This document shows, piece after piece, positions 1-64,000 of a stretch of 64,000 nucleotides of DNA. Origin of the DNA: Pseudomonas viridiflava (lineage in GTDB: Bacteria; Pseudomonadota; Gammaproteobacteria; Pseudomonadales; Pseudomonadaceae); contig NZ_UPSE01000161.1 in the NCBI RefSeq assembly GCF_900573885.1, positions 186,001 through 250,000 on the forward strand. The letters run 5' to 3'. Position 1 is the first letter of the stretch, and each line of letters opens with the position of its first letter. A program made the translations under genes and the position numbers. The notes beneath the pieces are model-generated. The model made no database searches. It saw nothing but the letters and a program-made list of their open reading frames with translations, and was not told where the DNA came from.

Positions 1-424
1 GGTCGAAAACGGGAAACCAGGCGTCGCCCTCCGGGCTCAGGGCCACGCGGGTCAGGTACAGGCGTTGTGCCAATGCCAGGCCTTGTTCATAGAGCTGGGC
101 GCCGCCGATCAGCATCAGCTCATCGGCATCCTCGTGGCTGGCCCACTCTTCGGCGCGAGCGATGGCGGCTTCCAGCGAGGCAAATACCTCGGCGCCTTCG
201 AGGGTCAAGCCAGCCTGGCGGCTGACCACCAGATTCAGCCGACCCGGCAATGGCCGGCCGAGGGAGTCCCAGGTTTTGCGACCCATGATGATCGGCTTGC
301 CGAGGGTCATGGCTTTGAAGTGTTTGAGGTCCGCTGGCAGGTGCCAGGGCAATTGGTTGTCGCGGCCAATCACACGGTTGTCGGCGAGGGCGGCGATCAG
401 GCAGAGGGGACGGGTCGTATTCAT
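1..424 (-). CDS. folA: Dihydrofolate reductase, C-terminus cut by window edge
   Basis: The minus strand from ATG at 424 gives MNTTRPLCLIAALADNRVIG followed by a WHLPADLKHFK segment, the IIMGRKTWDSLGRPLPGR cofactor-binding stretch and LMLIGGAQLYEQGL. These are the standard landmarks of bacterial dihydrofolate reductase, which reduces dihydrofolate to tetrahydrofolate with NADPH in the cytoplasm. About 141 codons are inside the window; the family is usually 160-170 residues, so only the last 25-30 are missing to the left. It is transcribed divergently from the DUF2868 gene. The larger reading frame on the opposite strand here is a shadow. Confidence 0.93.
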   Translation of the reverse strand, partial: MNTTRPLCLIAALADNRVIGRDNQLPWHLPADLKHFKAMTLGKPIIMGRKTWDSLGRPLPGRLNLVVSRQAGLTLEGAEVFASLEAAIARAEEWASHEDADELMLIGGAQLYEQGLALAQRLYLTRVALSPEGDAWFPVFD

Positions 425-536
425 GGCGGCGAGGATAACGGCTCGCCTGCCGGAAAAAAAGCAAACGGATGATGGGGCGCGCCTGAGCGGTTATCCTCAA
501 ACCCGGCGGCCCCATGGGGCGGCTACATTCTTAGCC

Positions 537-1949
537 ATGAGTTTATGCATGACCGCATCGAAATCCCCGCTCCCTTCCCTGCCGCCACTGCAGCGTCTGT
601 GGCTCACCGAGGCCGTGCGGCTGCGCGAAGAACAGGCGGGACCGCTGGAAGACCGCGAAGCGAATCGCCAGGCCGTCGCCACAGGCGGTTCGCTTGAACA
701 ACGCATCGAAAGCCGCGCGCTGTGGCTGGCACAACGCGACGGCATGCTGGGGGCTCTGTTGCACTGGCGGCAGGGCGCGGTGTTGGCGGTCTGGCTGCTG
801 GCGGCGCTGGCTGTGCTCAGCGGTGCGGGTTTAGGCTTCGCCGCGCTGGGGGACGGGCAACGGCCGGTAAATTTGTTCTGGGCCCTGGGCAGTTTGCTCG
901 GCCTGCATCTAATAACCCTGGTCGGCTGGGCCGTGGGGCTGCTGTTTGCCGGCAGCGGCGGCGCCAGCCTTGGCCGCTTGTGGTTATGGCTGAGCGAAAA
1001 ACTCGCCCGCGACGCACAAGCGGTGCACCTGGCGCCGGCATTGCTGGTGCTGCTGCAGCGCCAGCGCTTGAACCGCTGGGTGCTGGGCTTGTGCGTGCAT
1101 GGGTTGTGGTTGCTGTTGCTGCTCAGCGCCTTGGGCAGCCTGCTGGCGCTGCTGGCGACGCGACGTTACGGCTTTGTGTGGGAAACCACGCTGCTGGGCA
1201 GCGACACGTTTGTGACGGTGATTCAGGCCCTTGGCAGCGCCGCTCAGTGGCTGGGTTTCAGCACGCCGTCGGTAGAGGTGATCCGCGCCAGCGGCGCCGA
1301 TGCCATCGCCGAAGAAAGCGCCCGACAGGCCTGGGCCGTCTGGCTGCTGGGTATGTTGATCTGCTACGGCGTACTGCCCCGCGCGGTACTGGCTTCGTTT
1401 TGCGCGTGGCGCTGGCGGCAAGGCCGCGCGCGCTTGGGTCTGGACCTCGATTTGCCGGGCTACAGCCTGCTGCGCGAGCGGCTGCAACCGGGCAGTGAAC
1501 GGCTGGGCGTGACCGATGCGGCGCCGCAGCAGATGCCCTCGGTGCAGACCGGCACGGCGGTATCCAGCAGCTCGGGTGCGGTGTTGGTCGCGGTTGAACT
1601 CGACCCCCGTCGCGCCTGGCCGCCGACCGTGCCCAAAGGCGTGGCCGATGCTGGCGTGATCGACAGCCGCGAGCAACGACAGCACCTGCTCGACCAATTG
1701 AGCCGTTTTCCGCCGTCGCGCCTGGCGATCGCCTGCGACCCGCGCCGCTCGCCGGACCGCGGCACGCTGGCGCTGCTGGCCGAGCTGGCGCGCAATGCCG
1801 GCGAAACCCGAATCTGGCTGCTGGCCGCCGAGCCAGGCGAGGCGCTCGACAGCCAGCGTCTTGAAGACTGGCACGTTGCCCTCGATGGGTTGCAGTTGAA
1901 CTGGCGCCAGGGCGCGCCGTTGCAGTGGCTGGAGCATGCCCATGAATGA
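537..1949 (+). CDS. DUF2868 multi-pass membrane protein
   Basis: About 470 residues, beginning MSLCMTASKSPLP (ATG 537; an in-frame ATG at 549 is equally possible because neither has a clear ribosome site). After a hydrophilic N-terminal stretch of about 70 residues come several hydrophobic segments (WLLAALAVLSGAGLGFAALG, LLGLHLITLVGWAVGLLF, WVLGLCVHGLWLLLLLSALG), and a soluble C-terminal part that looks alpha/beta (VLVAVELDP... LAIACDPRRSPDRGT). I recognise the DUF2868 family, of unknown function. It overlaps the downstream GTPase gene by 8 bases, so the two are almost certainly co-translated and act together at the inner membrane. The open frame extends upstream to 162, but that part covers folA in antisense and is not coding. 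Confidence 0.85.
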   Translation: MSLCMTASKSPLPSLPPLQRLWLTEAVRLREEQAGPLEDREANRQAVATGGSLEQRIESRALWLAQRDGMLGALLHWRQGAVLAVWLLAALAVLSGAGLGFAALGDGQRPVNLFWALGSLLGLHLITLVGWAVGLLFAGSGGASLGRLWLWLSEKLARDAQAVHLAPALLVLLQRQRLNRWVLGLCVHGLWLLLLLSALGSLLALLATRRYGFVWETTLLGSDTFVTVIQALGSAAQWLGFSTPSVEVIRASGADAIAEESARQAWAVWLLGMLICYGVLPRAVLASFCAWRWRQGRARLGLDLDLPGYSLLRERLQPGSERLGVTDAAPQQMPSVQTGTAVSSSSGAVLVAVELDPRRAWPPTVPKGVADAGVIDSREQRQHLLDQLSRFPPSRLAIACDPRRSPDRGTLALLAELARNAGETRIWLLAAEPGEALDSQRLEDWHVALDGLQLNWRQGAPLQWLEHAHE

Positions 1950-3315
1950 AGTCAGCCGTTCGCCGCTCAAGTTGGCCGTGGTGGGCCACACCAACGTCGG
2001 CAAAACCTCGTTGCTGCGCACCCTCACCCGCGACGTGGACTTTGGTGAAGTGTCCCACCGGCCCAGCACGACCCGCCATGTTGAAGGCGCGCGGTTGTCG
2101 GTGGATGGACAGGCGTTGCTGGAGCTGTACGACACGCCCGGCCTGGAAGACGCCATTGCCCTGCTCGACTACCTGGAGCGCCTCGATCGGCCCGGCGAGC
2201 GTCTCGATGGTCCGGCGCGGCTGGCGCGCTTTCTGGAAGGCAGCGAGGCGCGGCAACGGTTCGAGCAAGAAGCCAAGGTACTGCGGCAACTCCTTGCCAG
2301 CGATGCCGGCCTGTATGTGATCGACGCCCGCGAGCCAGTGCTGGCCAAGTACCGCGATGAACTGGCAGTGCTCGGCAGTTGCGGCAAACCGTTGCTGCCG
2401 GTGCTCAACTTCGTCACCTGCGCCCAGCAGCGTGAAGAGGAATGGCGCGAGGCCCTGGCGCGCCTGGGGCTGCACGCGCTGGTGCGGTTCGACACCGTAG
2501 CGCCGCCCCTGGACGGCGAGCGCCGGCTTTACGAAAGCCTGGCGCTGTTGCTGGAAAAATCGCGCCCGCAGTTGCAGCGCCTGATCGACGACCACGAAGC
2601 GCAAGCCCGCGCCCGCCATACCGCCGGCGTGCGGCTGATCGCCGAGTTGTTGATCGACTGCGCGGCATGCCGGCGCAGTGTCGGCAGCGATGAACAGGTG
2701 CAAGTGCAGGCGTTGCACCAGAGCATCCGTCAGCGCGAACAGGCGTGCGTGCAGGCGCTGCTGCGCTTGTATGCCTTCCGCCAGGACGATGCGCGCGCCA
2801 GCGATTTGCCGCTGCTAGACGGCCGTTGGAGTGACGATCTGTTCAACCCGGAAACGCTCAAGCAACTGGGTATTCAGGTGGGCGGCGGCATGGCAGCGGG
2901 CGCCGCGGCGGGTGTCGGCATCGACTTGATGGTGGGTGGAATTACCCTGGGCGCTGCCACGGTGCTAGGCGCGTTGGCCGGGGGTGGCCTGCAGACCGCG
3001 CGTACTTACGGCGAGCGGCTGCTGGGCAAGCTCAAGGGCAACCGTGAACTGAGCGTGGACGACGGCGTGCTGCGCTTGTTGGCCCTGCGCCAGCGCCAAT
3101 TGCTGGATGCGCTGAGTGCCCGAGGGCACGCGGCGACTACCGCGATTGAGGTCAGGGCTGATCAGGAGGGCGGCTGGCGCCAAGGAAAATTACCTGCCGT
3201 GCTGCGCCAGGCGCGGGCGCATCCGCGTTGGTCGTCGCTCAACCCACAGGCTCGCCCGCAACAGCCGGAGCGGCAGGCCGCAGTGGCCAAGCTAGCCGCA
3301 GAGCTGGAAGTTTAG
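1942..3315 (+). CDS. DUF3482 GTPase, partner of the DUF2868 protein
   Basis: P-loop GTPase: GHTNVGKTS near residue 15 (Walker A/G1), a T-rich switch region ([10 protein letters not shown]), DTPGLED (G3), and NFVT in the G4 position instead of the usual NKxD. The middle is helical and charged; near residues 310-355 there is a glycine/alanine-rich hydrophobic stretch ([20 protein letters not shown]) typical of membrane-inserting glycine zippers in DUF3482 proteins. ATG 1942 is preferred over 1936 because GGAG at 1931-1934 is correctly spaced for it. The start overlaps the end of the DUF2868 gene. Its stop overlaps, by 4 bases, the stop of the convergent GGDEF gene. Role unknown; a membrane-remodelling or stress GTPase is inference. 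Confidence 0.85.
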
Positions 3316-5348
3316 GACTGCGCTTCGGCGCCTTCTGCCGCGACGTGCACTTGATTGCGGCCGCCGCGTTTGGCCCGGTACAGCGCCTGGTCGGCGCGCT
3401 CGAAAACTTCATCTACCCGGTCGCCCTCGATAAAAGCGGTCAGGCCACCCGACACCGTGATGGTCACCCGCTCGCCTTTGAAATGGAACGGGCAGGCCTC
3501 GATGGCGGCGCGCAGCGTTTCGAGTAATTGCTGACCACCGGCAACGGGCGTGGCCGGGATAAGCAAAACAAACTCTTCCCCACCGAAGCGCGCCATGAAG
3601 TCGGTTTTACGCAGCCGGTTATTCAGCTCGCCGGCGATGATCTTCAGCACCTTGTCGCCAGCGAGGTGGCCGTAGTTATCGTTGATGCGTTTGAAGTGGT
3701 CGATATCCAGCACCGCCATCAGCAGCTCGCCGCCATAGCGCTGCCAGCGCGCCACCTCCAGCTCCAGTCTTTCAGTCCACGCTGCCCGATTCGGCAAGCC
3801 GGTGAGCGGATCGGTGAGGGCTTTTTGCCGCTGTTCTTCGAGATGGTCGCGAAAGCCCTTGGCTTCCTGTTCCATGCTCGCCACGCGCTCGACCAGCGTT
3901 TGCAGGCGGCCCGCCACATCCTGATCGCGCTCGTCGCGTTGCGACTGGTATTGCGACATGGTGCTGAGCAGGCCATCCAGCCGATTCTCCACCAGGTTTT
4001 TCAGGCTGCTGAGGTCGGTGGCTGCCTGCACGCTGTTGTGCAAACCGTCGACCTGCTGGCGCAGCTCGGTATCCAGCTCGCGCGCGGCGGCCATGGATTC
4101 CGAATAGCCCTGATGGGCGTCCTGCAAACCACCCTGGAAGGTGGCCAGGCGCTGGTTGAGCTGCGCCAGATAGCCTTCGAACTCGCGCTGGCCGAGGTCG
4201 GCCACTGCCAGCATCAGCACGGCGAAGTCGTCGAGCACCGGCACCAGTTCGTACAGGTTCAGCCCGCCCTGGATGCGCACCCGCAGCGACTCGGCCTGCG
4301 GCTTGTGGTGCTCCGGTACGGGCAGGTCGTCGAGCAGCCCCAGCAAGGTGGCTTCAACGTGGCTGGCGATGGCGCTGTAGCCGGCTTCCGGCTCGGGCGG
4401 AATGGCGAAATCGGGGTCTGCCAGTTCCTGCTCGACCGTGGCGTGGATTGCCGCGGAAACCGTGGCGCCGTCAGTAAGCAGCGAGGCTGACAGCGGCAGG
4501 CTGTCGAGCGTCGATAACGACGAGCCTCGCGCAGTTCTGCGTGCGGCCAGTGCTTCGTTGATGGCTACGGTGGCGGCTTCGCTGCCGGCGGCCGTGGCAG
4601 GCACGGCGGCGGGCTCGAGTGTTTGCGCAGCAGGCGCTGGTACCGGAGCTGGCGCGGGCGAAGTGGTGACTGCAGCGGCAGTGGGCTCCGACACGGGCGT
4701 TGGCGTTAACGCAGGCGTCGGCTGCGCCGCCACAGGCGCGACCGGCTGCACGGACGCGGGCGTCTGTTGCGCTGCTGGTGCTGGTGCTGCGGGGCTCGGC
4801 GTCTCGGCAGAACCCTCGGCACCGCCGTCCCGGCCACCAAACAAACGCTGCAACAAGCCAGGGCGCGCGGATTCGGGTGTTTCCAGCACATCGAGTGCCT
4901 GGCGTTGCAGGCTGCTGAGTTCCGAGAGCAGAGCGGGCAATTCGCGCACCTGACTGGCGCGGTTCTCCACCTGCTTGGTGAATTTCTTCAGCGGCTTGCG
5001 CACTTCGCTGGGCAGGTCGAGTTTAAGTAGCTGGCTGACCAGCCCGCCAAGCGCCCCGGTAACCTGACTGGCACGTTCCACTCGACGCTGCTCGGAGTCG
5101 AGCACGGCTTTTTCCAGGCGCGGAATCAGGGCGGACAGACCGGCGTCCATGTCGTCGCGGCGGACGATTTCGCGAAGTTCGGACATGCACTGGTCAACAG
5201 CCTTGTCCGTGCCTTCGGCAGCCAGCGAGCTGCGCACCAGCCCTCGGCGGAGCAGGTCCAGACGCATATCCCAGCGACGTTCGAGCTTTTCCTGCTGCTC
5301 GAGGCTGCTCAGGTACTTTTCTTTCCAGCGCTGGGCGTCGTCACTCAT
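3312..5348 (-). CDS. GGDEF diguanylate cyclase with long N-terminal helical region
   Basis: 678 residues. The C-terminal domain carries [14 protein letters not shown] and the active-site GGEEF at about residues 589-593, with an RKTD inhibitory I-site exactly five residues before it, so this should be an active, product-inhibited c-di-GMP synthase. The first 500 residues are soluble, rich in heptad-like helices, with a low-complexity Ala/Pro/Thr linker around residues 175-245 and no transmembrane segment or recognisable PAS/GAF sensor. It resembles cytoplasmic cyclases of the P. aeruginosa PA0338/SiaD class only in general layout. The start overlaps the stop of the upstream nuclease gene by 8 bases, implying coupling. 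Confidence 0.92.
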
Positions 5349-6219
5349 GGGGTATTTCCGCGAGGGAAGTGTTGGATCTGTCCGGCTCGCTGCACAGGCT
5401 GTCAGGCAAACGGATTTCCACAGCCACCGGCAGGTGATCGGAAATCGGCTGGGCCAGTACGCGCACAGCTTCCAGGGTCAAACTTGGGCTCAATAAAATA
5501 TGGTCCAGGCACCGTTGCGGGCGCCAGCTCGGGAACGTGGCTTCCACTTGGGGTGCCAGCAAACCGAGGTCGCGCAACGGTGAATTGAGCAGTAAATCAG
5601 ACGCGTGGGTATTCATGTCGCCCATCAGAACCTGATGACGATATTCGCCGATCAGTTCACGAATATAGGCCAGCTGCCGCACGCGCGTTTTCGCGCCGAG
5701 TGACAGGTGCATCATCACCACCGCCAACGCATCCTCGCCTTCGCCGAAGCGCAGGAGAATGGCGCCCCGACCGGGCGGACCGGGCAGCGGATGATCTTCG
5801 ATAACGGTAGGTTGCAGGCGGCTGAGAACGCCGTTGCTGTGCTGGGCGAGACGCCCGAGATTGCGGTTGAGTTGCTGATACCAATAAGGGAACGCGCCCA
5901 ACTGGGCCAGGTGCTCCACCTGATTGATATAGCCGGAACGGTGACTGCCGCCGTCGGCTTCCTGCAGGGCCACAAGGTCGTAATCGGCAAGCAGTGCGCC
6001 GATGCGCTGCAGGTTGGTAGAACGGCCCTGGTGTGGCAGCAGGTGTTGCCAGCCTCGGGTGAGGTAGTGGCGATAACTCTCGGTGCTGTTGCCCACTTGA
6101 ATGTTGAAGCTCAGCAGGCGCAGACGTCCGTCTGCCGGCAGGCCGCTGGAGTCGCACCCCGCATTGACCCGCGCATCTCGCAGGCCGGCTACCCGTGGTG
6201 TACCCCAGCGACGGAGCAT
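5341..6219 (-). CDS. Endonuclease/exonuclease/phosphatase (EEP) family hydrolase
   Basis: 292 residues with the EEP metal-dependent hydrolase motifs in order: LLSFNIQVG (Asn), LQEADGG (catalytic Glu), [11 protein letters not shown] (Asp/Asn pair), and [10 protein letters not shown] (terminal Asp-His). No signal peptide is evident. Such proteins cleave phosphodiester or phosphomonoester bonds in DNA, lipids or small molecules; the substrate cannot be read from sequence. It lies 6 bases downstream of dsbA on the same strand and overlaps the diguanylate cyclase gene, so dsbA-EEP-GGDEF probably share a transcript. Confidence 0.88.
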
Positions 6220-6225
6220 GGCGAT

Positions 6226-6864
6226 TTACTTCGCTGCGCGTTCTTTGGCGATCAGCTGATCAGCCACTTGCAGCGCTTGCTCCGGGCCACCGGCGGAGCC
6301 GATGTCGAAGCGATATTTACCGTTGACGATCATGGTTGGCACGCCGCTGATCTGATAGGCCATGGCGAGTTTTTTGTCTTTCTCGACCTGACTCTTCACA
6401 CCAAAGGAGTTGTAGGCCTTGAGGAAGTCGTCTTTGGCGATGCCCTGGGTTTCAAGGAACTCAGCCATTTCGTCTGGCTTGGCGAGTTTTTTACCCTGGT
6501 TCTGGATGGCGTCGAAGATCGCGGCATGAACTTTCTCTTCCACGCCCATGGATTCGAGGGTCACGAACAGCTGGCCGTGGGCATCCCACACGCCGCCGAA
6601 CATGGCCGGAATGCGGATGAAGTGCACGTCAGCCGGTTGTTTTTTGATCCACGGATTGATGATTGGCTCGAAGTGATAGCAATGCGGGCAGCCGTACCAG
6701 AAGAGTTCGACAACTTCGATTTTGCCGGGCTTGGAAACCGGAACAGGGCTGCTGAGCTCGACATATTGCTTGCCGGCTTCGATCGGCTGCGCGGCGGTGG
6801 CGGTCGCGGTCATGCCGATCAGGCTCGCGGTGGCGAGGACAGCGCTGAAAATCAGGTTACGCAT
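6226..6864 (-). CDS. dsbA: Periplasmic thiol:disulfide oxidoreductase DsbA
   Basis: 212 residues. A signal peptide ends around ATATAA (residue 25); the thioredoxin-fold active site is C59-P-H-C62 (WYGCPHCYHF), and the cis-proline loop is GVPTM. DsbA introduces disulfides into secreted proteins and is reoxidised by DsbB. Length and motifs match Pseudomonas DsbA. It follows the two cytochrome genes on the same strand, separated from them by a hairpin terminator at 6975-7000, so it should have its own promoter in the 6865-6974 interval. Virulence factors and cytochrome maturation normally depend on it. Confidence 0.95.
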   Translation of the reverse strand: MRNLIFSAVLATASLIGMTATATAAQPIEAGKQYVELSSPVPVSKPGKIEVVELFWYGCPHCYHFEPIINPWIKKQPADVHFIRIPAMFGGVWDAHGQLFVTLESMGVEEKVHAAIFDAIQNQGKKLAKPDEMAEFLETQGIAKDDFLKAYNSFGVKSQVEKDKKLAMAYQISGVPTMIVNGKYRFDIGSAGGPEQALQVADQLIAKERAAK

Positions 6865-6974
6865 GCTTTACTCCTTGGCGGATAAAACTCGCCCGATAGC
6901 GAGCTGGATTTCGACCGATTGCCTGAAGGCGGGTTCCCGGCTGAGGGCCAACATTGTAATGGCGGCTCCAACGA

Positions 6975-7000
6975 AAAAGGGTGGCTTTCGCCACCCTTTT
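6975..7000 (-). terminator. Rho-independent terminator after cytochrome c4
   Basis: AAAAGGGTGGC-TTTC-GCCACCCTTTT is a long GC-rich stem with a tetraloop. Read on the minus strand it is followed by a run of U and lies 39 bases past the cytochrome c4 stop codon. Confidence 0.85.
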
Positions 7001-7038
7001 CTGCCCGCTAATGCGTACCGGATATTACCGTTGCGCGA

Positions 7039-7644
7039 TTAGTGCAGGCCCTGGATGTAGCTGGATACCGCCGCGATATCCTTGTTGCTCAGCTTAGCTG
7101 CAATGCCGCGCATGATCATGCTGTCGCCGTCATTGGTGCGATCGCCTTCGCGGAAATTGGTCAGCTGCTTGGCGACATAAGTGGAGTGCTGGCCGCCCAG
7201 ATGCGGGAAGCCGGCCTCTGCGTTGCCGGTGCCGTCTGGCGAATGGCAGCCGGTGCAGGCAGGCATGCCGGTTTCGAGGTTGCCGCCGCGGAAAATTTCC
7301 TGACCGCGCGCTACCAGCTTCGGATCGGCAGCGCCGACGCTCATTTTCTGGCTGGCGAAATAGGCGGCGATGTCTGCCAGATCCTGGTCGCTGAGGGGGT
7401 TCAGCAGGCCTGTCATTTCCAGCACGACGCGGTTGCCGGATTTGATGTCTTTCAGTTGCTTGAGCAGGTAGCGCTCGCCTTGGCCAGCCAGTTTCGGGAA
7501 GTTTGGCGCAGGGCTGTTGCCGTCGGCACCGTGGCAAGCGCCACATACAGCTACTTTGCCTTGACCTGCAGCGGCGTCGCCTGCGGCATGAGCCATACCG
7601 GAGATGCCCAGGGTCAACAGCAGACTCACGAGTACTTTGTTCAT
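7039..7644 (-). CDS. cc4: Dihaem cytochrome c4
   Basis: 201 residues with a cleavable signal peptide (MAHAAG near residue 20) and two c-type haem sites: C34-x-x-C37-H38 (CGACH) and C130-x-x-C133-H134 (CTGCH), each with a downstream Met ligand (VLEMTG, SMIMRG). Two similar haem domains in tandem is the hallmark of cytochrome c4, a periplasmic electron carrier to terminal oxidases, classically cbb3. It follows the c5 gene by 44 bases in the same direction. The name is by family resemblance; dihaem c4 and c5 next to engB/polA is the arrangement known in Pseudomonas. Confidence 0.92.
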   Translation of the reverse strand: MNKVLVSLLLTLGISGMAHAAGDAAAGQGKVAVCGACHGADGNSPAPNFPKLAGQGERYLLKQLKDIKSGNRVVLEMTGLLNPLSDQDLADIAAYFASQKMSVGAADPKLVARGQEIFRGGNLETGMPACTGCHSPDGTGNAEAGFPHLGGQHSTYVAKQLTNFREGDRTNDGDSMIMRGIAAKLSNKDIAAVSSYIQGLH

Positions 7645-7688
7645 CAGCTAATCCAATTACGGCTAAAGGGAGAGAATCAACGCGTGGC

Positions 7689-7979
7689 TTACTTGCTCAT
7701 CCAGTGGATGACGGCTTGGAAGTCTTCAGCGCTACAGTCGGTGCACAAACCGCGAGGCGGCATGGCGTTAAATCCATCGGTTACGTGCTGCACCATCTTA
7801 TCCATGCCTTGGGCCAACCGCGGGGTCCAGGCAGCCGTGTCACCTTTTTTAGGCGCCATCGGCAGTTGTCCATTATGGCAGGCTCCACAGGAACGGTTGA
7901 ATACCGTTTCCGGGTCCTGGGCTGCATGAGCCAGTGAAGACAACAACAGGGTAGTGGCTGCGAGCACTAACAACTTCAT
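7689..7979 (-). CDS. Monohaem cytochrome c5
   Basis: 96 residues: signal peptide to about residue 20 (LAHAAQ), haem motif C31-G-A-C34-H35, distal Met in NAMPPRG, and an extra CTDC pair that in cytochrome c5 forms a disulfide. It is a small soluble periplasmic electron carrier. It is the first gene of a c5-c4 pair, transcribed away from engB across a 192-base divergent intergenic region. Confidence 0.9.
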
Positions 7980-8171
7980 CAGATCAACCTCATCAGTGAG
8001 GAACGTTCCGCATTCTTTTGCGCGAAATCGGTAAATCCTTCCTGCAATTCCTTGCCCTTATACCGGACAAAGCGCACACAAAATCTGCGGCATTATATAC
8101 TGGCGTCACTGAAACGGAAACGACACCGCACGCCGGGCCACCTACTGGCACCGCCCTCACCGGAAAATTCG

Positions 8172-8807
8172 ATGCAAGCCAAAAACCCCATCATCGGTCT
8201 GTGCCAACAGGCTGCGTTTATGATCAGCGCCGCAAAAGTGGACCAATGTCCCGATGACCAAGGCTACGAAGTGGCCTTTGCCGGCCGCTCCAACGCCGGT
8301 AAATCCAGCGCCCTCAACACGCTGACACACGCCAGCCTCGCCCGCACCTCGAAGACGCCCGGCCGCACGCAGTTGCTGAACTTCTTCCGCCTGGACGAAG
8401 AGCGTCGCCTGGTCGACTTGCCCGGTTATGGCTACGCCAAGGTGCCGATTCCGCTGAAGTTGCACTGGCAGCGCCACCTGGAAGCCTATCTGGGCAGTCG
8501 CGAAAGCCTGAAAGGGCTGATGCTGATGATGGACATCCGTCACCCGCTCACCGAGTTCGACCGTCTGATGCTCGACTGGTCCGCAGCCAGCGAAATGCCT
8601 ATGCATATTCTGCTGACCAAGGCCGACAAACTGGCCTATGGCGCCGCCAAGAATGCCTTGCTGAAAGTGCAGACAGACCTGCGCAAGGGCTGGGGCGATG
8701 GCGTGAGTATTCAGTTGTTCTCGGCGCCCAAGCGTCAGGGCATAGAAGAGGCGCAAGCCGTGCTGGCGCGCTGGATGGAGCTTGAAGACACCGTGGTTGC
8801 GGAGTAA
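8172..8807 (+). CDS. engB: Ribosome-biogenesis GTPase EngB (YihA/YsxC)
   Basis: 211 residues from [10 protein letters not shown]. GTPase motifs: GRSNAGKSS (residues 38-46), DLPGYG (G3), TKAD (G4) and SAPK (G5-like). EngB acts in assembly of the large ribosomal subunit. ATG 8172 is chosen because upstream in-frame codons lie in AT-rich promoter-like DNA (TATATACT near 8094-8101) and the family starts here. It converges on polA with the ErsA-type small RNA between, the known Pseudomonas arrangement. Confidence 0.95.
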
Positions 8808-8816
8808 ATCGCAGGC

Positions 8817-8859
8817 AAAAAAAACCCCGAGCTTCGTATGGGGAGGGAGAGGCTCGGGG
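8817..8859 (-). terminator. Terminator of the ErsA-type sRNA
   Basis: On the minus strand CCCCGAGC (8852-8859) pairs with GCTCGGGG (8825-8832) around an 19-nt pyrimidine-rich loop, followed by eight T (8817-8824). The loop is unusually large and C-rich, consistent with double duty as target-binding seed. Confidence 0.88.
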
Positions 8860-8948
8860 TTTAAGGGTCTGAACCGCTAGGGCGGGGCTCAGATATCTGC
8901 CAACACTTAACACAACATAGGAGCACCGAAGGGCTTCATCAGCCATTC
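8817..8948 (-). ncRNA. ersA: ErsA-type small RNA (Spot 42-position sRNA)
   Basis: Between engB and polA, on the minus strand, a strong envelope-stress promoter is followed about 130 nt later by a terminator hairpin and eight U. Counting from the expected start near 8948 gives about 132 nt, the size I recall for P. aeruginosa ErsA, which occupies exactly this locus. A C-rich stretch (TCTCCCTCCCC) sits in the loop of the terminal hairpin at 8833-8851, the kind of single-stranded seed used with Hfq. In P. aeruginosa ErsA represses algC and oprD and affects biofilm; target conservation here is inference. The exact 5' end is an estimate. Confidence 0.85.
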
Positions 8949-8954
8949 AGTAAC

Positions 8955-8982
8955 TCTGACCGCCCTGATTTATGGAAAGTTC
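8955..8982 (-). promoter_or_regulatory. AlgU (sigma-22/RpoE-type) promoter of the sRNA
   Basis: On the minus strand GAACTT (8977-8982), a 17-base spacer, then TCAGA (8955-8959). The sigma-22 consensus is GAACTT-N16/17-TCtgA, so the -35 is perfect and the -10 differs at one base. The predicted start falls at about 8948. This matches the AlgU dependence known for ersA in P. aeruginosa. Confidence 0.82.
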
Positions 8983-9077
8983 ACCGGTGCCTTAAAACCG
9001 CTTAGTTATAAAAACCCTCCCGGTAATTCCCTTAGCTTGCTAGCTATCCGGTTCGGCTGCGTCGATATGCCGCAGCG

Positions 9078-9100
9078 GAAAAGGCGCCAGAAGCGCCTTT
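9078..9100 (-). terminator. Terminator directly after polA
   Basis: Stem AAGGCGC / GCGCCTT around a short loop, immediately beyond the polA stop codon (9101-9103), followed by TTTT on the minus strand. Confidence 0.75.
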
Positions 9101-11932
9101 CTAGTGCGCTTCGTCCCAGTTGGCGCCAATGCCGACTTCCACCAGCAGCGGCACATCCAGTTCGGCGGCTTCGCTCATGCGCTGACGAATTTCCGCGCTC
9201 ACCGTTTCCAGCAAGTCTTCGCGTACTTCGAGTACCAATTCGTCGTGCACCTGGAGGATGACCTTGGCATCCAGCCCGGATTCGCTCAGCCAGCTGTCCA
9301 CCTTCACCATCGCCCGTTTGATGATGTCCGCCGCGGTGCCCTGCATGGGCGCGTTGATCGCGGTGCGCTCGGCGCCTTTGCGCAAGCCGGCGTTCTTGGA
9401 ATGGATTTCCGGCAAGTACAAACGACGGCCGAACAGCGTTTCGACATAGCCCTGCTCGCTGGCCTGCTCGCGGGTACGTTCCATATAGGCCAACACGCCC
9501 GGATACCGCGCGAAGTAGCGGTCGATGTAGGCCTGCGACTGCTTGCGATCGACGCCAATCTGCTTGGCCAGGCCAAACGCGCTCATGCCGTAAATCAGCC
9601 CGAAGTTAATCGCCTTGGCGCTGCGGCGCTGGTCGATGGTGACCTGATCCAGCTCGACGCCGAACACTTCCGCTGCGGTGGCGCGGTGTACGTCCAGGTC
9701 GTTGCGGAAGGCGTGCAGCAGCCCTTCGTCCTGAGCCAGGTGCGCCATGATGCGCAGCTCAATCTGCGAATAGTCGGCTGCCAGCAGTTGGTAGCCCGGC
9801 GGTGCAATAAAGGCCTGGCGGATGCGCCGGCCTTCTGCGGTGCGGATCGGGATGTTCTGCAGGTTCGGGTCAGTCGAAGACAACCGCCCGGTCGCCGTCA
9901 CGGCCTGGTGGTAAGACGTGTGAATGCGCCCGGTGCGCGGGTTGATCTGCTCCGGCAGGCGGTCGGTGTAGGTGCTTTTCAGCTTGCTCAGCGAGCGGTA
10001 CTGCATCAGCACTTTCGGCAGTGGGAAATCCTGCTCGGCCAGCTCTGCCAATACTGCTTCCGCAGTAGATGCCTGACCTTTCGCGGTCTTGCTCAGAATG
10101 GGCATGCCCAGCTTTTCGTAAAGAATGACGCCCAGTTGTTTGGGTGAACCGAGGTTGAATTCTTCGCCAGCGATGGCAAACGCCTCGCGCTCAAGCTGGA
10201 CCATTTTCTCGCCCAGCTCATGGCTTTGAATGCCCAGCAAATTGGCATCCACCAGGGCACCGTTGCGTTCGATGCGGGCGAGCACCGGCACCAGCGGCAT
10301 TTCGATGTCGTTGACCACCTTGGCCAGGCTTGGCGTGGCTTCGAGCTTCTTCCACAGGGTTTGGTGCAGACGCAGCGTAATGTCCGCATCTTCCGCCGCG
10401 TAGGGGCCCGCCTGTTCGAGGGAAATCTGGTCGAAGGTCAGCTGCTTGGCGCCTTTGCCGGCGATTTCTTCGAAGGAAATGGTGGTGTGGTCCAGGTACT
10501 TGAGTGCGAGGGCGTCCATGTTGTGCCGGGTGGCCACCGAGTCGAGCACGTAGGACTCGAGCATGCTGTCGTACTTCAGCCCGCGCACATGAATGCCCTG
10601 CTCCGGATCGCCGCCGATGGCGCAGTTGGCCAGCACGTTGATGTCGTACTTGGCATGCTGCCCGACCTTGGCTTTATTCGGGTCTTCCAGAATTGGCTTG
10701 AGCGCGCGCAGCACGGAATCGCGATCCAGCTGGGCCGGAACACCCATATACGCGTGGGTTAGCGGTATATAGGCCGCTTCGTTTGGCTGCACGGCAAACG
10801 AAAGCCCGACCAGTTGCGACTGCTGGGCGTCGAGGCCGGTGGTTTCGGTATCAAAGGCAATCAGGTCGGCCTGGTGCAGTTTTTCCAGCCACACCGCAAA
10901 GCGTTCGGCTTCGAGCACGGTTTCGTAATTGACGCTCACCGCGGGTGCCGGGTCGCCGCTCTGGGCGAGCACACCTGGCGTTGCATCAACGGGCTCATCG
11001 AACAGACCGCCCGTGGTGCCGCCGGAGCGAATGGCGGCAATGTCGGCGGCCTTCGCATCACGCGCCAGTTCGTCCAGACCGCTCTTGAACTCCAGCAGCG
11101 AATACAGCGCCGCCAGGGCCACGCGGTCTTGCTCGCCCGGGTGCAGGCTTTCGATTTCGATATCCAGCGGCACGTCCAGCTTGATCGTCGCCAATTGATA
11201 GGAAAGGAACGCCATCTCTTTGTGTTCGAGCAGTTTCGCCGGTAGCGCCTTGGCGCCGCGAATAGGCAGCTCGGGTACTTTGTCGAGGTTGGCGTACAGC
11301 ACGTCGAGGCCGCCACCCACGCCGACCAGCAGCCCAACGGCGGTCTTTTCACCAACGCCGGGCACGCCGGGAATGTTGTCGACCTTGTCGCCCATCAGCG
11401 CCAGGTAATCGATGATCAGCTCAGGACCGACACCAAATTTCTCTTTCACGCCATCGATGTCGTACACGCTACCGGACATGGTGTTGACCAGCGTAACGTG
11501 CGGGCAAACCAGTTGGGCCATGTCTTTGTCGCCGGTGGAAATCACCACGTCGCGGCCCTGGGCAGCGCATTGCCGGGCCAGCGTGCCGATCACGTCATCA
11601 GCCTCTACGCCTTCCACGCAAAGCAGCGGATAACCAAGGGCGCGCACGCTGGCATGCAGCGGCTCGATCTGCACGCGCAGGTCATCGGGCATGGACGGGC
11701 GATTGGCCTTGTAGTCGGCAAACAACTCGTCGCGAAAGGTGCCGCCTTTGGCGTCAAAAACCACGGCGAAGGGGCTTTGCGGGTACTGCTTACGCAGGCT
11801 TTTGAGCATGTTCAACACGCCCTTCACCGCGCCAGTCGGCAAGCCTTTGGACGTGGTCAACGGTGGCAGTGCGTGGAAAGCGCGGTAAAGGTAGGACGAA
11901 CCGTCTACGAGGACGAGAGGAGTCTGAGACAT
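9101..11932 (-). CDS. polA: DNA polymerase I
   Basis: 943 residues from MSQTPLVLVDGSSYLYRAFH. The N-terminal 5'-nuclease domain has the Asp-rich motifs (VVFDAKGGTFRDE, EADDVIGTLA, STGDKDMAQL, MGDKVDNIPG); the central proofreading domain keeps FDTETTG; the polymerase domain has AADYSQIELR (motif A), the RRSAKAINFGLIYG finger helix (motif B) and QVHDELVLEV (motif C). All three activities therefore look intact. The frame is open upstream to 12061, but the start at 11932 matches the conserved N-terminus. It fills gaps after Okazaki-fragment processing and repair. It converges on engB. Confidence 0.97.
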   Translation of the reverse strand: MSQTPLVLVDGSSYLYRAFHALPPLTTSKGLPTGAVKGVLNMLKSLRKQYPQSPFAVVFDAKGGTFRDELFADYKANRPSMPDDLRVQIEPLHASVRALGYPLLCVEGVEADDVIGTLARQCAAQGRDVVISTGDKDMAQLVCPHVTLVNTMSGSVYDIDGVKEKFGVGPELIIDYLALMGDKVDNIPGVPGVGEKTAVGLLVGVGGGLDVLYANLDKVPELPIRGAKALPAKLLEHKEMAFLSYQLATIKLDVPLDIEIESLHPGEQDRVALAALYSLLEFKSGLDELARDAKAADIAAIRSGGTTGGLFDEPVDATPGVLAQSGDPAPAVSVNYETVLEAERFAVWLEKLHQADLIAFDTETTGLDAQQSQLVGLSFAVQPNEAAYIPLTHAYMGVPAQLDRDSVLRALKPILEDPNKAKVGQHAKYDINVLANCAIGGDPEQGIHVRGLKYDSMLESYVLDSVATRHNMDALALKYLDHTTISFEEIAGKGAKQLTFDQISLEQAGPYAAEDADITLRLHQTLWKKLEATPSLAKVVNDIEMPLVPVLARIERNGALVDANLLGIQSHELGEKMVQLEREAFAIAGEEFNLGSPKQLGVILYEKLGMPILSKTAKGQASTAEAVLAELAEQDFPLPKVLMQYRSLSKLKSTYTDRLPEQINPRTGRIHTSYHQAVTATGRLSSTDPNLQNIPIRTAEGRRIRQAFIAPPGYQLLAADYSQIELRIMAHLAQDEGLLHAFRNDLDVHRATAAEVFGVELDQVTIDQRRSAKAINFGLIYGMSAFGLAKQIGVDRKQSQAYIDRYFARYPGVLAYMERTREQASEQGYVETLFGRRLYLPEIHSKNAGLRKGAERTAINAPMQGTAADIIKRAMVKVDSWLSESGLDAKVILQVHDELVLEVREDLLETVSAEIRQRMSEAAELDVPLLVEVGIGANWDEAH

Positions 11933-12112
11933 GCGCGGAATCAACCTATAAGACGGGCCGTGGTGTACGGACAGCGGAAAAATGTAGCGAGCAACGGTGC
12001 GCGGGGCAATGTTTAGCAAACGGCCAGGCCGGGAGTCCGAATGCCGCGTCAGAACTTTCACTGCGCCCTGTTAGAATGGCCGCACCGTTGACGACAAAGG
12101 GACAAGGTTAAC

Positions 12113-12400
12113 ATGCGCACACTCTCACGCTTACTGCTGGCCGGCTTGCTCGTTGCAGGCTCGCTGAACGCTTACGCCGAAGACGAAGCGGTTACTGGCG
12201 ACCCGGACGTAACCATTCGCCAGGACGGCGACAAGACCATTCAGGAGTACCGTCAAAACGGTTTCCTCTACGCCATCAAGGTCACGCCCAAAGGCGGCAA
12301 GCCGTACTTTCTGGTACGCGCCGATGGCAGCGATGGCAACTTCATCCGCTCCGACAATCCAGACATGCTGATTCCCGCGTGGGAAATCTTCAAATGGTAA
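12113..12400 (+). CDS. DUF2782 small periplasmic protein
   Basis: 95 residues with a signal peptide (LLLAGLLVAGSLNAYAED, cleavage after YA near residue 22). The mature part (DVTIRQDGDKTIQEYRQNG, KGGKPYFLVR, MLIPAWEIFKW) matches the DUF2782 family, which in Pseudomonas lies between polA and thrB. Function unknown. There is a purine-rich ribosome site (AAGG) upstream and a short 45-base gap to thrB, so the two may be cotranscribed. Confidence 0.85.
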   Translation: MRTLSRLLLAGLLVAGSLNAYAEDEAVTGDPDVTIRQDGDKTIQEYRQNGFLYAIKVTPKGGKPYFLVRADGSDGNFIRSDNPDMLIPAWEIFKW

Positions 12401-12445
12401 GCGGCGCTTAATCACCCTCCTTTATATGCAGTTGGCAGGTTCTCG

Positions 12446-13396
12446 ATGTCGGTATTCACCCCCCTCAGCCGTCCTGAGCTGGAAGCATTTGTAGCGCCTT
12501 ACGGCCTTGGCCAGGTGCGCGACTTTCAAGGCATCAGCGCCGGCAGCGAGAACAGCAATTTTTTTGTCAGCCTGGAACAGGGCGAGTTTGTGCTCACCCT
12601 GGTTGAGCGCGGGCCTGTTGGCGATCTGCCGTTTTTCATTGAACTGCTCGATACCCTGCACGACGCCGGCCTGCCGGTTCCCTACGCCCTGCGCACGGTT
12701 GATGGCGACGCGCTGCGCACGTTGGCCGGCAAGCCGGCGCTGCTGCAGCCGCGCTTGTCGGGCAAACATGTGGAACAGCCCAACGCTCATCACTGCGCCG
12801 AAGTGGGCACGCTGCTGGCCAACTTGCACAACGCCACGCGCGGCAAAGTGCTGGAACGCCGCAGCGACCGTGGTCTGGACTGGATGGCCAGCGAAGGCGC
12901 GCCGATGTCTGCCAGACTCGACGTGAATGACCAGACGCTGATGGCCGACGCGCTGAAAGACGTTGAAGCCCACCACGGCGCCATCTTCGACCTGCCCCGC
13001 GCCAACCTGCACGCCGACCTGTTTCGCGACAACGTGCTGTTCGATGGCACGACGCTGACAGGGCTGATTGATTTCTATAACGCCTGTTCAGGCCCGATGC
13101 TTTATGACGTCGCCATCGCCGTGAATGACTGGTGCTCCAGCGCAAGTGGCGAGCTTGACGGCCCCCGTGCCCGCGCATTGCTGGGCGCCTATGCGGCGCT
13201 GCGTCCGTTCACACCGAAAGAGGCCGAGTTGTGGCCGGTGATGCTGCGCGTGGCCTGCTTGCGCTTCTGGATCTCGCGGCTGATTGCTGCCGAGTCGTTC
13301 GCCGGTCAGGATGTGCTTATCCACAACCCCGACGAGTTCCGCCGCCGCCTGGCGCAGCGCCAGGACGTGCAGCTGTCGCTGCCGTTTGCGCTGTAA
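12446..13396 (+). CDS. thrB: Homoserine kinase (ThrB, choline-kinase-like type)
   Basis: 316 residues. The fold is the aminoglycoside/choline-kinase type: VTLVER-like strand after a GSENSNFFV loop, catalytic NLHADLFRDNVLFDG (Asp and Asn of the HxDxxxxN loop), and LIDFYNA as the metal-binding Asp. This is the proteobacterial ThrB of Pseudomonas rather than the GHMP-kinase ThrB of E. coli. It phosphorylates homoserine for threonine synthesis. It ends one base before the stop of convergent znuA. Confidence 0.93.
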   Translation: MSVFTPLSRPELEAFVAPYGLGQVRDFQGISAGSENSNFFVSLEQGEFVLTLVERGPVGDLPFFIELLDTLHDAGLPVPYALRTVDGDALRTLAGKPALLQPRLSGKHVEQPNAHHCAEVGTLLANLHNATRGKVLERRSDRGLDWMASEGAPMSARLDVNDQTLMADALKDVEAHHGAIFDLPRANLHADLFRDNVLFDGTTLTGLIDFYNACSGPMLYDVAIAVNDWCSSASGELDGPRARALLGAYAALRPFTPKEAELWPVMLRVACLRFWISRLIAAESFAGQDVLIHNPDEFRRRLAQRQDVQLSLPFAL

Positions 13397-13397
13397 C

Positions 13398-14327
13398 TCA
13401 CAGCGCTTCCAGGCAACCCGCCAGTTCATCGCCCAGGTTTTCCAACAGACGCTCATAACCCTGAGCGTCCACCGGAACATCCTTTCCACCCAGCGCATCC
13501 AGTTCTGCCAGGCGCACCGGCAGTCCCGCGCTCAGGGTGCTCACCAGTCGCGGCCGCAGCGGCGGTTCGCTGAATACGCAGGTTGGGCCTGCCTGCTGCA
13601 AACGCTCGCGCATGGCCGCCACGTGCTGGGCGCCTGGCTGCACTTCACTGGCAATGCTGAATACCCCGGCGTGCTCCAGGCCATAAGCCGACTCGAAGTA
13701 ATCAAAGGCTTCATGGAAAACGAAATAGGGCTTGCCCGTCACCCCGGCGACGCGCTGTTTCAGGCGCTTGTCCAGCGCGTTGAGGCGTTCGCTGAACGAC
13801 ACGAGGTTGGCTTGGTAACGAGTGGCGTTGGCCGGGTCGGCGGCGCTGAGATCAGCGGTCATGCGCTCGGCAATCACCCGGGCGTTGGCTGGCAACAACC
13901 ACAAATGCGCGTCAAGGCTGCCGGGTTGATGATCATGGTCATGTTCGTCGCTGCCGTTCTGGTGCTCATCGGCGTGCTCGTGGCCTTCACCGAAATGGCG
14001 CAGGCTCAGGCCCTGAAGCTCTTGTACGGCGACGCTGGGCAGGTTGCGACTTTTCAGAACGCGGGGAAGAAAGCTCTCCATGTCCGGCCCGATCCAGTAC
14101 AGCAAATCGGCGTCAGCCACGCGCCGAACGTCTGAAGGACGCAACGCGTAGTTATGGGGCGAGGCGCCGGGCGGTAGCAGCACTTCCGGTGTGCCTACCC
14201 CGTCCTGCACGGCGGCGGCAATCAGCTGCAGCGGCTTGATGCTGGTTAGAACTCGCACGTCCGCGTAAGCAGACGTGCAAAAAATCAGAAGAAAGATCAC
14301 AAGGAAACGCGACACGGGGGGGCACAC
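13398..14327 (-). CDS. znuA: Zinc ABC transporter periplasmic binding protein ZnuA
   Basis: 309 residues: signal peptide (FLLIFCTSAYADV), cluster A-1 metal-binding protein fold with ligands in PHNYALRPSD, DAHLWLLP, and FHEAFDYF, and a His/Asp-rich loop at about residues 114-135 (HFGEGHEHADEHQ, DEHDHDHQ) that is diagnostic for zinc rather than manganese binders. It delivers zinc to ZnuBC. It is divergent from zur-znuC-znuB, with a Zur box in the shared 54-base intergenic region. Confidence 0.95.
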   Translation of the reverse strand: MCPPVSRFLVIFLLIFCTSAYADVRVLTSIKPLQLIAAAVQDGVGTPEVLLPPGASPHNYALRPSDVRRVADADLLYWIGPDMESFLPRVLKSRNLPSVAVQELQGLSLRHFGEGHEHADEHQNGSDEHDHDHQPGSLDAHLWLLPANARVIAERMTADLSAADPANATRYQANLVSFSERLNALDKRLKQRVAGVTGKPYFVFHEAFDYFESAYGLEHAGVFSIASEVQPGAQHVAAMRERLQQAGPTCVFSEPPLRPRLVSTLSAGLPVRLAELDALGGKDVPVDAQGYERLLENLGDELAGCLEAL

Positions 14328-14341
14328 TCTCCGGAAAAAGG

Positions 14342-14354
14342 GTTATAGAATAAC
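14342..14354. promoter_or_regulatory. Zur operator between znuA and zur
   Basis: GTTATAGAATAAC is a near-perfect inverted repeat (GTTAT-AGA-ATAAC) and matches the core of Zur boxes (GTTATAnnATAAC-like). Its position between the divergent znuA and zur-znuCB starts suggests that zinc-loaded Zur represses both directions, including its own gene. Confidence 0.8.
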
Positions 14355-14381
14355 GTCTCTCTCACCAGCCGTCGCCGCCCA

Positions 14382-14867
14382 ATGATCTTCACACCCCTGG
14401 CTTCTCGCCCTCACGACCATTCCCATTGCGTGCACAACGCCCTTAGCGAAGCGGACGCCATCTGCGAGCGGGCCGGCTTGCGCCTGACTGCCCTGCGCCG
14501 CCGTGTGCTGGAACTGGTCTGGCAGAGCCACAAGCCACTGGGCGCTTACGACATTCTCGGCGTGTTGACCGAGCAGGACGGCCGCCGTGCCGCGCCGCCG
14601 ACCGTTTACCGCGCGCTGGATTTCCTGTTGGACAATGGCCTGGTGCACCGCATTGCCTCGCTTAACGCCTTCGTCGGCTGCAACCACCCGGCGCACGCCC
14701 ATCAGGGCCAATTCCTTATCTGCCGCACCTGCAGCGCGGCTATCGAACTGTCCAACGACGCCATCAGCCAGGCCATTGTGGCGGGCGCCGGCGATGTCGG
14801 TTTCACCGTGGAAAGCCAGACCGTCGAGGTCGTTGGCGTCTGCTCCGGTTGCCAGAAAAACACATGA
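14382..14867 (+). CDS. zur: Zinc uptake regulator Zur (Fur family)
   Basis: 161 residues. The N-terminal winged helix contains [25 protein letters not shown] and [20 protein letters not shown]; the C-terminal dimerisation domain has two CxxC pairs (CRTC and CSGC) for a structural zinc and [10 protein letters not shown] for the regulatory site. It represses zinc-uptake genes when zinc is sufficient. It overlaps znuC by four bases (ATGA), so the repressor is made with the transporter. Confidence 0.94.
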
Positions 14868-15676
14868 GTAATGCCCTTATCCGCCTTGAAGGCGTTGGCG
14901 TGCGTTTCGCCGGCCAGCAGGTGCTCAACGACGTACAACTAAGCGTGCAACCGGGCGAAATCGTCACGTTGATCGGCCCTAACGGCGCCGGAAAAACCAC
15001 CTTGGTTCGTGCGGTGCTGGGCTTGTTGAACATCGAAGTCGGCAGCGTGTGGCGCAAGCCGAAACTGCGCATCGGCTATATGCCGCAGAAGCTCCATGTC
15101 GACCCCACCTTGCCGCTGACCGTGCTGCGCTTTCTGCGTTTAGTGCCCAAAGTTGATCGGGCTTCAGCGCTTGCGGCGCTGGAAGAAGTGGGCGCCAGTC
15201 AGGTAATCGACAGTCCGTTGCAGAGTATTTCCGGCGGCGAGTTGCAGCGCGTGCTGCTGGCTCGGGCCTTGCTGCGCGAACCCGAGTTGCTGGTGCTGGA
15301 CGAACCGGTGCAAGGCGTGGACGTGGCCGGGCAGGCCGACCTGTACCGGTTGATCACCCGCCTTCGCGACCGCCACGGCTGCGGGGTGTTGATGGTCTCC
15401 CATGACCTGCATCTGGTCATGAGCACCACGGATCAGGTCGTCTGCCTGAACCGCCACGTGTGCTGCTCGGGCCACCCGGAACAGGTCAGTGGCGATCCGG
15501 CATTTGTCGAGCTGTTCGGCCAGGACGCCCAGGACCTGGCGATTTATCACCATCATCATGACCATGCCCACGACCTGCATGGAGGCGTGGTTGCCGACGC
15601 GCCGGCTGGCAGCGGTTTGCGCATTCACGGTCAGGTGCAGCCGCATGTGCATGGAGACGGCTGCAACCATGCCTGA
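14864..15676 (+). CDS. znuC: Zinc ABC transporter ATPase ZnuC
   Basis: 270 residues from [15 protein letters not shown]. Walker [10 protein letters not shown], signature SGGELQRV, Walker [13 protein letters not shown], and the switch histidine in [10 protein letters not shown] are all present. The C-terminus has a histidine-rich tail ([14 protein letters not shown] and [10 protein letters not shown]), seen in several ZnuC proteins. It powers zinc import with ZnuB and ZnuA. The ATG overlaps zur; the 3' end overlaps znuB by 8 bases. Confidence 0.95.
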
Positions 15677-16457
15677 TTTTCTCGTAAACGCTCTGCTCGC
15701 CGGCCTCGCGCTGGCGCTGGTTGCCGGTCCGCTCGGCTCGTTTGTGGTGTGGCGGCGCATGGCTTATTTCGGCGACACCCTGTCTCACGCGGCGCTGCTA
15801 GGCGTGGCGCTGGGCTTTTTGCTGGATATCAGCCCCACCGTGGCGGTGACCGTCGGCTGCGTGTTGCTCGCCGTGTTGTTGCTGACCTTGCAACAGCGTC
15901 AGCCGCTGGCCTCCGACACCCTGCTTGGCATCCTGGCGCCGACCACGTTGTCGTTGGGTTTGGTGGTGTTGAGCTTTATGCACGACGTGCGCATCGACTT
16001 GATGGGTTACCTGTTCGGCGATCTGCTGGCCGTGAGCCCGGCCGACCTGATGTGGATTCTTGGCGGCAGCGCGGTGGTGCTGGTGGCCCTGACGCTGATG
16101 TGGCGCCCGCTGCTGGCGGTCACCGTGCATGAGGAATTGGCGAAAGTGGAAGGCTTGCCGGTGGCGAGCCTGCGGCTGGCGCTGATGCTGTTGATCGCGG
16201 TGGTCATCGCCGTGGCCATGAAGATTGTCGGCGTGTTGCTGATTACCTCGCTGCTCATCATTCCGGCGGCTGCAGCCCAGCGGCATGCGCGCACGCCGGA
16301 ACAAATGGCTGGCGGCGCCAGCGTGTTGGGGCTGGTGGCGGTATGCGCGGGGCTGTCGATGTCGTGGTTCAAAGACACCCCGGCGGGGCCGTCCATTGTG
16401 GTCAGTGCCGCGGCCCTGTTTCTGCTCAGCTTCGCCCTGCCGCGCCGGCACGCCTGA
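15669..16457 (+). CDS. znuB: Zinc ABC transporter permease ZnuB
   Basis: 262 residues from [20 protein letters not shown], with seven to eight hydrophobic helices and the family segments [22 protein letters not shown] and [12 protein letters not shown]. It is the inner-membrane channel of the zinc importer. The start chosen overlaps the end of znuC and fits the family N-terminus; the longer open frame upstream is antisense-like shadow of znuC. Confidence 0.94.
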
Positions 16458-16534
16458 GCGCTACGTCGACGCGGTTTGGTGCGGCTTGCACGGCGGTGTA
16501 AACTCGCCGGCTTTGCGCACCGAGACCTGCATAG

Positions 16535-17398
16535 ATGAAGCCGTTCGCCTCCCGTTACCTACTTGTTGTGGCGATTTCTCTGTTGTTAGGCGCATGCCAG
16601 AGCGCAGCGCCAAAAGTGGCCAGCCTGCCCCCTGATGAATTGATTGTCGCCTTTCGCCAGGTAGAGCAAAGCCTGAATGAGGGCCAACTCGTTGCCGCTG
16701 AAAGCCAGTTGGCCGCCATCGCCCCGCGTGCACAAGGCGATACCCGGCTGGAGCAGTATCAGCGCCAACTGGCAGATGCCTATCTGAAGCAAGGCCACAA
16801 CGCGTTGCAGCAGGGCGATCTGGACACCGCCACCAAAGCGCTCAGCCACGCCCGCAGCCTGATGCCGCAAGCCCCCGCCCTGACTACCGGCCTGGACAAC
16901 TCCATTGCCCAGGCGCGCGCGGCGCAACTGTCGGCTGCCGAGCAAGCCCGCGCCCAGGCGGCTGCTCAGACGGCTGCCAAACAAGCTGCGGAAAAAGCCG
17001 AACAAGCGCGTCAACAACGCCTCGCTGCCGATCGCCAAGCCAAGGCCGCCGAAGCGGCCGCAGTGGCTGCCCCCGCCGAGCCGGTTGTTGCCCCCGCCAA
17101 ACCGGGCGCCCGGCTGATCAATCCCGCCGCCAGCAGCAGCGTGATCGCCATGCCAATGCTGGACACCCAGAACAACGACCAGCTACGTGCATTGCTCGAT
17201 GCAGTGGCGGTGGATGTTGTGACCTTCGATTGCGACGTGCGCATCGAAGTACGGCAAAACAAGGACTACCCCTGGGTAGCCTCGTTGTTGCTGGCGCGTA
17301 TCAAACGGCTCGACCCCGGTTACAGCCCGCGCCTGTCTCAGGCCCTCAAGCTGGAACAAGTGCCTCGTCTGCTGCTGACGCCAAAAGCCAAAGGCTGA
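16535..17398 (+). CDS. Putative lipoprotein with Ala-rich coiled coil (PA5502-like)
   Basis: 287 residues. The lipobox LLLGACQ places the lipidated Cys at about residue 21. The N-terminal part (LPPDELIVAFRQVEQSLNEG, LADAYLKQGHNALQQGDLDTA) is helical and TPR-like; residues about 125-190 are an Ala/Gln/Lys-rich coiled coil, TolA-like in composition; the C-terminus is a compact domain (VDVVTFDCDVRIEVRQNKDY). I recognise it only as the conserved Pseudomonas lipoprotein found after znuB. Function unknown; an envelope-spanning or scaffold role is inference. Confidence 0.85.
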   Translation: MKPFASRYLLVVAISLLLGACQSAAPKVASLPPDELIVAFRQVEQSLNEGQLVAAESQLAAIAPRAQGDTRLEQYQRQLADAYLKQGHNALQQGDLDTATKALSHARSLMPQAPALTTGLDNSIAQARAAQLSAAEQARAQAAAQTAAKQAAEKAEQARQQRLAADRQAKAAEAAAVAAPAEPVVAPAKPGARLINPAASSSVIAMPMLDTQNNDQLRALLDAVAVDVVTFDCDVRIEVRQNKDYPWVASLLLARIKRLDPGYSPRLSQALKLEQVPRLLLTPKAKG

Positions 17399-17596
17399 CG
17401 CCGGAGCGCCCAGACCGCGTACTGCGCGCTGGGCCACTTGCTGCATCACCTTCTAGACTATGGCAACGGCTCTGCTCGTTAGAGCTGAAAGCTATAACCA
17501 TAGGATTACAAAGATTTTTGCGGTCTATAAGGCGCCGGGTAGACTAGCGCTCCTTATGCCTATCCGGCAGACCGCCAAACCCAAAAGGTTTAACGA

Positions 17597-18604
17597 GTGA
17601 TCGACTTTCATCACGTCCACAAGGCGTACCGCGTCAATGGCCGCGACATCGCCGCGTTGCAACCCACCGACCTGCGCATCGCCAGCGGTGAGGTGTTTGG
17701 CATCATTGGCCATTCCGGCGCCGGCAAAAGCACGTTGCTGCGCCTTATCAATCGCCTGGAAGAACCTTCCGGCGGGCGCATCGATGTAGACGGTGAAGAC
17801 GTCACCGGCCTCGACGCCAATGGCTTGCGCCGCTTCCGCCAGCAGGTCGGCATGATCTTCCAGCACTTCAACCTGCTGTCCTCGAAAACCGTGGCCGACA
17901 ACATTGCCCTGCCGCTGAAGCTGGCGGGTGAGCTGTCGTCCAGCGCCATCGACCAGCGCGTCAACCAGTTGCTTGAGCGCGTGGGTCTTACCGATCACGC
18001 CAAGAAATTTCCGGCACAGCTGTCAGGCGGTCAGAAGCAACGTGTGGGCATAGCCCGCGCATTGGCGACCCAGCCGAAAATTCTGCTGTGCGACGAAGCC
18101 ACCAGCGCCCTCGACCCGCAGACCACGGCCTCGGTGCTCGAACTGCTGGCGCAGATCAACCGCGAGCTGAACCTGACCATTGTGCTGATCACCCATGAAA
18201 TGGACGTGATCCGCCGTGTCTGCGACCGCGTTGCAGTCATGGACGCTGGCGTCATCGTTGAGCATGGCCCGGTCACCGACGTATTCCTGCACCCCAAGCA
18301 CCCGACCACCAAGCGCTTCGTGATGGAAGCCGAGCAGATCGACGAAAACGAACAACGCGACGACTTTGCCCATGTAACCGGTCGCATCGTGCGCCTGACG
18401 TTCCAGGGCGAAGCCACTTACGCACCGCTGCTGGGCGTGGTCGCGCGGGAAACCGGCGTCGATTACAGCATTCTTGCCGGCCGTATCGACCACATCAAAG
18501 ACACGCCCTACGGCCAACTGACCCTGGCGCTGACTGGCGGCGACATCGACGCAGCCCTGGCGCGCTTCGGTACCAGTGATGTGCATCTGGAGGTTCTGCG
18601 CTGA
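17597..18604 (+). CDS. metN: Methionine ABC transporter ATPase MetN
   Basis: 335 residues, GTG start ([21 protein letters not shown]) preceded by AAAAGG. Walker [10 protein letters not shown], signature LSGGQKQRV, Walker [13 protein letters not shown] and the His switch ITHEMDVI are intact. The last 70 residues form the NIL domain, which binds methionine and trans-inhibits transport. It forms the MetNI importer with MetQ. The four-base ATGA overlap with metI confirms the operon. Confidence 0.94.
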
Positions 18605-19269
18605 TGGAAGCCTTACTCCCCAACGTTGACTGGGCGGAAATCTGGCAGGCCAGCCTCGACACCCTGAGCATGCTCGGCGGCTCGCTGTTGTTTACCGTGA
18701 TTCTCGGCCTGCCACTTGGCGTGCTGTTGTTCCTTACCAGCCCTCGACAAATGTTCGAGCAGAAGGGCTTCTATGCCCTGCTTTCGCTGGTAGTGAACGT
18801 GTTGCGCTCGGTGCCGTTCGTGATTTTGCTGATTGTGATGATTCCGCTGACCGTGTTGATCACCGGCACCTCGCTGGGCGTCGCCGGGGCCATTCCGCCT
18901 CTGGTGGTTGGCGCCACACCATTCTTTGCGCGCCTGGTGGAAACCGCGCTGCGTGAAGTCGACCGCGGCATTATCGAAGCCACCCAGGCCATGGGCGCGA
19001 CGACCCGGCAAATCGTAGTCAACGCCCTGCTGCCGGAAGCGCTGCCGGGCATTGTCGCTGCGATTACCGTGACCGCGATTACGTTGGTCTCCTACACCGC
19101 CATGTCCGGCCTGATTGGCGGCGGCGGTCTGGGCGACCTGGCCGTTCGTTACGGCTACCAGCGTTACCAGCCGGATGTGATGGTGGTCACCGTCATTCTG
19201 TTGCTGGTGCTGGTGCAAGTGCTGCAAACCGTCGGCGACAAACTGGTGGTGCACTTCTCCAGAAAATAG
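18604..19269 (+). CDS. metI: Methionine ABC transporter permease MetI
   Basis: 221 residues, five predicted membrane helices, and the EAA coupling loop (EATQAMGATTRQIVVNALLPEALPG) that docks on MetN. The segment AMSGLIGGGGLGDLAVRYGYQRY is characteristic of MetI. It begins inside the metN stop codon and precedes metQ by 91 bases. Confidence 0.94.
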   Translation: MEALLPNVDWAEIWQASLDTLSMLGGSLLFTVILGLPLGVLLFLTSPRQMFEQKGFYALLSLVVNVLRSVPFVILLIVMIPLTVLITGTSLGVAGAIPPLVVGATPFFARLVETALREVDRGIIEATQAMGATTRQIVVNALLPEALPGIVAAITVTAITLVSYTAMSGLIGGGGLGDLAVRYGYQRYQPDVMVVTVILLLVLVQVLQTVGDKLVVHFSRK

Positions 19270-19360
19270 CGCTGCGCTCTATGCATTTCGTTCTAACAAA
19301 CCGTCATTAAACGAGTGCGGCCATCAGCCGCCAACACTGCATCCCACAAGGAACCCAGAG

Positions 19361-20131
19361 ATGAAAAAACTGATTGCTGCCCTGGTCACCGTCGCGGCGT
19401 TTTCCGCACAGGCTGAGACCCTTACCGTTGCGGCGACCGCCGTTCCCCACGCAGAGATCCTCGAGTTCGTGAAGCCGGCCCTGGCCAAAGAAGGCGTAGA
19501 CCTGCAGGTAAAAGTTTTCACCGACTACGTACAACCCAACGTACAGGTTTCCGAGAAGCGTCTGGAGGCCAACTTCTTCCAGCACCAGCCCTACCTCGAC
19601 GAATTCAACAAAAGCCGTGGCACCAAGCTGGTTAGCGTTGTTGGCGTTCACGTAGAACCCTTCGGCGCCTACTCGAGCAAATACAAAAAGCTCGACGAAC
19701 TGCCACAAGGCGCCACCGTGGTCATCCCCAACGACGCCACCAACGGCGGCCGTGCCCTGCTGCTGCTCGACAAAGCCGGTCTGATCAAGCTGAAAGACAC
19801 CAAAAACATTCTGGCCACCAGCAAAGACATCAGCGAGAACCCTAAAGGCCTGAAATTCCGTGAACTGGAAGCAGCCACCCTGCCGCGCGTGCTGAGCCAG
19901 GTCGATCTGGCCCTGATCAACACCAACTACGCGCTGGAAGCCAAGCTCGACCCGAAAAAAGACGCCCTGGTTATCGAAGGCAGCGACTCGCCTTACGTCA
20001 ACAACCTGGTCGCCCGCGAAGACAACAAAGACTCCGACGGCATCCAGAAACTGGCCAAAGCCCTGCGTACCCCGGAGGTGAAGAAATTCATCGAAGAAAA
20101 ATACAAGGGCGCCATCGTTCCGGCGTTCTGA
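19361..20131 (+). CDS. metQ: Methionine-binding periplasmic protein MetQ (NlpA family)
   Basis: 256 residues: signal peptide ending FSAQAE with no lipobox Cys, so it is a soluble periplasmic protein rather than a lipoprotein. NlpA/MetQ landmarks: PHAEILEFVKPALAKEGVDL, VFTDYVQPN, NFFQHQPYL, and ALINTNYALEAKLDPKKDAL. It captures methionine (or D-methionine) for MetNI. A ribosome site (AAGGAA) lies 10 bases upstream; the operon ends at the terminator 20162-20189. Confidence 0.94.
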   Translation: MKKLIAALVTVAAFSAQAETLTVAATAVPHAEILEFVKPALAKEGVDLQVKVFTDYVQPNVQVSEKRLEANFFQHQPYLDEFNKSRGTKLVSVVGVHVEPFGAYSSKYKKLDELPQGATVVIPNDATNGGRALLLLDKAGLIKLKDTKNILATSKDISENPKGLKFRELEAATLPRVLSQVDLALINTNYALEAKLDPKKDALVIEGSDSPYVNNLVAREDNKDSDGIQKLAKALRTPEVKKFIEEKYKGAIVPAF

Positions 20132-20159
20132 TACTCAACGGTTGAGTGTTGGAAATGAG

Positions 20160-20189
20160 AAAGCCCGCTCGTGATGAGCGGGCTTTTTT
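20160..20189 (+). terminator. Terminator of metNIQ
   Basis: AAGCCCGCTC-GTGAT-GAGCGGGCTTTTTT, an 8-9 bp GC stem followed by six T. The reverse strand also has a short T run, so it may also end transcription of the convergent fic gene. Confidence 0.92.
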
Positions 20190-20232
20190 GTGGGCGGAAG
20201 AATGGGTGTGTTGTAGCCCCGGTGCTACTGGC

Positions 20233-21387
20233 TTATGGCTTATCCAGCGGTTCGGGAATAAAGCCTTCGTCACGAAGTGCCTTGATGACGCCCCGGATTA
20301 GAAAGTTGTTTGAGAATCCGATGGTATAAATGCGGGCGCCCGGGCTGCTCGTAAGTAACATGCCTTCATTCAATAGCTTTCTGATTTGATAGGTACGCTG
20401 GCCGGCGGTAAGTGCCGGTACAGCGGCGGCGATGTCGCCGGACTTCACCGTTTGGCCCTCTATTGCTACCTCAAGAATCGATCGCTCCACCTCCGTAATC
20501 CACTCGCGTTCCCTGGCCATCGCTACGGCAGGACGAAGTATGTGTTTCTTCAAATACCCGTACTGAGTCAGGCGATCTACTTTTTGCAGCTCCACCCGAA
20601 TTCCCTCAAGTACATAGGTGCACCAGGCCTCCAGCCCGGCTGCCGTGCCTGTGTCCGCTGTAGCCAGCATCATGTAGTACTGCTCTCGGTCATTACAGAA
20701 CACGGCTGTCGGGTTAAGTACGCGCCCGCCCGTGCTCACGTTGAAGCCGTACTTGATCAGCAAGGCGTACGTCAAAAGACGCACCACCCTGCCGTTCCCG
20801 TTACTGAATGGATGAATCCAGCCAAAGCGGTGGTGGGCAAGCGCCACTTTCATCAAATCGTATTTGGGCGGATCGTTCCTATTCGTGAAAGCGACGAGTT
20901 CTTCCATATATTCCGACACCATTACCGCGTCGGGAGGCAGATGTGCAGACTGCGCGATCCGCACCCCACCGGTTCGGTAGGCGCCGGGCGTTCGGTCTCC
21001 CTCTCGTTCCAAACCTTGCACGGCGATGCTGTGAAGTTCGCGAATCGTTCGCTCGGTCAACGCCTCGCCTGGGGCCATTACCGTCTCGACGTAGTCCATG
21101 GCCTTTTCGATATTTGCTACTTCCCGCAGTTGATCGGTGGCGTCGGCCGACCCTTCGACCTTACTGTCGATGTAATCTGCAAGCGTGGTGTGGTTACCCT
21201 CGATTCGCGCGGACCCCAAGCTTTCCAGCGTATGGAACAACGATTTCAGCTGGAAAAAAACCGACGGTGGCGTGTCCCCTTCCAGCCGCAGTCGGCGCAG
21301 CTGTTCCAATTCCATCAGCACGTCGGCCAACCCGGAGTCGAACGACGGGTTCAGCAGCTCCAAAGGATGGTGAGAGAACGCGGCCAT
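20233..21387 (-). CDS. Fic-domain AMP-transferase, class II, with C-terminal winged helix
   Basis: 384 residues. The catalytic motif is complete, HPFSNGNGR at residues 192-200. The autoinhibitory helix of class II Fic proteins is present N-terminally: S59-A-R-I-E63-G64, matching [S/T]xxxE[G/N], where the Glu blocks ATP gamma-phosphate. Residues about 300-375 form a winged-helix ([28 protein letters not shown]). Such enzymes transfer AMP from ATP to protein hydroxyls or to themselves. No separate antitoxin gene is adjacent, as expected for intramolecular inhibition. The gene and its AT-rich upstream region look acquired between metQ and tetR. Self-repression through the wHTH is inference. Confidence 0.93.
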
Positions 21388-21393
21388 GTTGAA

Positions 21394-21491
21394 TTATCTC
21401 TAAAGGGCGCTTCGATTATCTTTAAAAAAGTCGCAAAAGTGCCCGAAGAACAAGGGGTGGAGCGCTAGCCTAAGAAATGATTATCTTAAAA
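21394..21491. repeat. Three direct AT-rich repeats upstream of fic, putative operator
   Basis: TTATCTCTAAAG (21394-21405), TTATCTTTAAAA (21416-21427) and TTATCTTAAAA (21481-21491) share TTATCTyTAAAr. The first two are exactly 22 bases apart, two helical turns, and the first lies just before the fic start codon, overlapping its ribosome-binding region. The remainder of the 272-base gap to tetR is AT-rich with no gene seen. A regulator site is inference. Confidence 0.5.
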
Positions 21492-21659
21492 GCTCGATTA
21501 AGCTAAGTTAAAAGAAGCGAACTGGGAAGTTGAAATTTCCGGCGTTGACGTTCAGCTCGCCCCTGTAAAACCCGTCTCCGCTGACAAGCGCTGCGCGCAG
21601 GCAGAACGAGATCATAGGCGCCCGCTTAACCGGTCAAATTGGCGAGCCCCAATCGCGCT

Positions 21660-22262
21660 TCAAGGCTTCAACCCATCAAACAACGTCTGCGTCATCTGCC
21701 GAATACGTTGCGCGTGGGCGTCGAAGTCGGGCACGTCGGCTTGCACCAGACGCATGAACAGCATGGAGCTGTAGTCGTTGAGGAAGTAGGCGACGAAGTC
21801 GACGTCCACGGTGTTGCTGAGCATTTTTTTACTTTGCAGTTCGCGCAGCAGGTTGGCGATTTCGACGATCAGGCCGGCGTTCATGTCGGTGAACTGCCCG
21901 GCGGGTTCGTTGAGCAGGCCCAGGGGCAAAAGCTCGCGCCAGATGGCGGGCGGCAGTACGTTCAGTTCGTGGCGCACGATCAGCGACTCGAGGTGGCACA
22001 TGGCGTCCACGGCGTTATCGAAGTCGGGGATCTGCGAGCGTGCGTCGATGATGGCTTGCTTGTCCGCGTGCTCGACCAGGGCCAGGAGAATTTCCTGTTT
22101 GCTGCCGAAGTAGTTGAACACGGTGGGCGTCGACACCCCGGCCTGCACGGCAATCTGTTCCACCGTGGTGGCAGCAAAGCCTTGGGTCTCGAACAGCGCG
22201 AGCGCCGCTGCGACTATCGCTTCCCTGCGCTGTTCTTTTTGTCGCTGCCGTAATCCTGTCAC
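21660..22262 (-). CDS. TetR-family transcriptional regulator
   Basis: 200 residues. The N-terminal helix-turn-helix is typical (REAIVAAALALFETQGFAATTVEQIAVQAGVSTPTVFNYFGSK, residues 13-55); the C-terminal ligand domain is divergent. It is transcribed away from the NylB-like operon across 129 bases, so that operon is its probable target. The 3' end has no obvious terminator. The ligand cannot be inferred; the neighbouring genes suggest an amide, ester or polyamine-like compound. Confidence 0.92.
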   Translation of the reverse strand: MTGLRQRQKEQRREAIVAAALALFETQGFAATTVEQIAVQAGVSTPTVFNYFGSKQEILLALVEHADKQAIIDARSQIPDFDNAVDAMCHLESLIVRHELNVLPPAIWRELLPLGLLNEPAGQFTDMNAGLIVEIANLLRELQSKKMLSNTVDVDFVAYFLNDYSSMLFMRLVQADVPDFDAHAQRIRQMTQTLFDGLKP

Positions 22263-22326
22263 GCCGAGCCCTCCTGAGGCGTTTTATAAGTCGCTGATTT
22301 TAGGTAAATTTAGATCGCGGTCAATA

Positions 22327-22362
22327 TTTTTAGTTGACTATAAAAATTTATATGAATAAAAC
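22327..22362 (+). promoter_or_regulatory. Promoter of the NylB-like operon with overlapping palindrome
   Basis: TTGACT (22334-22339), 17-base spacer, TAAAAC (22357-22362) is a plausible sigma-70 promoter 30 bases ahead of the ATG. An 18-bp inverted repeat, TTTTTAGT-TG-ACTATAAA-like with 7 of 8 pairs (22327-22344), covers the -35 box. That is where a TetR repressor would bind. Confidence 0.55.
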
Positions 22363-22391
22363 ATGTCATCGCCAACGACGAGACATGCCCC

Positions 22392-23624
22392 ATGAACAGC
22401 GATTTCACCCAGGCCTTGCTGGGTGCTTATGAAGACGGAGCGCCGCCCGCTGCGCCCTTGATGGAAGGCTTTCCTCCGGCTGCCGAACACCGCGTAACGT
22501 GGCACAACTTCATGACCCCGCCGCACAACCGCTGGGCGTTTCACAACCTGGGGCGCATTCGGCCAAGTATCACCGTTGAGCGTGGCGCAGCGCCCTGCTC
22601 GCCATTGCCCGCGGCAACCCGGCCAATGGGCGACTTCCAGTTCGAAAGCGCCGCCGGCCAGCAGGTCACCCTGCAAGCCCACCTCGACGCCAGCTGCACC
22701 GATGGCTGGCTGGTGATGAAAAACGGCGCCGTGGTGCAAGAGCAGTACTTCAACGGCCATGAGGCGCACAAACGCCACATCATGTTTTCCGTCACCAAAT
22801 CGCTGATCGGCGTGCTCGCCGAAGCCATGGTAGGCGCTGGCGAGCTGCGTAACGAAGCCCTGGCCAGCCACTATGTGCCCGAACTCGACGGCAGCGCTTT
22901 TGGGGACGCCACGGTTCGCCAGTTGCTAGACATGGCAGTGGCCATCGATTACGACGAAGTCTACGACGACCCGCTCTCCGGCAGCTCGCAGTTCGGCTAC
23001 GCCTGCGGGCTGACCGTGCCGCCGCCCGGTCTCGACGTCAGCCAGTCGCTCTACGAATACCTGCCGGCAACGCGCAAAAACGGCGAACACGGCGGCTTCT
23101 TCCACTACGTAACGGCCACCACCGAAGCCTTGGCATGGGTCATGGAACGGGCCAGCGGCCGCAGCTGTGCCGAGCATCTGCGCGATGTCTGGCAAGGGCT
23201 TGGCTGCGAGCGCGACGGCTATTTTGTGGCAGACCCATGGGGCCGCAATGTTGCCGGTGCCGGCTTCAACGCCACGCTGCGAGACATGGCGCGTTTCGGC
23301 TCGTTGCTGCTGGCCAGGGGCGAGGCTCAGGGGCGGCAGCTAATTCCGGCAGCGGCGATCGACTCCGTGCTGCAAGGCGGCGACCCGGCCATTTATGCGG
23401 CGAACGAAGACTTCGCCCTGTGGAGCCCGGGCGCCACGTACAAAAGCCAGTGGTACGTGTACCCGAACGAAGCGCTGCTGGCGGTGGGCATCCATGGGCA
23501 GATTCTGTATGTCGACTTTGCTCAGCAGGTGGTCATCGTCAAGCAATCGTCCTTGCCGATTGCCGAAAGCGTGCTGGACGTCGACACCCTGCGCCTGATC
23601 CGATCCCTGGCCCTCGCGCTGTAG
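22392..23624 (+). CDS. Serine hydrolase, beta-lactamase fold, NylB-like amidase
   Basis: 410 residues, no signal peptide. The class-C beta-lactamase/EstB-type catalytic motif is S133-V-T-K136; the general-base Tyr is probably Y239 (FHYVTATTEALAW), and GIHGQ (366-370) replaces the KTG box. From memory the sequence resembles 6-aminohexanoate-dimer hydrolase NylB across its length: PPHNRWAF, LDMAVAIDYDEVYDDP, SQWYVYPNE, GIHGQILYVD and IVKQSS all have close counterparts. NylB hydrolyses linear amide dimers. The natural substrate here is unknown. It is the first gene of the operon, 19 bases ahead of the binding-protein gene. Confidence 0.87.
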   Translation: MNSDFTQALLGAYEDGAPPAAPLMEGFPPAAEHRVTWHNFMTPPHNRWAFHNLGRIRPSITVERGAAPCSPLPAATRPMGDFQFESAAGQQVTLQAHLDASCTDGWLVMKNGAVVQEQYFNGHEAHKRHIMFSVTKSLIGVLAEAMVGAGELRNEALASHYVPELDGSAFGDATVRQLLDMAVAIDYDEVYDDPLSGSSQFGYACGLTVPPPGLDVSQSLYEYLPATRKNGEHGGFFHYVTATTEALAWVMERASGRSCAEHLRDVWQGLGCERDGYFVADPWGRNVAGAGFNATLRDMARFGSLLLARGEAQGRQLIPAAAIDSVLQGGDPAIYAANEDFALWSPGATYKSQWYVYPNEALLAVGIHGQILYVDFAQQVVIVKQSSLPIAESVLDVDTLRLIRSLALAL

Positions 23625-23643
23625 CCCGCCTTTAGGAGTTGCC

Positions 23644-24747
23644 ATGAAACACGTGCTGAAACACTGCTTGATCGGGCTGCTGCTAAGCGGCGTCAGTGTC
23701 GCCGCGAACGCTGAGAAAACCGGCGGCGAGCTGCGTATCTACAACTGGATCGAATACCTGCCCAAAGACGTGCTGCAGGACTTCAAAGACCAGACCGGCA
23801 TCAGCGTGCTGTACGACGTATTCGACAGCCCGCAAACCCTTGAGGCGAAGCTGCTCACCGGCTCGGCTGGCTACGACGTCGCGTTTCCCAGCAGCAGCCA
23901 GTTGCCCAACCTGATCAACGCCAAGGCTCTGCAACCGCTGGACCGCGAGCAACTGCCGCATTGGCAGCAGCTCGACCCGGCATTCATGGCTCAGCGTCAG
24001 CAACTGGACCCGGGCAGCCGCTACGCCGTGCCTTACCTGTGGGGCAGCACGCTGCTCGGCTACAACAAGGCCAAGGTGGAAGCGGTGCTGGGCAAAGATG
24101 TCGACATGCGCGACTACGACCTGCTGTTCAAGCCCGAGAACATTGCCAAGCTCAGCCAGTGCGGCGTGGCCATTCTCGATAGCCCCGACGAAGTGGTGCC
24201 GATCGCCCTGCACTACCTCGGCCTCAACCCCAGCAGCGACAAACCCGAGGACTTCGCCAAGGCCGAAGCGTTGTTGAAATCCATCCGCCCCTACGTGCGC
24301 TATTTCAATTCGGCCAAGTACCCGCAAGACCTCGCCAACGGCGATATCTGCCTGGCGCTGGGCTGGTCGGGCGGCATGCTGGCGGCACGCAACATGGCGC
24401 TGGCGGCGAACAACGGCATCGACATCCGCATGGCCTTGCCACGTCAGGGCACGCTGCAATGGTCAGACGACATGGTGATTCCCGCCACGGCAAAAAACAT
24501 CAAACAGGCCCATGCCTTCATCGACTTCCTGCTGCAACCGGAAGTGATCGCGCGCATCACCAACCAGATTGGCTACCCCAATCCCAATCCAGCCAGCACG
24601 CCGCTGATCAACCCTGAGCTGCTGACGGAGAAAAACCTGTTCGTACCCGAAGCCGACCGCCATTTGCTGTTCCAGATCGAGCCGCCGAAAAGGGCCGCGC
24701 AGCGTTTGCTGACCCGGCTGTGGAACCGGATTCGCTCCGACGCCTGA
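23644..24747 (+). CDS. Periplasmic binding protein, polyamine (PotF/SpuD) family
   Basis: 367 residues: signal peptide (LLLSGVSVAANAEK), then ELRIYNWIEYLPKDVLQDFKDQTGI, the hallmark opening of polyamine-binding proteins. PSSSQLPNLI, YAVPYLWGSTLLGYN, and DICLALGWSGG follow the PotF/SpuD pattern, including aromatic and acidic residues of the amine site. No ABC ATPase or permease gene is next to it, so it either borrows a transporter encoded elsewhere or acts as a sensor. It has a good ribosome site (TTAGGAG). It probably shares a transcript with the upstream NylB-like gene. Confidence 0.88.
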   Translation: MKHVLKHCLIGLLLSGVSVAANAEKTGGELRIYNWIEYLPKDVLQDFKDQTGISVLYDVFDSPQTLEAKLLTGSAGYDVAFPSSSQLPNLINAKALQPLDREQLPHWQQLDPAFMAQRQQLDPGSRYAVPYLWGSTLLGYNKAKVEAVLGKDVDMRDYDLLFKPENIAKLSQCGVAILDSPDEVVPIALHYLGLNPSSDKPEDFAKAEALLKSIRPYVRYFNSAKYPQDLANGDICLALGWSGGMLAARNMALAANNGIDIRMALPRQGTLQWSDDMVIPATAKNIKQAHAFIDFLLQPEVIARITNQIGYPNPNPASTPLINPELLTEKNLFVPEADRHLLFQIEPPKRAAQRLLTRLWNRIRSDA

Positions 24748-25029
24748 GGCCGCGCCGAGCCTGACCCTGCACCGATCCGCTCATTAACCTGCAAACGGAG
24801 AACGCCAGCACCCACTACCCGCAACCTCACCTGCAACACCGAGCGACGCCCCTTCGTACAAGAAAAATTTCGACTCGAGTCTTTCGAGCCGGCGGGGTCG
24901 TTTTGCCCGAAAAAAAAATAAAAGCGCTCAACGAAGCGCGGCGATGACTCATCGCGAGCTGCACCCAAAACAACAGCAACCAGCGGTTTTTTCTGCCACA
25001 TCAATCACAACAACACGGAGCAGAAACAC

Positions 25030-25824
25030 ATGAACACACTCATCAAGTGGAGCCTTGCGAGCGCCGCCCTGAGTTTTTCACTCACCAGCCACGCCATCGA
25101 CCTGACCCCCGAGGTAATGCTGGATCTAACCGTCATTGCAGCAAGCGACTACCGCGTCGGCGGTTTCTCTCTGACCCAGGGCGACCCGGTGCTGCAAACC
25201 GTCGCCAATCTGGTTCACAAGCCCTCTGGCGTGTTTGCCGGCGTGTTCACCAGTAACGTCGATTTCGGTACCGACACCCGCCGTGAATTCGACTACTTCC
25301 TCGGCATCGCCCGGCCGCTCAGTGAAAACACCCGGTTCTCGCTGGCGTATGTCGCCTACGACTACCCGAAAGACAGCTGGGTGAACTTCCACGAGTGGGT
25401 CGGCACCTTCAGCTACAAGGGCGCGACAGCCGGCTTCAAATACACCAACGACCTGCAAAACCCACCCGCCCTCGAGGCCCTCGCCGCACAGCTGGCGCCG
25501 CTGGGTATCAAGGTTCCGGAGCGCGACAACGACCGGCTCATTACCTGGGTGGAATACACCCAGCCGATGCCCTACCAGACCCTGCTGAACGTGCGTTACG
25601 GCTACAGCGACACCCACGATGAAATGGCCTACCGCGACGGCAGCGGCGACTATCGCAGCACCTACTACGACTGGAGCGTGGCCCTCAGCAAGAAGATGTT
25701 TGGCCTCGACTGGAAGGCCACCTACATCGACACCGATCTGTCGCAAGCTGAATGCATGTCAGCCTTCGGCCGCGCCGGCGAATGCTCGGCCACGGTCGTG
25801 GCATCGGTTTCCAAAAACTTCTAA
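25030..25824 (+). CDS. TorF-like outer-membrane porin (Gcw_chp family)
   Basis: 264 residues: signal peptide ending SHAID, then alternating beta-strand segments with aromatic girdles (VIAASDYRVGGFSLTQGDPVLQ, ARPLSENTRFSLAYVAYDYP, FSYKGATAGFKYTND, NVRYGYSDTHDEM) and a C-terminal Phe (VASVSKNF), as in outer-membrane barrels. The family is annotated TorF/Gcw_chp, putative porins. It presumably admits the compound processed by the neighbouring secreted hydrolase. It is separated from the binding-protein gene by 282 bases, in which a GC-rich hairpin-like stretch but no gene is seen, so it might have its own promoter. Confidence 0.8.
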   Translation: MNTLIKWSLASAALSFSLTSHAIDLTPEVMLDLTVIAASDYRVGGFSLTQGDPVLQTVANLVHKPSGVFAGVFTSNVDFGTDTRREFDYFLGIARPLSENTRFSLAYVAYDYPKDSWVNFHEWVGTFSYKGATAGFKYTNDLQNPPALEALAAQLAPLGIKVPERDNDRLITWVEYTQPMPYQTLLNVRYGYSDTHDEMAYRDGSGDYRSTYYDWSVALSKKMFGLDWKATYIDTDLSQAECMSAFGRAGECSATVVASVSKNF

Positions 25825-25845
25825 CCAACCCGGGACAGTTCGCTC

Positions 25846-27711
25846 ATGTACTCGACGTATCTGCAACACCCGCTGCGCTGCGGCGCATTGAGCCTGGCCT
25901 TGCTGCTTGGCACCCACGGCGTGGCCATGGCCCAGGCGCCTGAAGACGAAGGCATGCCACCGTCCGATCGCAGCTTCCAGGCGTTCTGGGGCAAACGCGT
26001 GACCGGTTACCTGAAAGCCGCCGACGGCACCGAGCTGCGCTACTCCGTGCTGCTGCCCAAAGGCGAGGGAAAATTCCCGGTGCTGGTGCGCTACAGCGGC
26101 TACGACTCGGGCAGCATCGGCGGCCCGGCCTACCTGGGCGACAACGAAACCTTCTCCGTCGCCATGGACAAGGAACTGGTCGAAAAGGGCTATGCCGTCA
26201 TGGGCGTGCAAGCCCGTGGCACCGGTTGCTCGCAGGGCACCTTCGACTTCCTCGGCCCGCATTACGGCACCGATGGCCGCGACGCGATTGAATTCGCCGC
26301 GAACCAGAGCTGGTCCGACGGCAACATCGGCATGTTCGGCTGGTCGTGGGCCGGCATGTCGCAATTGATGACCGCCGAAGAACAGCCCAGGCACCTCAAA
26401 GCCATCGCCCCCGGCATGGTGCTCGGCGATGCCCGCGGCGACAGCTGGGCGCCTGGCGGTGTGCCGAACCAGGAATTCACCACCACCTGGCACTGGTTTG
26501 TCGACCAGCGCTGGCAAGCCGTGAAAGCCAGCGCCGAAGCGGAAAAAGACCAGCGCTGCCTGGCGCAAGTGGCGCAAAACCAGGCCAAGGTGGTCAGCAC
26601 CTCGCTGATGTACAACCTGCTGCGCCACCCGCTGCGCGATGAATGGACCGAGCAGCGCAGCAGCCCGCGAGACCGCGCGGCGCAGATCAAGGTGCCGGTG
26701 TTGTCCATGCAAGCCTGGCAAGACGAAGCGGTGCTGGCGCGCGAGGGCTACTACCAGGAACGTCTCGACCCCAAACAGCTGTGGATGGTGCAAGCCAGCG
26801 GCGGCCACAACCTGTATGAGTCCGAGCGTTTTCGCAAAAAACTCGGGGCCTTCCTCGACCATTTCGTCAAAGGTGAGAACAACGGTTTCGAGAAAACCCC
26901 GCGACTGGAAATGTGGCAGGAAACGGTGGCGGACAACCGCAACGGCCGCCATGAACCCAACGAAACCGCACGGCCAACCTGGACCATCGAGCGCGACAGC
27001 TACCCGCTGAAACCCAAGCCGGTCACCTTTGCCCTCAGCGAAAAAGGCCAGTTGATCGAGAACGGCAAAGGCAGCGGTGCGCCGGATGGCTACAACTATC
27101 CGATTCCCGGGCCAGACGTGAACACCTTCCTCAAAGACAACGCCTGGGGTGCGCAGCATCCAATCTGGCGCGAAGGCAGCCTGGCATACACCAGCGCGCC
27201 GCTGACGCGTGATTTTCTAAGCTACGGCACCGCAAGCGCAGACCTTTGGGTGACCACCTTTCTTGCCCCGGACACCGACCTGCAAGTGACCGTCACCGAA
27301 GTGCGTCCCGACGGCCAGGAGGTGTATGTGCAGCGTGGCTGGCTGCGCATGTCCGCCCGCAAACTGGATGACGCCCGCTCCACCGAACTGCGCCCCTGGC
27401 TGCTCGACACACCGGACTCGGTGCAACCGATGCTGCCCAATGTGCCGACACTGGGCCGGATGGAAATTCCGCCGTTTTCCCACCCGTTCCGCAAAGGCTC
27501 GCAACTGCGTATCTGGATCGACGCGCCGTCGCGCACCGGTGGTTATGGCTTCGATTATTTCTCCATCCCCAGCCGCAACAGCGTGCTGCACGACGACGCA
27601 CATCCGTCGCGGCTGGTGCTGGGCGAGCTGACCGGCGTGGCCATTCCGAGCGCCCTGCCGGCGTGCGACACCCTGCTTAAACAGCCATGCCGACCTGACC
27701 CCCTGAAGTGA
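25846..27711 (+). CDS. Secreted CocE/NonD-family hydrolase (S15-like)
   Basis: 621 residues with a signal peptide (LLLGTHGVAMAQ, about 30 residues). The alpha/beta-hydrolase domain has RYSGYDS, the oxyanion-type VQARGTGCSQG, and nucleophile elbow GWSWAG with Ser167 (family GxSYxG); the Asp-His pair is likely in AWQDEAVLA and SGGHNLYE. The C-terminal jelly-roll typical of X-Pro dipeptidyl-peptidase S15/cocaine esterase is present (DLWVTTFLAPDTDLQVTVTE, RIWIDAPSRTG). It should cleave esters or amides in the periplasm or outside. It follows the porin gene by 21 bases. An extra Cys pair near the C-terminus may form a disulfide. Confidence 0.9.
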   Translation: MYSTYLQHPLRCGALSLALLLGTHGVAMAQAPEDEGMPPSDRSFQAFWGKRVTGYLKAADGTELRYSVLLPKGEGKFPVLVRYSGYDSGSIGGPAYLGDNETFSVAMDKELVEKGYAVMGVQARGTGCSQGTFDFLGPHYGTDGRDAIEFAANQSWSDGNIGMFGWSWAGMSQLMTAEEQPRHLKAIAPGMVLGDARGDSWAPGGVPNQEFTTTWHWFVDQRWQAVKASAEAEKDQRCLAQVAQNQAKVVSTSLMYNLLRHPLRDEWTEQRSSPRDRAAQIKVPVLSMQAWQDEAVLAREGYYQERLDPKQLWMVQASGGHNLYESERFRKKLGAFLDHFVKGENNGFEKTPRLEMWQETVADNRNGRHEPNETARPTWTIERDSYPLKPKPVTFALSEKGQLIENGKGSGAPDGYNYPIPGPDVNTFLKDNAWGAQHPIWREGSLAYTSAPLTRDFLSYGTASADLWVTTFLAPDTDLQVTVTEVRPDGQEVYVQRGWLRMSARKLDDARSTELRPWLLDTPDSVQPMLPNVPTLGRMEIPPFSHPFRKGSQLRIWIDAPSRTGGYGFDYFSIPSRNSVLHDDAHPSRLVLGELTGVAIPSALPACDTLLKQPCRPDPLK

Positions 27712-27776
27712 ACCGAAACGCCATCGGGCGGTGGCGCCCGTTGGCTTTTAATTTTGAAATCGAAGGAGCGTTACCC

Positions 27777-28364
27777 ATGAAATTGTCCCGCACATTGCTG
27801 CACACCTGCACCGGTCTGGCCCTGCTGCTGGCCGCAACAGTCGGCCACACCGCCGAGCTCAAAGAGAAGATTGCCAATCGCCTGACCAACGATCTGGTGC
27901 TGCAAATAAACGTACAACTCGGCCCGCGCGAAGAGATGGGCAAAGGCCCGGATGGCACGCGAGTGAACTACCCCATCGCCGGCGGCACGTTCGTGGGCAA
28001 AGACATCGACGGCAAACCCATGAAAGGCACTGTTGTGCCCGGCGGTGCGGACATGTCGGTGATGCGCGAAGACGGCGTCACCCGCATCAACGCCCTGTAC
28101 CGGCTGAAAACCGATGACGGTCAGATCATCATCATCGACAACGCCGGCATCTGGCGCTTGAACGAATCGGGCCTGGCCAAACAAGCCAAGGGCCTGGAGT
28201 TCAAAGACATGAAAGAGACCGACTTCTACTGCCGCACCGTGCCGGCTTTCAAAACCCAACCGGGCAAGCACGCCTGGCTCAACGACTACATTTTCGTCGG
28301 CACCATCGACGGCGTCAGCGAGCATGAAGTGCTGATCAGCGTATACCGCATGGCCGGGGCGTAA
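27777..28364 (+). CDS. Secreted DUF3237 protein
   Basis: 195 residues starting MKLSRTLLHTCTG, with a signal peptide ending GHTAEL and a strong ribosome site (AAGGAG). The DUF3237 beta-barrel is recognisable: LVLQINVQLGPREEMG, NYPIAGGTFVGKDIDG, GTVVPGGADMSVMREDG, and a C-terminal EVLISVYRM. DUF3237 proteins often sit beside hydrolases for aromatic or amide compounds; none has a firmly established reaction to my knowledge. It is the last gene of the operon, followed by a terminator. Confidence 0.85.
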   Translation: MKLSRTLLHTCTGLALLLAATVGHTAELKEKIANRLTNDLVLQINVQLGPREEMGKGPDGTRVNYPIAGGTFVGKDIDGKPMKGTVVPGGADMSVMREDGVTRINALYRLKTDDGQIIIIDNAGIWRLNESGLAKQAKGLEFKDMKETDFYCRTVPAFKTQPGKHAWLNDYIFVGTIDGVSEHEVLISVYRMAGA

Positions 28365-28383
28365 GCGTCAGTCCGCCCGCATG

Positions 28384-28407
28384 AACGCGGCTTCGGCCGC
28401 GTTTTTT
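28384..28407 (+). terminator. Terminator after the DUF3237 gene
   Basis: AACGCGGC-TTCG-GCCGCGTT followed by a run of T, a classic stable UUCG tetraloop terminator that closes the NylB-like operon. Confidence 0.93.
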
Positions 28408-28431
28408 GTTTCCGTGGCTGGCGTGGCAGGG

Positions 28432-29070
28432 CTACTGCAGCTGCAGTTCCACGCCGAGCTTCTGCGACAGGCACGGCCATTTTTGCCACGCCGCATGGGT
28501 GTTGGGGCTACTGAGGCGACTGCGGTAGGCCTGCACCGATGGCTGTTCGAAAATGCTCGCTTCGAGCATGCCATCCACCGCGCGATGAACCGCTTCGTCC
28601 AGCTCATTGGCAAAGGGTTCGCCAATCAGTTGGTGGGCAACCAGATTCGCCACTGTGGTATCCAGCGGTATCAACGGCTGCCCCAAGTGAGTGATGTAGC
28701 GGTCGTTCACTTCTTCCACCAGGCGATGGGCCAGATAGGCTTCATCGAGCATGCCGTCGAGGCCTTCGTGGCCGGCCATCAGCGCGGGCGGGTGGAGGAA
28801 AAATTCCTCTGCCACTTTCAGCACCGGTTTTATCTGCCCTTCGATGCCCGCATCGCGCGCTACCTGATTGGCCGCGTCGAGAATGTCGGGCACCTGTTCG
28901 ATGTATGCCATGACGAAACGCACCAGCGTTTCCTTGCCATCGGCCTCCGGCAAGCGGATGGCGCGGTGCAGGCCTGCCATTTTTCCTTCGAGTTGTTCAG
29001 CCAGGTTGGCGGTTTCGGCTTCATGTTGATGGGCGCGTTGAATCAGCTCGCGCAGTGCGGCGGTTTTCAT
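28432..29070 (-). CDS. Conserved protein of unknown function
   Basis: 212 residues, hydrophilic and helical, no signal peptide or membrane segment: KTAALRELIQRAHQHEAETANL, EGKMAGLHRAIRLPE, then HPPALMAGHEGLDGMLDEAYLAHRLVEEVNDRY. I do not recognise a named domain. It is on the opposite strand between the NylB-like operon and the cox cluster; a similarly placed gene of unknown role precedes coxB in other pseudomonads. An 8-bp hairpin (CCCGTTCA/TGAACGGG, 29110-29130) lies in its 5' leader. It looks coding: the frame is clean and codon use matches neighbours. Confidence 0.8.
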   Translation of the reverse strand: MKTAALRELIQRAHQHEAETANLAEQLEGKMAGLHRAIRLPEADGKETLVRFVMAYIEQVPDILDAANQVARDAGIEGQIKPVLKVAEEFFLHPPALMAGHEGLDGMLDEAYLAHRLVEEVNDRYITHLGQPLIPLDTTVANLVAHQLIGEPFANELDEAVHRAVDGMLEASIFEQPSVQAYRSRLSSPNTHAAWQKWPCLSQKLGVELQLQ

Positions 29071-29488
29071 GACTGCTCCAAAACAAAGGACATGGGGTAA
29101 GTGGAAGGGCCCGTTCAGGGCATGAACGGGTCGAAGACAGACACATTAGCTGGCAGCGCGTCGGCCCTAAGACGCGATTGTCATAATTACGAAACTTTTG
29201 TGCCAGTGGCAGTTATAACGCTGGCGTTACACCTTTCTCCAGGCCAATAGAACCGCGGGCTTTAGCACAAGGGCTGGCCGCTTGCGGGGAATTTTGCATC
29301 GACGTTGCGAGGTGCAAGTCGCTGTCTATACTCCGATTCGAAAGGCTGATTCGAAACACATGACCTGATGAACCCGGACTGAGCCACGGCAAGGCGAGGG
29401 TGCGACAGCTAAGTCAGTTTTCTAGCAGACGCTCCCTTGGCCGCAGGCATAGCCGGCGGGATAACAAGAACGATAAGGGGAACCCGCA
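29071..29488. other. 418-base control region upstream of coxB
   Basis: No gene is seen. It holds the leader hairpin of the preceding minus-strand gene, AT-richer stretches near 29180-29215, the predicted cox promoter at 29305-29332 and two direct GATTCGAAA repeats (29335-29343 and 29348-29356) just after it. The predicted cox mRNA leader is about 150 bases long. Confidence 0.6.
29305..29332 (+). promoter_or_regulatory. Predicted promoter of the aa3 oxidase operon
   Basis: TTGCGA (29305-29310), 16-base spacer, TATACT (29327-29332). The -10 matches 5 of 6 bases and the C next to it would also suit RpoS, which is known to raise aa3 oxidase expression in P. aeruginosa. Confidence 0.55.
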
Positions 29489-30613
29489 ATGATGCGACAT
29501 CCACGAGTTTGGATGGGCCTCCTGCTGTGGTCGGTATTCAGTCAGGCAAACGCTGCCTGGACCATGAATATGACGCAGGGTGTAACGGCTACCAGTAACG
29601 CCGTGTTCGATCTGCACATGACCATCTTCCTGATCTGCGCCGTCATCGGCGTGCTGGTATTCGGCGCAATGTTCTGGTCGATGCTGGTTCACCGTCGCTC
29701 CACCGGCCAGGTCGCTTCCCACTTCCATGAAAGTACGACGGTCGAGATCCTCTGGACCGTGGTGCCCTTCATCATCCTTGTGGCGATGGCCGTTCCGGCA
29801 ACCAAGACCCTGATCAAGATCTACGACAGCAGCGAGTCGGAGCTGGACATTCAGGTCACCGGCTACCAGTGGAAGTGGAACTACAAATACCTGGGGCAAG
29901 AGGTCGAGTTCTTCAGCAACCTGGCCACGCCCACCGAGCAGATTCATAACCAGGCGCCCAAAGACGAGCACTACCTGCTCGAAGTGGATCAGCCTCTGGT
30001 TATTCCCGCTGAAACCAAGGTGCGCTTTCTGATCACCGCCGCCGACGTTATCCACTCATGGTGGGTGCCGGCGCTGGCGGTGAAACGCGATGCCATTCCG
30101 GGCTTCGTCAACGAAGCCTGGACCAAGGTCGACAAGCCCGGCATTTACCGCGGCCAGTGCGCCGAGCTGTGCGGCAAGGACCACGGCTTCATGCCCATCG
30201 TCGTCGAAGTGAAATCCAAAGAGGATTTCGCCAAGTGGATGGATGAGCGCAAGCAGGAAGCGCTGGCGATGAAAGAGCTCACCAGCAAGGAATGGACGCG
30301 CGAAGAACTGGTTGAACGCGGCGACAAGGTCTACCACACCACCTGCGCCTCCTGTCACCAGCCTGAAGGCCAGGGCCTGCCGCCCATGTTCCCGGCGCTC
30401 AAGGGCTCGAAGATCGCCCTCGGCCCAAAAGAGGACCACCTGCACATCGTGTTCTTCGGCAAACAGGGCACGGCCATGGCCGCGTTCGGCAAGCAATTGT
30501 CGGAAGTGGATATTGCCGCAGTGATCACCTACGAACGTAACGCATGGGGCAACAACGTCGGTGACATGGTCACCCCCAAAGACGTTCTGGCCCTGAAACA
30601 GGCGAAGGAATAG
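29489..30613 (+). CDS. coxB: Cytochrome c oxidase subunit II with fused cytochrome c domain
   Basis: 374 residues: signal peptide (FSQANAAW), two membrane helices, the CuA cupredoxin domain with ligands C224, C228, H232 and M235 (CAELCGKDHGFM), then a C-terminal cytochrome c domain with C286-x-x-C289-H290 (CASCH). This is the caa3/aa3-type subunit II that accepts electrons from cytochrome c. First gene of the oxidase operon, 10 bases ahead of coxA. The ribosome site is AAGGGG. Confidence 0.96.
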   Translation: MMRHPRVWMGLLLWSVFSQANAAWTMNMTQGVTATSNAVFDLHMTIFLICAVIGVLVFGAMFWSMLVHRRSTGQVASHFHESTTVEILWTVVPFIILVAMAVPATKTLIKIYDSSESELDIQVTGYQWKWNYKYLGQEVEFFSNLATPTEQIHNQAPKDEHYLLEVDQPLVIPAETKVRFLITAADVIHSWWVPALAVKRDAIPGFVNEAWTKVDKPGIYRGQCAELCGKDHGFMPIVVEVKSKEDFAKWMDERKQEALAMKELTSKEWTREELVERGDKVYHTTCASCHQPEGQGLPPMFPALKGSKIALGPKEDHLHIVFFGKQGTAMAAFGKQLSEVDIAAVITYERNAWGNNVGDMVTPKDVLALKQAKE

Positions 30614-30623
30614 GAGACCCATC

Positions 30624-32219
30624 ATGAGTGCAGTGATTGAGCCTGGCCATGCTGGGCACGCAGACCACGGTCACCACGGCCCCGCCAAGGGCCTGATGCG
30701 TTGGGTGCTGACCACCAACCACAAAGACATCGGCACCATGTACCTGTGGTTCAGCTTTGCCATGTTTCTGATTGGCGGCTCGTTCGCCATGGTGATTCGC
30801 GCCGAACTGTTCCAGCCGGGGCTGCAAATTGTCGAGCCGGCATTCTTTAACCAGATGACCACCATGCACGGCCTGGTAATGGTGTTTGGCGCGGTAATGC
30901 CGGCGTTCGTCGGCCTCGCCAACTGGATGATTCCGCTCATGGTCGGCGCGCCCGACATGGCCCTGCCGCGCATGAACAACTTCAGCTTCTGGCTGCTGCC
31001 GGCCGCGTTTGGTTTGCTGATCAGCACCCTGTTCAGCCCCGGTGGCGGCCCCAACTTCGGCTGGACGTTCTACGCCCCGCTGTCGACCACCTACGCGCCG
31101 GAAAGCGTGACGTTTTTCATCTTCGCCATCCACCTGATGGGCATCAGCTCGATCATGGGCGCGATCAACGTGATCGCCACCATCCTCAACCTGCGCGCCC
31201 CCGGCATGACGCTGATGAAAATGCCGCTGTTCGTCTGGACCTGGCTGATTACCGCGTTTCTGCTGATTGCGGTAATGCCGGTGCTGGCCGGCTGCGTGAC
31301 CATGATGCTGATGGACATCCACTTCGGCACCAGCTTCTTCAGTGCGGCAGGCGGTGGTGACCCGGTGCTGTTCCAGCACGTGTTCTGGTTCTTCGGCCAC
31401 CCCGAGGTGTACATCATGATTCTGCCGGCCTTCGGTGCCGTCAGCTCGATCATTCCGGCGTTCTCGCGCAAGCCGCTGTTTGGCTACACCTCAATGGTGT
31501 ACGCCACGGCCTCGATTGCCTTCCTGTCATTTATTGTCTGGGCGCACCACATGTTTGTGGTCGGCATTCCGCTGGTGGGCGAGCTGTTCTTCATGTACGC
31601 CACGCTGCTGATCGCAGTGCCCACGGGGGTGAAGGTGTTCAACTGGGTGACCACCATGTGGCAAGGCTCGCTCACGTTCGAGACGCCGATGCTGTTCGCC
31701 GTAGCCTTCGTGATTCTGTTCACCATCGGCGGTTTCTCCGGGCTGATGCTGGCCATCGCCCCGGCGGACTTCCAGTACCACGACACCTACTTTGTGGTCG
31801 CCCACTTCCATTACGTGCTGGTGCCGGGCGCAATCTTCGGCATCTTCGCGTCGGCCTATTACTGGCTGCCGAAATGGACCGGCCACATGTACGACGAAAC
31901 CCTGGGCAAGCTGCATTTCTGGCTGTCATTCGTGGGCATGAACCTGGCGTTCTTCCCGATGCACTTCGTGGGGTTGGCGGGTATGCCCCGGCGTATTCCG
32001 GACTACAACCTGCAGTTCGCCGACTTCAACATGGTGTCGTCCATCGGTGCGTTCAGCTTTGGTGCCACACAGTTCCTGTTCCTGTTCATCGTCATCAAGT
32101 GCATCCGTGGCGGCAAACCGGCGCCTGCCAAGCCGTGGGACGGTGCCGATGGGCTGGAATGGACCATTCCGTCGCCCGCGCCGTACCACACTTTCTCGAC
32201 ACCACCGCAAGTGAAGTGA
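30624..32219 (+). CDS. coxA: Cytochrome c oxidase subunit I
   Basis: 531 residues and twelve helices. Key ligands are visible: TTMHGLVMVFG (low-spin haem a His), WFFGHPEVYI (CuB His with the cross-linked Tyr), WAHHMF (the CuB His pair) and FHYVLVPG (haem His). The proton-channel Glu lies in the HPEVY segment and the D-channel residues in the N-terminal third. It is the catalytic, proton-pumping subunit of the aa3 oxidase. Confidence 0.97.
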   Translation: MSAVIEPGHAGHADHGHHGPAKGLMRWVLTTNHKDIGTMYLWFSFAMFLIGGSFAMVIRAELFQPGLQIVEPAFFNQMTTMHGLVMVFGAVMPAFVGLANWMIPLMVGAPDMALPRMNNFSFWLLPAAFGLLISTLFSPGGGPNFGWTFYAPLSTTYAPESVTFFIFAIHLMGISSIMGAINVIATILNLRAPGMTLMKMPLFVWTWLITAFLLIAVMPVLAGCVTMMLMDIHFGTSFFSAAGGGDPVLFQHVFWFFGHPEVYIMILPAFGAVSSIIPAFSRKPLFGYTSMVYATASIAFLSFIVWAHHMFVVGIPLVGELFFMYATLLIAVPTGVKVFNWVTTMWQGSLTFETPMLFAVAFVILFTIGGFSGLMLAIAPADFQYHDTYFVVAHFHYVLVPGAIFGIFASAYYWLPKWTGHMYDETLGKLHFWLSFVGMNLAFFPMHFVGLAGMPRRIPDYNLQFADFNMVSSIGAFSFGATQFLFLFIVIKCIRGGKPAPAKPWDGADGLEWTIPSPAPYHTFSTPPQVK

Positions 32220-32226
32220 GTCTGCA

Positions 32227-32772
32227 ATGAGCGAAGGCTTGCCGACCAAAACCCTGGTCACCCGCCTGATGGTGCTGGTGGTGGTGATGTTCGCCTTTGG
32301 CTTTGCCCTGGTGCCGATCTACGACGTGATGTGCAAAGCGTTCGGCATCAACGGCAAAACCTCCGGGCAGTACGCCGGTGAGCAACAGGTGGTGGATGAA
32401 AACCGGCAGGTGAAAGTGCAGTTCATGGCCACCAATTCTGCCGACATGGTCTGGGAGTTCCGGCCGGTGTCGGCCGACGTGGTGGTGCATCCGGGGGCCG
32501 TGAACGAGATGACGTTCATCGCCCGCAACCCCACCGACAAACCCATGACGGCGCAGGCCATTCCCAGTGTGTCGCCGTCCGAAGCGGCGGCGTATTTCCA
32601 CAAGACCGCCTGCTTCTGCTTCAACCAGCAAGTGCTGCAACCCGGTGAACGCGTAGAAATGAAGGTGCGCTTCATCGTCGACCGTGATCTGCCCAAGGAT
32701 GTCTACCACCTGACCCTCGGTTACACGCTGTTCGACATCACCGCCCGCCATGCGCCCGTAGCGGCCAGGTAA
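32227..32772 (+). CDS. ctaG: Cytochrome c oxidase assembly protein CtaG/Cox11
   Basis: 181 residues: one N-terminal membrane anchor (MVLVVVMFAFGFALVPIYDVMC) and a periplasmic immunoglobulin-like domain with the copper-binding ACFCFNQQ motif (CxCF). Cox11 inserts CuB into subunit I. It starts 7 bases after coxA and matches the family in length. Confidence 0.95.
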   Translation: MSEGLPTKTLVTRLMVLVVVMFAFGFALVPIYDVMCKAFGINGKTSGQYAGEQQVVDENRQVKVQFMATNSADMVWEFRPVSADVVVHPGAVNEMTFIARNPTDKPMTAQAIPSVSPSEAAAYFHKTACFCFNQQVLQPGERVEMKVRFIVDRDLPKDVYHLTLGYTLFDITARHAPVAAR

Positions 32773-32799
32773 GCGGTGTAAAACAAGGAGAACAACAAG

Positions 32800-33723
32800 A
32801 TGGCGACGCACGACGAGGCCCTGCCCAAGAGCCCCAGCACCACGTACGAGCACTACTACGTTCCGGACCAGAGCAAATGGCCGATCATTGCCACCCTCGG
32901 CATGCTCGTCACCATGTACGGCCTGGGTACGTGGTTCAACGACCTCAAGGCTGCCCGCCCGGAATCCAACGGCCCGCTGATCTTCTTCATCGGCGGGTTA
33001 ATGGTTGCCTACATGCTGTTCGGCTGGTTCAGCGCGGTCATCAAAGAGAGTCGCGCGGGGCTCTACAGTGCGCAGATGGACCGCTCGTTCCGCTGGGGCA
33101 TGAGCTGGTTCATCTTCTCGGAAGTCATGTTCTTCATCGCCTTTTTCGGCGCGCTGTTCTACGTGCGCTACTGGTCCGGCCCGTGGCTCGGCGGTGAAGG
33201 TGCCAAGGGCATCGCCAACATGCTGTGGCCGAATTTCGAGTACACCTGGCCGATGCTCAACACGCCCGATCCCAAGCTTTATCCGGCGCCTAAAGACGTG
33301 ATCGATCCGTGGCATCTGCCACTGATCAACACCATCTTGCTGATCAGCTCGAGCGTCACCGTCACCCTCGCCCACCACGCGTTACGCCATGGCAAACGCG
33401 CGGCGCTGAAGGGCTGGCTGGGGCTGACCATTTTGCTCGGCGCGTGCTTCCTGACCTTGCAGGTGATCGAGTATGTGGAGGCCTATCACGAGCTCGGGCT
33501 GACACTGGGGTCGGGCATTTACGGCGCCACGTTCTTCATGCTCACCGGCTTTCACGGTGCGCACGTCACCATCGGCACCATCATTCTGGCGGTGATGCTG
33601 TTGCGCATCATGAAAGGCCACCTGGATGAGAAACAGCACTTCGGCTTTGAAGCGGCGAGCTGGTATTGGCACTTCGTCGATGTGGTGTGGGTGGGGCTGT
33701 TTATTTTCGTGTACGTGCTCTGA
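32800..33723 (+). CDS. coxC: Cytochrome c oxidase subunit III
   Basis: 307 residues and seven helices: WGMSWFIFSEVMFFIAFFGALFY carries the conserved Glu, and FHGAHVTIGTI plus SWYWHFVDVVWVGLF are the signature C-terminal helices. Subunit III stabilises the oxidase and its proton uptake. A ribosome site (AAGGAG) lies before the ATG. Confidence 0.96.
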   Translation: MATHDEALPKSPSTTYEHYYVPDQSKWPIIATLGMLVTMYGLGTWFNDLKAARPESNGPLIFFIGGLMVAYMLFGWFSAVIKESRAGLYSAQMDRSFRWGMSWFIFSEVMFFIAFFGALFYVRYWSGPWLGGEGAKGIANMLWPNFEYTWPMLNTPDPKLYPAPKDVIDPWHLPLINTILLISSSVTVTLAHHALRHGKRAALKGWLGLTILLGACFLTLQVIEYVEAYHELGLTLGSGIYGATFFMLTGFHGAHVTIGTIILAVMLLRIMKGHLDEKQHFGFEAASWYWHFVDVVWVGLFIFVYVL

Positions 33724-33730
33724 CGCGCGT

Positions 33731-33934
33731 TTACCAGCGTGCGTGGGTAACCAGCTGGCCGCTGAAAAAGCCCCAAGTGATCAGGGCCACGGTCAACGCC
33801 GCCAACACCACCCGAACGGTGAGGGCGTTGACCACGCGGGATGACTGGCCCTGGTCTTTGACCAGAAAGAACAGGCCGCTGAACAGGCTGACGATGGTGG
33901 CCAAGAGCATGAGCACGATTGCCGCTTTGAGCAT
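33731..33934 (-). CDS. DUF2909 small twin-helix membrane protein
   Basis: 67 residues with two hydrophobic helices (AAIVLMLLATIVSLFSGLFFLV and VVLAALTVALITWGFF) joined by a charged loop. It matches DUF2909, a family seen in this position in Pseudomonas cox clusters. It is on the opposite strand, 7 bases after coxC and divergent from SURF1. Role unknown; an oxidase-associated small subunit is possible. Confidence 0.82.
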   Translation of the reverse strand: MLKAAIVLMLLATIVSLFSGLFFLVKDQGQSSRVVNALTVRVVLAALTVALITWGFFSGQLVTHARW

Positions 33935-34010
33935 GGTGTGAGTCTCGCCAATGGGGAAGGGGAATGCCGTGGAGTATAGCCAGTCACCTGCCGCTGTCCG
34001 GGCACGCCAG

Positions 34011-34742
34011 ATGAGGCGGTTTCGCCCTGGCTGGCTGCCGACGCTGGTGGTGGCGACGCTGCTGCCGGTGCTGGTGCTGCTGGGTTTCTGGCAGCTGGCC
34101 CGCGCCGAGGAAAAGCGTCACTTGCTCGCCAGTTACGAGGCCCGCCGCAGCGCTGAACCCATGGGCATTCTGGAACTGGAAACCACCCCCGATGCGGCGT
34201 ATCGCCGGGTGCGCTTGAGCGGCCATTTCGACGAGCAACACAGTGTGCTGCTCGACAACCGCACCCGCGAGGGCAAGGCCGGCGTCGAGCTGCTGCAACC
34301 TTTCTACGACCAGGCCAGTGATTTGTGGGTGCTGGTCAATCGCGGCTGGCTGCCCTGGCCGGACCGGCGCGACGCGGCGCAATTCGCCACGCCTGCGGCT
34401 GGGCAAAACCTCGACGCCTGGGTGTATGTGCCACCCGGCGAAACCTTCCAGCTGCAAGCCGATGCGCCGAGCAACCACTGGCCGTTGCTGGTCAACGCCG
34501 TGCACCCGCAAGCGCTATGGACGCAACTGGGCCGCGCCGGCCTGGCCTATGAAGTGCGGCTTGAGCCAGGCGCTGCGGCTTATCAGGCCGACTGGCCGGT
34601 GGTTGCCATGGGGGCCGAGCGGCACCAGGCGTATGCCGTGCAGTGGTTCGCGTTGGCTGCAGCGCTGCTGGTTTTATTCATCTACTTCGGCTTTCACGCA
34701 GCCGCGAGAAACGAGCCTCTACTGGGAGAACAACAACCATGA
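34011..34742 (+). CDS. SURF1-family oxidase assembly protein
   Basis: 243 residues from MRRFRPGWLPTLVVATLLPV, with an N-terminal helix (LLGFWQLARAEEK is the SURF1 signature), a periplasmic domain (VRLSGHFDEQHSVLLDNRTREGKAGVELLQPF, LVNRGWLPW) and a second helix near the C-terminus. SURF1 (Shy1) delivers haem a to subunit I. Overlaps the next gene by four bases. Start 34011 is chosen because the hydrophobic helix begins there. Confidence 0.9.
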   Translation: MRRFRPGWLPTLVVATLLPVLVLLGFWQLARAEEKRHLLASYEARRSAEPMGILELETTPDAAYRRVRLSGHFDEQHSVLLDNRTREGKAGVELLQPFYDQASDLWVLVNRGWLPWPDRRDAAQFATPAAGQNLDAWVYVPPGETFQLQADAPSNHWPLLVNAVHPQALWTQLGRAGLAYEVRLEPGAAAYQADWPVVAMGAERHQAYAVQWFALAAALLVLFIYFGFHAAARNEPLLGEQQP

Positions 34743-35320
34743 ATCCAGCCATGCCCATGCCCCATGTGCCTGCCCGCCGTCGCGGTCGCTTGCAGCTGAT
34801 TTTGTTATTGGCCCTCACCGTCGGGCCGATGGTGCTCGCCACCGCCATGTATCAGTTCCGCTTCTGGGTGCCGGAAGGGCGCAACTACAGCGGCGAGCTG
34901 ATCGGCAACGGCGTGAGCCGTACCGACCTTGGCGTGTTGGGCAGCGATGTAACCACTTGGCAAATTCTGGTCACCGCGCCGGGCACCTGCGAAGACGATT
35001 GCCGCCAGCTGGTGTACCTCGCCCGGCAACTGCAGATTGGCCTTGGCCGCGAAGCCTCTCGCGCCACCCACGGCCTGGCCACGGCCGAGCCGGTAAGCGA
35101 GGCCTACAACGCCGAACTGGCGCGTGACTACCCGCGTCTGGATCGCTACGGCCTCGACGCGCAGGCCTACGGCAAAACCAGCCCCACCACCGGCAGCGCG
35201 CCGCAGCTATGGCTGATCGACCCCCACGGCAATCTGGTGCTGCGCTACGACGCGAAGACCAAAGGCAAGGCGATTCTCAACGACCTGCGCCTGCTGCTGA
35301 AATTATCGAATATCGGTTGA
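34739..35320 (+). CDS. Membrane-anchored protein of the cox cluster (PA0111-like)
   Basis: 193 residues: a single N-terminal membrane helix (LQLILLLALTVGPMVLATAMY) and a periplasmic domain with C-E-D-D-C (APGTCEDDCRQLVYLARQL) followed by APQLWLIDPHGNLVLRYD. The spacing of the Cys pair and the DPHGNLVLRY strand resemble a thioredoxin/Sco-like fold, so a role in copper delivery or thiol handling during oxidase assembly is inferred. The ATG overlaps the SURF1 stop. Confidence 0.82.
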   Translation: MNPAMPMPHVPARRRGRLQLILLLALTVGPMVLATAMYQFRFWVPEGRNYSGELIGNGVSRTDLGVLGSDVTTWQILVTAPGTCEDDCRQLVYLARQLQIGLGREASRATHGLATAEPVSEAYNAELARDYPRLDRYGLDAQAYGKTSPTTGSAPQLWLIDPHGNLVLRYDAKTKGKAILNDLRLLLKLSNIG

Positions 35321-35347
35321 GCGATGCGCTGAGAAAAGGACGCACCC

Positions 35348-36379
35348 ATGGCCAAACCCGGATTCCGTCTCGCCCTGCTTGCCACTGTTCTGGCAGTGGT
35401 CGTAGTGCTGCTTGGCGCCTACACGCGGTTGACCCACGCCGGCCTCGGTTGCCCGGACTGGCCCGGCTGCTACGGCTTTATCAGCGTACCGGCCAGCGAA
35501 GCGCAGCTGGCCCATGCCGAAGCCAATTTCCCCCACGCCCCGGTTGAAGCGCACAAGGGCTGGAACGAGATGATCCACCGCTATTTCGCTGGCGCACTTG
35601 GCCTGGTGATTCTGGCGCTGGCGGTATTGGCCGTGCGCCGGCGCGGTGAACCGGGCCAGCCGGTGAAACTGCCGTTGCTGCTGCTTGCTGTGGTGGTCGC
35701 TCAGGCGGCGTTTGGCATGTGGACGGTCACGCTCAAGCTGTGGCCGCAAGTGGTTACCGCGCACCTGCTCGGCGGTTTCACGACGCTGGCGTTGCTGTTC
35801 TTGCTGACGCTGCGCCTGTCCGGCCGTTTGCCGAATCTGCCGGGGATCGGAAACGGAATCCGGCGTCTGGCCGCAGTGGCGTTGCTGGTGGTGATCGGGC
35901 AAGTCGCCCTTGGCGGTTGGGTGAGCTCCAACTATGCGGCGGTGGCCTGCATCGACTTGCCCACCTGCCACGGCCAGTGGTGGCCGGCCATGGACTTTGC
36001 CAACGGCTTTCACCTCAGCCAGCACATCGGCCCCAACTACCTTGGTGGCCAGCTCGACAGCGACGCCCGTACCGCCATCCATTTCACCCACCGCCTCGGT
36101 GCGCTGCTCGTCACCGTGGTGCTGCTGACACTCGCCTGGCAGCTACGGCGCAACGGTCAAGGGCGGCTCGCCGGCTTGGTGGCAGTGGCGCTGGGCGTGC
36201 AGATCAGCCTTGGCGTCAGCAACGTACTGCTGCACCTGCCGCTCGCGGTGGCGGTGGCGCACAACGCTGGCGGCGCGCTGTTGCTGCTGACGATGGTGCT
36301 CGTGAATTACCGGCTACGGGCCGTTACCAGCCCCGCCACTGCTACGGCAAAAAACCGGGCCAGCCTGTCGGCTGCCTGA
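35348..36379 (+). CDS. ctaA: Haem A synthase (CtaA/Cox15)
   Basis: 343 residues, eight helices. The haem-binding His residues sit in GAYTRLTHAGLGCPDWPGCYG, EMIHRYFAGALG, HLLGGFTTLALL, IHFTHRLGALL and AVAHNAGGALLLL. It oxidises haem O to haem A. It follows the PA0111-like gene by 27 bases and precedes cyoE by 27. Confidence 0.95.
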   Translation: MAKPGFRLALLATVLAVVVVLLGAYTRLTHAGLGCPDWPGCYGFISVPASEAQLAHAEANFPHAPVEAHKGWNEMIHRYFAGALGLVILALAVLAVRRRGEPGQPVKLPLLLLAVVVAQAAFGMWTVTLKLWPQVVTAHLLGGFTTLALLFLLTLRLSGRLPNLPGIGNGIRRLAAVALLVVIGQVALGGWVSSNYAAVACIDLPTCHGQWWPAMDFANGFHLSQHIGPNYLGGQLDSDARTAIHFTHRLGALLVTVVLLTLAWQLRRNGQGRLAGLVAVALGVQISLGVSNVLLHLPLAVAVAHNAGGALLLLTMVLVNYRLRAVTSPATATAKNRASLSAA

Positions 36380-36406
36380 CCAATAAAAACAAGAAGGAGA
36401 GACGCC

Positions 36407-37306
36407 ATGGCCACTCTACTCAGCGAAGGACACAGCCAGGCGCTGTGGCGCGACTACCTGGAGCTGACCAAGCCCAAGGTGGTGGTGCTGATGCTCATCA
36501 CCTCACTGGTCGGCATGTTCCTCGCCACACGCGCCGGGGTGCCGTGGACGGTGCTGGTGTTCGGCAATCTGGGCATCGCTCTGTGTGCCGGCGGTGCGGC
36601 GGCGGTCAACCATGTGGTGGACCGGCGCATCGATGCCGTCATGGCGCGCACGCACAAACGGCCGTTGGCCGAAGGCCGTGTTTCGCCCGTGGCGGCGCTG
36701 ACGTTTGCCATGGCGCTCTCGGTTGGCGGGCTGGTGATTCTGCTGGCCTTCACCAACGAACTGACCGCCTGGCTGACCCTCGCTTCGCTGCTCGGTTATG
36801 CCGTGCTGTACACCGGCTTTCTCAAGCGCGCCACGCCGCAGAACATCGTGATCGGCGGCCTGGCCGGCGCCGCGCCGCCGCTGCTGGGCTGGGTTGCCGT
36901 TACCGGTCACATCAGCGCCGAACCGCTGCTGCTGGTGCTGATCATCTTCGCCTGGACGCCGCCGCACTTCTGGGCCCTGGCCATCCACCGCAAAGCCGAA
37001 TACGCCAAGGCCGACATTCCCATGTTGCCGGTCACCCATGGCGAGCATTACACCAAGGTGCACATCGTGCTTTACACCCTGGCGCTGTTCGCGGTGAGCT
37101 TGATGCCTTACGTCATTCACATGAGCGGCTTGCTGTACCTGGCCTGCGCCGTGGTGCTGGGTGCGCGGTTCCTGCAATGGAGCTGGGTGCTCTACCACGA
37201 CAGCAAACCCCACGCCGCCATCAACACCTTCAAATACAGCATCTACTACCTGTTTCTGTTGTTTATCGCGTTGCTGGTGGACCACTACTTCCTGCTCGCG
37301 CGGTAA
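36407..37306 (+). CDS. cyoE: Protohaem IX farnesyltransferase (haem O synthase)
   Basis: 299 residues and about nine helices. UbiA-superfamily prenyltransferase motifs: [20 protein letters not shown] (first Asp-rich loop) and [19 protein letters not shown]. It farnesylates haem B to haem O, the substrate for CtaA. It ends 119 bases before the haem oxygenase gene, with a 7-bp G/C hairpin between. Confidence 0.95.
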
Positions 37307-37331
37307 TCCGGGTGGGGTACAACGCGCCCAA

Positions 37332-37357
37332 GGGGGGGAAATATTTGCCGCCCCCCC
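37332..37357 (+). other. GGGGGGG/CCCCCCC hairpin between cyoE and hemO
   Basis: Seven G (37332-37338) and seven C (37351-37357) surround a 12-base AT-rich loop, followed by TGAGGATTTTT. It may be a leaky terminator or processing site separating the haem A genes from haem oxygenase. Homopolymer runs are slippage-prone but lie outside any gene. Confidence 0.5.
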
Positions 37358-37425
37358 TGAGGATTTTTGCGCCTGCCGCGTCTTCTTGAAGCCACGGACA
37401 CCGTGTCCACTTCGCCGAGACCGCT

Positions 37426-38019
37426 ATGACCGCTCAACCATCGCCACTGTCACACGCCCTGCGTTCGCAACGCCTGAACGCCCTCACCCACGAGCCGCAC
37501 GCGCGTCTGGATGCGTTAGTGAAAAGCCACGACCCCTTCGGCAGCCGCGAGAACTTCGCCAAGTTCGTCGCCGCTCAGTACCTGTTCCAGTACGACCTGG
37601 AAAACCTCTACAACAACGCCGCGCTGATGCAGATCGTCGACGACCTGCCGAGCCGCGCCCGCGTTGAGCAGGCGCGTCTGGACCTGGCCGACCTCAACCA
37701 CGCCGTGCCCCAAGGCGATGACAGCGTGCGCTCGCAGCACCATGACCTGGGCGCGGCACTGGGTTGGGTATTCGTCTCGGAAGGCTCGAAGCTGGGCGCC
37801 GCGTTTTTGATCAAGCGCGCCGAGGCGTTGCAGCTGAGCGACAGCTTTGGCGCCCGCCATCTGGGCGAACCGGAAGGCGGTCGCGCCCAGGGTTGGAAAT
37901 CGTTTGTGGCCGCGCTTGATGGTGTGGCGCTGGACGCCGAGCAGGAGCGTCAGGCCGAAGCGGCCGCCATCGCCGCTTTCAACCGTTTCGCCGATCACCT
38001 GGAACGCACTTTTGCCTGA
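37426..38019 (+). CDS. hemO: Biliverdin-producing haem oxygenase (HemO/PigA type)
   Basis: 197 residues. From memory it resembles P. aeruginosa PigA/HemO closely: LRSQRLNALTHEPHARLDALVKS (proximal His about residue 25), NFAKFVAAQYLFQYDLE, LGWVFVSEGSKLGAAFL (distal helix glycines) and RHLGEPEGGRAQGWKSFV. It opens haem to biliverdin, CO and iron. PAO1 hemO lies with haem-uptake genes; here it is inside the cox assembly cluster and no Fur box or bacteriophytochrome gene is adjacent. Confidence 0.9.
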   Translation: MTAQPSPLSHALRSQRLNALTHEPHARLDALVKSHDPFGSRENFAKFVAAQYLFQYDLENLYNNAALMQIVDDLPSRARVEQARLDLADLNHAVPQGDDSVRSQHHDLGAALGWVFVSEGSKLGAAFLIKRAEALQLSDSFGARHLGEPEGGRAQGWKSFVAALDGVALDAEQERQAEAAAIAAFNRFADHLERTFA

Positions 38020-38413
38020 AGCCTGCGAAGCCCTGGCGCCACGCCGGCCTTTACGCTGGCTATGGCTGGCGTTGGCCTATGGGAGCCTGGGGCTGGCGGT
38101 GCTGGGTGTGGTGATACCCGGTTTGCCCACCGCCGAGTTCGTATTGCTGGCCGCCTGGGCGGCGTCACGCAGCTCGCCGCGCCTGGCGGCGTGGCTGGAA
38201 AATCACCGGCTATTCGGCTCGCTGCTGCGCAACTGGCGCGACGGCGGCGTCGTCAGCCGTCGCGCCAAACTGCTCGCCAGCCTGAGCATGTTGGTGGCGT
38301 TGTTGATCATGCTGCTCACGGTGAACCATCTGCCGTCCGTTGCCTTTGCCGCGCTGGGTATGGGCTGCGGCGCCGCGTGGATGTGGTCGCGCCCGGAACA
38401 GCGCAAACCCTGA
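38012..38413 (+). CDS. DUF454 (YbaN-like) inner-membrane protein
   Basis: About 133 residues if it begins at TTG 38012, overlapping the haem oxygenase stop by 8 bases (no ATG exists nearby in frame; the upstream ATG at 37847 would lie deep inside hemO). Motifs: LAYGSLGLAVLGVVIPGLPTAEFVLLAAWAASRSSPRLAAWLENHR and FGSLLRNWRDGGVVSRRAK, typical of DUF454, with three helices. Function unknown; coupling to haem oxygenase suggests a link to haem or iron. Confidence 0.82.
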   Translation: MPEACEALAPRRPLRWLWLALAYGSLGLAVLGVVIPGLPTAEFVLLAAWAASRSSPRLAAWLENHRLFGSLLRNWRDGGVVSRRAKLLASLSMLVALLIMLLTVNHLPSVAFAALGMGCGAAWMWSRPEQRKP

Positions 38414-38485
38414 AACGCCTGGCGGTTTCGGTGACACGGCCGGATGGGGTACCGTTTGCCTTTCGACCTGCCGAGCTGCCCATCT

Positions 38486-39115
38486 ATGACCCGCAAGCAC
38501 ATCACCGTCGCAATTCTCGTCGCCGTCGTGGCCTTGGTATTCGGCCTCACCGTCAACCGCGTGCTCAGTGGCAAAGGCCAGGGCGACCCGGCGGCGATGA
38601 TCGACGCCGGCATCATCCTGCTGCCGCAAAGCCGCAACCTGCCAGACCTGAGCCTGACCAACCAGCTCGGTGAAGCGGTGCCGGTGAACGAACTGAAAGG
38701 CAAATGGAGCCTGCTGTTCTTCGGCTACACCTTCTGCCCGGACATCTGCCCGACCACCCTGGCGCAACTGCGCGAACTGAAAAGCAAAATGCCGGAAGAG
38801 GCGCGCAACAACCTGCAAGTAGTCCTGGTGAGCGTCGACCCCAACCGCGACACGCCGGAGCAGCTGAAAAAATACCTCGGCTATTTCGACCCGCAGTTTC
38901 TCGGCCTGACCGGCGAGCTGGCGAACATTCAAAAGCTCGCCAATGCCGTGAGCATTCCGTTTATTCCGGCTGACACCAGCAAAGAAAACTACACCGTCGA
39001 CCACAGCGGCAACCTGGTGATCATCGGCCCGGACGGCACCCAGCGCGGCTTTATTCGCGCGCCGTTGAACAACGCCAAACTGGCGACGCAGATTCCGGAG
39101 CTGGTCAAACAATAA
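38486..39115 (+). CDS. SCO1/SenC copper chaperone
   Basis: 209 residues from MTRKHITVAILVAVVALVFG (membrane anchor). The copper site is FCPDICPT (CxxxC) with the partner His in VDHSGN, and FFGYTFCPD and VLVSVDPNRDTPE are family signatures. It metallates the CuA centre of subunit II. Last gene of the oxidase assembly set; a REP doublet follows. Confidence 0.94.
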   Translation: MTRKHITVAILVAVVALVFGLTVNRVLSGKGQGDPAAMIDAGIILLPQSRNLPDLSLTNQLGEAVPVNELKGKWSLLFFGYTFCPDICPTTLAQLRELKSKMPEEARNNLQVVLVSVDPNRDTPEQLKKYLGYFDPQFLGLTGELANIQKLANAVSIPFIPADTSKENYTVDHSGNLVIIGPDGTQRGFIRAPLNNAKLATQIPELVKQ

Positions 39116-39133
39116 CCACCAAGCTTCGCGGTC

Positions 39134-39197
39134 CGTAGGAGCCAGCTTGCTGGCGAAGCTTTGAAGATTTAAGAGCTTCGCCAGGCTGGCTCCTACG
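39134..39197. repeat. Inverted pair of REP palindromes (REPIN-like)
   Basis: CGTAGGAGCCAGCTTGCTGGCGAAGC and, inverted, GCTTCGCCAGGCTGGCTCCTACG, separated by about 14 bases. Each arm contains its own small palindrome (GCCAGCTTGCTGGC). This is a common Pseudomonas REP family in its doublet form, between convergent SCO1 and zwf genes, and may also help end transcription. Confidence 0.88.
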
Positions 39198-39209
39198 AGC
39201 GTTTCCCGG

Positions 39210-40655
<1,446 letters not shown>

Positions 40656-40768
40656 AACATCCTCCGGATAGCAGGCCTTGGGAAAACCACAGCGCTGAGT
40701 CAGGCGGCCCGGCCATAAACGCGCTTTTTGCCCGCCGTGCATGGTTTGGCTGGGCGTCGGGAAGGTCA

Positions 40769-40783
40769 TGTAGTATAACTACA
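40769..40783. promoter_or_regulatory. HexR-like operator between zwf and the RpiR gene
   Basis: TGTAGTATAACTACA is a perfect six-base inverted repeat with a three-base centre. It fits the HexR/RpiR binding pattern (TGTArTwwwAyTACA). It lies upstream of both divergent genes, 55 bases from the RpiR start and about 114 from the zwf start. Confidence 0.75.
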
Positions 40784-40837
40784 CGCGCGCTACAAGCCGG
40801 CGTCGGCCGATCATAACTCATCAAAAGAGCCAAACCC

Positions 40838-41716
40838 TTGAACCTCTTGCAACACATTGCCCAGTCGCGTCACCTGTTACGAAAGTCGGAGCTGAAAGTC
40901 GCCGATCACGTGCTGCTCGACCCGGCAGCCGTGATGCACAGCTCTATGGCAGATCTGGCCCACAGCGTCGGCATCAGCGAGCCCACCATCGTGCGCTTCT
41001 GCCGCGCCATCGGTTGTACGGGTTTTCAGGACCTGAAATTGAAACTTGCGCAAAGCCTGGCCGCCGGCGCCAGCTTCGGCCAGTTCGCCATTCATGAAGA
41101 TGATTCGGTTGCCGACTTCAGCCTGAAAATTTTCGACACCACGCTGCACACGCTCATCGAAGTGCGCGAAAAGCTCGACCCCAAAGCCCTGCAACACGCC
41201 ATCGCCGCCTGCTCGCAAGCGCAGCGCGTGGAGTTCTACGGCTTCGGTGCGTCCGGCGCGGTGGCCGCCGATGCCCAGCACAAATTCTTCCGCCTGCTGC
41301 TCACCGCCGCGGCGTATTCCGACCCGCACATGCAGGCGATGTCGGCGGTCACGCTGAAGCCCACCGACGTGGCGATTTGCATCTCGCAGTCGGGCCGCTC
41401 GAAAGATTTGCTCATCACCGCCAACCTGGTGCGCGAAACCGGCGCCACGCTGATCACCCTGTGCCCGAGCCAGACGCCATTGGCCGAGCTGTCCACCGTC
41501 AACCTCGCCATCGACGTGCAGGAAGACACCGAAATCTACACGCCGCTCACCTCGCGCATCGCCCACCTGGTGGTGATCGACGTGCTGGCCATGGGCGTTG
41601 CCATGGCGCGAGGGCCGACCCTGGTCAATCACCTCAAGAGCGTGAAGCGCAGCCTGCGCAGTTTGCGTTTGTCGCCCAAGTCGCTGAAATCAGCGGACGA
41701 TGCCCGAGCCGAGTGA
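40838..41716 (+). CDS. RpiR-family regulator (HexR-like)
   Basis: 292 residues, TTG start. N-terminal helix-turn-helix (LRKSELKVADHVLLDPAAVMHSSMADLAHSVGISEPTIVRFCRAIG) and C-terminal SIS sugar-phosphate domain (RVEFYGFGASGAVAADAQHKFFRL, ISQSGRSKDL). It is the HexR type, which senses KDPG, but the N-terminus differs from the classic HexR (which, as I recall, starts MRNLLEQIQ); this is more like the second RpiR protein paired with zwfB. Likely represses zwf and itself through the 40769-40783 site. Confidence 0.88.
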   Translation: MNLLQHIAQSRHLLRKSELKVADHVLLDPAAVMHSSMADLAHSVGISEPTIVRFCRAIGCTGFQDLKLKLAQSLAAGASFGQFAIHEDDSVADFSLKIFDTTLHTLIEVREKLDPKALQHAIAACSQAQRVEFYGFGASGAVAADAQHKFFRLLLTAAAYSDPHMQAMSAVTLKPTDVAICISQSGRSKDLLITANLVRETGATLITLCPSQTPLAELSTVNLAIDVQEDTEIYTPLTSRIAHLVVIDVLAMGVAMARGPTLVNHLKSVKRSLRSLRLSPKSLKSADDARAE

Positions 41717-41735
41717 CCGCTAGCCTCTGGCCAAA

Positions 41736-41760
41736 CGCCTCGCGGCCTTAGCGCGAGGCG
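41736..41760. terminator. Hairpin between convergent RpiR and glutaminase genes
   Basis: CGCCTCGCG / CGCGAGGCG, a perfect 9-bp stem with a 7-base loop, but only three T follow on the minus strand and none on the plus strand. A weak bidirectional terminator is likely. Confidence 0.5.
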
Positions 41761-41767
41761 TGTGCCG

Positions 41768-42676
41768 CTAGAACACCGACCAGCCAATGCGCTGACTCAG
41801 CAACTCCAGCGCCGCCATACCCACCAGCGAGTTGCCCGCCGCGTTCAATTCCGGTGACCACACGCACACCGTAAACCGCCCAGGCACCACCGCAACGATA
41901 CCGCCGCCCACCCCGCTCTTGCCCGGCAGACCCACCCGATAGGCAAAATTCCCGGCCTCGTCATACAGCCCGCTGGTGGCCATGATCGAATTCACCTGCT
42001 GGGTTTGCCGCGCGGTAAGAATCTGCTCGCCGCTGTGTTTGCAGAAACCGTCATTGGCGAGAAAACAAAACGCGCGGGCCAGGTCCACACAACTCATGCG
42101 CAGCGCGCAGTAGCTGAAATAACTGCGCAGCACGGCCTCGACGTCGTTATGGAAATTGCCGAACGACTGCATCAGATACGCCATTGCCGCATTGCGCGCG
42201 CGGTGCTGGTACTCCGACTCAGCCACATGGCGGTCCACGGTGACCTCGGCATTGCCGGAAAGCCGCCGTACGAAATCGCGCATCGACAACACCGGCGCGG
42301 CGAAGCGCGACTGGTTGATGTCACAAATCACCAGCGCCCCGGCATTGATAAACGGATTACGCGGCTTGCCCCGTTCGAACTCCAACTGCACCAGCGAATT
42401 GAACGGCTGCCCCGACGGCTCATGACCGAGCCGCTCCCAGATCGTCTCGCCGGAATGTTCGATGGCTTGTACCAGGCTGAACACCTTGGAAATGCTCTGC
42501 ACCGAAAACGGCGTGTCGGCATCGCCGGCGCGAAACAGCTCACCGTCATTGCCATACACCGCAATACCCAACTGCGCGGCGGGCACCTCGGCCAGGGCGG
42601 GTATGTAACTGGCCACTTTGCCTTGGCCAATCAACGGGCGGACTTCATCGAGAATTTCGGTCAACAGCGCTTGCAT
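41768..42676 (-). CDS. glsB: Glutaminase
   Basis: 302 residues. Serine-type glutaminase: catalytic S61-x-x-K64 (SISK), with [33 protein letters not shown], and a terminal [15 protein letters not shown]. It hydrolyses glutamine to glutamate and ammonia. Family length is about 305. It converges on the RpiR gene and is tandem with the MocR gene (stop-to-start gap about 65 bases). Confidence 0.94.
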
Positions 42677-42741
42677 GGGAAGGCTCCGTGGCGACCAGTG
42701 CTAGACGATGGTTTCGCAGGCGGCATCACGTCTAAATGAGC

Positions 42742-44217
42742 TCATGCCTTCCACGCCTTTTCCAGCGCGCGCAACGCCGTTGCGATGTGCACCTCGCTCA
42801 CCCCTGCGAAGCCGAGTACCAAGCCGGCGCGCTCGTCCTCGTTGGCTGGCGAATCCGGCAACCAATAGTCACTCAACGCATTGAGTTCAACGCCCACAGC
42901 GGCGGCCTTTTCCACCAGTTCCAGCTCGCGCGCACGGTTGCTGACGCGCACGCTCAGGTGCAGACCGGCGTCTACCTGCGGCAACGGTTGGCAGCCCGGC
43001 ACGTCGCTGGGCCAGCCGTGGATCAAGGCGTCGCGGCGCGCCTGGGCAGCGCGGCGCATGCGGCGGATATGGCGCTGGAAATGGCCGGCGGCGATGAACT
43101 CGGCCATCACCGCCTGGGTGCCGATTTCAGAATGACGAACCGCCAACGCACGGGCCTGGCTGAAGGCGTCGGTAAGCGACGGCGGCACCACCAGATAACC
43201 CAGGCGCAGGGCGGGAAAGGCGACTTTGGAAAAGGTGCCGACATACAGCACACGGCCGTGCTGGTCGAGCGCGGCCAGGGGCGACAGCGGCGTGCCACGG
43301 TAGCGGTACTCGCCGTCGTAATCGTCTTCCACAATCCAGGCCTGTTCGCGCGCCGCCCATTCGAGCAGTTGCAGGCGACGCGGCAACGACAGCGTTACGC
43401 CAGTGGGGTATTGGTGCGAGGGCGTTACGTAGGTCAGCCGGCAGCCTTTCAAGGCGGCCAGCTGCGTGGTGTCGAAACCGTCCTGATCCACCGCCACGCC
43501 GTGCAGATGGGCGCCTGCCAGCGCGAAGGCCTTGCCGGCGGCGCGGTAGCCGGGGTTTTCAATCGCCACGCTGTCGCCCACGTTGAGCAACACCTGCGCG
43601 CACAGGCTGATGGCTTGTTGCGCGCCGCTGGTGATGATCACCTGTGCCGGATCGCAGATAAGGCCCCGGCTGTTGCGCAAGTACGCGGCGATCAGCTCGC
43701 GCAACTGCGGATCGCCCGCCGCCGCGCCATAACCCAGGCTGGCCAGTGGCGGCCGGCGCCAGAAATTGGCCTGCAGGCGGGCCCAGATGTCGAACGGGAA
43801 CAGGTCGAATGCAGGAATGCCGACGCGAAAGGCGCGTGGCGCATCCAGGCGCGGTGCCGGCAAGTGCTCGGTTTCCAGGCGCTCAAGCGCAGCGCTTTGG
43901 GCTATGTGAAGCGGCGCGTTCGAGGGCGCCTTGGCGGTTTTGCGGGCCTTGGTCGCCAGTTCCGCCACATAGGTGCCATCGCCCACGCGGCCTTCCAGAT
44001 AACCCTCGGCATAGAGCTGGTCGTACGCGCGCACCACGGTATTGCGCGACACGCCCAGCGCTTCGGCCAGATCGCGAGTCGCCGGCATGCGCACCCGGCT
44101 GCCGAGCTGGCCGCCAAGAATGCGCTCGCGCAACGCCGCATATAGCTGGCGCGACAAGCCTTTGTTGCGGTTCAGGTGAATGCCGGAGGGGTCGAACGGT
44201 AAGGGTGATGGCGCCAT
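42742..44217 (-). CDS. MocR-type regulator (GntR HTH fused to aminotransferase fold)
   Basis: 491 residues from MAPSPLPFDPSGI. The N-terminal GntR winged helix (LSRQLYAALRERILGGQLGSRVRMPATRDLAEALGVSRNTVVRAYDQL) is joined to a fold-type I aminotransferase domain with the PLP lysine in YVGTFSKVAFPALRLGY. MocR proteins sense PLP or amino compounds. It is divergent from the PaiB-like gene across 123 bases containing two TGGCTCT repeats, so that gene and the following acetyltransferases are its probable targets. The ATG 20 codons earlier is less likely. Confidence 0.92.
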   Translation of the reverse strand: MAPSPLPFDPSGIHLNRNKGLSRQLYAALRERILGGQLGSRVRMPATRDLAEALGVSRNTVVRAYDQLYAEGYLEGRVGDGTYVAELATKARKTAKAPSNAPLHIAQSAALERLETEHLPAPRLDAPRAFRVGIPAFDLFPFDIWARLQANFWRRPPLASLGYGAAAGDPQLRELIAAYLRNSRGLICDPAQVIITSGAQQAISLCAQVLLNVGDSVAIENPGYRAAGKAFALAGAHLHGVAVDQDGFDTTQLAALKGCRLTYVTPSHQYPTGVTLSLPRRLQLLEWAAREQAWIVEDDYDGEYRYRGTPLSPLAALDQHGRVLYVGTFSKVAFPALRLGYLVVPPSLTDAFSQARALAVRHSEIGTQAVMAEFIAAGHFQRHIRRMRRAAQARRDALIHGWPSDVPGCQPLPQVDAGLHLSVRVSNRARELELVEKAAAVGVELNALSDYWLPDSPANEDERAGLVLGFAGVSEVHIATALRALEKAWKA

Positions 44218-44256
44218 AACAGACTCGAATGCGCGGAGCGAAGCCCACCCTAACAT

Positions 44257-44287
44257 TGGCTCTATGAGATTTGCCATAAATGGCTCT
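44257..44287. promoter_or_regulatory. Direct repeats between mocR and the PaiB-like gene
   Basis: TGGCTCT at 44257-44263 and again at 44281-44287, 24 bases apart, in the divergent intergenic region. Direct repeats of this kind are typical of MocR binding sites. A TAGGAT box at 44310-44315 could be the -10 of the PaiB-like gene. Confidence 0.5.
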
Positions 44288-44340
44288 TACACAAGTCCAA
44301 TGCCTGCCCTAGGATCAGCTCATCCAAGGGGAGACCAACC

Positions 44341-44979
44341 ATGTACACGCCCGCTGCCTTCCGCGAAGAAGACCTGCCCACGCTGCACCAGCAAATGGCC
44401 CAAACGCCGCTGGCGATTATCGTCAGCCACGATGAAAACGGCCTGCAGGCCAGCCACTTGCCCTTGCTGCTGGTGCCGGGTGAGGGCCGCTTCGGCACGC
44501 TCAAAGGCCACTTCGCCAAAGCCAATCCGCAATGGAAAACCTTGCAGGCCGGTGCCGAGGTGCTGGTGATTTTTTCGGGCGAGCAGGCCTATATCAGCCC
44601 CGGTTACTACCCCAGCAAAGCCGAACACGGTAAAGCGGTGCCCACCTGGAACTACATCGCCATCCATGCCCATGGCCGTGCCGAAACGTTCGACGACCCG
44701 CAACGCCTGCGCCCGCTCCTCGAAGACCTGACCCACCGCCACGAAGCAGGCCGCACGCAACCGTGGACGATAGATGAAGCGCCGCCGACCTACATCGACA
44801 GCATGCTGCGCGCCATCGTCGGCTTTGAACTGCCTATCGAGCGCATCGAAGGCAAGTGGAAGCTGGGCCAGAACCGCGACAAAACCGACTACGACAGCGT
44901 GCGCGCCAACCTCGCCGCCAGCGGCCTGAATAACGAAGCCGAACTGGCCGCCCGCATGCCGCCCCACGGTTCCCAGTAA
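44341..44979 (+). CDS. PaiB-like FMN-binding protein
   Basis: 212 residues of the FMN-binding negative transcriptional regulator (PaiB) family: MYTPAAFREEDLPTLHQQM, NGLQASHLPLLL, GHFAKANPQW, YISPGYYPSKAEHGKAVPTWNY and KLGQNRDKTDYDSVR. Split-barrel FMN fold, despite the regulator name in Bacillus. The MocR-PaiB-GNAT grouping recurs across proteobacteria and is associated with polyamine or amine acetylation. Next gene starts 12 bases later. Confidence 0.92.
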   Translation: MYTPAAFREEDLPTLHQQMAQTPLAIIVSHDENGLQASHLPLLLVPGEGRFGTLKGHFAKANPQWKTLQAGAEVLVIFSGEQAYISPGYYPSKAEHGKAVPTWNYIAIHAHGRAETFDDPQRLRPLLEDLTHRHEAGRTQPWTIDEAPPTYIDSMLRAIVGFELPIERIEGKWKLGQNRDKTDYDSVRANLAASGLNNEAELAARMPPHGSQ

Positions 44980-44991
44980 AGGAAAATACCC

Positions 44992-45441
44992 ATGAGCACC
45001 GTCACCATTCGCGCCATTACCGCTGCGGACCACGCCGCCTGGCTGCCGCTGTGGCAGGGCTATCAGCGCTTCTACAACACTGTGATCAGCGACGAAACAA
45101 GCGCCACCACCTGGCAACGTTTCCTCGATGGCAAAGAGCCGATGAACGCCGCGCTGGCCTGGCAAGACGGCGTTGCCGTGGGCCTGGTGCACTTCATCTA
45201 CCACCGCTCCACCTGGACCGTCGGCAACTACTGTTACCTGCAAGACCTGTACGTGGAGCCGGGCATTCGCGGCGGCGGCATTGGTCGCCAGCTGATCGAC
45301 CACGTGTACGACCAGGCCGAGGCCGCCGGCGCCTCGCGCGTGCACTGGCTGACCCACGAAACCAACACCGACGCCATGCACCTGTACGACAAAATCGCCA
45401 CCCGTTCGGGCTTTGTGCAATACCGCAAACTCTTCAACTAA
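44992..45441 (+). CDS. GNAT N-acetyltransferase
   Basis: 149 residues: VTIRAITAADHAAWLPLWQGY, VGLVHFIYH, YLQDLYVEPGIRGGGIGRQLID (acetyl-CoA-binding V/IxxxxRGxGxG/A motif) and THETNTDAMHLYDKIATRSGFVQY. Substrate unknown; PaiA-like amine acetylation would fit the neighbour PaiB. Ribosome site AAGGAA at proper distance. Confidence 0.92.
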   Translation: MSTVTIRAITAADHAAWLPLWQGYQRFYNTVISDETSATTWQRFLDGKEPMNAALAWQDGVAVGLVHFIYHRSTWTVGNYCYLQDLYVEPGIRGGGIGRQLIDHVYDQAEAAGASRVHWLTHETNTDAMHLYDKIATRSGFVQYRKLFN

Positions 45442-45458
45442 TTCGCCAGGAATCGCCC

Positions 45459-46139
45459 ATGAGCCTTACCCCGCACCTGAACTGGAAACCGGTCGCCGCC
45501 CCCACCCGCGACACCCTGCAAGGCCGCACCGTGCGCCTTGAAGCGCTTGACCCGGCGCGCCATGGCGACGACCTGTGGCTGGCCCTGCAAGGCCCCGACT
45601 CCGACCCGCTGCTCTGGGACTACCTTCCCTACGGCCCCTTCCCCGAGCGCGGCGCATTCGACGCCTGGCTGAACGCCAACGCCGCCAGCAAAGACCCGCT
45701 CTTTTACGCCGTGATCGAACACACCAGCGGCCAGGTGCAGGGCCTGCTCGCCTACCTCAACATCGCCCCAGCCCACGGCAGCATAGAAATCGGCCACATC
45801 TGCTACGGCCGCGTCATGCAACGCAGCGTGCAAGCCACCGAAGTCATCCACCTGCTCGCCAAAAACGCCTTCGACCTTGGCTACCGCCGTCTCGAATGGA
45901 AATGCAACAACGGCAACGCCCGCTCCAAACGCGCCGCCGAACGCTTCGGCTTCACCTACGAAGGCCTGTTCCGCCAACACCTCGTCATCAAAGACCGCAA
46001 CCGCGACACCGCCTGGTACTCCATCATCGACAGCGAATGGGCGCCGATTGCCAAGGGATATGAACGGTGGCTGGAACCGGGCAACTTCGATGGGAATGGG
46101 CAGCAAATTCAGGGCTTGGAAGCGTTGAGAAAGGGATAA
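45459..46139 (+). CDS. GNAT acetyltransferase (RimJ/RimL-like)
   Basis: 226 residues from MSLTPHLNWKPV. The fold begins GRTVRLEALDPARHGDDLW, with ESTSGQV-like hairpin EHTSGQVQGLLAYLNIAP, GSIEIGHICYGRVMQRSVQATEVIHLL and RLEWKCNNGNARSKRAAERFGFTYEG. This is the RimJ/RimL branch, which acetylates protein N-termini or small molecules. 17 bases after the first GNAT gene. The longer open frame upstream from 45051 is a shadow. Confidence 0.92.
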   Translation: MSLTPHLNWKPVAAPTRDTLQGRTVRLEALDPARHGDDLWLALQGPDSDPLLWDYLPYGPFPERGAFDAWLNANAASKDPLFYAVIEHTSGQVQGLLAYLNIAPAHGSIEIGHICYGRVMQRSVQATEVIHLLAKNAFDLGYRRLEWKCNNGNARSKRAAERFGFTYEGLFRQHLVIKDRNRDTAWYSIIDSEWAPIAKGYERWLEPGNFDGNGQQIQGLEALRKG

Positions 46140-46219
46140 GGGCGCCGGCTTTAATCCCCTTTCCCAGCAACTCAACCCCCACCCTCTGGGAAGTCTTTAG
46201 CCGCGATGCTTGGGATCTG

Positions 46220-46289
46220 GCTCGTGATCCACCGCTCGTGATCCACCGCTCGTGATCCACCGCTTGTGATCTCCCGCTTTTGATCTATC
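46220..46289. repeat. Five tandem copies of a 14-bp unit
   Basis: GCTCGTGATCCACC occurs three times exactly (46220-46233, 46234-46247, 46248-46261), then GCTTGTGATCTCCC and GCTTTTGATCTATC. A degenerate sixth copy may precede (46208-46219). There are no spacers, so this is not a CRISPR array. Confidence 0.95.
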
Positions 46290-46312
46290 CGCCCCATTCA
46301 TCGCAGGCCGAG

Positions 46313-46516
46313 TGGAGTCGACGTGTAGGGGGTTGAGCGGCCGGGAGCCGCGAAAGGAACATCGGGCCATGGATGGCCCGTTGTGACGGCCCCCGGAGCG
46401 GCGACGGAAGGAGGGAAGTCGCAGCGCAGCGTAGACCCAAGGTAGGGGCAAGCCCTTTTTGCTTACTTTTTAGGGCGACTGCTAAAAAGTGAGTCGCGCG
46501 TAAGGCGCGAAACAAA
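46313..46516. repeat. Dispersed structured Pseudomonas repeat
   Basis: I recognise this block from many Pseudomonas genomes: GAGCGGCCGGGAGCCGCGAA, a GGGCCAT-GG-ATGGCCC hairpin (46364-46379), GCAGCGTAGACCCAAGG, then ACTTTTTA...TAAAAAGT (46465-46490), and CGCGCGTAAGGCGCG. It is often wrongly annotated as a small protein. No mobility gene is inside it. Confidence 0.72.
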
Positions 46517-46558
46517 ACGTTCAGCAGGTGCGGTAATGAATACCCACCACCGTGCAAC

Positions 46559-46592
46559 GTTGGGCTTCGCCGATGGCTCAACCCAACCTACG
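46559..46592. repeat. GTTGGG...CCCAAC inverted repeat
   Basis: GTTGGGCTTCGCCGATGGCTCAACCCAAC with flanking CTACG resembles a widely dispersed gammaproteobacterial intergenic repeat (GTAGGTTGGG...). It lies about 100 bases upstream of the autotransporter start. Confidence 0.65.
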
Positions 46593-46700
46593 CGATTCAA
46601 TGAAAGCCTGAGCGTGCTCCCGGTCCCAAGCGCAACGGTCAACTGTTTGTAACAACCCCCACGCATAGTCCCCCGCACTTCAAATAAGAGCGGTGACCCC

Positions 46701-49700
46701 ATGCATTCCCACACCCCCAAATTCCGACTTCTCCCCCTGATTCTGGCCGTGCAGGCCATCACCCTGGCCAGCGCCCAGGCCGCCGACTTCAGCGTCGGCG
46801 CCGGCACCACCGACAACACGGCCAAAACCCTGACCACGGGCAACACCGGCACAGTCGCCAACGGCGCCACCCTGCAAAACGGCGTCAACGCGCCGGTGGT
46901 CGACATCACCGGCACCAGCGGCACGGTCACGCTCACCAACTCAGGCACCCTCGCCAATACCGGCAGCGGACGCGCCATCGACAACAACACCAGCGGTGTC
47001 AGCATCGTCGTCAACAACAACGGCACCATCAGCGCCGTCAGCAGCGATGCGCTTCGCCTGAACAAGGCCAATTCCTCGCTGGTGCTGAACAACAACGGCA
47101 CGATCAAAGTCACCGGCAGCGGCACCAGTGGCGGGCAAGCGCTGGACCTGCGCGGCGCCGATGGCAGCGGCAGCAAAATCATCAACAACGGCTCCGCCAC
47201 CAACCGCAACGCGTTGATCGAATCCACCAACGACGACGCCCTGCGCCCCGGCAGCAACACCATCATCAACAACTACGGCACCATCATCAGCACGGGCGCG
47301 GTGAACACCAAATGCCCCGACTACATCAGCGCCTGCAGCGGTTCCGCCAGCGCCATGGACGCCATCGACTCCAAGCTGGCCGTTACCGTCAACAACTGGG
47401 GCACCATTTCCGGGCCGCGCCATGGCGTTACCTCGGACGCCGGCGTCACCGTCACCAACCACCAGGGCGGGCAGATCATCGGCCGTAACGGCTCGGGGGT
47501 CGGCAGCGATGGCGTGGGCACGGTGGTCAACTACGGTTTGATCAGCGGCCGCTATGCCGGCGCTGGCAAGGTGTTCGAGCACCTGGGCGGCAACACCGGT
47601 TTCAGCACCGCCAACAACGGCGATGGTGACGGCGTGGACATCGATGGCATCGCCAACATCACCAACTACGGCCGTATCGAAGGCGTGGGCGCCGGCGGCG
47701 TCGATTCCAGCGGCTTCCCCAATGGTGCCGATGGCATCGCGGCAGGTGGCGGCACGATCATCAACCACGCGGGCGCTGAAATTTTCGGCCAGTCCAAGGG
47801 CATCCTCATCGACGATGGCGCCAACGGCTCTTCCATCGCCGCGCAACGCGGCACGGCCACGGCTGTTGGCGGTGTGGCGACCATCACCAACGCGGGCGGC
47901 ATCATCGGTGCCGACAGCACCGCCATCGGCCTGGTCGGCGATTTCGCCGACAGCCTGACCAACCTGGCGGGCGGCGTGATTCGCGGCGGCGCCAAGTCGG
48001 TGCGTGTTGACCAACTGAGCAGCACCACTGCAGCAGCCGCCGTGCAAATGGGCGCGGGCAACGACACCCTCATCAACGCCGGTTCCATCGTTGGCCTCAA
48101 CGGTCTGGCGGTAGACATGGGCACCGGCGACGACAGCCTCACCGTGCTCACCGGTGGCACGTTTGGCGGCCTGGTGGACGGCGGCGCCGGCACCGACACC
48201 CTGACCCTCAGCGGCAGCGGCGTGGGCCAGTTTGGCAACAGCCAGAACTTCGAAACCCTGGCCGTTACCGGCGGCAGCTGGACAGTCAGCAGCAACGACT
48301 TCAGCGCCGGCGGCAGCGTGGCCAGCGGTGCGACATTGATCAACCAGGGCAGCATCGGCGGCGTGCTCACCGTCGCCAATGGCGCCCGTTATGGCGGCAC
48401 CGGCCGCCTGGGTAGTCTGCAACTGGGCAGCGGCGCCACGTTCGACTATTCCCTCAACGCCAGCGGTGCTGCGGTGCAACTGAGCGGCAGCGCCACCTTG
48501 GCCAACGCCGCGCTGAACCTGACTGCCAACGGCAGCGGTTATGCCGAGCGCAGCAGCCTGCTCGTGGCAGCGGGTGGCGTCAGCGGGCAGTTCGGTAGCG
48601 TCAGCCATAACTTCGCCTTCCTGACTCCAACCATCAGCTACACCGCCAACACGGTCGAGCTGCAACTGACCCGCAACGACACCGCCTTCGCCGCGCTCGC
48701 CAGCACGGAAAACGCGCGCAACCTGGCCAACAACCTGGCCTCGCAAAGCGATAGCAGTATTTACAACGCGCTACTGACCACCGACAAAGCCACCGCCAGC
48801 CAGGCGCTCGAACAACTGGCCGGCACCAGCAACGCCAGCATGGCGGCTGCCACGCTGGCCGGCTCCAGCCAGGTGAGCAACGTGATGCAAGGCGCCATGA
48901 GCCAGCTTGGCGGTTTTGGCGGCAGCTTGCAGGCCTCGGTGCTGCGCGATGATGGCCCGCAACTGGTGGCCGTTGGCGTGCCAAACGAGGCGCGTGGTCT
49001 GCACGACCCCAAAGCTGCCGGCCGTTTGTGGGTGCAAGCCCTTGGCAGTCACGGCACGGTAGATGGCGAGAACGGCAGCAGCGATGTCGACCAGAACACC
49101 GGCGGCACGTTGTTCGGTGCGGACTGGGCGCTGAGCCCGGACTGGCGCCTGGGGGTGGTCGGCGGTTATTCGCGCACCGACATCGACGCCGGGCAGGGCG
49201 CCTCCGGTGATGTCGACAGCTACCATGTCGGCGTCTATGCCCTGACCCAACTCGACCAACTGACCCTGCGCCTCGGCGCCGCGTACAGCAGCCATGAAGG
49301 CGAAAGCAAACGCCGGGTTCGCTTTGCCGGCGTAGACGACAAATTGCGCGGCGACTATGACGCCAACAGCCAGCAAGCCTTCGCCGAGCTGGCATACCCC
49401 TACGCCAGCGGCCGCCTGCTTGCCGAGCCATTCGCCGCCGTCGGCTACCAACGCTACGACCGCGATGCCTACAGCGAAAAGGGCGGCGACTCGGCCCTGC
49501 GCGTGGAGTCGCAAGACCAGGACAACCTCAGCACCACGTTGGGCCTGCGCATCGCCGGCCTCAACCGGCTCGACAACGGCATGAGCTTCACCCCACGCAT
49601 GAGCCTGGGCTGGCGCCACACCTACGGCAACGTCGACAGCGAAACGCGCCAGGCGTTTGTCAGCGGCGGCACCAGCTTCAGCGCCCAGGGCACGGCGCTG

Positions 49701-49841
49701 GATCGCAATTCGCTACTGGTTGAAGCGGGGTTCGATGTGGGCATTACTGCAACCCAGAGTCTGGGGTTGGGGTATGTGGGGGAGATGGGGGATAACGCGC
49801 AGAATCATGGGGTGGTGGCGCAGTGGCAGATGGGGTTTTAG
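46701..49841 (+). CDS. Autotransporter adhesin-like protein, type Va
   Basis: 1046 residues: signal peptide (LILAVQAITLASAQAAD), a passenger of beta-helix repeats rich in NNGTI, TNSGTL and TNYGRIEG-like rungs (residues about 30-500), a DTLTLSGSGVGQFG hinge, and a C-terminal 12-strand barrel (about residues 770-1046) ending WQMGF with the terminal Phe required for BAM. Genes of this kind act as surface adhesins, biofilm proteins or, if an inserted domain exists, enzymes; no catalytic insert is visible. GTG and upstream ATG alternatives are unlikely because the signal peptide starts here. It is a lone gene, flanked on both sides by repeats. Confidence 0.93.
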   Translation: MHSHTPKFRLLPLILAVQAITLASAQAADFSVGAGTTDNTAKTLTTGNTGTVANGATLQNGVNAPVVDITGTSGTVTLTNSGTLANTGSGRAIDNNTSGVSIVVNNNGTISAVSSDALRLNKANSSLVLNNNGTIKVTGSGTSGGQALDLRGADGSGSKIINNGSATNRNALIESTNDDALRPGSNTIINNYGTIISTGAVNTKCPDYISACSGSASAMDAIDSKLAVTVNNWGTISGPRHGVTSDAGVTVTNHQGGQIIGRNGSGVGSDGVGTVVNYGLISGRYAGAGKVFEHLGGNTGFSTANNGDGDGVDIDGIANITNYGRIEGVGAGGVDSSGFPNGADGIAAGGGTIINHAGAEIFGQSKGILIDDGANGSSIAAQRGTATAVGGVATITNAGGIIGADSTAIGLVGDFADSLTNLAGGVIRGGAKSVRVDQLSSTTAAAAVQMGAGNDTLINAGSIVGLNGLAVDMGTGDDSLTVLTGGTFGGLVDGGAGTDTLTLSGSGVGQFGNSQNFETLAVTGGSWTVSSNDFSAGGSVASGATLINQGSIGGVLTVANGARYGGTGRLGSLQLGSGATFDYSLNASGAAVQLSGSATLANAALNLTANGSGYAERSSLLVAAGGVSGQFGSVSHNFAFLTPTISYTANTVELQLTRNDTAFAALASTENARNLANNLASQSDSSIYNALLTTDKATASQALEQLAGTSNASMAAATLAGSSQVSNVMQGAMSQLGGFGGSLQASVLRDDGPQLVAVGVPNEARGLHDPKAAGRLWVQALGSHGTVDGENGSSDVDQNTGGTLFGADWALSPDWRLGVVGGYSRTDIDAGQGASGDVDSYHVGVYALTQLDQLTLRLGAAYSSHEGESKRRVRFAGVDDKLRGDYDANSQQAFAELAYPYASGRLLAEPFAAVGYQRYDRDAYSEKGGDSALRVESQDQDNLSTTLGLRIAGLNRLDNGMSFTPRMSLGWRHTYGNVDSETRQAFVSGGTSFSAQGTALDRNSLLVEAGFDVGITATQSLGLGYVGEMGDNAQNHGVVAQWQMGF

Positions 49842-49849
49842 AGCTGGCT

Positions 49850-50212
49850 GATCCGGCGCCTTCGCGGGAATGACGGAGTTTTCTCCCACATCCCCCGTCA
49901 TCCTCGCGAACGCGGGGATCCAGAGTTTCGGACCGAAGTGCGATTGGTGGCGCTACGGGGATGTTTGCTCGACGTGAAATTCTGGATTCCCGCCTGCGCG
50001 GGAATGACGGAAGTTTTTTTCCAGTCCACCGTCATCCTCGCGAACGCGGGGATCCAGAGTCTCGAACCGAAGTGCGATTGGCGGCGCTGTGGGGATATTT
50101 GTTCGGCGTTAAATTCTGGATTTCGAATCGTCGAACCGCCGCCTGCGCGGGAATGACAGAGGTTTTTGTCCAGACCACCGTCATCCCCGCGAAGGCGGGG
50201 ATCCAGAGTCTC
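49850..50212. repeat. Array of MITE-like inverted-repeat elements (three left arms)
   Basis: Left arms CGTCATCCTCGCGAACGCGG begin at 49896, 50030 and 50179; right arms (CTGGATTCCCGCCTGCGCGG...GAATGACGG) end near 49876, 50010 and 50157. Each unit has 28-30 bp inverted termini and a core of about 70 bp (CCGAAGTGCGATTGG...). Spacing is 134 and 149 bases. The second unit has a 15-bp insertion (50124-50138) in its right arm. No transposase is present. Confidence 0.9.
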
Positions 50213-50263
50213 GGCCCGAAGCGCAATGAGCGGCGCAGCCAATAGCCGTCCAGCACCCCAGCC

Positions 50264-51448
50264 TCAGTGCCCCTGCACCTGCGCCAATTCCCCTCCCGCC
50301 TGCGCATCCCGATCCAGCTTCGCCAACCGCGCTGTCAACTCAGCCAGTTGCCCGTCTTTCAGCACAATCAGACGTTGCAACTTATCCAGCTGCGACTGCA
50401 AATCCGCCACCCGGCTCGACAGCTCTTCGCCTTCGCGCCGCGCCTGGGCCAGTTCTTCCTGGGCCACTGCCAGGCGGTTGTCGGCTTCCTGTTTGGCGGC
50501 GGCCTTGCTGCCTTTGGCGCCGTCTTTGTGTTCGGCACGGCCACTGCCTTGTTCGCCTACCAGACTCAGGGTGTCGCTGGCGGCCTGGGTAGTTGGCGCG
50601 TTGCCGGCTTCGGTGCGTTTGCGCGCGTCCAGCTGGGCTACGCCTTCGCCTTTCCAGCTTTGTTGTTGCTGCTGGGTTTGCGCCAGGGCGTCGCTGCGGT
50701 CGGTGGCGTGCAGTTGCTCGCGGTTGGGCAGTTGCAGGGTTTGCGCGCTCTTCATGCGGTTGATGTTGCCGTTGCTGAAGGCGTCCGGGTTCAGGCGCTG
50801 AATGGCCAGCATGGCCTGCTGCGGCGAGGCATCGCCGCGAATGCGTTGGGCGATGTCCCAGAGCCGATCATTCGTCTGCGTGCGGTATTGGCCGCCGGCA
50901 ACAGGCCCGTCGGCGGGTGCACTGCTGGCTACGGCAGGCGCGGACGCCACCGGGGCAGGCGCGGCGACCGGCGCTTTCGGCCTGGTTGCCGGCGCGGCAG
51001 AAACGACCGGAGCGCTAACCGGCGCTGGCGCGGCGAAGGCATAGTTTGGCGGGTCGATCAGCAGGCTGTATTCACGCAGCTGCAAACCGTCCGGAGAAAC
51101 CACTTCCACAAGGAAATTCAGGTACGGCTCGGTGATCGGGCGGCTGGTGGTCACGCGGATCATGCTCTGACCCTTGGCATTCAGCGTGGGCTCGAATTTC
51201 AGCGCCAGTACCGCGCTGTCACGGTCGATGCCGGCTTTTTTGAACGCTTCGGCGGAGGCCAGGCGCACCTTCACTTCTTCCGGGCCGAGGTCACGTACGC
51301 CTTGCAGGTCGATTTGCGCGCGCAGCGGTTGGCTGAGGCTCGAGAGCACCTGGGCTTCGCCCACGCTCAGGGCCATGGCGGATGCCGGCAACAGTGATGC
51401 CGAGGCCAGGGCCAGAGCCGTCAGCAGGCGGGGATACTTCTTGAGCAT
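50264..51448 (-). CDS. FimV N-terminal-type LysM protein (short paralogue)
   Basis: 394 residues from MLKKYPRLLTALALASASLL. Signal peptide, then the FimV N-terminal domain (LSVGEAQVLSSLSQPLRAQIDLQGVRDLG, YREYSLLIDPPNY-like), a Pro/Ala linker, a LysM-type fold (RTQTNDRLWDIAQRIRGDASPQQAMLAIQRLNPDAF) and a C-terminal coiled coil (ADNRLAVAQEELAQARREGEELSS). Classic FimV is about 900 residues with cytoplasmic TPRs; this one lacks the membrane helix and TPR part, so it is a short paralogue that may only bind peptidoglycan. It is preceded, to the right, by a cyclase gene; the 3' end adjoins the repeat array. Confidence 0.87.
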   Translation of the reverse strand: MLKKYPRLLTALALASASLLPASAMALSVGEAQVLSSLSQPLRAQIDLQGVRDLGPEEVKVRLASAEAFKKAGIDRDSAVLALKFEPTLNAKGQSMIRVTTSRPITEPYLNFLVEVVSPDGLQLREYSLLIDPPNYAFAAPAPVSAPVVSAAPATRPKAPVAAPAPVASAPAVASSAPADGPVAGGQYRTQTNDRLWDIAQRIRGDASPQQAMLAIQRLNPDAFSNGNINRMKSAQTLQLPNREQLHATDRSDALAQTQQQQQSWKGEGVAQLDARKRTEAGNAPTTQAASDTLSLVGEQGSGRAEHKDGAKGSKAAAKQEADNRLAVAQEELAQARREGEELSSRVADLQSQLDKLQRLIVLKDGQLAELTARLAKLDRDAQAGGELAQVQGH

Positions 51449-51625
51449 GTCGGCTCTCCTCATCGTTAAGACCACGCAGGGCGCGTGCGGCCGCGCATGA
51501 TGGCGGGGTTGGCGATGAGCATTTGCGAGCTTCGCCACAGGCTGACGAAGGCGTGGCGAGCAGAGGTTGAAACTGTGCAGCAGGTACGGAAAAAACCACG
51601 AGACCGTCGCATTCCTCTAGGGCCA

Positions 51626-51652
51626 ATCGCGGCTAAAGCCGCTCCCACAGGG
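51626..51652. repeat. Single REP palindrome
   Basis: ATCGCGGCTAAAGCCGCTCCCACAGGG, a standard Pseudomonas REP, just past the 3' end of the GGDEF/EAL gene. The same family appears twice at 56983-57046. Confidence 0.9.
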
Positions 51653-51662
51653 TGTCGGACTT

Positions 51663-54545
51663 TCAGGAAGCGATGCTGCTCTGCTCCAGCAGCAATTTAA
51701 CGAAATGCTCGGCCGCCAATGGCCGGCTGATCAGGAAGCCCTGAATCTCGTCGCACTGCTGCGCTTTGAGGAAGTTCATCTGCGCCTGGGTTTCCACGCC
51801 TTCGGCCACTACTTTCAGTTCCAGGCTATGGGCCATGGCGATGATGGCGCGGGTAATGGCGGCGTCTTCGCCGTTGGCCGACAGGTCGCGAATAAAGGAC
51901 TGGTCGATCTTCACGTAATCCACCGGGAAGCGTTTGAGGTAGCTGAGCGAGGAATAGCCGGTGCCGAAGTCGTCGATCGCCAGCTTCACGCCCATCTGCC
52001 GCAGTTGGTGGAAGGTGCTGATCACGTTCTCGACGTTGTCGAGCAGCTGGCTTTCGGTGAGTTCCAGTTCCAGCAGGTGCGGCGCCAGCCCGGTTTCGTC
52101 GAGTACCTGGCGCACCAGCGCGGTGAGGTTGCCTTGGCGCAGTTGGTGCACTGAAAGATTCACCGACACGCGAATGTCTGCCAGCCCCATGGTCTGCCAT
52201 TCGCGCGCCTGCCGGCAGGCCTGGCGCAGCACGAATTCGCCGATGGGCGCGATCAAACCGGTTTCTTCGGCCAGGCCGATAAAGTCGCCGGGCGGCACCA
52301 GACCCAGCTCCGGATGGCGCCAGCGCACCAGCGCCTCGGCGGAGCTGAGGGTGTCGGTCACCATGCACAGTTTCGGCTGGTAGAAGACTTCCAGCTGCCC
52401 CAGTTCGATGCCTTTGCGCAGTTGGTTCTCCAGTTGCAGGCGTTCCAGCGTGCAGGCTTGCAGGTTGTCGGTGAAGAACTGGAAGGTGTTGCCGCCCAGG
52501 TGTTTGGCGTGCTGCATGGCCATGTTGGCCTGGCTGATCAACGCGCTCATTTCCCGTGCGTTTTCCGGCAGCAGGCTGATGCCGATAGAGGCGCTGACTA
52601 CCAGCTCCTGGCCGCCCACGGTCATGGGCATGCGCAACTTGGCGAGCAGCCGGCTGGCCAGGCGCGCCAGATTCGAGAGGCTGCCGTAGCTGTCGAGAAT
52701 CACGGCGAATTCATCGCCTGACAGCCGCGCTAGGGTGTCGGCTTCCGGCATGGATTGGGTCAGACGCCGGCTCATTTGCCGCAGCAACTGATCGGCCACT
52801 TCGTGGCCCAGGCTGTCGTTGAGCAGTTTGAAACGGTCAAGGTCGATGTGCAGCAACGCCAGTGTGCGCTCGCCTTGACGGGCTCGTTCGCTGGCTTCGT
52901 GCAGGCGCGCTTTGAACAGCGTGCGGTTGGCCAGACCGGTGAGTTCGTCGTAGTGCGAGAGGTAGCGCAGGCGTTCCTCGGCTTCGCGCCGCGAAGTGAG
53001 GTCGGCGAAGAAGCCGACGATATGGCTGACCCGGCCACGGCTGTCGTGCACCACGTTCATTTGCAGCCACTGGGGATAGAGCTCGCCGTTCTTGCGGGTT
53101 TCCACCAGCTCGCCCTGCCATTTGCCGTGCTGCTCCAGCTCCTGACGGATCACTTCGTATTGGCCGCGGTTGTCGCGGCTGCCGATCATGCGGGTCACGC
53201 TCTGGCCGTGCACTTCCTGGGCGCCATAGCCGGTCACGTCGCTGTAGGCCTGGTTGACGGCGAGCACCTTGTAGTCGGGGTCGAGAATGATGATGCCTTC
53301 GCTGGCGGCCTCGAACACGATGGCGGCCAGGCGCTGTTCTTCGTCGCGGCTTTTCCAGGCGGTGATGTCGCGGCGGGTGCCGAGCATGCGCGTAACGCGG
53401 CCTTCGGCGTCGCGCTCCACGGCGCGGCCGCGGTCTTCCACCCACAACCATTGATTGTCGGCGCGGCGGATGCGGTATTCGATTTCGTAGCCGTCGGTGA
53501 GCCCTTTCATGTGCTCGACCAGCGTGCGGCGCAGCAGCGGCAAGTCTTCGGGGTGCAGGCGCGGTTTCAGGTCGCGCAGCATCACGGTGACGGCGTCGGG
53601 GTCCAGGCCAAACAACTCCTTCAGCCGCGAGTGGTGAACCTCGTCGGTTTCCAGGTTCCAGTCCCACATGCCCAGTTCGCTGGCTTCCAGCGCCATGGCC
53701 AGACGCGCTTCGCTTTTGCTCAGGGCGTGGCTGGCGGCGTCCAGCTCGAGAGTGCGCTGGGCCACGCGCATTTCCAGATCGTTATGGGCATCGCGCAATT
53801 CGCGCTCGGCGCGGCGGCGCTGTTCGATTTCCCGCGCCAGCTCGCCGTTCAGCCCTTCGGCCTGACCCTTGGCGTGTTCCAGGCGGCTGATCAGCGCCTG
53901 GTTATGGAAGCGCTGCACCAGGCTGCGCTGCACCAGCCGGTTGATCTGCCAGGCCACCACCAGCAGGGCGCCGAACAGGATCAACCCGAGCAGACCCCAG
54001 CCTTTTTGCGTGTCGTCGCCGGACAGCAGCAGATAGCCCACCGCTGGCACCAGGCAGGGCAGGGCGAAGGTCAGAAAGGCGGTGAGGCTGACGGCATACG
54101 CCACGCTGGCCGACAAAATGGCCGCGCTGATCAGCCCGAACATCAGCACTTGCTGGAAGAAGGCGTTGGGCGGCACCAGCGCGATGGCACCAATGGCCAG
54201 GGCCACGCCCGAGGCGAAGGCGCCGAGCAGGAACATCTGCCGCCAATGGGGTTTGGCCTGGCGTGAAGGCAACGCGGCGTTGAACGCGGCCACCTGAATC
54301 AGCCTCAGTACCGCCAGCGTCACCACGCCCACCAGCCAGCCGGCCAGCAGCAGGTCGCCGCGCGGCTCCCATAACAGGTAGGCGCAGGCCAGGCCGCAAA
54401 GCAGCATGAACAGAGTGGGAATGCGTGAACCCTCGTACAGCAGACGAGTGCGTTCAACGGCGATGTCGGTGGCGAACAGCTGGCGAATGTCTCGATCGGT
54501 CTCTGCCAATGGCAGTTCGAGAGGACGCCTGGAATGTGCGGTCAT
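51663..54545 (-). CDS. Membrane GGDEF-EAL protein with PAS domains
   Basis: 960 residues from [17 protein letters not shown]. Five to six membrane helices lie in residues about 40-190, then a coiled coil, two or three PAS domains ([63 protein letters not shown]), a GGDEF domain with SGDEF ([13 protein letters not shown]) and an EAL domain with [20 protein letters not shown] and [24 protein letters not shown]. The SGDEF variant is often active, and the EAL catalytic residues are kept, so a bifunctional or phosphodiesterase-dominant c-di-GMP protein is expected. Start 54545 fits the family better than the ATG at 54614. Confidence 0.93.
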
Positions 54546-54768
54546 AGGCCCTTTTCTTGTAATGGTTATGCCTAGTCGTGGCCGGAGCATACACAACCGA
54601 AGCCGTTGGCCCAAGGCTCAATCTCGGCATTTTCGCCGTGAATACCCCTTACTTTCGATAGCGCGGCCAGCGCCGCTGCGTTGACCTGCCGGTCGTCGGC
54701 AACGCGTTGCGGCGCGCATCGGTCGTACGGCGTTTGCCCTGACTACCCCGGCCCCCTAGAATGCCGCG

Positions 54769-56958
54769 ATGCGCGACGATCTCTCCCTTCTGCTTAATTC
54801 CCTCAACGACGCTCAACGCCAGGCCGTAGCGGCCCCGGTGGGGCGTCAGTTGGTTCTGGCCGGCGCTGGTTCCGGCAAAACCCGTGTGCTGGTGCACCGC
54901 ATCGCCTGGTTGATCCAGGTTGAAGGCGCCTCGCCGCACTCCATTTTGTCGGTGACCTTCACCAACAAGGCCGCTGCCGAAATGCGCCACCGCATTCAGC
55001 AACTGCTGGGGCTGAACCCGGCCGGCATGTGGGTCGGCACCTTTCACGGCCTGGCCCATCGCCTGTTGCGGGCGCATTGGCAGGAAGCGGGGCTGAACCA
55101 GAATTTCCAGATTCTCGACAGCGATGACCAGCAGCGCCTGGTCAAGCGCGTGATGCGCGAGCTGGGTCTGGACGAACAGCGCTGGCCAGCGCGTCAGGCG
55201 CAGTGGTTTATCAACGGCCAAAAAGACGAAGGCCTGCGGCCCAAGCATATTCAGCCGGGCGGCGACATGTTCCTCGCCACCATGCGCTCTGTTTACGAAG
55301 CCTACGAAGCGGCGTGTCTGCGCGCCGGGGTGATCGATTTCTCGGAACTGCTGCTGCGCGCCCTCGATCTGTGGCGCGACAACCCGGGCCTGCTGGAGCA
55401 TTACCAGCGGCGCTTCCGCCACATTCTGGTGGACGAGTTCCAAGACACCAACGCCGTGCAATACGCCTGGCTGCGCATGCTTGGCAAAGGCGGCGACAGC
55501 CTGATGGTGGTGGGCGATGACGACCAGTCGATCTACGGCTGGCGCGGCGCCAAGATCGAGAACATTCACCAGTACTCCACCGATTTCCCGGATGCCGAAA
55601 CCATTCGCCTGGAGCAGAACTACCGCTCCACGGCCAGCATTCTCAAGGCCGCCAACGCGCTGATCGTCAACAACAGCGGGCGCCTGGGCAAAGAACTGTG
55701 GACCGACGGTGGCGATGGCGAAGCCATCAGCCTGTACGCCGCTTTCAACGAGCACGACGAAGCGCGCTACGTGGTGGAAACCATTGAAGACGCCCTGCGC
55801 AAGAACGGCTTGCTGCGCAGCGAAATCGCCATTCTCTACCGCTCCAACGCCCAGTCGCGGGTGCTGGAAGAGGCATTGCTGCGCGAGCGAATTCCGTACC
55901 GCATCTACGGTGGCCAGCGCTTCTTCGAACGCGCTGAAATCAAGAACGCCATGGCCTACCTGCGCCTGCTCGAAGGCCGCGGCAACGATGCGGCACTGGA
56001 GCGGATCATCAATGTGCCGGCCCGTGGCATTGGCGAAAAAACCGTCGAAGCCATCCGCGAACATGCGCGCCACAGCGATCTGTCGATGTGGGAAGCCATG
56101 CGCCAACTGGTGGCCAACAAGGGCGTGACCGGTCGTGCGGCCAGTGCGCTGGGCGGGTTTGTCGAGCTGATCGAAAACCTCGCCGCCAAGGTCATGGACA
56201 TGCCGCTGCACCTGATGACCCAAACGGTCATCGAGCAGTCCGGGCTGATTACCTACCACAAAGAAGAAAAAGGCGAAAAAGGCCAGGCCCGGGTGGAAAA
56301 CCTTGAGGAACTGGTCAGCGCCGCGCGCAACTTCGAGAACAGTGAAGAAGACGACCAGACGCCATTGGCCGCTTTCCTCGGCCACGCCTCGCTGGAAGCC
56401 GGCGACTCGCAAGCCGACGAGCACGAAGACAGCGTGCAGCTAATGACCCTGCACAGCGCCAAGGGCCTGGAATTCCCGCTGGTGTTTCTGGTGGGCATGG
56501 AAGAAGGGCTGTTCCCGCACAAAATGAGCCTGGAAGAACCGGGTCGCTTGGAAGAGGAACGGCGCCTGGCCTACGTGGGCATTACCCGCGCCATGCAGAA
56601 CCTGGTGCTCACCTACGCGGAAACGCGCCGGTTGTACGGCAGCGAGACGTACAACAAAGTCTCGCGCTTCGTACGGGAAGTGCCGCCGGCGTTGATTCAG
56701 GAAGTGCGCCTGTCCAACAGCGTCAGCCGGCCTTACGGCAACAGCAATCGCGGCGCCAACACCGGCAGCATGTTTGCCAACGCCGAAGTGCCAGACACCG
56801 AATTCCGCCTGGGCCAGGCCGTCAAGCACGCGCTGTTTGGCGAAGGGGTGATTCTCAACTTCGAAGGTGCCGGCGCCCAGGCGCGGGTGCAGGTGAACTT
56901 CGCGGCCGAGGGCACCAAGTGGTTGATGATGGGTTATGCGAAGTTGGAACCGCTCTGA
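54769..56958 (+). CDS. uvrD: DNA helicase II UvrD
   Basis: 729 residues. Superfamily 1A helicase motifs: Q-motif LNDAQRQAVAA, Walker A GAGSGKT (33-38), VDEFQDTN (motif II), DDQSIYGWRGA (III), LEQNYRS (IV), TLHSAKGLEFPLVFLVG (V), and AYVGITRAM (VI). UvrD unwinds DNA in mismatch and nucleotide-excision repair. Upstream, 223 bases separate it from the divergent cyclase gene. A REP doublet follows. Confidence 0.97.
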   Translation: MRDDLSLLLNSLNDAQRQAVAAPVGRQLVLAGAGSGKTRVLVHRIAWLIQVEGASPHSILSVTFTNKAAAEMRHRIQQLLGLNPAGMWVGTFHGLAHRLLRAHWQEAGLNQNFQILDSDDQQRLVKRVMRELGLDEQRWPARQAQWFINGQKDEGLRPKHIQPGGDMFLATMRSVYEAYEAACLRAGVIDFSELLLRALDLWRDNPGLLEHYQRRFRHILVDEFQDTNAVQYAWLRMLGKGGDSLMVVGDDDQSIYGWRGAKIENIHQYSTDFPDAETIRLEQNYRSTASILKAANALIVNNSGRLGKELWTDGGDGEAISLYAAFNEHDEARYVVETIEDALRKNGLLRSEIAILYRSNAQSRVLEEALLRERIPYRIYGGQRFFERAEIKNAMAYLRLLEGRGNDAALERIINVPARGIGEKTVEAIREHARHSDLSMWEAMRQLVANKGVTGRAASALGGFVELIENLAAKVMDMPLHLMTQTVIEQSGLITYHKEEKGEKGQARVENLEELVSAARNFENSEEDDQTPLAAFLGHASLEAGDSQADEHEDSVQLMTLHSAKGLEFPLVFLVGMEEGLFPHKMSLEEPGRLEEERRLAYVGITRAMQNLVLTYAETRRLYGSETYNKVSRFVREVPPALIQEVRLSNSVSRPYGNSNRGANTGSMFANAEVPDTEFRLGQAVKHALFGEGVILNFEGAGAQARVQVNFAAEGTKWLMMGYAKLEPL

Positions 56959-56982
56959 GGGTTTCGTTTTCTGTTGAAACCA

Positions 56983-57046
56983 ATCGCGGCTAACGCCGCT
57001 CCCACAGGATTGCGCGTTTTCTGTAGGCGCGGCTTTAGCCGCGATG
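56983..57046. repeat. REP doublet (inverted) after uvrD
   Basis: ATCGCGGCTAACGCCGCTCCCACAGG (56983-57009) and, inverted, CTGTAGGCGCGGCTTTAGCCGCGAT (57021-57046), the usual REPIN arrangement with a short spacer. Confidence 0.9.
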
Positions 57047-57084
57047 CTTTTCCCGCCCCTATCTTCGGCTGAAAGGATTTCACC

Positions 57085-58908
57085 GTGCGCCTCTCCCCGC
57101 TTGTCGCCCTGCTCACCTCCTTGCTCGTGCCGTTCCATGCCGTCGCCGGCCTGTTTGGCAAAGACGGCCCGGCGCTGAGTGTGGAGCGCGATGTCAGCCA
57201 GTACCTCGACTGGAACACCGGCATGCAGCGCGAGCGGGTGACGTACGTCCTGCGCATGAATGGCCGCAAGCTCAGTGACGAAACCATCACCAAGGCCGTG
57301 GGAGCGAAGGAAGACAAGTTCTACGCCACCAATGTCTTCGCCGCCATCAGCGCCGGGCCCAACGATGCCTTGGTGCTTTACGGCTCCAACGGGCTGTACA
57401 GCCTCGCCACCCTGCACGTTGAAGGCAAAACCTTGAGCGGCAAAACGCTGCTCAATGAGGTGACACAAAACTGGTTCACCGACGCGCGCATGGCCGGGTG
57501 GGCGTCGGTGCAGCAGGAAGGTCACCTGCACCTGGTGCAGCTCAACCCCGTGAAAGTGGTGGATGTGGGGCCGGGCGTGTTGCTGGATGTGCGCGGCGAT
57601 ATCGCCTTGTTGGCGAATGAAGGCTACCGCGGGCCGCAATCGACCATCCGCGCCGTCAGCATCGGCCAGGGCAAACAAGTGGCCGAGGTGTCGCTGCCCA
57701 CTGCCTGCTTTGCGCTGCCGCGATTCGAGTTCACCCACCCGGCGGTGTATGGCGACATGGAAAAGTCGTCGCTGGACGTGTTGCTATTCAAAGACGGCCC
57801 GGCCTGGTTCGACGCCAACTTCACGCTCACGACCGGCGCCACGCCGACGTTGCAGCTCAAAAGCACCCAGCAGTTGCCCAGACCCTCGGTTGAACGCTGG
57901 TACGTGGCGCTTCGCGAGCCGGACCTCGGGCGCCCGCCACGGACGCCGGAAGAGGTGGACTACGCGTCTACACCGTCCTTTGAAAACGACGACGACACCA
58001 TCGACCCCGAGCCGGTCGCCTGCGCGGGCATCAACCCGAATCCGGGCATCGATGTCGGCAAAGCGCCGTACCCGACGCAAACGATCATGGCCGAAGACCT
58101 GTGCCTGGGCGACGACCTGCCCGGGATTACCGAGGCCATGCGCAAGCAGCGCTGCGTGTTGCCGGCCACCACCAAGGTGATCACCAAAGCGGCGCAATGG
58201 CAGCTGGAAGAGGTGCGCTTCGCCTATCGCCCGCAGAGTGGCAAGGCGCCGATCGAGCAGTTGGTTTACCAGTTGCGTGAAGGCAAGCAGGTGCACCGCG
58301 CCATTGCCGGCGCCCTGGGTGACGACCTGCGCTTGCGCGAAGTGGCGATAACCGGTGAGGGCCAGGCGCTGATCAAGGCGCGCGGCGAGGGCGCGTACGA
58401 GCTGTTCCGGCTGTCTTCAGCACCTGATGGCAAGCGGCTGCTGGAATTTCTCGACACCGTGCCGTATCCGGCCACCCCGTTCGATACCAGCAAACCCGGC
58501 TGGGTGTACCAGCGCAGCGCGGGCTTTTTAATGAAGACCCAGCCGTTCGGCTTCGAGCGAATCGGCAAGGGCTTGCTCGACGTGCGCGGCAATGAGCTGC
58601 TGTATTACTACCGCGACTACGACACCGAAGAGCTGGTGCTGCTCAGCAAGCCATTCCAGCCGGAGCCGCAAGACCGCGAAACCGCCGATGACGCACCGCG
58701 TCTGACCCTGAGTGCCAAGTGCCGCATGGACGACGACCCGTACTGGGAGTTTGCCGTTCCGCCTGTGAACGCCACGCTGGCGCAGTCCGCCGCCTGGTTC
58801 AGCCGCCACTTCGATTACACGAACGGTAAGGCTGGCAGCATTGTCCTACGTAAAGATCATCAACTGCGCGTGAAGCGCGGCTGCGTTTCTGATGGCGGCA
58901 AGAACTAA
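57085..58908 (+). CDS. Large secreted protein, unknown function
   Basis: 607 residues with a signal peptide (LLVPFHAVAG). The rest is soluble, beta-rich, and contains repeats of a propeller-like nature (DALVLYGSNGLYSLATLHVEGK, GVLLDVRGDIALLAN, LLDVRGNELLYYYRDYDTEELVLLSKP). Six Cys residues, some in a tight run (CAGINPNPG, CLGDDLPG, KQRCVLPA), suggest disulfides formed by DsbA. I do not recognise a named domain. It is followed 95 bases later by the Tim44-like gene in the same direction. GTG is the start codon. Confidence 0.85.
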   Translation: MRLSPLVALLTSLLVPFHAVAGLFGKDGPALSVERDVSQYLDWNTGMQRERVTYVLRMNGRKLSDETITKAVGAKEDKFYATNVFAAISAGPNDALVLYGSNGLYSLATLHVEGKTLSGKTLLNEVTQNWFTDARMAGWASVQQEGHLHLVQLNPVKVVDVGPGVLLDVRGDIALLANEGYRGPQSTIRAVSIGQGKQVAEVSLPTACFALPRFEFTHPAVYGDMEKSSLDVLLFKDGPAWFDANFTLTTGATPTLQLKSTQQLPRPSVERWYVALREPDLGRPPRTPEEVDYASTPSFENDDDTIDPEPVACAGINPNPGIDVGKAPYPTQTIMAEDLCLGDDLPGITEAMRKQRCVLPATTKVITKAAQWQLEEVRFAYRPQSGKAPIEQLVYQLREGKQVHRAIAGALGDDLRLREVAITGEGQALIKARGEGAYELFRLSSAPDGKRLLEFLDTVPYPATPFDTSKPGWVYQRSAGFLMKTQPFGFERIGKGLLDVRGNELLYYYRDYDTEELVLLSKPFQPEPQDRETADDAPRLTLSAKCRMDDDPYWEFAVPPVNATLAQSAAWFSRHFDYTNGKAGSIVLRKDHQLRVKRGCVSDGGKN

Positions 58909-59003
58909 ACGGCATAAATCCGGAAACATTCTGCTGCTGGTCTTCACCGTTCACCGTGTGCAACATGGCGCGCGTTGAGTCCTTATAAAGAGAGTTGCGA
59001 ACC

Positions 59004-59873
59004 ATGAAACGTTTCATCAGCCTGGCCATGATGCTTTGCGTCGCGTTGACGCTCAGCCTCGACGCCAATGCAAAGCGCATGGGCGGCGGTAAATCGTTCG
59101 GCTCCGCGCCAACCCATCAAACCCGCCAAGCCACCCCGCCTGCCAGCCAGGCTGCTGCACCGGGCAAAGCTGCTCCGGCTGCCGCTGCTACCAGTGGCGC
59201 GTCCCGTTGGTTGGGCCCATTGGCCGGTCTGGCCGCTGGCGGCCTGCTGGCTTCGATGTTTATGGGCGACGGCTTCCAGGGCATGCAGATCTTCGACTTC
59301 CTGATCATTGCCCTGATCGCCTTCGTGATCTTCCGCTTCATCGCCGCGCGTCGCCGTCAGCAGAACGCTGGCCAGCCAGCCGCTGCCGGTGGTTACGCGC
59401 CGATGCAACGTGAAATGCCGGTGAATCAGCCGGTTGCTCCGGCCAGCAACTCGATTTTCGGCGGTGGCAGCTCGGCTGCAGCAGCGCCGGTTATCAACGC
59501 ACCGAGCTGGTTTAACGAGCAGCGCTTTGTCGAAGCCGGCAAAGAGCACTTCATGGCCCTGCAACAGCACTGGGACGCGGCGGAGATGGACAAGATCGCC
59601 GAATTCGTGACCCCGCAGATGCTCAGCTTCCTGAAGGCCGAGCGTGACGAATTGGGCGAGGGCTTCCAGTCCACTTACGTGGAAGAACTGCAGGCTCAGC
59701 TCGACGGTATCGATGAGCTGGCGGACAAAACCGTCGCCACGCTGACCTTCCGCGGCATCGTCAAGACTTCGCGTTTTGACCAGGGCGAAGCCTTCAGCGA
59801 AAGCTGGCGCATGGAGCGGGCCAACAGCGAGAACGCACCCTGGCTGGTGGCGGGCATCCGTCAGAACAGCTAA
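59004..59873 (+). CDS. Tim44-like domain protein
   Basis: 289 residues: signal peptide or first helix (FISLAMMLCVALTLSLDANAK), a Gly/Ala/Ser linker, a membrane helix (LGPLAGLAAGGLLASMFMG and FDFLIIALIAFVIFRFIAARRRQ), then the Tim44 domain (PSWFNEQRFVEAGKEHFMALQQHWDAAEMDKIAEFV, VATLTFRGIVKTSRFDQGEAF). In bacteria such proteins are inner-membrane anchored with unknown role. It starts at ATG 59004. Strong terminator at 59899-59924. Confidence 0.9.
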   Translation: MKRFISLAMMLCVALTLSLDANAKRMGGGKSFGSAPTHQTRQATPPASQAAAPGKAAPAAAATSGASRWLGPLAGLAAGGLLASMFMGDGFQGMQIFDFLIIALIAFVIFRFIAARRRQQNAGQPAAAGGYAPMQREMPVNQPVAPASNSIFGGGSSAAAAPVINAPSWFNEQRFVEAGKEHFMALQQHWDAAEMDKIAEFVTPQMLSFLKAERDELGEGFQSTYVEELQAQLDGIDELADKTVATLTFRGIVKTSRFDQGEAFSESWRMERANSENAPWLVAGIRQNS

Positions 59874-59898
59874 ACCGTCGCCGCATAGCAATAGTAAA

Positions 59899-59924
59899 AA
59901 ACCCGGGCTTGCCCGGGTTTTTTC
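59899..59924 (+). terminator. Terminator of the Tim44-like gene
   Basis: AACCCGGGC-TT-GCCCGGGTT followed by a run of T; stem of 8-9 GC-rich pairs. Confidence 0.93.
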
Positions 59925-60001
59925 GTTAACGGCCAGATAGTTTTTTTCTACCCGCCAGCTACTGTATAAAGCCCATCCCCATTGCCCGAGGAGAGCCCGC
60001 C

Positions 60002-60409
60002 ATGGAAGAAGTGATCGACGAGCTGCGTGAGCTCAACGAGAAGGTGCCAGTGCCCCTGGAGCTGCCGGATGAAGAGCTGCTGGTGGAAATCGAAGAACAG
60101 CTGCTCATCAACATTCCATTCGAATTCCGCGAGTTTCTGCTCAAAGTCAGCGACGTGGTTTACGGGCGCCTGGAGCCAGTGACCGTCACCGACCCGCAAT
60201 CGCACACCTACTTGCCGGAAGTGGCCTCGGTGGCCTGGTCGCTCGGCGTGCCGCGCGAGCTGATTCCGCTGTGCGAAGACAAGGGCAACTACTACTGCGT
60301 CGAACTCGACGGCACCGTGTTGCTGTGGGACGGCGACGAAGAAGACCTCACCGACGAAAGCTGGGACTCGGTGTGGAAGTGGGCGCGTGAGGTGTGGCTG
60401 GAGAGTTGA
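60002..60409 (+). CDS. SMI1/KNR4 (SUKH-1) family protein
   Basis: 135 residues: VPVPLELPDEELLVEIEEQLLINIPFEFREFLLKVSDV is the SUKH-1 opening, with WDGDEEDLTDESWDSVWKWAREVW at the end. Such proteins are often immunity proteins in polymorphic-toxin loci, but no toxin gene is near. The gene seems conserved as a stand-alone housekeeping-type SUKH in Pseudomonas. Acidic. Ribosome site GAGGAG upstream. Confidence 0.85.
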   Translation: MEEVIDELRELNEKVPVPLELPDEELLVEIEEQLLINIPFEFREFLLKVSDVVYGRLEPVTVTDPQSHTYLPEVASVAWSLGVPRELIPLCEDKGNYYCVELDGTVLLWDGDEEDLTDESWDSVWKWAREVWLES

Positions 60410-60442
60410 TTGGTTGTTGGGTTGGCAGATGCGCTCGGCTGG

Positions 60443-60636
60443 ATAGATTCCGAATCGTCGGACCGCCGCCTTCCCTAGGATGACGGGAAACCCAACACAT
60501 ACACCCGTCATCCTCGCGAAGGCGGGGATCCAGTATTTCGGACCTGGCGGCTATTTCCCTGGCGCGTCCAAGACAGCGCCTGACTAACGATTCTGGATTC
60601 CGAATCGTCGGACCGCCGCCTTCGCGGGAATGACGG
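60443..60636. repeat. Second copies of the MITE-like repeat
   Basis: A right arm (60443-60486) and a complete unit (60506-60636). The left arm CGTCATCCTCGCGAAGGCGG equals that of the 49.9-50.2 kb array, but the core (GGACCTGGCGGCTATTTCCC...) is different. Both right arms carry the 15-bp insertion CGAATCGTCGGACCG (60451-60465 and 60601-60615), as at 50124-50138. Confidence 0.9.
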
Positions 60637-61294
60637 ATGTCCCCAACTGCACCCCCTCCAGCTCCAGCAAATTCAGCAAAAAATTCCCGAAATACGTCAG
60701 GTCCTGCTCCATCGCCGCCCGAGCTGCCTTGCCGTCCCCGGCCTGCAGCGCTTTCAGCGCGTCGTCGTGAAAGTCGTTCAGGCGCAGCGACAGATCCGCT
60801 TCGGTAAACAGCCGGTTAAAGAACGGCCCCACTTGCAGCCACAGGCTTTCGATCTGGCGCAGCAGAATGGGGTTGCGGCAGGCGGTGTACAGCGTCAGGT
60901 GAAACTGGCTGTTGTCGTTGAGGTAAGCCTGCACATCACGACGCTCCAGCGCGCTTTCCATTCGCTCGACGCAGCCTTGCAGCACGGCCAGTTCATCGGC
61001 ACTGAGCTGGCCGGCGGCAAGTTCCACAGCCAGCCCTTCCAGGGCCAGACGCACCTGAAAAATATGCAGAAAGCGTTCACGGGTCATGGCCGGTACCCGC
61101 AACGAGCGCTGCGGTTCGCCCTCCAGGGCGCCTTCGGCTACCAGTCGTTGCAGGGCAGCACGCACGGGCATGGGGCTGGTGCCGAGTGCGGCGGCGAGGT
61201 CGCGGATTTTCAGGCGCTCGCCGGGTTTGAATTGCCCGGCCAAGAGCCCGGCGCGCAGTTGCTGGTAAAGCAGGTCCTGGAGGTTCTCGGCCAT
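60584..61294 (-). CDS. GntR/FadR-type regulator (FCD domain)
   Basis: 236 residues: winged helix (LLAGQFKPGERLKIRDLAAALGTSPMPVRAALQRLVAEGAL) and the all-helical FCD ligand domain with metal ligands likely in FHLTLYTACRN and FHDDALKAL. The last 16 residues (PAKAAVRRFGIQNR) and the stop codon are encoded by the right arm of the MITE-like repeat, so the natural C-terminus was probably nearer LLNLLELEG. It is divergent from the aminotransferase/glutamine-synthetase operon; a TGTGATCACA pair between them is its likely operator. Confidence 0.9.
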   Translation of the reverse strand: MAENLQDLLYQQLRAGLLAGQFKPGERLKIRDLAAALGTSPMPVRAALQRLVAEGALEGEPQRSLRVPAMTRERFLHIFQVRLALEGLAVELAAGQLSADELAVLQGCVERMESALERRDVQAYLNDNSQFHLTLYTACRNPILLRQIESLWLQVGPFFNRLFTEADLSLRLNDFHDDALKALQAGDGKAARAAMEQDLTYFGNFLLNLLELEGVQLGTSVIPAKAAVRRFGIQNR

Positions 61295-61300
61295 GGGGCG

Positions 61301-61363
61301 TTACTCGGCCAGAACCGGCGGCGCCGGCAGTTGGTTCAGGGTGAGGCTGCAGTCGTGGGTCAT
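61301..61363 (-). CDS. 20-codon ORF in the leader of the GntR gene
   Basis: ATG at 61363 to TAA at 61301 gives MTHDCSLTLNQLPAPPVLAE, ending 6 bases before the GntR start codon. The stop is close enough for translational coupling. The ribosome site (GGAACC) is weak, so expression is uncertain. It could be a leader peptide; no similarity is recognised. Confidence 0.4.
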   Translation of the reverse strand: MTHDCSLTLNQLPAPPVLAE

Positions 61364-61387
61364 GAGGGTTCCAATGTTTTTGGATAT

Positions 61388-61460
61388 CCGTGATCACAAA
61401 CTGTATAAATTTCGCCTGAAATGCGCAATAAGGACTTCGCTTGACACAACTGTGATCACA
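61388..61460. promoter_or_regulatory. Pair of TGTGATCACA sites, putative GntR operator, with TTGACA box
   Basis: GTGATCAC at 61390-61397 and TGTGATCACA at 61451-61460 share GTGATCACAAA and are 62 bases apart centre to centre. The second site lies just behind TTGACA (61441-61446), so repressor binding would block transcription of the aminotransferase gene. This is a classic arrangement for an FCD-GntR repressor. Confidence 0.7.
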
Positions 61461-61497
61461 AATCAGCATGTGCGAATTATCCAACGAGACGTTTCCC

Positions 61498-62898
61498 ATG
61501 ACTGCCAGTGGCATCAGTGACCGCGTAATCGAACAATTTGCCGCCCAGGAGCGTGCGCGTTTTCTCGCCGAGAATCCCAAGTCCGTTGCCCTCGCCGAAC
61601 GGGCACGCGGTTCGTTGTTTGGCGGTGTGCCGATGCACTGGATGAGCGATTGGTCGACGCCTTCGCCACTGTTTGTCAGCCGCGCGCAGGGCGCCCGGTT
61701 TTATGATGTCGACGGCCATGAGTACGTGGATTTCTGCCTTGGCGATACCGGCAGTATGTTTGGCCATTCGCCCGCCCCAATTGCCCGCGCACTGGCCGAG
61801 CAGGGCGCCAACGGCCTGACCACCATGCTGCCCGGCGAAGACGCCGTGGTAGTCGGCGAATTGCTGGCCGAGCGCTTCGGCTTGCCCTATTGGCAAGTGG
61901 CGACCACCGCCACCGACGCCAACCGCTTTGTGGTGCGCTGGGCCCGCGCAATCACCCAGCGCAAAACCTTGCTGGTGTTCGACGGCTGCTACCACGGCAC
62001 CGTCGATGACGTGATGGTGCGCTGCCAGGACGGCCGCACCGTGCACCGCCCCGGTTTGCTGGGCCAAGCGTATGACCTCACCGAACACAGCCGCAGCGTG
62101 CCGTTCAACGACCTCGCCGCCTTGGAAGCGGCGCTGCAACGCGAAGACGTCGCCGCCGTGCTCTGCGAACCGGCGATGACCAACATCGGCATGGTGCTGC
62201 CCGCGCCGGGCTATCTGGCCAAGCTTCGCGAGCTCACGCGCCGTTACGGCACGCTGCTGATCATTGATGAAACCCACACCATTTCCACCGGCCCTGGCGG
62301 CTGCACCCGTGTGTGGAACCTGGAGCCAGACTTCATCACCCTCGGCAAACCCATTGCCGGCGGCGTGCCGTGTTCGGTGTATGGCTGCACCGCCGCCATG
62401 GCCCAGGCCATGATCGAGGCGCGCAGCCGCGCCAGCAGTCACGGCCAAAGCCACGGCCACAGCGGCATGGGCACCACGTTGTCAGCCAATGCGCTGGCGA
62501 TGCACTGCATGCGCGTCAACCTTCAAGAGGTAATGACTGAACGCGCCTACGCCCACATGTTGCCGCTGGCCGAGCGCCTGGCGCAGGGCTTTGCCGCGCT
62601 GATCGGCAAGCACCAGCTGGCCTGGTCGGTGACGCAGTTGGGCGCGCGCTGCGAGTTCCAGTTCTGCACGCGCTTGCCCACAACCGGCGCTGAAGCCGAA
62701 GCGGCGTTTCACGATGCCCTGCAAATGGCCCTGCACCTGTACCTGATCAACCGCGGCATTCTGATCACGCCGTTCCACAACATGACCTTGTGCTGCCCGG
62801 ACACCACGGCCGCTGACGTCGACCGCCTGCTCGCCACCCTCGATCAGGCCCTTACCGAATTGCTGGCACTGCCCGGCGCTCGCGAAGAGAGCAGGTAA
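61498..62898 (+). CDS. Class III aminotransferase (GSA-aminomutase-like)
   Basis: 466 residues from MTASGISDRVIEQFA. PLP enzyme with LGKPIAGGVPCSVYG carrying the PLP lysine, and IIDETHTISTGPGG (Asp-Glu cofactor site), DGCYHGTVDDV and PGEDAVVVGELLAERFGLPYWQV. Similar to glutamate-1-semialdehyde aminomutases and to omega-amino-acid:pyruvate aminotransferases; the substrate is unknown. It overlaps the start of the GS-like gene by one base (TAATG), so they form an operon. Confidence 0.9.
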   Translation: MTASGISDRVIEQFAAQERARFLAENPKSVALAERARGSLFGGVPMHWMSDWSTPSPLFVSRAQGARFYDVDGHEYVDFCLGDTGSMFGHSPAPIARALAEQGANGLTTMLPGEDAVVVGELLAERFGLPYWQVATTATDANRFVVRWARAITQRKTLLVFDGCYHGTVDDVMVRCQDGRTVHRPGLLGQAYDLTEHSRSVPFNDLAALEAALQREDVAAVLCEPAMTNIGMVLPAPGYLAKLRELTRRYGTLLIIDETHTISTGPGGCTRVWNLEPDFITLGKPIAGGVPCSVYGCTAAMAQAMIEARSRASSHGQSHGHSGMGTTLSANALAMHCMRVNLQEVMTERAYAHMLPLAERLAQGFAALIGKHQLAWSVTQLGARCEFQFCTRLPTTGAEAEAAFHDALQMALHLYLINRGILITPFHNMTLCCPDTTAADVDRLLATLDQALTELLALPGAREESR

Positions 62899-64000
62899 TG
62901 ACCATGGACTTTGCCAACATTCAGGAAGCCCACGATTTCCTCGCCGCCAACCCGCAGGTGCGCAGCATCGAAGTGTTCCTTATCGACAGCAACGGCGTGC
63001 CGCGGGGCAAGCTGTTGCACCGCGACGAGCTGCTGGCGATGTACGCCAACGGCCGGCCGCTGCCGAGCACCATTCTTGGCCTGACCATCAATGGCGACGA
63101 CGTCGAAGACACCGGTCTGGTCTGGGAAGTGGGCGACGCCGATTGCTGGACCTACCCGCTGCCCGGCAGCCTGACCCTGCAACCGTGGCGCACGCCGCCC
63201 ACCGGGCAGGTGCAAGTAAGCATGCACCCGCAGCAAGGCCTGCCCGCCGCCGTGGCCGATCCGCGTCATGTGTTGGTGAAGGTGATCGAGCGTTTGAAAG
63301 CGGATGGCTTTTATCCGGTGATGGCGGTGGAGCTGGAGTTTTACCTGCTCGATCGCGAGCGTGGCGAGAACGGTCGGCCGCTGCCGGCGCGCCAGGCGAA
63401 CGGCGCCCGCCCGCACGCCACTCAGGTGTACGGCGTGTACGAGCTGGAACAGTTGCAGCCGTTTTTGAATGACCTGTACGACGCGTGTGAAGCCCAAGGT
63501 TTGCCGGCGCGCACGGCCATTTCCGAGTACGCGCCCGGGCAGGTGGAAATTACCCTGGAACACCGCTTCGACGCGCTGCAAGCCATCGATGAGGGCGTGC
63601 GCTACAAGCGCCTGGTCAAGGGCGTGGCCAACAAACATGGCTTGCAGGCGTGCTTTATGGCCAAGCCATTTGGCGACCTGGCCGGCACCGGCATGCACAT
63701 GCACGTCAGCCTGGCTGACGCCGACGGCAATAACCTCTACGCCAGCGAGGATCCGGCCGGCACGCCGCTGTTGCGCCACTCCATCGGCGGCATGATGCAC
63801 ACGCTGCTCGATTCGCTTGCGCTGTTCTGCCCCAACGCCAACTCGTTCCGCCGCTTCCAGGCCAACAGCTATGCGCCGCTGGCGCTGACGTGGGGCATCA
63901 ATAACCGCACCGTGTCGCTGCGGGTTCCAGGCGGGCCGGCAGCGAGCCGGCATATCGAGCACCGCATTTGCGGCGCCGATGCCAACCCGTATCTGGCGGC
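62898..64000 (+). CDS. Glutamine synthetase-like gamma-glutamyl ligase, cut by window end
   Basis: ATG 62898 overlaps the aminotransferase stop. The translation is open to the window end (367 codons): MTMDFANIQEAHDFLAANPQ, VFLIDSNGVPRGK, MAVELEFYLLDRE (first metal Glu residues), SEYAPGQVEITLEH, GTGMHMHVSLAD (His), NSFRRFQANSYAP and NRTVSLRVPGGPAASRHIEHRI. This is the PuuA/SpuI-type glutamine-synthetase fold that gamma-glutamylates polyamines or other amines. Family length is about 450, so the last 80-90 residues lie outside. With the GntR and aminotransferase genes it suggests an amine catabolic operon. Confidence 0.92.
   Translation, partial: MTMDFANIQEAHDFLAANPQVRSIEVFLIDSNGVPRGKLLHRDELLAMYANGRPLPSTILGLTINGDDVEDTGLVWEVGDADCWTYPLPGSLTLQPWRTPPTGQVQVSMHPQQGLPAAVADPRHVLVKVIERLKADGFYPVMAVELEFYLLDRERGENGRPLPARQANGARPHATQVYGVYELEQLQPFLNDLYDACEAQGLPARTAISEYAPGQVEITLEHRFDALQAIDEGVRYKRLVKGVANKHGLQACFMAKPFGDLAGTGMHMHVSLADADGNNLYASEDPAGTPLLRHSIGGMMHTLLDSLALFCPNANSFRRFQANSYAPLALTWGINNRTVSLRVPGGPAASRHIEHRICGADANPYLA

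Follow-up and report, generated by a model that had tools for sequence, protein, structure and literature searches.

The closest described systems

The closest described system is the pme locus of Pseudomonas fluorescens SBW25, which was characterised in 2025 (PMC12642758). According to the available text of that paper, PFLU3311 (Pme) is a proven NylB-like phenylpropanoid methyl esterase, which hydrolyses MHPP, methyl p-coumarate and methyl ferulate; pme deletion abolished growth on methyl esters, and induction of the locus was reported. The genome of the laboratory strain P. putida KT2440 has no pme according to the same paper. Pme transposon mutants gained fitness on MHPP, yet the deletion strain failed to grow. 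In the RB-TnSeq data given in the same text, none of the phenylpropanoids tested revealed a defect for the gene of the periplasmic binding protein (SBP) or for its neighbour PFLU3310. A TetR mutant was less fit on methyl esters, which does not suggest a simple repressor. No amide test of Pme was found in the available part of this source.

Two other families provide a reference. In PotF, Asp247 is at least 96% conserved among 250 homologues (PMC8666671), and the DUF3237 protein PinX and its relatives PhcF and PhcG act on beta-beta and beta-5 dimers (PMC12607616, PMC12997858, PMC11323797; available text).

Organisation of the operon

The window, i.e. the whole stretch of 64,000 nucleotides of a Pseudomonas viridiflava contig that was analysed, contains an operon of which all genes are intact frames. 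A TetR-family regulator gene (21660..22262, minus strand; PF00440) is divergent from the operon, and its position matches that of pmeR in the sister locus; it lies outside the interval 22327-28407 which the sequence-only reading covered. Five genes are located on the plus strand. The first encodes a Pme-like serine hydrolase of NylB/beta-lactamase fold with S133-x-x-K136 (22392..23624; PF00144 Beta-lactamase and NylB homology), and the second a PotF/SpuE-like SBP with an altered proximal amine site, I36, E37 and G244 (23644..24747; SBP_bac_8, PMC8666671). They are followed by a TorF-family outer-membrane channel (25030..25824; Gcw_chp/TIGR02001, 112.6 bits vs a cut-off of 47.15), whose model (mean pLDDT 75.9, about 12 strands, porin matches) indicates a beta barrel, and by an exported CocE/NonD hydrolase with a signal peptide recognised by eye and with S15 and PepX_C domains (25846..27711; Peptidase_S15/TIGR00976, 179.1 vs a cut-off of 66.3). 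The last is a DUF3237 protein with a signal peptide, again by eye (27777..28364; PF11578), whose start at 27777 was picked by eye from the ribosome-binding site. Its model (mean pLDDT 86.6) has the UPF0311 fold and matches UPF0311 proteins and PhnH; phenolic acid decarboxylase PadC is not among the structural matches listed, which excludes nothing.

An intrinsic terminator with a TTCG loop and a T run (28383..28404, plus strand) has the longest stem in the region and stands at the operon end, although terminator-like patterns in the region are not above chance (12 found vs 9.2 +/- 3.1 in shuffles), and neither are promoter-like patterns (1 found vs 1.7 in shuffles). The SBP and TorF genes are separated by a gap of 282 bases (24748..25029, plus strand), so a single transcript for the operon stays putative. 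The operon lacks genes for an ABC permease or ATPase. From the above, the layout first read from the letters, a TetR gene divergent from five same-strand genes ending at a UUCG terminator, is borne out, and profile matches agree with its family calls (TetR, NylB-like, SBP, TorF, CocE/NonD and DUF3237).

Other matches of the window TetR protein are all below family cut-offs and mostly cover the DNA-binding part. A palindrome scan gave an imperfect palindrome, TTTTTAGT-TG-ACTATAAA (22327..22344), which overlaps a TTGAC box and is among the best-kept stretches in an alignment of 12 type A intergenic regions (see below) that had no chance control; judged from its sequence, it may be the operator.

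Conservation of the cassette

A search with peptide patterns taken from the window enzyme, and hence biased to near relatives, retrieved 35 loci with flanks of 8 kb, except for L048 and L054 (contig end). Genes were called by a simple codon-usage script with approximate start codons, and some genes missed by it (L086, L106) were found by further search. TetR, NylB-like hydrolase, SBP, TorF and CocE occur together in all 11 close loci (type A), and DUF3237 is present in 10 of these and missing from the eleventh. The other 24 loci represent a sister form (type B), in which another outer-membrane barrel replaces TorF and CocE, and 12 of them have no DUF3237 match. Of the 35 loci, 34 retain the SBP, and a TetR homologue flanks the cassette on one or other side in every one (35 of 35). 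The operon is a conserved cassette, and the expectation that its genes belong together was confirmed by this synteny.

Two genomes carry both types (L039 and L065; L042 and L044), so type A may have a substrate differing from that of Pme. In 5 of 11 type A relatives, an unexported DUF3237 gene lies in the SBP-TorF gap. A remnant of such a first DUF3237 gene was sought in the gap of the window and rejected: both sides align to L034, with the gene missing. Among 368 other genomes of the class, the hydrolase has no match outside Pseudomonas at E 1e-120 and CocE has one at E 1e-100 (G173, 40%); the Pokkaliibacter locus L066 is an exception to the confinement of the cassette to Pseudomonas.

The hydrolase and its relatives

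The NylB homology of the window hydrolase spans residues 27-390 (1wyb, E 1.5e-55), in agreement with the likeness over its length that had first been suggested. No signal peptide was seen by eye, so the enzyme is presumably cytoplasmic. It is 55-61% identical to type B enzymes, and in the tree a 99/99 branch separates types A and B from eight distant relatives and NylB. Type A hydrolases form one group (100/100); for those of type B, the tree does not resolve a single group (2 changes). PFLU3311 is represented in this tree by stand-ins from L057, L059, L061 and L062, which have its gene order. The residue at NylB position 331 is Tyr in every one of the 36 copies of types A and B; NylB and the eight distant relatives have Trp there. 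At positions 181 and 266, Gly and Gly are found in the window hydrolase and 35 other type A/B copies. Asp181 and Asn266 of NylB are presumably needed for (high) 6-aminohexanoate-dimer hydrolysis; the 1wyb row used in this comparison itself has Gly181 and His266. As far as sequences can tell, tree and residues group the window hydrolase with the enzymes of pme loci and separate it from NylB and from other NylB-like enzymes of Pseudomonas.

Link to hydroxycinnamate genes

Of 22 Pseudomonas genomes with a Pme-like enzyme, 21 have the ech gene, compared with 19 of the 127 that lack the enzyme (Fisher p 1.3e-13, kinship ignored); ech is present in 3 of 24 genomes with only distant NylB-like genes. 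All 19 further cassette genomes that were examined also contain ech (they carry 20 of the 35 loci: 11/11 type A, 9/24 type B). Ferulate-type genes flank 13 of 35 loci (4/11 type A, 9/24 type B), a count that leaves out weak or less specific neighbours (AAHS at 30% in L055, VanB at 24% in L063, OprD alone in L051), and the remaining 22 loci have no ferulate gene in their flanks. TorF-CocE pairs outside the cassette adjoin vdh/ech in G134, G525 and G648. In the window genome, fcs-ech-vdh is located about 145 kb from the operon on the same contig; VanA was not found there at E 1e-60, an empty answer of little weight. The operon had been called self-contained, which is not supported, as fcs-ech-vdh seem to be required for the acid that is produced.

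The binding protein

In the window SBP, PotF residues S38, D39 and D247 of the proximal amine site are replaced by I, E and G, and the aromatic box (W37, W244, W276) plus E185 and D278 are retained. Asp247 is replaced in 35 of 35 cassette SBP copies, Ser38 is Ile/Leu in 34 of 34, and the distal carboxylates E185 and D278 are kept in 35 of 35; among own-genome SBP paralogues, 9 of 12 retain Asp247. Asp247 is likewise lost from all 29 SBPs that were found next to AphA-type acetylpolyamine amidohydrolases when the 30 best-scoring AphA loci were examined (AphA matches exist in 132 of 149 genomes). These 29 SBPs are mostly a single orthologous group. Judging from these residues, loss of Asp247 with a kept distal site would fit a ligand with one free cationic end.

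Polyamine-type neighbours were found at a few loci (L033, L034, L051, L086, L091 and L104). Polyamine-type genes are numerous in Pseudomonas generally.

Proposed function and alternatives

We consider it probable that the operon represents a variant (type A) of the pme locus of Pseudomonas and that, under the control of TetR, its products take up and hydrolyse plant conjugates of hydroxycinnamates of the p-coumarate/ferulate type. The hydroxycinnamate side of the substrate is well supported. The other half of the conjugate would carry one positive charge, as in an acyl-polyamine or a choline ester, and most likely it would be a polyamine, giving feruloyl- or coumaroyl-putrescine type phenolamides. 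This reading draws on conservation, ech linkage, family and residue comparisons and Asp247 loss from the present analysis, and on the methyl esterase activity and induction of the sister form from others (PMC12642758, available text); the partner, amide versus ester cleavage, the transport steps and the DUF3237 role we infer.

In the proposed process, TorF would pass the conjugate across the outer membrane, and conjugates of the ester kind could be cut in the periplasm by the exported CocE hydrolase. A conjugate that has one free cationic end would be bound by the PotF-like protein, which would deliver it to a permease encoded elsewhere, and the Pme-like hydrolase would free the hydroxycinnamate in the cytoplasm for fcs-ech-vdh. 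By analogy with the PhcF/PhcG/PinX decarboxylases, DUF3237 may act on the phenylpropanoid part. Such a layout agrees with the stepwise import and cleavage first suggested, and among the substrates then guessed, N-acyl-polyamines fit the binding protein best (Asp247 pattern, AphA-linked SBPs).

A sinapine- or feruloylcholine-type ester, whose quaternary ammonium would be held by the SBP aromatic box and whose ester would be cut by the Pme-like enzyme, also has one cationic end and suits the kept W37, W244, W276, E185 and D278 with the second amine site altered, as well as an enzyme that is an esterase on hydroxycinnamate esters (PMC12642758, available text). However, no choline genes caught the eye in the flanks, which were not searched by name, and the SBP pattern has its best analogue next to acyl-polyamine amidohydrolases, so we regard this substrate as unlikely. 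A literature search on sinapine returned no paper matching the full query.

Plain uncharged phenylpropanoid esters (methyl, cell-wall feruloyl or chlorogenate-like), with an SBP that serves something else or is dispensable, would agree with the proven activity and induction of Pme and the SBP mutant without defect (PMC12642758, available text), with CocE in the cassette and with a Tannase/feruloyl esterase gene (PF07519) in the L111 island. This is improbable in our view, since 34 of 35 loci keep the SBP and its pocket is altered in the same way, which argues for its own selected ligand.

Phenylpropanoid dimers (8-5 diferulates, lignan-like) are a long shot. The terminal DUF3237 gene of 10 of 11 type A loci could then encode a ring-opening decarboxylase like PhcF/PhcG/PinX, given their activity on dimers, but half of the type B loci have no match to this domain, and the likeness to these phenylpropanoid-catabolic enzymes (available text) is by the DUF3237 domain, stated for PinX, not by direct sequence comparison, with a signal peptide by eye in the window copy. 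A nylon-type or oligopeptide amide pathway, proposed at first and resting on homology to NylB along the full length, SxxK and Tyr included, is set aside as very improbable because of the identity of only about 35%, the residues at 331, 181 and 266, the link to hydroxycinnamate genes and a nearest characterised relative that is an esterase (PMC12642758, available text).

Phenolamides are widespread plant defence compounds. In searches of open-licence PubMed Central for their bacterial breakdown (titles and abstract starts), no title pointed to a bacterial phenolamide uptake and hydrolysis system, which is not proof of absence. If the hydroxycinnamoyl-polyamine reading holds, the cassette supplies candidate genes for phenolamide breakdown, explains the "polyamine" SBP in the SBW25 pme locus, unneeded for methyl esters, and offers Asp247 loss as a simple sequence rule open to binding assays. 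We only tentatively suggest, with more doubt than confidence, that this is a dedicated bacterial phenolamide system and that PotF Asp247 loss marks recognition of one-end-acylated polyamines generally, in which case the sequence would distinguish acyl-polyamine binders from polyamine binders.

Comparison with known systems

NylB and the window hydrolase share SxxK, Glu168, Tyr170, Tyr215 and full-length homology, and differ in overall identity (about 35%), Trp331 (Tyr) and Asp181 and Asn266 (both Gly). Cocaine esterase CocE (PDB 3i2f etc.) has the Peptidase_S15 and PepX_C architecture in common with the window CocE/NonD protein and matched it over residues 59-244 at about 1e-20; of the 12 type A CocE copies, 6 show a lipobox on inspection by eye.

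PotF and SpuD share the aromatic box and distal carboxylates with the window SBP and differ from it in the proximal amine site. The AphA-linked SBPs, also of the PotF family, resemble cassette SBPs in the loss of Asp247 and Ser38, in keeping D278 and, in 28 of 29, E185. They differ in having Ser at 247 in 27 of 29 (Gly in the cassette), Phe/Ala at 38 (Ile in the cassette), a kept Asp39 and a hydrolase partner from a different family.

The operon had been taken as possibly undescribed, a view that, for its core, the sister locus with its proven esterase does not support (PMC12642758, available text). Established substrates of a close homologue, which the sequence-only reading had named as counting against it if they explained the set without a shared pathway, are half in place. 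The SBW25 locus (PFLU3304-3311) shares TetR, a polyamine-type SBP, a NylB-like serine hydrolase and probably the ech operon association with the window, and its order from PFLU3305 to PFLU3311 is that of L057, L059, L061 and L062 (type B): SDR, ALDH, sigma-54 regulator, TetR, SBP, barrel and hydrolase, with the "hypothetical" PFLU3310 at the position of the type B outer-membrane barrel. Type A, unlike the SBW25 locus in the available text, has TorF, CocE, an exported DUF3237 protein and another gene order.

Composition and conservation of the operon

The layout proposed in the sequence-only reading was borne out: a TetR gene diverges from five genes that share one strand and stop at a TTCG-loop terminator. 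By family searches, their products are a beta-lactamase-fold serine hydrolase, a PotF/SpuE-like periplasmic binding protein (SBP), a TorF porin, a CocE/NonD hydrolase and a DUF3237 protein, and the suggested likeness of the first to NylB was confirmed by a match spanning residues 27-390. Between the TetR and hydrolase genes, a partly conserved AT-rich palindrome overlaps a TTGAC box and is a possible operator. In the TorF model about 12 strands form a barrel, which matches porins, and CocE shows, by eye, either a signal peptide or a lipobox, the latter in 6 of 12 copies. The DUF3237 model (mean pLDDT 86.6) matches UPF0311 structures and PhnH, and weaker matches at Z 8-10 include dirigent, allene oxide cyclase and Diels-Alderase barrels; such matches of a predicted structure alone indicate no function. 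The DUF3237 relatives PinX, PhcF and PhcG are described, in the parts of the reports used here, as decarboxylating phenylpropanoid dimers (PMC12607616, PMC12997858, PMC11323797). At 61498-64000 of the window, a class III aminotransferase gene is followed by a glutamine-synthetase-like gene (by eye) running off the window end, and this pair possibly serves polyamine catabolism.

GTDB genomes were scanned with the hydrolase, giving 35 loci. Eleven of them (type A, with TorF and CocE) have hydrolases 70-92% identical to the window's, and the gene set recurs in all 11 as TetR, hydrolase, SBP, TorF and CocE in the window order. The terminal DUF3237 gene is present in 10 of the 11, and five have an extra unexported DUF3237 gene 3' of the SBP gene, which is absent from the window. 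The other 24 loci (type B, 55-61% identity) all hold the hydrolase, another outer-membrane barrel (Alginate_exp in Pfam, run on the L043 copy) and a TetR gene flanking the cassette on either side, with an SBP in 23 and a DUF3237 match in 12. Both types coexist in two genomes (L039 with L065; L042 with L044), so neither simply replaces the other. Among the genomes searched, the hydrolase subfamily is almost restricted to Pseudomonas, the exception being Pokkaliibacter (L066).

A methyl-accepting chemotaxis protein gene lies directly downstream of the cassette at four type A loci (L035, L036, L039, L041), where an Amidohydro_3 gene (L039 copy run) comes next, and also at L046, L051 and L055. Its sensor is sCache_2 in the L036 copy, the sole copy run, and perhaps the protein serves chemotaxis towards the substrate.

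Linkage with hydroxycinnamate catabolism

Of 149 Pseudomonas genomes in one set, 22 carry the enzyme subfamily (at least 56% identity) and 40 the hydroxycinnamate gene ech (HCHL, E below 1e-100). Ech is present in 21 of the 22 holders versus 19 of the 127 others (Fisher p 1.3e-13, uncorrected for kinship), and the sole holder without it, G133, is 88% complete. It is found in 3 of 24 genomes whose NylB-like genes are all distant, and in all 19 genomes that carry 20 of the 35 loci, all 11 type A included. The ech-hydrolase distance is 5 to 16 kb in 8 of the 22 (G031, G136, G130, G101, G070, G141, G006, G135). Ferulate-type genes (HCHL, Fcs, VanAB or aromatic-acid transporter) flank 13 of the 35 loci, with representatives typed as p-hydroxycinnamoyl-CoA hydratase/lyase and MhpT-type transporter (NCBIfam) and VanA_C (Pfam). 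In the window's genome (G000), a MarR-ech-vdh-fcs-transporter group lies about 145 kb off on the same contig. Because of this linkage, the substrates probably belong to the hydroxycinnamate class. A VanA homologue was not found in G000 at E 1e-60, although ech-vdh-fcs is there, so this genome may deal with vanillate by another route, or p-coumarate-type conjugates may be what the cassette is for.

Of 398 Pseudomonas genomes, 11 carry CocE relatives, nine with type A and eight with a TorF-CocE pair lying apart from the cassette; DUF3237 stands alongside six of these eight pairs, and three adjoin vdh/ech (G134, G525, G648). Second TorF-CocE-DUF3237 sets, without hydrolase or SBP, were seen at L085:9473-12681, L091:8553-11705, L104 and L107; that of the window's genome lies amid phosphonate-type genes (by eye), and those of L091 and L104 are adjoined by AraC-type, PotF-like and glutamine-synthetase-like genes. 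L111, which continues L033, contributes ech-vdh-fcs and, inside this ech island, a Tannase/feruloyl esterase gene (PF07519; L111:12508-14094).

Binding-protein pocket and the possible conjugate partner

In PotF, as described in the part of the report used here, S38, D39 and D247 grip one putrescine amine, a distal group including E185 and D278 holds the other, and conservation reaches at least 96% at each of D247, D278 and E185 (PMC8666671). The cassette SBPs have lost D247 in 35 of 35 (33 Gly, 2 Ala) and carry Ile or Leu for Ser at position 38 in 34 of 34, with E185 and D278 retained in all 35. Among 12 SBP paralogues in the window's genome, D247 is retained in nine, the exceptions being L068, L077 and the distant L079. 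L068 and L077 each adjoin a gene of acetylpolyamine amidohydrolase type (Hist_deacetyl in Pfam for the L068 neighbour, to which the L077 neighbour is 69% identical), a type described in P. aeruginosa as deacetylating acetylputrescine and acetylcadaverine (PMC4784309, in part). In the best-scoring 30 amidohydrolase loci, the window's own genome among them, an SBP adjoins in 29 (within L115-L144); these SBPs, mostly one orthologous group, have lost D247 in 29 of 29 (27 Ser, 2 Gly) and S38 in 29 of 29 (Phe or Ala), and retain E185 in 28. Loss of Asp247 might mark acyl-polyamine binding in general.

Judged from these residues, the cassette SBP ligand would carry a single free cation at one end and be bulky and neutral at the other, with acyl-polyamine ranked first and choline ester second. 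The same residues slightly favour a cationic conjugate partner, and phenolamides are the leading specific guess, a tentative one. Nearby gabDT (L033, L034) and glutamine-synthetase-like genes (L051, L086, L091, L104) agree with the acyl-polyamine reading, though such genes are common.

Comparison with NylB and the SBW25 pme locus

A 99/99 branch parts the type A and B enzymes from NylB and eight distant NylB-like Pseudomonas proteins; type A forms a single group (100/100), and no single group is resolved for type B. NylB positions 112, 115, 168, 170, 181, 215, 266 and 331 do not vary among the 36 copies of types A and B. Of these, position 331 discriminates, being Tyr in all 36 but Trp in NylB and the distant eight. 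Positions 181 and 266 are both Gly in types A and B, versus Gly and His in the 1wyb row compared, and are presumably Asp and Asn in efficient NylB.

Type B is a form already on record: the gene order of the SBW25 pme locus is common to the type B loci L057, L059, L061 and L062. At these loci the cassette is adjoined by a sigma-54 activator (XylR_N, L057 copy), an ALDH and an SDR, a set which we take to resemble coniferyl alcohol oxidation genes.

In the part of the report used here, SBW25 PFLU3304-3311 includes an SDR, aldehyde dehydrogenase, sigma-54 regulator, TetR, polyamine SBP, hypothetical protein and the NylB-like serine hydrolase Pme, which cleaves methyl phloretate (MHPP), methyl p-coumarate and methyl ferulate (PMC12642758). 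MHPP induces the cluster, pme deletion abolishes growth on MHPP and methyl p-coumarate, TetR gene transposon mutants lose fitness on methyl esters, and mutants of the SBP or hypothetical gene are described there as having no defect (PMC12642758).

The enzyme families of the cassette are ordinary and their assembly is not; the cassette is probably a new form of the pme locus that handles hydroxycinnamate conjugates.
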